Shown here: one piece after another, positions 1 through 14,894 of the stretch
Layout: each line of letters starts with the position of its first letter
Position numbering within the stretch: the stretch's first letter is position 1
Source of the DNA: Desulfobacula sp.
GTDB lineage: Bacteria > Desulfobacterota > Desulfobacteria > Desulfobacterales > Desulfobacteraceae
Reading direction: 5' to 3'
Assembly (NCBI GenBank): GCA_023139225.1
Contig: JAGLNZ010000175.1
Coordinates: forward strand, 1 to 14,894
Length of the DNA: 14,894 nt
Made by a program: the position numbers and the translations under genes
The notes under the pieces: model-generated
Seen by the model: the letters and a program-made list of their open reading frames with translations, nothing else
The model's database searches: none
What the model was told of the DNA's origin: nothing

Positions 1-308
1 GCAAGCATCCCCACCCATGCAGGCAGCCGGGATCGCAGGTGCAGAATATCCACCTTTTCTTTTACAAAAAGTCTTCTTAGTCTTGGTACACAAAAAAGGG
101 ATCTGGGATTTTTATATCCTACCGGCAGGGTAATATGCTCCGACCCATTTTGAACAAGCTCATCAACCATGGGGCCGCCATTTGAAATAACAATGGAACG
201 GTGTCCTTCTCGAACTAAAAAAGCCCCGGTTTCCAGGGTGCCCCTTTCGACACCACCGGTGATTAATTCCGGAAGCATTTGTACTATTGTAAGCGCTCTG
301 GCCACCAT
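1..308 (-). CDS. GT4-type glycosyltransferase, N-terminal part (runs off the window)
   Basis: The 102 codons visible read as the N-terminal Rossmann half of a GT-B fold glycosyltransferase. Seen: GGVERGTLE at residues 18-26, a glycine-rich loop typical of GT4/WaaG-like enzymes, then GHRSIVISNGG (35-45) and DILHLRSRLPAW (87-98), the common end of the first beta-alpha repeats. The C-terminal nucleotide-sugar-binding half lies outside the window, so donor and acceptor cannot be named. The ATG at 308 lies 25 bp inside the preceding ELM1-family gene, with GAGGAG 11 nt upstream; a later in-frame ATG at 278 has no ribosome-binding site. It is the last visible gene of the lipid A/Kdo operon, so a role in LPS core or O-antigen sugar transfer is inferred. 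Family is fairly sure, substrate unknown. Confidence 0.85.
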   Translation of the reverse strand, partial: MVARALTIVQMLPELITGGVERGTLETGAFLVREGHRSIVISNGGPMVDELVQNGSEHITLPVGYKNPRSLFCVPRLRRLFVKEKVDILHLRSRLPAWVGML

Positions 309-1243
309 TTTCTTAAAATCTCCTCAGCACATCGGCCGGCTTCATTCAAACCGGAATGGTTCGGCCAGACAACATTATCTTTCCATGCCTCAAAAGACAC
401 GATTTTATTATTTTTTTTCAACAATTCAATGCCATTGGCAATCTTATTTTTCCTGTTTTTCCAGTCCACTGACAAAACCCCGACAAGGCAGCCTGCGCTA
501 AGCGCTTCGTAAACCATGGAAACAGAATCCGCACTCACCCAGACATATCTGCTTTTGGCATATTGATCTTCAATCCAGCCCTGGGGGGTTTTCTCAAAAG
601 GTGTAAAAGCCATGCCGGAAAATTCCGTATCAAGCATTGCAAGCATAGATGTCATTTTTTGCGGGGTCCTGGGAGATGTGGAAACCGTCCAGAAAATATC
701 TGTTTTGGCTTCCAAAATATGACGGACCTGAAAAATTATTTTTTCATTATTCCAGTGATGCGTTTTCTTATCCTCACCGCCAATGACAATAAGACCGTGC
801 CTTGAATCATGGGCATTCCCGTTGTAGGCAGTGTTTGGCGGTCCCGTGGTCATAAAAATATTATTTGATTTGGGGGGTGAATCATGTTCGGGAATAAGGC
901 AAAGATCCATGTATCTTGCAAAAGGCCAGTCAGGCGTCATGCAGGTAACAACTTTTCCCATAGTTTTTTTTTTATGCAACAGCATTGGAATATGCGTGTG
1001 CGTCCCCGTCCCTATGATAAGGTCGGTCCCCGATGATTGATCTTGTTTTTTATTCGCCAAAAAAGAAAAAATAAAGATTATCCAGTCAAAAAAAGAACGC
1101 CAAAATCCATAGTCAGGCAAAAATACGTCGGTAACCTCAACAGGTGTTAATTTAGATAAAGCCTGAATAAGGCCACGAGTCTGTTTCACGTGCCCTGCCC
1201 GTGTATCCCAATAGGCTCTAATAAATAAAGGTCTTTTATCCAA
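284..1243 (-). CDS. ELM1-family protein (mitochondrial-fission ELM1-like, GT-B-like)
   Basis: The 319 residues match the bacterial members of the ELM1 family (Mito_fiss_Elm1). Seen: DTRAGHVKQT at 13-22, LIIGTGTHTHIP at 75-86, CLIPEHD at 115-121, IGGEDKKTHHW at 154-164 and SADSVSMVYEALSAG at 237-251. The last motif resembles the sugar-nucleotide-binding end of GT-B enzymes. No signal peptide is visible; residues 51-63 are hydrophobic and may form a membrane-contacting helix. Bacterial members are often found beside LPS genes, but to my knowledge their reaction is not settled. The start is TTG at 1243 with AAAGGA about 6 nt upstream, 12 nt after the acyltransferase stop. Its 3' end overlaps the next glycosyltransferase by 25 bp, suggesting coupled translation and a joint role in core sugar addition (inference). 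Confidence 0.85.
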   Translation of the reverse strand: MDKRPLFIRAYWDTRAGHVKQTRGLIQALSKLTPVEVTDVFLPDYGFWRSFFDWIIFIFSFLANKKQDQSSGTDLIIGTGTHTHIPMLLHKKKTMGKVVTCMTPDWPFARYMDLCLIPEHDSPPKSNNIFMTTGPPNTAYNGNAHDSRHGLIVIGGEDKKTHHWNNEKIIFQVRHILEAKTDIFWTVSTSPRTPQKMTSMLAMLDTEFSGMAFTPFEKTPQGWIEDQYAKSRYVWVSADSVSMVYEALSAGCLVGVLSVDWKNRKNKIANGIELLKKNNKIVSFEAWKDNVVWPNHSGLNEAGRCAEEILRKWWPERLQ

Positions 1244-1255
1244 ATTTTTTCCTTT

Positions 1256-2146
1256 TTAAATAATGGAATACGGTTTGGTTTTCCAACGGTTGTGGACCCA
1301 GAAATACTGTTCCGGGCATTGTCTGACTATTGACTCAATTGCAGATACATAATTTTGGGTATTATTTTCAATATCCTTTATGGGGCAGCCTGTGGTCTGC
1401 AAGGCAACTTCAGGTAAAAATTGCATAATGTATTTCTCGTTTTTCTTTACCATAAACATAGGAACCACGGGGGTTCCTGATCTTAACACAAGCTTTGCCA
1501 AACTATTTTTAGTACAGGCGGGTCTGCCAAAAAAATTGGTAACCACACCATTATACCAGCCTGCATTCTGATCAAACAGTGTACCAACAATACCGCCATT
1601 TTTTAAAATCGTGTCTATTTTTTTTGTTGCTCCCCCTGTATGAATCATTCTAGCCCCAAACCGTTGCCGCATTTCCAGCATCAAACGCTCCAATGGTTTA
1701 AAATCAAATTTTCGATAAATTCCATATGGTTTTTCCATACCGGCTTTTGGGAAGGATGCAACAAGAAGTTCAAAATTCCCCATATGACAGCTTAAAATAA
1801 TAACACCCCTGCCTTTTTTTTGGGCCTTTTCCAAATGTCTGAAACCTTTAACCGAAAAATATTTAAATAATTCATCCTTGGATTTTGGATATGCCCAGAT
1901 GACCTCAAAAAGGATGCTTGCAGTATTCTTAAAAACATTCTTTGCAAATCTTTGAGCCTGTTGTGGAGAAAATTTGTTTGGAAAAGATAAATTAATATTT
2001 TCAAGAGCAATATTTCTGTGGCGCTTATCCAGCTTATACCAGATAAGTCCCAATAAATCTGAAAAAAACTTTAAGGTTTGTCTTGGCAGCATTCCCATTA
2101 AAGTTATTATCAGCTTTATTAACCTGTATATCCTCTCATCATTCAT
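1256..2146 (-). CDS. LpxL/HtrB-family lipid A biosynthesis acyltransferase
   Basis: This 296-residue protein belongs to the LpxL/LpxM (HtrB/MsbB) lysophospholipid acyltransferase family, which adds a secondary acyl chain to Kdo-lipid IVA at the inner membrane using acyl-ACP. Seen: the catalytic HX4E motif HMGNFE with H121 and E126, preceded by GRGVIILSC; a conserved DQNAG at 192-196; and FFGRPA at 205-210. The N-terminal segment around residues 7-38 is hydrophobic and fits the usual membrane anchor. Length is normal (E. coli LpxL has 306). It starts with an ATG that overlaps the lpxK stop as ATGA (4 bp), so the two are probably translationally coupled. Which acyl position or chain length it serves (LpxL or LpxM type) cannot be read from sequence, so no symbol is given. 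Confidence 0.93.
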   Translation of the reverse strand: MNDERIYRLIKLIITLMGMLPRQTLKFFSDLLGLIWYKLDKRHRNIALENINLSFPNKFSPQQAQRFAKNVFKNTASILFEVIWAYPKSKDELFKYFSVKGFRHLEKAQKKGRGVIILSCHMGNFELLVASFPKAGMEKPYGIYRKFDFKPLERLMLEMRQRFGARMIHTGGATKKIDTILKNGGIVGTLFDQNAGWYNGVVTNFFGRPACTKNSLAKLVLRSGTPVVPMFMVKKNEKYIMQFLPEVALQTTGCPIKDIENNTQNYVSAIESIVRQCPEQYFWVHNRWKTKPYSII

Positions 2147-3273
2147 TGCTTTTCCAGTCTTGAATTTAAAAAATCTTTAAACTTTTCTGGCTGTTCAAAC
2201 TCTATTTGGATACCGATCACGACTAAATTCATTGCCCATTTTATATCCGGGTCAAGTTTTGCCCAGTCCTTTTCCGTAGTCAGGAGAACATCAGCACAAA
2301 CTTTTTTAGCCATGTTGTTTATCTCAAAAACATCAGAACTTTTATACCTGTAATGATCTTTGAATTCAAGATGATGCAGGACATTAATATTTAATTTAAT
2401 TGCCGAGTGATAAAAAGATTTATTATTTGCTATTCCTGAAAAAAGGACTGCTTTTTTCCCAATCAGACTATCTATGTCTATGGTATTTTCTTTTAAATTT
2501 TTGCTGCCAGCTATCTGTTGACAAACAAATGGCTGGTGAAATGTTTTAAACCAGGGGCGATCAGGATAAAGACTTAGTACCTCTTTGCTACCCTCCATAT
2601 TTGTATTTTTATCCGGACTTCTTGTAAAAACAATTGCATCTGCTCTTTGGTTGGAACAAAGAGGTGTTTCTCTCAATCGGCCGGCAGGAAGAGCTCTTTT
2701 GTTGCCCAAAGGATTGGAATAATCAAACAGGAGAATATCAAGATCTCTTTTAAGCTTCAAATGTTGAAATCCGTCATCAAGTACAATCACATCAGGTTTG
2801 AATGCATCAATTGCCTTCATGCCCGCCTTGAACCTGTCTTTACCGACAACCACAGGGAAAGATCTTCTTTTGGCCATCATATATGGCTCATCCCCCGAGT
2901 CTCTGGCATCTGAAAAAATCCGGTCACCATCTGAAACAATTAGTGAATCCGCCTTGGACTTACCTTTATACCCTCTGCTGATAACAACCGGCTTTTTCCC
3001 CATTTCCTTTAAAAAGTCGACCAAATAAATGGCCATGGGTGTTTTGCCTGCTCCCCCGACTACTATATTCCCAATGGAAATAACAAAACAAGGCAGGTTT
3101 TTTTGTTTTAAAATCCCTTTCTTATATAACCTGATCCGAAACCCGGCACCAAGACCATATAGATATGAAATCCCAACCAAAAACCATTCAAAGGACAACA
3201 CCCCGGGCTTAAAATTGGTGCCTGAAATATATGTCACCCTTTCTTCTATTCTATTTAACCATTTTTTAAACAA
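2143..3273 (-). CDS. lpxK: LpxK tetraacyldisaccharide 4'-kinase (TTG start preferred)
   Basis: LpxK phosphorylates the 4' position of the tetraacyldisaccharide to give lipid IVA, at the inner membrane, using ATP. Seen, numbering from the TTG at 3273: P-loop GGAGKTP at 73-79, ISRGYKG at 98-104, DSGDEP at 125-130 and DDGFQH at 166-171, all LpxK hallmarks. The open frame extends upstream to a GTG at 3399, but those 42 codons lie inside waaA in another frame and have no family resemblance. From the TTG the protein is 376 residues, near family size, begins FKKWLNRIEERV as relatives do, has GGAG 10 nt upstream and overlaps waaA by only 8 bp. An ATG at 3339 would overlap waaA by 74 bp with no Shine-Dalgarno. 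The function is secure; the exact start is inferred. Confidence 0.94.
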   Translation of the reverse strand: MFKKWLNRIEERVTYISGTNFKPGVLSFEWFLVGISYLYGLGAGFRIRLYKKGILKQKNLPCFVISIGNIVVGGAGKTPMAIYLVDFLKEMGKKPVVISRGYKGKSKADSLIVSDGDRIFSDARDSGDEPYMMAKRRSFPVVVGKDRFKAGMKAIDAFKPDVIVLDDGFQHLKLKRDLDILLFDYSNPLGNKRALPAGRLRETPLCSNQRADAIVFTRSPDKNTNMEGSKEVLSLYPDRPWFKTFHQPFVCQQIAGSKNLKENTIDIDSLIGKKAVLFSGIANNKSFYHSAIKLNINVLHHLEFKDHYRYKSSDVFEINNMAKKVCADVLLTTEKDWAKLDPDIKWAMNLVVIGIQIEFEQPEKFKDFLNSRLEKQ

Positions 3274-4564
3274 TATGAAGAAGCTCCATATTCTCAATAA
3301 TTCTTTGTACGGCACCGGAATTGTTTGAAAAAACCTCATAACTTCGGCTGCCCATACGCTTTTGTACCTGCCTGTTTTCCAATATGGTTTCCAGTTCACT
3401 TATCAGTTCTTTTTCAGATTCAACCTTTTTTGCACCCCCATTATCCATGAGCATTTCTGCAATCAGCATAAAATCAGACATATCAGCTCCGAAAAGAATC
3501 GGTTTTGAAAATACAGCCGGTTCCAAAGGATTATGTCCTCCCTGTTTTACAATTGATCCCCCGATAAATGCCACGTCACATATGGCATACAGTCTTGAAA
3601 GCTCTCCCATTTTATCCACCAGAATAACCTTTTGGCACTCTTGGGATTTGCCCATTTCCGACAGGAGTACCGCATGAACATCATGGGATAATAGATAGGA
3701 CAATATTACCCCGCTTCTTTTGGGATCTCTCGGGGCAAGGATCATTATTAAACCCGGAAATTTCTTTTTTAGTTTTTTATATACGTCACAAAGAATGGTT
3801 TCTTCCCCTTCATGGGTGCTTCCGGCAATAAATACCTTGCTTTCCTTTTCAAAACCAAGCTGATCTCTTATACTGTCAACACGAGTTTTATCCAGATCTT
3901 GGCGGGGTTGGTCAAACTTGATATTTCCTGCAACAAATATTTTCTTTTCATCAATACCTAAGCGTTGAAACCGTTCTTTATCTAATGAGGTTTGTGCCAT
4001 AATCTGCGTTAAAAAAGAAAAAAACATTAAAGAAAACTTTTTAAAAACAAGATACCCATTTAAAGAACGCTTAGAAAGTCTCGCATTAATTAAAATTACC
4101 GGAATTTGCTTTTTCTTCATCTCATATAAAAAATTGGGCCACAAGTCTGTTTCAATTATGACAACAGCATCCGGTTTTATCAATCCGCTTATTTTTTTAA
4201 CACTATATCCCAGATCAAACGGGAAATATCCCAATTGATCAGCCAGGGCGGTATTTTCTCTTAATAACAATTGATCTGCCATATCAAAGCCTGTCTTTGT
4301 TGAAGTGGTAAAAATAATTCCCACGTCTTTGTGTCGGTCTTTTAAAGCCTTGACAAATGGTATGGCCGATTTTACTTCCCCCACGGAAAGCGCATGTACC
4401 CAGATTCTTATTTCTCCTGCCTGTTTAGGGTTTAACCCGGTCTTAAACCCTAAGCGCAAGGCTAAGGTGGCCCGTCTTTTTTCTGAAAACAAATAAATAA
4501 ACGGCAAAAGCGGGAGAACAATAATAAATAAAATGTTAATTACTATTTTATAAAAAAAAATCAT
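3266..4564 (-). CDS. waaA: WaaA (KdtA) Kdo transferase
   Basis: WaaA transfers one or more Kdo sugars from CMP-Kdo to lipid IVA on the cytoplasmic face of the inner membrane (GT30). Length 432, normal. Seen: a single N-terminal membrane segment at about residues 4-26; IWVHALSVGEVKSA at 54-67 with E63 as the probable catalytic base; IIETDLWPN at 136-144; AGNIKFD at 212-218; AGSTHEGEE at 247-255; and GGSIVKQGGHNPLEPA at 335-350, the nucleotide-binding loop. The start is ATG at 4564, 24 nt after lptG; no strong Shine-Dalgarno is visible, so read-through coupling is likely. Whether it adds one, two or more Kdo residues cannot be told from sequence. Confidence 0.96.
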   Translation of the reverse strand: MIFFYKIVINILFIIVLPLLPFIYLFSEKRRATLALRLGFKTGLNPKQAGEIRIWVHALSVGEVKSAIPFVKALKDRHKDVGIIFTTSTKTGFDMADQLLLRENTALADQLGYFPFDLGYSVKKISGLIKPDAVVIIETDLWPNFLYEMKKKQIPVILINARLSKRSLNGYLVFKKFSLMFFSFLTQIMAQTSLDKERFQRLGIDEKKIFVAGNIKFDQPRQDLDKTRVDSIRDQLGFEKESKVFIAGSTHEGEETILCDVYKKLKKKFPGLIMILAPRDPKRSGVILSYLLSHDVHAVLLSEMGKSQECQKVILVDKMGELSRLYAICDVAFIGGSIVKQGGHNPLEPAVFSKPILFGADMSDFMLIAEMLMDNGGAKKVESEKELISELETILENRQVQKRMGSRSYEVFSNNSGAVQRIIENMELLHIV

Positions 4565-4588
4565 TTGATCTGGTTTTCATCATTATTA

Positions 4589-5665
4589 TTATTCCGTATT
4601 GATCAGATATAGTATCCCCACACCCAAAAAAAATATATTGGCTGCCCAGGCGCTGATGATTGGCGGTAAAATGAGTCCATACCCCATAGAAATACAGAAC
4701 CCATACATGATCTTGTAAATAAATGCGATAAAAACGCCTAGGGCAATGCCCACAGGAATATTTCCTTTAACAAAGGGTCTCATTCCCGTGGCAGCACCTA
4801 TCAGAACCATAATAATACAAATAAAAGGAAATGCGATTTTCCCATTCAAATCTACTTTATAAGTTGTCGCATTATACCCTTCTTTTTCAATTTTTTTGAC
4901 AAATTTTCTTAATTCAAAAAAACTCATCTCCTCGGATTTTTTTGTAACCTCACCAAGATCTTCCGGTTTAAATGTCAGGAGAATAGTCTTTTTATCATAT
5001 AGTTTTACATCATAATCCACTGAATCCTTTTCATGGACCTGCTCAATAACATCTTCAAAAATCCATTTTCCCTGGGCAAAATATCCTTTTTGTGCATCAA
5101 TCCTGGACTCAAGAGCAAAATTTTTACTTAAAGTCGTAATGGTGACCCCGGCAACAGATTGTTGAGCAGGATCGTAAAAATTGATATGTATCAATCTATC
5201 TTCAGACTTTATCCAGATATCCTTCCTGGCAGAAGAAATTTTTTGACTTCTTGGTATCACATTATACTTTATGTGGTATACCCTGGCCATGGTAATTGGA
5301 ATAATGGTTTCCCCTAAAAAAAACATGAGCATGGCAAGAGTCACACTAACTATAATTGCCGGCTTTACAAGAAAATATATACTGATACCACTTGACCTGA
5401 TGGCCAAAAGCTCGTTATTTCTATTCATCAAACCAAAAACCGTAATCGTTGCCAGCAGAATACTTGCCGGTGTCAATTGCACAAACATGAAAGGGACTTT
5501 CAACAGAACATACCCCAAGGCACTGATCAGGGAAATATCAGAATATAAAAATCTATCCATTCTGGAGAGATAATCAATAAACACGAACAGTACCAGGATC
5601 ATCAATTGAATGATGCAAAAAAACCTAGCAAATTCCTTTAACCAGTATTTATGCAGGCATGACAT
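4589..5665 (-). CDS. lptG: LptG, LPS export permease
   Basis: This is the second YjgP/YjgQ-family permease of the pair. With LptF and the ATPase LptB (not in this window) it forms the LptB2FG transporter, which pulls LPS out of the inner membrane and feeds it to LptC and LptA. Seen: 358 residues with three N-terminal membrane segments (about 13-33, 48-80 and 97-120), a periplasmic beta-rich part from about 130 to 265, and three C-terminal segments (about 273-290, 300-322 and 330-355). NRNNELLAIRSSGIS at 81-95 is the cytoplasmic coupling-helix signature. It starts 3 nt after lptF with AAGGTG about 6 nt before the ATG. F/G assignment rests on order and similarity; the two paralogues are related. 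Confidence 0.92.
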   Translation of the reverse strand: MSCLHKYWLKEFARFFCIIQLMILVLFVFIDYLSRMDRFLYSDISLISALGYVLLKVPFMFVQLTPASILLATITVFGLMNRNNELLAIRSSGISIYFLVKPAIIVSVTLAMLMFFLGETIIPITMARVYHIKYNVIPRSQKISSARKDIWIKSEDRLIHINFYDPAQQSVAGVTITTLSKNFALESRIDAQKGYFAQGKWIFEDVIEQVHEKDSVDYDVKLYDKKTILLTFKPEDLGEVTKKSEEMSFFELRKFVKKIEKEGYNATTYKVDLNGKIAFPFICIIMVLIGAATGMRPFVKGNIPVGIALGVFIAFIYKIMYGFCISMGYGLILPPIISAWAANIFFLGVGILYLINTE

Positions 5666-5668
5666 ATT

Positions 5669-6850
5669 TCACACCTTTTTTATAACCAATTTTTTTGCGG
5701 CCATTACAGCATTTTTCACAAAACCGGGAAGCCGGACCGGTTTTTCCTTTGCATTCCTGACAAGAAGAAAAATACCGGCTCCCCCCATGATGACATTTGG
5801 CAGCCACATCCCGATGACAGGAGATAATTTGCCTGTTTCTCCGGCTGACCACCCGGCAGCAAGAAGAAAATAGTAGAAAAGAAAAAAACAAATCCCAAGA
5901 CTGAATCCTGAAGAGCGCCGTAGAGAATCTGATTGAACACCCAGGGGGAATGCAAGCAGACCTAAAGAAAGACAGGCAAAAGGAATTGAAAACTTCTCAT
6001 GCAATTCCATTAACGCTGAACTCAAAAGCGCCTTGTTCTTAATACCTGATCGGATAAACCGTATCAGATCAACCAGGCTTCTCTCATTCAGCTTCTTTGA
6101 TATTTCATCATCTGTTTTATTCATGCTGTTCAAATCAATATTAATATCATAATCTCTAAATTTAATATTATTCACAGAACCTTGATCAACATCCACCTGA
6201 TTAATCACTCCATCATAGAGTCGTATGGTATACATCTTTGCATCTTCAAGCCGAAGCAATTTTCCCGAAGGGGCTACGGAAATGCTGATGACACCTTTTG
6301 TTCTCCTGTCTTCGATAAAGACATCCTTCAGCGCTTTTGTTTTCATATCCAAATGAGAGATATAAATCATAACATTTTCAAGGCCGCAATTAAACTGGCG
6401 TTCCTGAAGCGCCATATCCAGGCTTGATCTTGCAATCTCAATACTTAATTTTTTAAAGGATAATTTCCCCCAGGAAACACCGAAAACTGTGATCCACATG
6501 GTCATCAAAACGCCTAAAAAACAAAAAATCATTACCGGCGGCAACAGTCGGTAAAGAGAGACCCCGGCACCCTTTAAAGCAACAATCTCATTGTCTTGTG
6601 ACATGCGCATAAACGTCAAAAGTATGGATATCATAACAGACATGGGAATGGTGAATTCAAAAAATCTTGGTAACGTATAAACAACCATAAGGGCAATAGA
6701 TGAAATATCAGCATTATAGTTTACCACCATATTGGTGATTTCAGGTATCCGTGTCATTAAAAAAACAAATGTCAGAAAAAACAGGCTGATAGTAAAGGGA
6801 GGCAAAAGTTCCCTGAAAATATATCTGTTTATAATATTAAAATCTTTCAT
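5669..6850 (-). CDS. lptF: LptF, LPS export permease
   Basis: First gene of the operon and first YjgP/YjgQ permease; partner of the downstream LptG in the LptB2FG transporter. Seen: INRYIFRELLPPF at 7-19, the usual LptF opening; membrane segments at about 17-35, 52-80 and 101-127; the coupling-helix motif DNEIVALKGAGVS at 86-98; a periplasmic beta-rich domain to about 290 and three C-terminal segments. The 393 residues are slightly longer than E. coli LptF (366) because of a basic C-terminal tail ending AAKKLVIKKV. The ATG at 6850 lies only 8 nt after a candidate -10 box, so the transcript may have almost no leader; GGGG lies immediately before it, too near for a normal ribosome-binding site. 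Confidence 0.93.
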   Translation of the reverse strand: MKDFNIINRYIFRELLPPFTISLFFLTFVFLMTRIPEITNMVVNYNADISSIALMVVYTLPRFFEFTIPMSVMISILLTFMRMSQDNEIVALKGAGVSLYRLLPPVMIFCFLGVLMTMWITVFGVSWGKLSFKKLSIEIARSSLDMALQERQFNCGLENVMIYISHLDMKTKALKDVFIEDRRTKGVISISVAPSGKLLRLEDAKMYTIRLYDGVINQVDVDQGSVNNIKFRDYDINIDLNSMNKTDDEISKKLNERSLVDLIRFIRSGIKNKALLSSALMELHEKFSIPFACLSLGLLAFPLGVQSDSLRRSSGFSLGICFFLFYYFLLAAGWSAGETGKLSPVIGMWLPNVIMGGAGIFLLVRNAKEKPVRLPGFVKNAVMAAKKLVIKKV

Positions 6851-6858
6851 TTCCCCGG

Positions 6859-6887
6859 AAAATATAAGGTAGCGGGCAAATAGTCAA
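6859..6887 (-). promoter_or_regulatory. sigma70-like promoter for the lptF-to-glycosyltransferase operon
   Basis: On the minus strand TTGACT (6887-6882) is followed after 17 nt by TATTTT (6864-6859). A TATATT with a 15-nt spacer overlaps it. The predicted transcription start falls about 2 nt before the lptF ATG, giving a leaderless or almost leaderless mRNA. The 56-bp gap also has to serve the divergent thiN gene, for which I see only a weak GATAAT (6893-6898) without a good -35. Confidence 0.45.
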
Positions 6888-6945
6888 GATTTGATAATAA
6901 GATTACATGTTTTCATGCATTGATTTTCATGATAATAAATTGCCT

Positions 6946-7581
6946 ATGAAATGTGTGATAATAGCCAGTGGCGACCTTGAATATACCAATAACATTATAA
7001 AAATTATCAAGGACACCCAACTGATCATATGTGCTGACGGCGGTGCCAGGCACTTAAGAGCATTAGATATTTTACCCCATGTAATGATCGGTGATTTTGA
7101 TTCCATCGCCCCGGATGACAAGCTTTATTTTAAAAAAAACAAGGTAAAAACAATCACCTTTCCCTCGAAAAAAAACCAAACTGATTCAGAACTTTGTGTA
7201 TCATGGGCGCTTGAAAACAATGCAACTGATATCACACTATTAGGTGTCACCGGCACCAGGCTGGATCACACCCTGGCCAATATTTTTCTTTTAAAAAAAC
7301 TTGCCGGGCTTCAAATCCCGGCAAGAATTATAAATAAAAACAATGAAATTCATATTGTCACAAATTTTATCAAGCTGAAAGGTCGGCCCAAAGACTTGTT
7401 ATCCATTATTCCTGTTACACAAAAAGTTACGGGGGTCACGCTTAAAGGACTTGAATATCCCCTGGAGAATGCAACCTTAAAAATGGGATCATCTCTTGGT
7501 ATCAGCAATTCTTTTAAAGGCAATTATGCATGTGTTTCTCTTGAAAAAGGTATTTTGATCGTAACAAAATCAAAAGATTAA
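6946..7581 (+). CDS. thiN: Thiamine pyrophosphokinase
   Basis: Converts thiamine to thiamine diphosphate with ATP in the cytoplasm. Seen, numbering from the ATG at 6946: ADGGA at 30-34 and GDFDS at 49-53 (pyrophosphate and metal binding), KNQTD at 76-80, and GVTGTRLDHTLAN at 100-112; the C-terminal part is beta-rich as in the thiamine-binding domain. With this start it is 211 residues, usual for bacterial ThiN. An in-frame ATG at 6907 would add 13 residues with no family resemblance; neither has a clear Shine-Dalgarno, and the 6946 start is chosen because the family begins directly with the MKxVIIASG strand. It stands alone, divergent from lptF and converging on the lipoprotein gene with a 2-nt gap. 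No thiamine synthesis gene or TPP riboswitch is nearby. Confidence 0.93.
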   Translation: MKCVIIASGDLEYTNNIIKIIKDTQLIICADGGARHLRALDILPHVMIGDFDSIAPDDKLYFKKNKVKTITFPSKKNQTDSELCVSWALENNATDITLLGVTGTRLDHTLANIFLLKKLAGLQIPARIINKNNEIHIVTNFIKLKGRPKDLLSIIPVTQKVTGVTLKGLEYPLENATLKMGSSLGISNSFKGNYACVSLEKGILIVTKSKD

Positions 7582-7596
7582 TCTTATTTTGATTTT
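7566..7596. terminator. AT-only palindrome over two convergent stop codons (possible weak bidirectional terminator)
   Basis: AAAATCAAAA (7566-7575) pairs with TTTTGATTTT (7587-7596), and the inner part AGATTAATCT is itself palindromic. Both stop codons, thiN TAA and the lipoprotein TAA, lie inside it. The stem is almost free of G/C, so it would be a weak intrinsic terminator, but it is the only dyad between the two convergent genes. Confidence 0.3.
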
Positions 7597-8426
7597 TCTT
7601 CCCCTTCTTCACCCTCCCCGGGAGCAGGCTCTTCTATCATGGTATGTTCTATTATAAATTCTTCCACCTTATCAATCTCGGCTGCAACAATGACATGTTC
7701 AATTGCAACCTCTTTAATAAAACCTTCCATATACGGATTTAAAACATCAACAAGTTTGGCGCTCTGCTTTTTAATTTTATTAAAATCTTTTACATCATTG
7801 AATACAAGAGAGCTTAAAAAAATAATGGCTGCCTCACGGGCTTTGGGATGCAGGGGGGGAATTTGCTGGTCAGGCATCAACTCTTTAAGCACCAGATTCA
7901 TGTTCAGACATAAATACCGGTCTTTATCATTTGACCTGTTTTTATTTAAATTGACGGCAATCGGCCCCATGGGCACGATTGGGGAAAGGTCCACCTCGGA
8001 CTCTGCAGCTTTCTTAGTTTTCGTCTGTTTCCAAACAATAATTCGACCGGATTCATTTTTCAGCTGCATGATAGTTTCAGTCAGCTCTACAATATCAAAA
8101 AAGCTGGTGGAATTTTTTTCCCAGATCTCTTCAATATCCGATTCTGTAACGGTGAAAATCATCTGGCCTTTTTCAATATGCCATGTTCCTTTTGCGTTCC
8201 CCTTGGATTTAACGATTTTTGAGGTCGCATCAGCAATTCTGACTGAAGAATTCCATTCTCCTTTAGGATTGGTGACTAAAAGGATATAGGCCCTGTTTCT
8301 AAATTGCATCCAGTTCCCTACAGCGAATTCATTCTGGGTTTTCTCTTGTTCTCCGCAACCGGAAATGGAAACCAAACAAGAGACACCAATCAAAAACAAA
8401 ATAAAATAAACAGCAAATCTTTTCAT
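7584..8426 (-). CDS. Lipoprotein with FliL-like C-terminal domain
   Basis: The 280-residue protein has a lipoprotein signal peptide: KR, a hydrophobic stretch to about residue 20, and lipobox ISGC with C24 as the lipidated residue. Residues 34-133 look like a small beta-barrel (GNWMQFRNRAYILL, GTWHIEKGQMIFTV, VWKQTK), similar in style to lipocalin-like stress/cost domains. Residues 148-250 resemble FliL, the flagellar stator-associated protein: PMGPIAVNLNKN, then DRYLCLNMNLVL, a helix with REAAIIFLSSLVFNDV, and a final VAIEHVIVA strand. The tail from 265 is very acidic. FliL normally has one membrane helix, not a lipid anchor, and no flagellar gene is nearby. RBS AGGA lies 7 nt before the ATG. 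The domain reading is by eye; the cellular role is unknown. Confidence 0.85.
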   Translation of the reverse strand: MKRFAVYFILFLIGVSCLVSISGCGEQEKTQNEFAVGNWMQFRNRAYILLVTNPKGEWNSSVRIADATSKIVKSKGNAKGTWHIEKGQMIFTVTESDIEEIWEKNSTSFFDIVELTETIMQLKNESGRIIVWKQTKTKKAAESEVDLSPIVPMGPIAVNLNKNRSNDKDRYLCLNMNLVLKELMPDQQIPPLHPKAREAAIIFLSSLVFNDVKDFNKIKKQSAKLVDVLNPYMEGFIKEVAIEHVIVAAEIDKVEEFIIEHTMIEEPAPGEGEEGEEKSK

Positions 8427-8465
8427 GATGGAATCCTGACAAATTGAGTTCTAACCATTTTTTTA

Positions 8466-8494
8466 ACGCTACCATGATGAAGAATCATGGTCAA
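8466..8494 (-). promoter_or_regulatory. Promoter of the lipoprotein gene with a dyad in its spacer
   Basis: TTGACC (8494-8489) and TAGCGT (8471-8466) are separated by 17 nt on the minus strand. The -35 is good; the -10 keeps only the T-A-----T positions. The spacer is filled by the inverted repeat ACCATGAT-N5-ATCATGGT (8471-8491), which contains CATG-N9-CATG. A protein bound there would block or activate the promoter. The predicted leader is about 33 nt. Confidence 0.45.
8471..8491. repeat. Inverted repeat, candidate operator
   Basis: Perfect 8-bp arms, ACCATGAT at 8471-8478 and ATCATGGT at 8484-8491, with a 5-nt centre. It sits in the 152-bp gap between divergent genes and overlaps the spacer of the lipoprotein promoter. 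A related dyad lies before the selenoprotein gene at 9851-9867. No T-run follows, so it is not a terminator. Confidence 0.5.
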
Positions 8495-8578
8495 CCCACG
8501 CCCGGGTGTTTATTTCTCACTGTTATATTTTTCCCATTCGGGATATAAAGAGCATAACTTTAATAATAAGGAATAATT

Positions 8579-9409
8579 ATGCTCATAAATACATTTATTC
8601 ATATCCCGGGAATCGGCCCTGCAACAGAAAAAAAAATATGGCAGTCCAATATATTAAGCTGGAAGGATGATAATAATTTTTCATCATCAGGCCTGTCTGC
8701 CTCAAAGATAGAAAACATAAAAATATTCACAGAACAATCAAATAAACATCTTGAAAATAACAACCCTAACTTCTTTGAAGCCTTACTGCCATCAAATCAG
8801 CATTTCAGACTATTTCCCGAGTTTAGACATTCCTGCGCCTATCTTGACATTGAGACAACCGGCCTTGACGCATCCTGCCAGATTACCACCATTGCCCTGT
8901 ACAACGGCAGGGATATAAAATATTTTATTCAGGGAAAAAATCTTGACGCGTTCTTAGATGAAATTCAAAAATACAGCGTCCTTATCACATACAATGGCAG
9001 AAGCTTTGATATTCCCTTTATTGAAGAATACTTCAACGTAAAATTGCCCCATAGTCAGATTGATCTGAGGTATATCTTAAAAAATCTGGGGTTCAAGGGC
9101 GGTTTAAAAAAATGTGAGAAAGCATTGGGCCTTGACAGAGAAGAGCTGGACGGTGTTGACGGATACTTTGCCATACTCTTATGGAATGAGTATAGACGCA
9201 ACAAGAATCAAAAAGCGCTTGAAACACTATTGGCTTATAACATTGAAGATGTGATCAATCTTGAAACGCTTATGATTAAAGCCTATAATTTAAACATCAG
9301 AAAAACACAATTTTTTGAAACCCATAAAATAGCAGAACCTCCAAAGCAAAAAAATCCTTTGAAGGCTGATCTGAAAACCATTGAAATGTTAAAGCACCGA
9401 TACTATTAA
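8579..9409 (+). CDS. YprB-type RNase H-like 3'-5' exonuclease family protein
   Basis: The 276 residues carry a ribonuclease-H-like exonuclease fold of the YprB type (RNase_H_2). Seen: ExoI motif YLDIETTGL with D90 and E92; ExoII motif TYNGRSFDIPF with D144; HSQIDLR at 158-164; and ExoIII motif AYNIEDVINLE with Y220 and D224. So the DEDDy metal-binding set looks complete and the enzyme should be active on DNA or RNA. The first 30 residues, FIHIPGIGPATEKKIW, look like a helix-hairpin-helix nucleic-acid-binding motif. ATG at 8579 has AAGGAAT 4 nt upstream. The gene is monocistronic: divergent from the lipoprotein gene and ended by a strong hairpin. Substrate unknown. Confidence 0.88.
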   Translation: MLINTFIHIPGIGPATEKKIWQSNILSWKDDNNFSSSGLSASKIENIKIFTEQSNKHLENNNPNFFEALLPSNQHFRLFPEFRHSCAYLDIETTGLDASCQITTIALYNGRDIKYFIQGKNLDAFLDEIQKYSVLITYNGRSFDIPFIEEYFNVKLPHSQIDLRYILKNLGFKGGLKKCEKALGLDREELDGVDGYFAILLWNEYRRNKNQKALETLLAYNIEDVINLETLMIKAYNLNIRKTQFFETHKIAEPPKQKNPLKADLKTIEMLKHRYY

Positions 9410-9450
9410 AAGACAAGGTGTTCAAAATGAGTGAACACCTTGTCTTTTAA
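9406..9450. terminator. Strong bidirectional terminator hairpin
   Basis: A perfect 19-bp stem: left arm 9406-9424, right arm 9432-9450, 7-nt loop (AAATGAG). Stem ends are A/T-rich, so each strand ends in a short U-run (TTTT), with GACAAGGTGTTCA as the GC-bearing core. It lies between the convergent exonuclease and selenoprotein genes, and the exonuclease TAA stop (9407-9409) is inside the stem foot. Confidence 0.85.
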
Positions 9451-9465
9451 AAAAAACTAAAACTA

Positions 9466-9783
9466 TTAATCTCCGCAGGTACCGCCGGAGCCGCAACTTG
9501 AACATCCGGATTGTCCCAGGTCAATATTGGAGTCAAGATGGAATCCCATCCCGGTAAAATCGATTCTAATATTTTCGGCTTTTTCCATAAAATCTTTATC
9601 AACAACAAATTTCAGGCCTTTAACATCAAATGCATCATCTGTATCTTTTGGCTCGTCCAGAGCCATGGCAAGTGAAGGGCCGCCTCAGCCGCCTGAATTG
9701 AGAAAAATTCTGATGGGGGTGGGCTCCTTACCCTGGAAATAGTCATTGATCTGCACTTTTGCAGGATCTGTCAACTCAATCAT
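9466..9783 (-). CDS. HesB/IscA-like selenoprotein with UGA-encoded Sec33
   Basis: Reading through one TGA (9687-9685) gives a 105-residue protein of the A-type iron-sulfur carrier (HesB/IscA) fold. Order: ATG at 9783 with AAGGAG 8 nt upstream; PIRIFLNSGG, then U33, then GGPSLAMALDEP; VKGLKFVVDKDFME; and a C-terminal SGCSSCGSGGTCGD with C94, C97 and C103. U33 falls where IscA has its first cluster-ligand cysteine (SGCSG). The segment after the TGA keeps the family pattern without a break, so the TGA is not a real stop. A SECIS-like hairpin lies 20-36 nt after it. HesB-like selenoproteins are known in deltaproteobacteria; the Sec machinery is not in this window. Automated calling would give a 66-residue ORF starting at 9666, inside the SECIS. 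A sequencing error of a Cys codon is the main alternative. Confidence 0.9.
9649..9665 (-). promoter_or_regulatory. Candidate bacterial SECIS element
   Basis: On the mRNA, UGGCUC pairs perfectly with GAGCCA around a 5-nt loop UGGAC. The loop begins 26 nt after the UGA and has G as its second base. Bacterial SECIS elements are small stem-loops soon after the UGA with a G near the start of the apical loop, and this one fits. It lies wholly inside the coding region, over codons for MALDEP. Confidence 0.72.
9685..9687 (-). other. In-frame UGA read as selenocysteine (Sec33)
   Basis: The TGA sits in the glycine-rich motif GGUGGP at the position of the conserved first cysteine of the HesB/IscA fold. 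Homology continues in the same frame on both sides, and the SECIS-like hairpin follows at the expected distance. Confidence 0.85.
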
Positions 9784-9814
9784 TGTAAAACTCTCCTTAT
9801 TCGTTTATTAATTT

Positions 9815-9835
9815 TTCAGGGTTCTTATGCCTGAA
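9815..9835 (-). promoter_or_regulatory. Short inverted repeat in the selenoprotein mRNA leader
   Basis: TTCAGG and CCTGAA (6-bp arms, 9-nt loop) lie at the predicted 5' end of the selenoprotein transcript. They could form a small 5' hairpin that protects the mRNA, or a second operator half-site pair just downstream of the start point. Weak evidence. Confidence 0.25.
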
Positions 9836-9842
9836 TATTTCA

Positions 9843-9871
9843 ATTCTAATCATGCACTTGTTGCATGTCAA
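9843..9871 (-). promoter_or_regulatory. Near-consensus sigma70 promoter of the selenoprotein gene
   Basis: TTGACA (9871-9866, perfect -35) and TAGAAT (9848-9843) with an ideal 17-nt spacer on the minus strand. The predicted start is near 9836, giving a leader of about 53 nt that holds the strong AAGGAG site. The spacer contains the dyad CATGCA-N5-TGCATG, so the promoter is probably regulated. Confidence 0.7.
9851..9867. repeat. Inverted repeat, candidate operator in the selenoprotein promoter
   Basis: CATGCA (9851-9856) and TGCATG (9862-9867), 5-nt centre, lie between -35 and -10 and touch the -35. This is the same CATG-N9-CATG layout as the dyad at 8471-8491. Confidence 0.5.
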
Positions 9872-9963
9872 TGTTATGATATCTGATTTCCTTTAATTCA
9901 ACCGGTTTATTCTTTATCCTGAGAAATCAAAAATTCTATATTTGAAAATTATTCTATTGTATA

Positions 9964-9993
9964 TTGCTTTAAGTATTCCGATTATTGTAAAAT
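9964..9993 (+). promoter_or_regulatory. Possible promoter of the U32-like/galE operon
   Basis: TTGCTT (9964-9969) and TAAAAT (9988-9993) are 18 nt apart. The start point would fall at or just before the ATG at 10001, making a leaderless transcript; this agrees with the absence of a Shine-Dalgarno before that ATG. The rest of the 217-bp gap 9784-10000 holds the selenoprotein promoter and AT-rich sequence with nothing else recognisable. Confidence 0.35.
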
Positions 9994-10000
9994 ACCCGGC

Positions 10001-11065
10001 ATGAAACTGTCTGTCCCATTTATACCAGATAAAGAATACACAAATTTTTTAAAAAATAAAACCCTGAATATAGAATCAATCTATTTTTCACTTCATTCAG
10101 GTCCGGTACTCGATTCCAGAATGAGATTCAAAAAAGTTGATTTCACTGAGCTTTCAGAGGGGCTGCAACAATTTAAGCATGTTAAAAAATATAGTTTATT
10201 GAACTCCCGGTTTCTCAATCCAGACCTCTATTCTGACACTAAATTTTTAAATCAAACCCTGGATAAACTTGAATTTTTAGTCGCTCATTCAAATATCACC
10301 GGGATTGTTTTTTCCGATGCCTATTTCCTGACCGCCATGGCGGCCACAAAAAGAGATGTTATTTCCTGCCTTGAAGCGGTGCCGGGTATTAACTGCATGA
10401 TTGATTCTTCACAAAAAGCGTTTTCATTTTTTGATATGATTGAACAAACCGGCTTTAAATTACCGGGAAAAATAGTCCTTGACCGATCCTTAAACAGAAA
10501 CATGAACCAGCTTAAAAAAACGGGCGATGAAATTAAACAGCAGTATAACCATATAAAAATTGAACTGCTTGCCAATGAAGGCTGTATTTATCACTGTCCT
10601 TTTAAATTGGCCCATGACGCTCAAATCTCGTTTTCAAACTTAAGAATTACAACAGATAAAACCTTTCAGACAAACCGCTCCTTTGGCTGTCATGCCTATT
10701 TTTTTAAAACACCTGAAAAATTTTTTAAATCTCCGTTTATCCGTCCGGAAGACATGGATAAGTATACGAGAATAGCAGACACCATTAAACTTTGCGGAAG
10801 GACCCTGGGGTCAAATTTTCTTTTCAATTGCATCAGCGCCTATATTGAAAAATCCTATAAAGGAAATCTTTTTAACCTTATGGATGCCACCCACTGGTTA
10901 TCGGAGATATGGCATATTGAGAATAAAAGGCTTGATCCCGGCTTTTTTAACGTAATAACAGGCTGTACAAAAGATTGCAAAAATTGTAGCATATGCAGTG
11001 ATTTGTTTTTAAAAACAGCAACAAAGCAACCTTTGAAGATTAAAAAGTATAAGGACTGTCTATGA
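10001..11065 (+). CDS. U32-peptidase-family-like protein with two cysteine sets
   Basis: A 354-residue soluble protein resembling the U32 'collagenase-like peptidase' superfamily, whose studied members (UbiU/UbiV, RlhA, TrhP) are mostly Fe-S proteins acting in hydroxylation. Seen: [17 protein letters not shown] at 190-206, the U32-like signature; [10 protein letters not shown] at 246-255; and KLCGRTLG at 263-270. C195, C199, C230 and C265 could form the usual [4Fe-4S] site. A second set, C322, C326, C329 and C332 (CX3CX2CX2C), sits near the C-terminus and could bind another cluster or zinc. There is no good ribosome-binding site before the ATG. Its TGA overlaps the galE ATG by 4 bp. Its reaction is unknown; family assignment is by motif only. 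Confidence 0.78.
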
Positions 11066-12090
11066 AAATACTTGTTACCGGTGGTGCCGGATACATTGGA
11101 AGCCATACCTGTGTTGAGCTTTTAGATGAAAATTATGACGTGGTTGTCTTAGATAATCTTTCCAATAGTTCTGAAGAATCTTTAACCCGGGTAAAAAATA
11201 TTACCGGAAAATCACTTGAGTTCTACAAAGCAGATCTTTTGGATAAAAAGCAGATTATTGCTGTTTTCTCAGATCATAAAATAGATGCGGTCATTCATTT
11301 TGCAGGGTTAAAAGCTGTGGGGGAGTCTGTGTCGATCCCGTTAAAATACTTTCATAACAATCTTACCGGAACCTTGAATCTTCTTGAGGTCATGAATGAC
11401 TTTAATGTAAAAAACATTGTATTTTCTTCTTCTGCAACTGTTTACGGAGATCCGGCATCCCTTCCCATAAAAGAAGAATTTCCCCTGTCGGCAACCAATC
11501 CCTATGGCCGGACAAAGCTGATGATAGAGGAAATACTCCAGGATCTTTATTATTCCGACAATAATTGGAACATTGCTTTGTTAAGATATTTCAACCCTGT
11601 CGGTGCTCACAAAAGCGGTAAAATCGGAGAAGACCCTTTTGATATCCCAAACAATCTTGTGCCTTATATTTCACAGGTGGCCATAGGATTATTACCCGAA
11701 CTCAGTGTATTCGGGAATGACTATGATACCCCGGACGGAACCGGTGTCAGGGACTATATTCATGTGGTGGATCTGGCACTTGGGCACATTAAAACCCTGC
11801 CAAAACTTTTTACCAATCCTGGTATGGTGATTTATAATCTTGGAACGGGTCAAGGCTATTCAGTCCTTGAAATGATTAAAGGCTTTGAAACGGCGAGCAA
11901 TAAAAAAATCGCTTATAAAATCTGCGACAGAAGACCCGGTGATATCGCAGCCTGCTTTGCAGATCCTGCCAAAGCAAAACAGGAGCTTGGCTGGCAGGCA
12001 GACAAAACACTTACCGACATGTGCAAAGACACATGGAACTGGCAAAAAAACAACCCGAACGGATACAGGAAAAATCAAGGGGAGAAATAA
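11062..12090 (+). CDS. galE: UDP-glucose 4-epimerase
   Basis: Interconverts UDP-glucose and UDP-galactose (and possibly the N-acetyl forms) with bound NAD, supplying sugars for LPS or exopolysaccharide. A short-chain dehydrogenase/reductase of 342 residues, close to E. coli GalE (338). Seen: NAD-binding TGGAGYIG at 6-13; [10 protein letters not shown] at 121-130 with catalytic S124; NPYGRTK at 146-152 with catalytic Y148 and K152; RYFNPVGAH at 175-183; and [14 protein letters not shown] around 230. The ATG overlaps the upstream stop (ATGA) with AAGGAC 5 nt before it. No Leloir-pathway kinase or uridylyltransferase is nearby, so a biosynthetic role is more likely than galactose use. Confidence 0.96.
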
Positions 12091-12092
12091 AT

Positions 12093-13730
12093 ATGGATGA
12101 TTATCTTCCCCGTCTGAAAAAAAGTATTAAAACTGGGAAAATCGGTCAGGCAAAAACACTTCTGGCACAAATTTCCTCAAAGCCGGCACACGAAAAACAG
12201 GAAGTGCTTCAAATACTCGCCCTTGCACCTGATAAAACAGCATTTGAACTTTTATCCTTTTTAACGAGCAAAGAGCATAAAGACTCTGAAATTTACGACC
12301 GCTTGGTCCAGCTTATTATCGATCGAACGCATCTTAGCTTTAGCTTTGCCCTGATTTTATGTGAAAATGCGGACACAAAAACCATCATCCGTGCTGCTCC
12401 CTTATTAAGACACATTCTATCCAATGAAACGAATAAAAAACTTTTAAATAAAATTATCAATACCGCAGGAAAGATTAAAATCGAAAGCCTCACCGCTGAC
12501 ATTGCAGAATTTATTTTCTATGATGACATTGGTTTAAAAACAGAGGCTGTCAAAGCCCTTGAACGAATAGGCACATCCAGTGCATGCAGGAAACTGGAAT
12601 ATGCATCAAAAACTCAAAAATGCGACCAGAATATTTTAGATGCCATCCAGGTTCTTAAGGCAAAAAATTCGGCTGACAAAACCCCTTCTATTGAACAGGC
12701 TGTTGTTACGGATGGCTATCAGACCGAACTTGAACGACTTGCATCAGATGATGTTGGCAAAAGGTTCAGGGCATTTATTACCTTTTCTGAAAAAGGATCA
12801 AAAGCATCTTCTACTCTATTAAAAAACTTGAAAAGCCAAAACCAGGATCATGACCAAAACCATGATCTGATCATTAATGTTTTACGCCTGATTTCCAGAA
12901 CAATCCCTGTAGAGGCGGTCAATGACATTTTTGCCATTCTTAACCCAAAAAAGGTTGATAGTACGATCAAGTTTGCCGTTTACATCGCACTTGAAGCCTT
13001 CCCGGAGCTTGAATCGGCAGCATCAGTTGTTCAAGGACTTTCGGAACCTGCCACGTTTGTTCGTATGGCCGCCGTAAAAACCTTAGACAAAAACCTGTCT
13101 GATTTTGTCTGTGCCGAAATAAAAAACAGGATTGAATCCGGCACAAAAAAAGGGGAAATACTGGCCCAGAACATTTTAGATGCCAGGGCAAAACATATTA
13201 TCGAATACCTTATGATTTCAGATACCTTTTGCTATATGGCCTCAAATTACCTTGATAGAACAGCACCCATACCGGTTCTTGATACATTTATTGAGATCCT
13301 TGAAAAAAGGAAACTCAAATCAACTGCTAAAAAATATATAAATTTAAGAAAAAAAAGAATGACCCAGAAAAGAGACCCCTTCATCGTTGTCAGTTCCTCT
13401 GAAACGATTTTAAATACTTACAGCAAGCTGATTTCTTCATGCGGATTTTCAAGCCTCACATTTCAGCGATCCCAGGATGCATTTGAGGCCATTGTCTCAC
13501 AAAAACCATCTGCCATTATCTGTGATCTTTTTTTAAATGATATGACCGGGATGGATTTTGCAGGAGAGGCAAGGGGACTCTATTCAAAAGATGATGTACC
13601 CATCATCATATCAAGACTGCAAAAAAGTCTGGCTAAAAAACAACTTCAAAAAGAGCTGGATAATGCAGGAGTGAATGCCATATATGAATTCCCTGCAAAA
13701 ATAAGTCAGATAAAATCATGGATAAAATAA
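12093..13730 (+). CDS. HEAT-repeat-like protein with degenerate C-terminal receiver domain
   Basis: A 545-residue soluble protein. Residues 1 to about 425 are all-helical with HEAT-like repeats (for example DDIGLKTEAVKALERIGTSSACRKLEYA around 150-177). Residues 428-545 read as a response-regulator receiver: FIVVSSSE strand, helix, AIICDLFLNDMTGMDF with phosphoacceptor D478, then VPIIIS. The acidic pair that normally ends the first strand is replaced by serines, and the K-P near the end reads EFPAK, so phosphorylation chemistry is probably impaired or lost. The ATG at 12093 is chosen because GGAG lies 8 nt upstream and it is 2 nt after galE; an ATG at 12021 would put 24 codons inside galE. A scaffold or signalling role is inferred; no partner kinase is seen. 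Confidence 0.85.
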   Translation: MDDYLPRLKKSIKTGKIGQAKTLLAQISSKPAHEKQEVLQILALAPDKTAFELLSFLTSKEHKDSEIYDRLVQLIIDRTHLSFSFALILCENADTKTIIRAAPLLRHILSNETNKKLLNKIINTAGKIKIESLTADIAEFIFYDDIGLKTEAVKALERIGTSSACRKLEYASKTQKCDQNILDAIQVLKAKNSADKTPSIEQAVVTDGYQTELERLASDDVGKRFRAFITFSEKGSKASSTLLKNLKSQNQDHDQNHDLIINVLRLISRTIPVEAVNDIFAILNPKKVDSTIKFAVYIALEAFPELESAASVVQGLSEPATFVRMAAVKTLDKNLSDFVCAEIKNRIESGTKKGEILAQNILDARAKHIIEYLMISDTFCYMASNYLDRTAPIPVLDTFIEILEKRKLKSTAKKYINLRKKRMTQKRDPFIVVSSSETILNTYSKLISSCGFSSLTFQRSQDAFEAIVSQKPSAIICDLFLNDMTGMDFAGEARGLYSKDDVPIIISRLQKSLAKKQLQKELDNAGVNAIYEFPAKISQIKSWIK

Positions 13731-13740
13731 GGATACAAAC

Positions 13741-14520
13741 TTGAACAGCAGGCCTGTTACCCTGGGAGCAAGATTAAAACGATACCCCTCGATTCAAACC
13801 CTGGGGTTTAAACCCAATTTTCAGGATTATTCCGCCCGGGAGCAAACGCTGATTCTGAACGCCAAAAAAATCTATTACCCTACAGCCTTTTACGCAGACC
13901 TGTTTAATGCCATGGGAAAAGAAACATTCCCAAGTTTTCATACCTATAAATTTGCCCAGGACAAGATAAAACAGACAGCCATCTTTAATATGCTTGGTAT
14001 TCCCCACCCAAAAACAAAAATTTTTTACGGAAAAAAACAAAAGCAGACCATCCATAAATATTTTGACTTCCCGTTTATTGCTAAAAAAGCCAAAGGATCG
14101 GCTAAAGGCAATGATGTATACCTGATTCAAAGCAATGAAGATCTTTCATGCTATTTGAAAAATAAAGGTCCGGCCTATATCCAGGAATATCTTCCCATTG
14201 ACCGGGATATGAGAATTATTATTATCGGCAAAAAAATCAGGCTTGCCTATTGGCGAATTGCATCCAAAGACAATTTTAAAACCAATCTTTCCCAGGGCGG
14301 GACCATCGACTTTGGCTCTCTGCCCCCAAAAGCCCTTGATCTTGCACTCATGACAGCGTCAAAATGCGGATGGGATGATGTGGGGATTGATATCATTGAG
14401 TACAATAGCCAATTCTATGTTCTGGAAGGCAATATGAAATACGGAACAAAAGGGTTCCAAAAAGCAGGCATCCACTATAAAAAAATGCTGGAAACTCTGA
14501 TCGTGGAAGGCAGGGTTTAA
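13741..14520 (+). CDS. RimK-like ATP-grasp ligase
   Basis: A 259-residue ATP-grasp protein like the RimK branch, enzymes that join a carboxylate to an amine via acyl phosphate. Seen: pre-ATP-grasp region with KQTAIFNMLGIPHPKT at 77-92; ATP-binding FIAKKAKGSAKGNDVYLI at 112-129; AYIQEYLPIDRDMRIIIIG at 145-163; NLSQGGTI at 182-189; DDVGIDIIE at 212-220; and VLEGNMKYGTKGF at 227-239. The last motif is where RimK enzymes read EVNxxPG; E229 and N231 keep the metal ligands but the rest departs. RimK has 300 residues, so part of the N-terminal domain is missing. The start is TTG at 13741 with AAGGAT 6 nt upstream, 10 nt after the HEAT gene. Substrate unknown. Confidence 0.86.
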   Translation: MNSRPVTLGARLKRYPSIQTLGFKPNFQDYSAREQTLILNAKKIYYPTAFYADLFNAMGKETFPSFHTYKFAQDKIKQTAIFNMLGIPHPKTKIFYGKKQKQTIHKYFDFPFIAKKAKGSAKGNDVYLIQSNEDLSCYLKNKGPAYIQEYLPIDRDMRIIIIGKKIRLAYWRIASKDNFKTNLSQGGTIDFGSLPPKALDLALMTASKCGWDDVGIDIIEYNSQFYVLEGNMKYGTKGFQKAGIHYKKMLETLIVEGRV

Positions 14521-14542
14521 CTTTTACAACATCAAAGTGATT

Positions 14543-14701
14543 TCATTTAGATTTAAGAAAATCACCGGTATGTTTATTCATTCGCTCCCATATGGTTTTC
14601 ACCCTTTGCCGGGTATTTAAAAGATAAGCAGACTCAGGTTGTTTCGGCCAGGACCGTCTAAAAGATTGATCAAGGTACCAGTAGGATTTTATATTTGAAA
14701 T
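14543..14701 (-). pseudogene. Possible minus-strand coding remnant
   Basis: An open stretch of about 52 codons ending in TGA (14545-14543), with no ATG, GTG or TTG at its start and bounded upstream by TAA. Its translation has protein-like composition (YWYLDQSFRRSWPKQP, then AYLLNTRQRVKTIWERMNKH) and follows no tandem or low-complexity pattern. I do not recognise the family. It may be the 3' end of a decayed gene. The 273-bp gap 14521-14793 otherwise holds only a weak dyad (14537-14565) and AT-rich sequence. Confidence 0.3.
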
Positions 14702-14793
14702 TTAATTTGTCCTGTACCACTAAACGTTGTAAGTTGGTTTTTATTAAAATTAGTAAGAATATCTTGGGAACTCCATGCGGTTTTATTTGATTT

Positions 14794-14894
14794 ATGAAGA
14801 CAAAAGAAAACTTTATCCACGAATTAAAAGATATTATATCAGCAAATTATACCATTGGTGATTTGATAGATTTTGAACAAATTCATCTGGGGGC
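14794..14894 (+). CDS. Probable aminoglycoside-phosphotransferase-fold kinase, N-terminus (runs off the window)
   Basis: Only 33 codons are visible: ATG at 14794, six bases after an in-frame TGA. The text YTIGDLIDFEQIHLGA resembles the opening of APH/choline-kinase-fold phosphotransferases (a short helix, then a strand leading to a glycine-rich turn). No Shine-Dalgarno is visible. The catalytic HxD..N and metal-binding motifs would lie beyond the window, so this is only a suggestion. Confidence 0.5.
   Translation, partial: MKTKENFIHELKDIISANYTIGDLIDFEQIHLG

Follow-up and report, generated by a model that had tools for sequence, protein, structure and literature searches.

A probable HesB-like selenoprotein of Desulfobacula sp. 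and the apparent replacement of ordinary A-type carriers in Desulfobacterales

A-type carriers are predicted to hold an Fe–S cluster with three cysteine residues and to pass it on (PMC8593673). HesB-like selenoproteins are listed in several surveys. Desulfovibrio (with D. vulgaris), Geobacter sulfurreducens and Syntrophobacter are included in PMC1794560, further entries, table rows among them, are given in PMC9312934 and PMC13188914, and the entries cover Deltaproteobacteria and methanogens (PMC1794560, PMC13188914, PMC2933860). The HesB-like member of M. maripaludis was identified by mutagenesis and 75Se labeling, and its function is called unclear (PMC11097638); another listing gives no known function and marks Fe–S assembly with a question mark (PMC2933860). 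The initial annotation of the DNA analyzed here, which regarded the function of the Sec forms as not established, agrees with these passages. An archaeal HesB-like disruption mutant is reported to be unimpaired in nitrogen fixation, with unpublished work cited, so a general need for a HesB-like protein is not supported (PMC11097638). Among the papers found on selenocysteine or selenoproteins together with HesB, IscA or A-type carriers, no title or opening of an abstract named the protein as the carrier of anaerobes.

We analyzed a window of 14,894 bases, which is a whole contig of a Desulfobacula sp. assembly. The hesB-like gene lies on the minus strand, from 9783 to 9466, and consists of 105 codons followed by a TAA stop. 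The features of the locus are as follows.

9466..9783, minus strand: hesB-like selenoprotein gene with Sec (TGA) at codon 33; the full-length read-through matches NF038090 and PF01521
9685..9687, minus strand: in-frame TGA for Sec at residue 33, from alignment with E. coli IscA Cys35
9650..9664, minus strand: SECIS-like hairpin GGCUC-UGGAC-GAGCC with a 5-nt loop, from 20 nt after the TGA, from comparison of TGA-type with Cys-type genes
9466..9504, minus strand: Gly/Ser/Cys tail with C94, C97 and C103, and the stop, from an alignment of 77 rows
9793..9798, minus strand: AAGGAG ribosome-binding site, from the sequence
9843..9871, minus strand: promoter-like TTGACA-17-TAGAAT, 11 of 12 consensus matches, consensus only
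9408..9448, no strand: 17-bp inverted repeat lying between the gene ends of hesB and an RNase_H_2-domain gene, z −7.75

The sole in-frame TGA is codon 33 (9687–9685), in the translation context ..NSGGUGGPS... The initial annotation had given the span correctly, without the strand, which is added here. It had placed the TGA where IscA has its first cluster cysteine, with homology running through it, and had called a gene of 105 codons in place of the 66-codon ORF after the TGA; each of these points held. Alignment with E. coli IscA paired residue 33 with Cys35, and read-through on the minus strand gave 105 residues with one U. A plus-strand reading of the span was rejected, as it contains three TGAs. 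The full-length product matched the complete NF038090 (IscA_HesB_Se) profile (positions 1–101 of 101) with 114 bits (cut-off 85) and, with U read as C, Pfam PF01521 with 32.4 (cut-off 26.3). The 66-aa part passed neither cut-off; it scored 60.9 bits against NF038090 and matched no Pfam family at E 1. U or C at the site was invariant in 16 aligned family rows, and the homologues checked had Cys or TGA at residue 33, as the initial reading implied. The tail residues C94, C97 and C103 were invariant in the 77 aligned rows, and three or four tail cysteines were present in 70 of 71 TGA forms.

The window protein has the PF01521 domain and, by prediction, the IscA fold of the A-type carrier superfamily, and the best matches of its predicted structure were IscA-like proteins. 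In place of the three cysteines of A-type carriers, it has U33 and three tail cysteines whose spacing is other than CGC. IscA, SufA and ErpA (PF01521) resemble it in the fold and in the position of the first cluster cysteine; it differs in having Sec for that cysteine, and three or four tail cysteines, mostly not CGC. Against the IscA/SufA/ErpA equivalog profiles it scored 14.8 to 30 bits, below their cut-offs of 65 to 181. With the NF038090 family it shares Sec or Cys at the GG[U/C]xGP site and a Cys-rich tail, and nothing was found that distinguishes the window member. The HesB-like selenoproteins of the surveys (TIGR01911; PMC1794560, PMC13188914) are alike in their A-type domain with a UxGP motif. 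The score with TIGR01911 (HesB_rel_seleno) was 34.4 bits, under the cut-off of 66.35, which places the window protein in a sister subfamily; the Deltaproteobacterial members of the surveys may belong to either. We take the archaeal HesB-like protein of the disruption mutant to belong to the TIGR01911 side. The window gene is an ordinary case of an already described selenoprotein family, as was to be expected, and its product is very probably a selenium-containing form of a small protein resembling IscA-like Fe–S carriers.

The open reading frame list showed only the 66-aa part in the hesB frame. Truncation by gene callers, anticipated in the initial annotation, was visible among database relatives as well. 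Of 231 relatives, 120 were listed, and these comprised 37 short proteins, 31 with Trp and 41 with Cys at the site, and 11 that the pattern did not classify. Among the 37 short ones, 35 had MALD at the N terminus, which marks the first start downstream of the TGA. A review notes the truncation of selenoproteins as a general annotation problem (PMC13188914). The 31 listed relatives with Trp would suit a reading of the TGA as Trp (code 4), as in some public gene calls. This reading is almost certainly wrong: the search of 101 loci gave no Trp codon at this position, where Cys codons do occur; of 14 window genes examined, 3 use TGA as their ordinary stop; and the genome has tRNA-Sec and SelA, and the gene its hairpin. 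The selenoprotein is entered with Trp at the Sec site in public protein sets (those of P0003–P0024 that were aligned, and others), and we infer that this came from the use of genetic code 4 by gene callers.

The hairpin, a feature that the initial annotation does not have, was analyzed by comparing TGA-type with Cys-type genes. From 95 loci, a pattern limited to a TGA or Cys codon followed by xGP gave 71 distinct TGA rows, the window gene among them, and 24 Cys rows. A false row in L059 was removed, and L066, a duplicate of L025, added no row. L116, with an odd tail that is probably an assembly frameshift, was kept in the hairpin and tail counts and left out of the tree. L069, L095, L113 and L115 gave no row initially, and L095 (a TGA match) and L115 remained without one. 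All five stem pairs were present in 67 of the 71 TGA-type genes, the window hesB included, versus 0 of 28 Cys-type genes, and the family consensus of the TGA rows was GGCUC-UGGAY-GAGCC. The codons forming the hairpin were nearly fixed in the TGA rows (Ala GCT 71/71, Leu CTG 71/71, Glu GAG 69/71), whereas in the Cys rows the same codons were GCT in 9, CTG in 7 and GAG in 12 of 24, with stems of at most three pairs. Codon choice for the nearby invariant Gly, Pro and Leu (codons 2, 3 and 5 after the TGA) varied freely in the TGA rows. The mean energy of the 22-nt element was −9.1 kcal/mol in TGA and −1.7 kcal/mol in Cys rows. The printed p-values (down to 1e-13) are too strong because the rows are related; the synonymous positions show the contrast clearly even so.

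Bacterial SECIS loops have a G among their first two positions, a rule that the window hairpin follows. The Rfam scan of the window gave no match at the gathering score, so the evidence for a SECIS element rests on the comparison of TGA-type with Cys-type genes; the 71-nt fold of the window stretch taken alone was unremarkable (z −1.44). Four further Cys copies (L072, L073, L081 and L113) had 4, 4, 2 and 2 of the five pairs, respectively, when counted by hand. Those of L072 and L073 look like SECIS remnants, and the contrast between TGA and Cys forms is less than absolute. Remnants of this kind have been described in Cys forms, a HesB-like one included (PMC1794560). Sec decoding of the hesB TGA is strongly supported by these comparisons, and the hairpin is the strongest evidence that the TGA is probably read as Sec.

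The Sec machinery was searched for in the genome, as the initial annotation had called for, and most of it was found. tRNA-Sec (selC) scored 73.2 bits, above the cut-off (the control search was above the cut-off in 5 of 14 control genomes), SelA scored 599 bits and SelD 364 bits. SelB, the remaining component, had no match above the cut-off in this assembly, which is 77% complete and consists of 752 contigs. Among the 19 genus genomes, 17 had SelB above the cut-off; the two exceptions were this assembly and one genome that is 68% complete. In six genus genomes (G237, G244, G246, G247, G248 and G254), selB and hesB lay on one contig, about 17–25 kb apart. In a gene-by-gene comparison of the window with G237 and G247, thiN, lptF, lptG, kdtA, lpxK and lpxL came after hesB in one shared order, towards selB. 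This block, with hesB, spans window positions 1256–9783, and the contig ends about 1.3 kb beyond lpxL. The missing selB is therefore best explained by a contig that ends before the expected place of the gene. The selD gene itself (L013, G000:C231:5537-6460) has one in-frame TGA and is probably a Sec gene too.

If the TGA were a true stop, the locus would be a broken gene or carry a sequencing error for TGC/TGT; that SelB was not found and that the genome is fragmented would fit. We regard this as very improbable. A TGA at the same codon occurs in 71 distinct genes, the hairpin is complete in 67 of them, and the 15 genus genes of the clade with the window hesB are all of the TGA type.

The distribution of the NF038090 family was then determined. 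Within the order, 212 of 242 genomes had a match at E ≤ 0.001 (136 of the 147 good-quality genomes), 206 of them above the cut-off, and 30 of the 242 had no match. By hand count, exactly one TGA was present in 136 of the 150 order matches listed. Across the phylum, 220 of 395 genomes had a match, 168 above the cut-off. Within the genus, 16 of 19 genomes matched; 16 rows had a TGA and three did not, and all 19 rows were above the cut-off. G253 (92% complete, 4% contaminated), one of 11 good-quality genus genomes, had no match. A contig pattern with Cys at the site, which says nothing on Sec numbers, found 17 Cys forms. A tree of 94 rows required at least seven Sec/Cys changes; it is poorly resolved, with 34 of 91 inner branches open, and the direction of these changes is not firm.

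Among the listed matches of the order and phylum searches, a TGA copy and a stop-free copy lay side by side in 11 genomes (G231, G163, G371, G423, G343, G271, G463, G632, G524, G543 and G601). The second copy was a Cys form in the eight genomes inspected (G231, G343, G463, G524, G632, G271, G371 and G423). In the adjoining TGA/Cys pairs L025, L072, L073, L074, L081, L092, L096 and L097, the hairpin was incomplete in all eight Cys copies, as would suit a selenium-dependent pair.

A-type carriers are absent from many Delta-Proteobacteria according to the PF01521 survey in Vinella et al. 2009 (PMC2682760). Our six-frame PF01521 search found matches in 7 of the 242 order genomes; they were weak (at most 35 bits), and four of the seven had a TGA. 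Within the genus, 1 of 19 genomes matched, at the locus of a Cys member of the NF038090 family. SUFBD_core was found in none of the 19 genus genomes and NifU_N in 17. The controls matched in 9 (PF01521), 14 (SUFBD_core) and 12 (NifU_N) of 14 genomes. Some of the missing PF01521 matches may be false negatives: the window protein passes when U is read as C and does not in the six-frame search, and the control was silent in Synechococcus elongatus, an organism with PF01521-type proteins. The NF038090 profile matched at E ≤ 0.001 in 8 of the 14 control genomes, all eight below the cut-off. This profile can therefore detect more distant carriers, yet the genus rows all scored above the cut-off, which speaks against a general search failure.

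These searches suggest that ordinary A-type carriers seem to be lacking in the order, and that the NF038090 family appears to be the principal A-type protein in these sulfate reducers. Where A-type carriers have been reported absent from Deltaproteobacteria, annotation artefacts may in part be hiding the Sec-type relative. It is possible, though we put it at somewhat under even, that in Desulfobacterales and their relatives the Sec form or its Cys copies are the main or only A-type carrier, with a selenolate cluster ligand, and were missed in surveys. If so, the reason would be that gene callers break the gene and PF01521 is blind to the pieces, and the tandem Sec and Cys copies of some lineages would be a selenium-dependent pair. 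The selenoprotein family is already known and the gene itself was expected; what is less familiar, and worth following, is that it seems to replace the ordinary carriers.

For the function, we lean with modest confidence towards an A-type selenoprotein of 105 residues that has Sec33 delivered by SelB, binds iron or an Fe–S cluster through U33 and tail cysteines, and replaces ordinary carriers. SelB would bind the hairpin that starts 20 nt past the UGA and deliver Sec at residue 33, as the comparison of gene types supports. The product is predicted to fold as IscA, and the U33 selenolate and cysteines of the flexible tail would most likely bind iron or a cluster. The cluster would then be passed to target proteins, and the protein would stand in for the ordinary A-type carriers that the order seems to lack. 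The part of the tail cysteines as ligands is weakened by a pLDDT of about 45 for the Cys tail of the predicted structure and by the absence of CGC spacing from 67 of 71 TGA forms. Sec at this position may alter cluster affinity or redox behavior, as the initial annotation proposed. Should the protein prove to carry clusters, it would represent a natural Fe–S carrier with selenolate ligation, testable in tractable anaerobes.

The same tail, with its three or four cysteines, could reach U33. The protein might then be a thiol/selenol redox protein or switch, in which U33 and a tail cysteine form a selenenylsulfide and metal binding is secondary; a review thinks that most uncharacterised prokaryotic selenoproteins are likely redox proteins (PMC13188914). 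We consider this unlikely, as the motif listed in that review is UxGP, not UxxC or CxxU (PMC13188914), and the best fold matches are IscA-like proteins. It is doubtful, to a greater degree, that Sec and Cys carry sulfur or selenium in a persulfide-like relay, or that the protein has a DsrR-like role in sulfur metabolism. To our knowledge, DsrR of Allochromatium vinosum (2k4z) lacks the cluster cysteines, whereas the NF038090 family keeps U/C33 and the tail cysteines, and none of the ten window genes scanned was dsr-like. Against the carrier reading stand also G253 and the order genomes without a family match, and no conserved neighbor of the gene pointed to Fe–S assembly. In 30 order loci with short flanks, a FliL-domain gene was the only window gene besides hesB to recur outside the genus (6 of 30), and ten genes flanking hesB at five further loci (four Cys-type and one TGA-type) had nothing obvious in common.

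The hesB-like gene appears to stand alone. The ideal AAGGAG site claimed in the initial annotation is present upstream, at 9798–9793. The near-consensus promoter stood in part: TTGACA-17-TAGAAT scored 11 of 12, but the scan gave four promoter-like sites against 2.6 expected from shuffles, and only the score of this site stands out. As the hesB promoter it is suggestive only. The inverted repeat at 9408..9448 is probably a two-way terminator common to hesB and the convergent RNase_H_2-domain gene; no terminator appeared in the consensus scan. Window positions 10001–11065 encode a protein of 354 aa that has a cluster of Cys at its C terminus and matched no Pfam family at E 0.001, and relatives of this protein adjoin hesB in nine genus loci.
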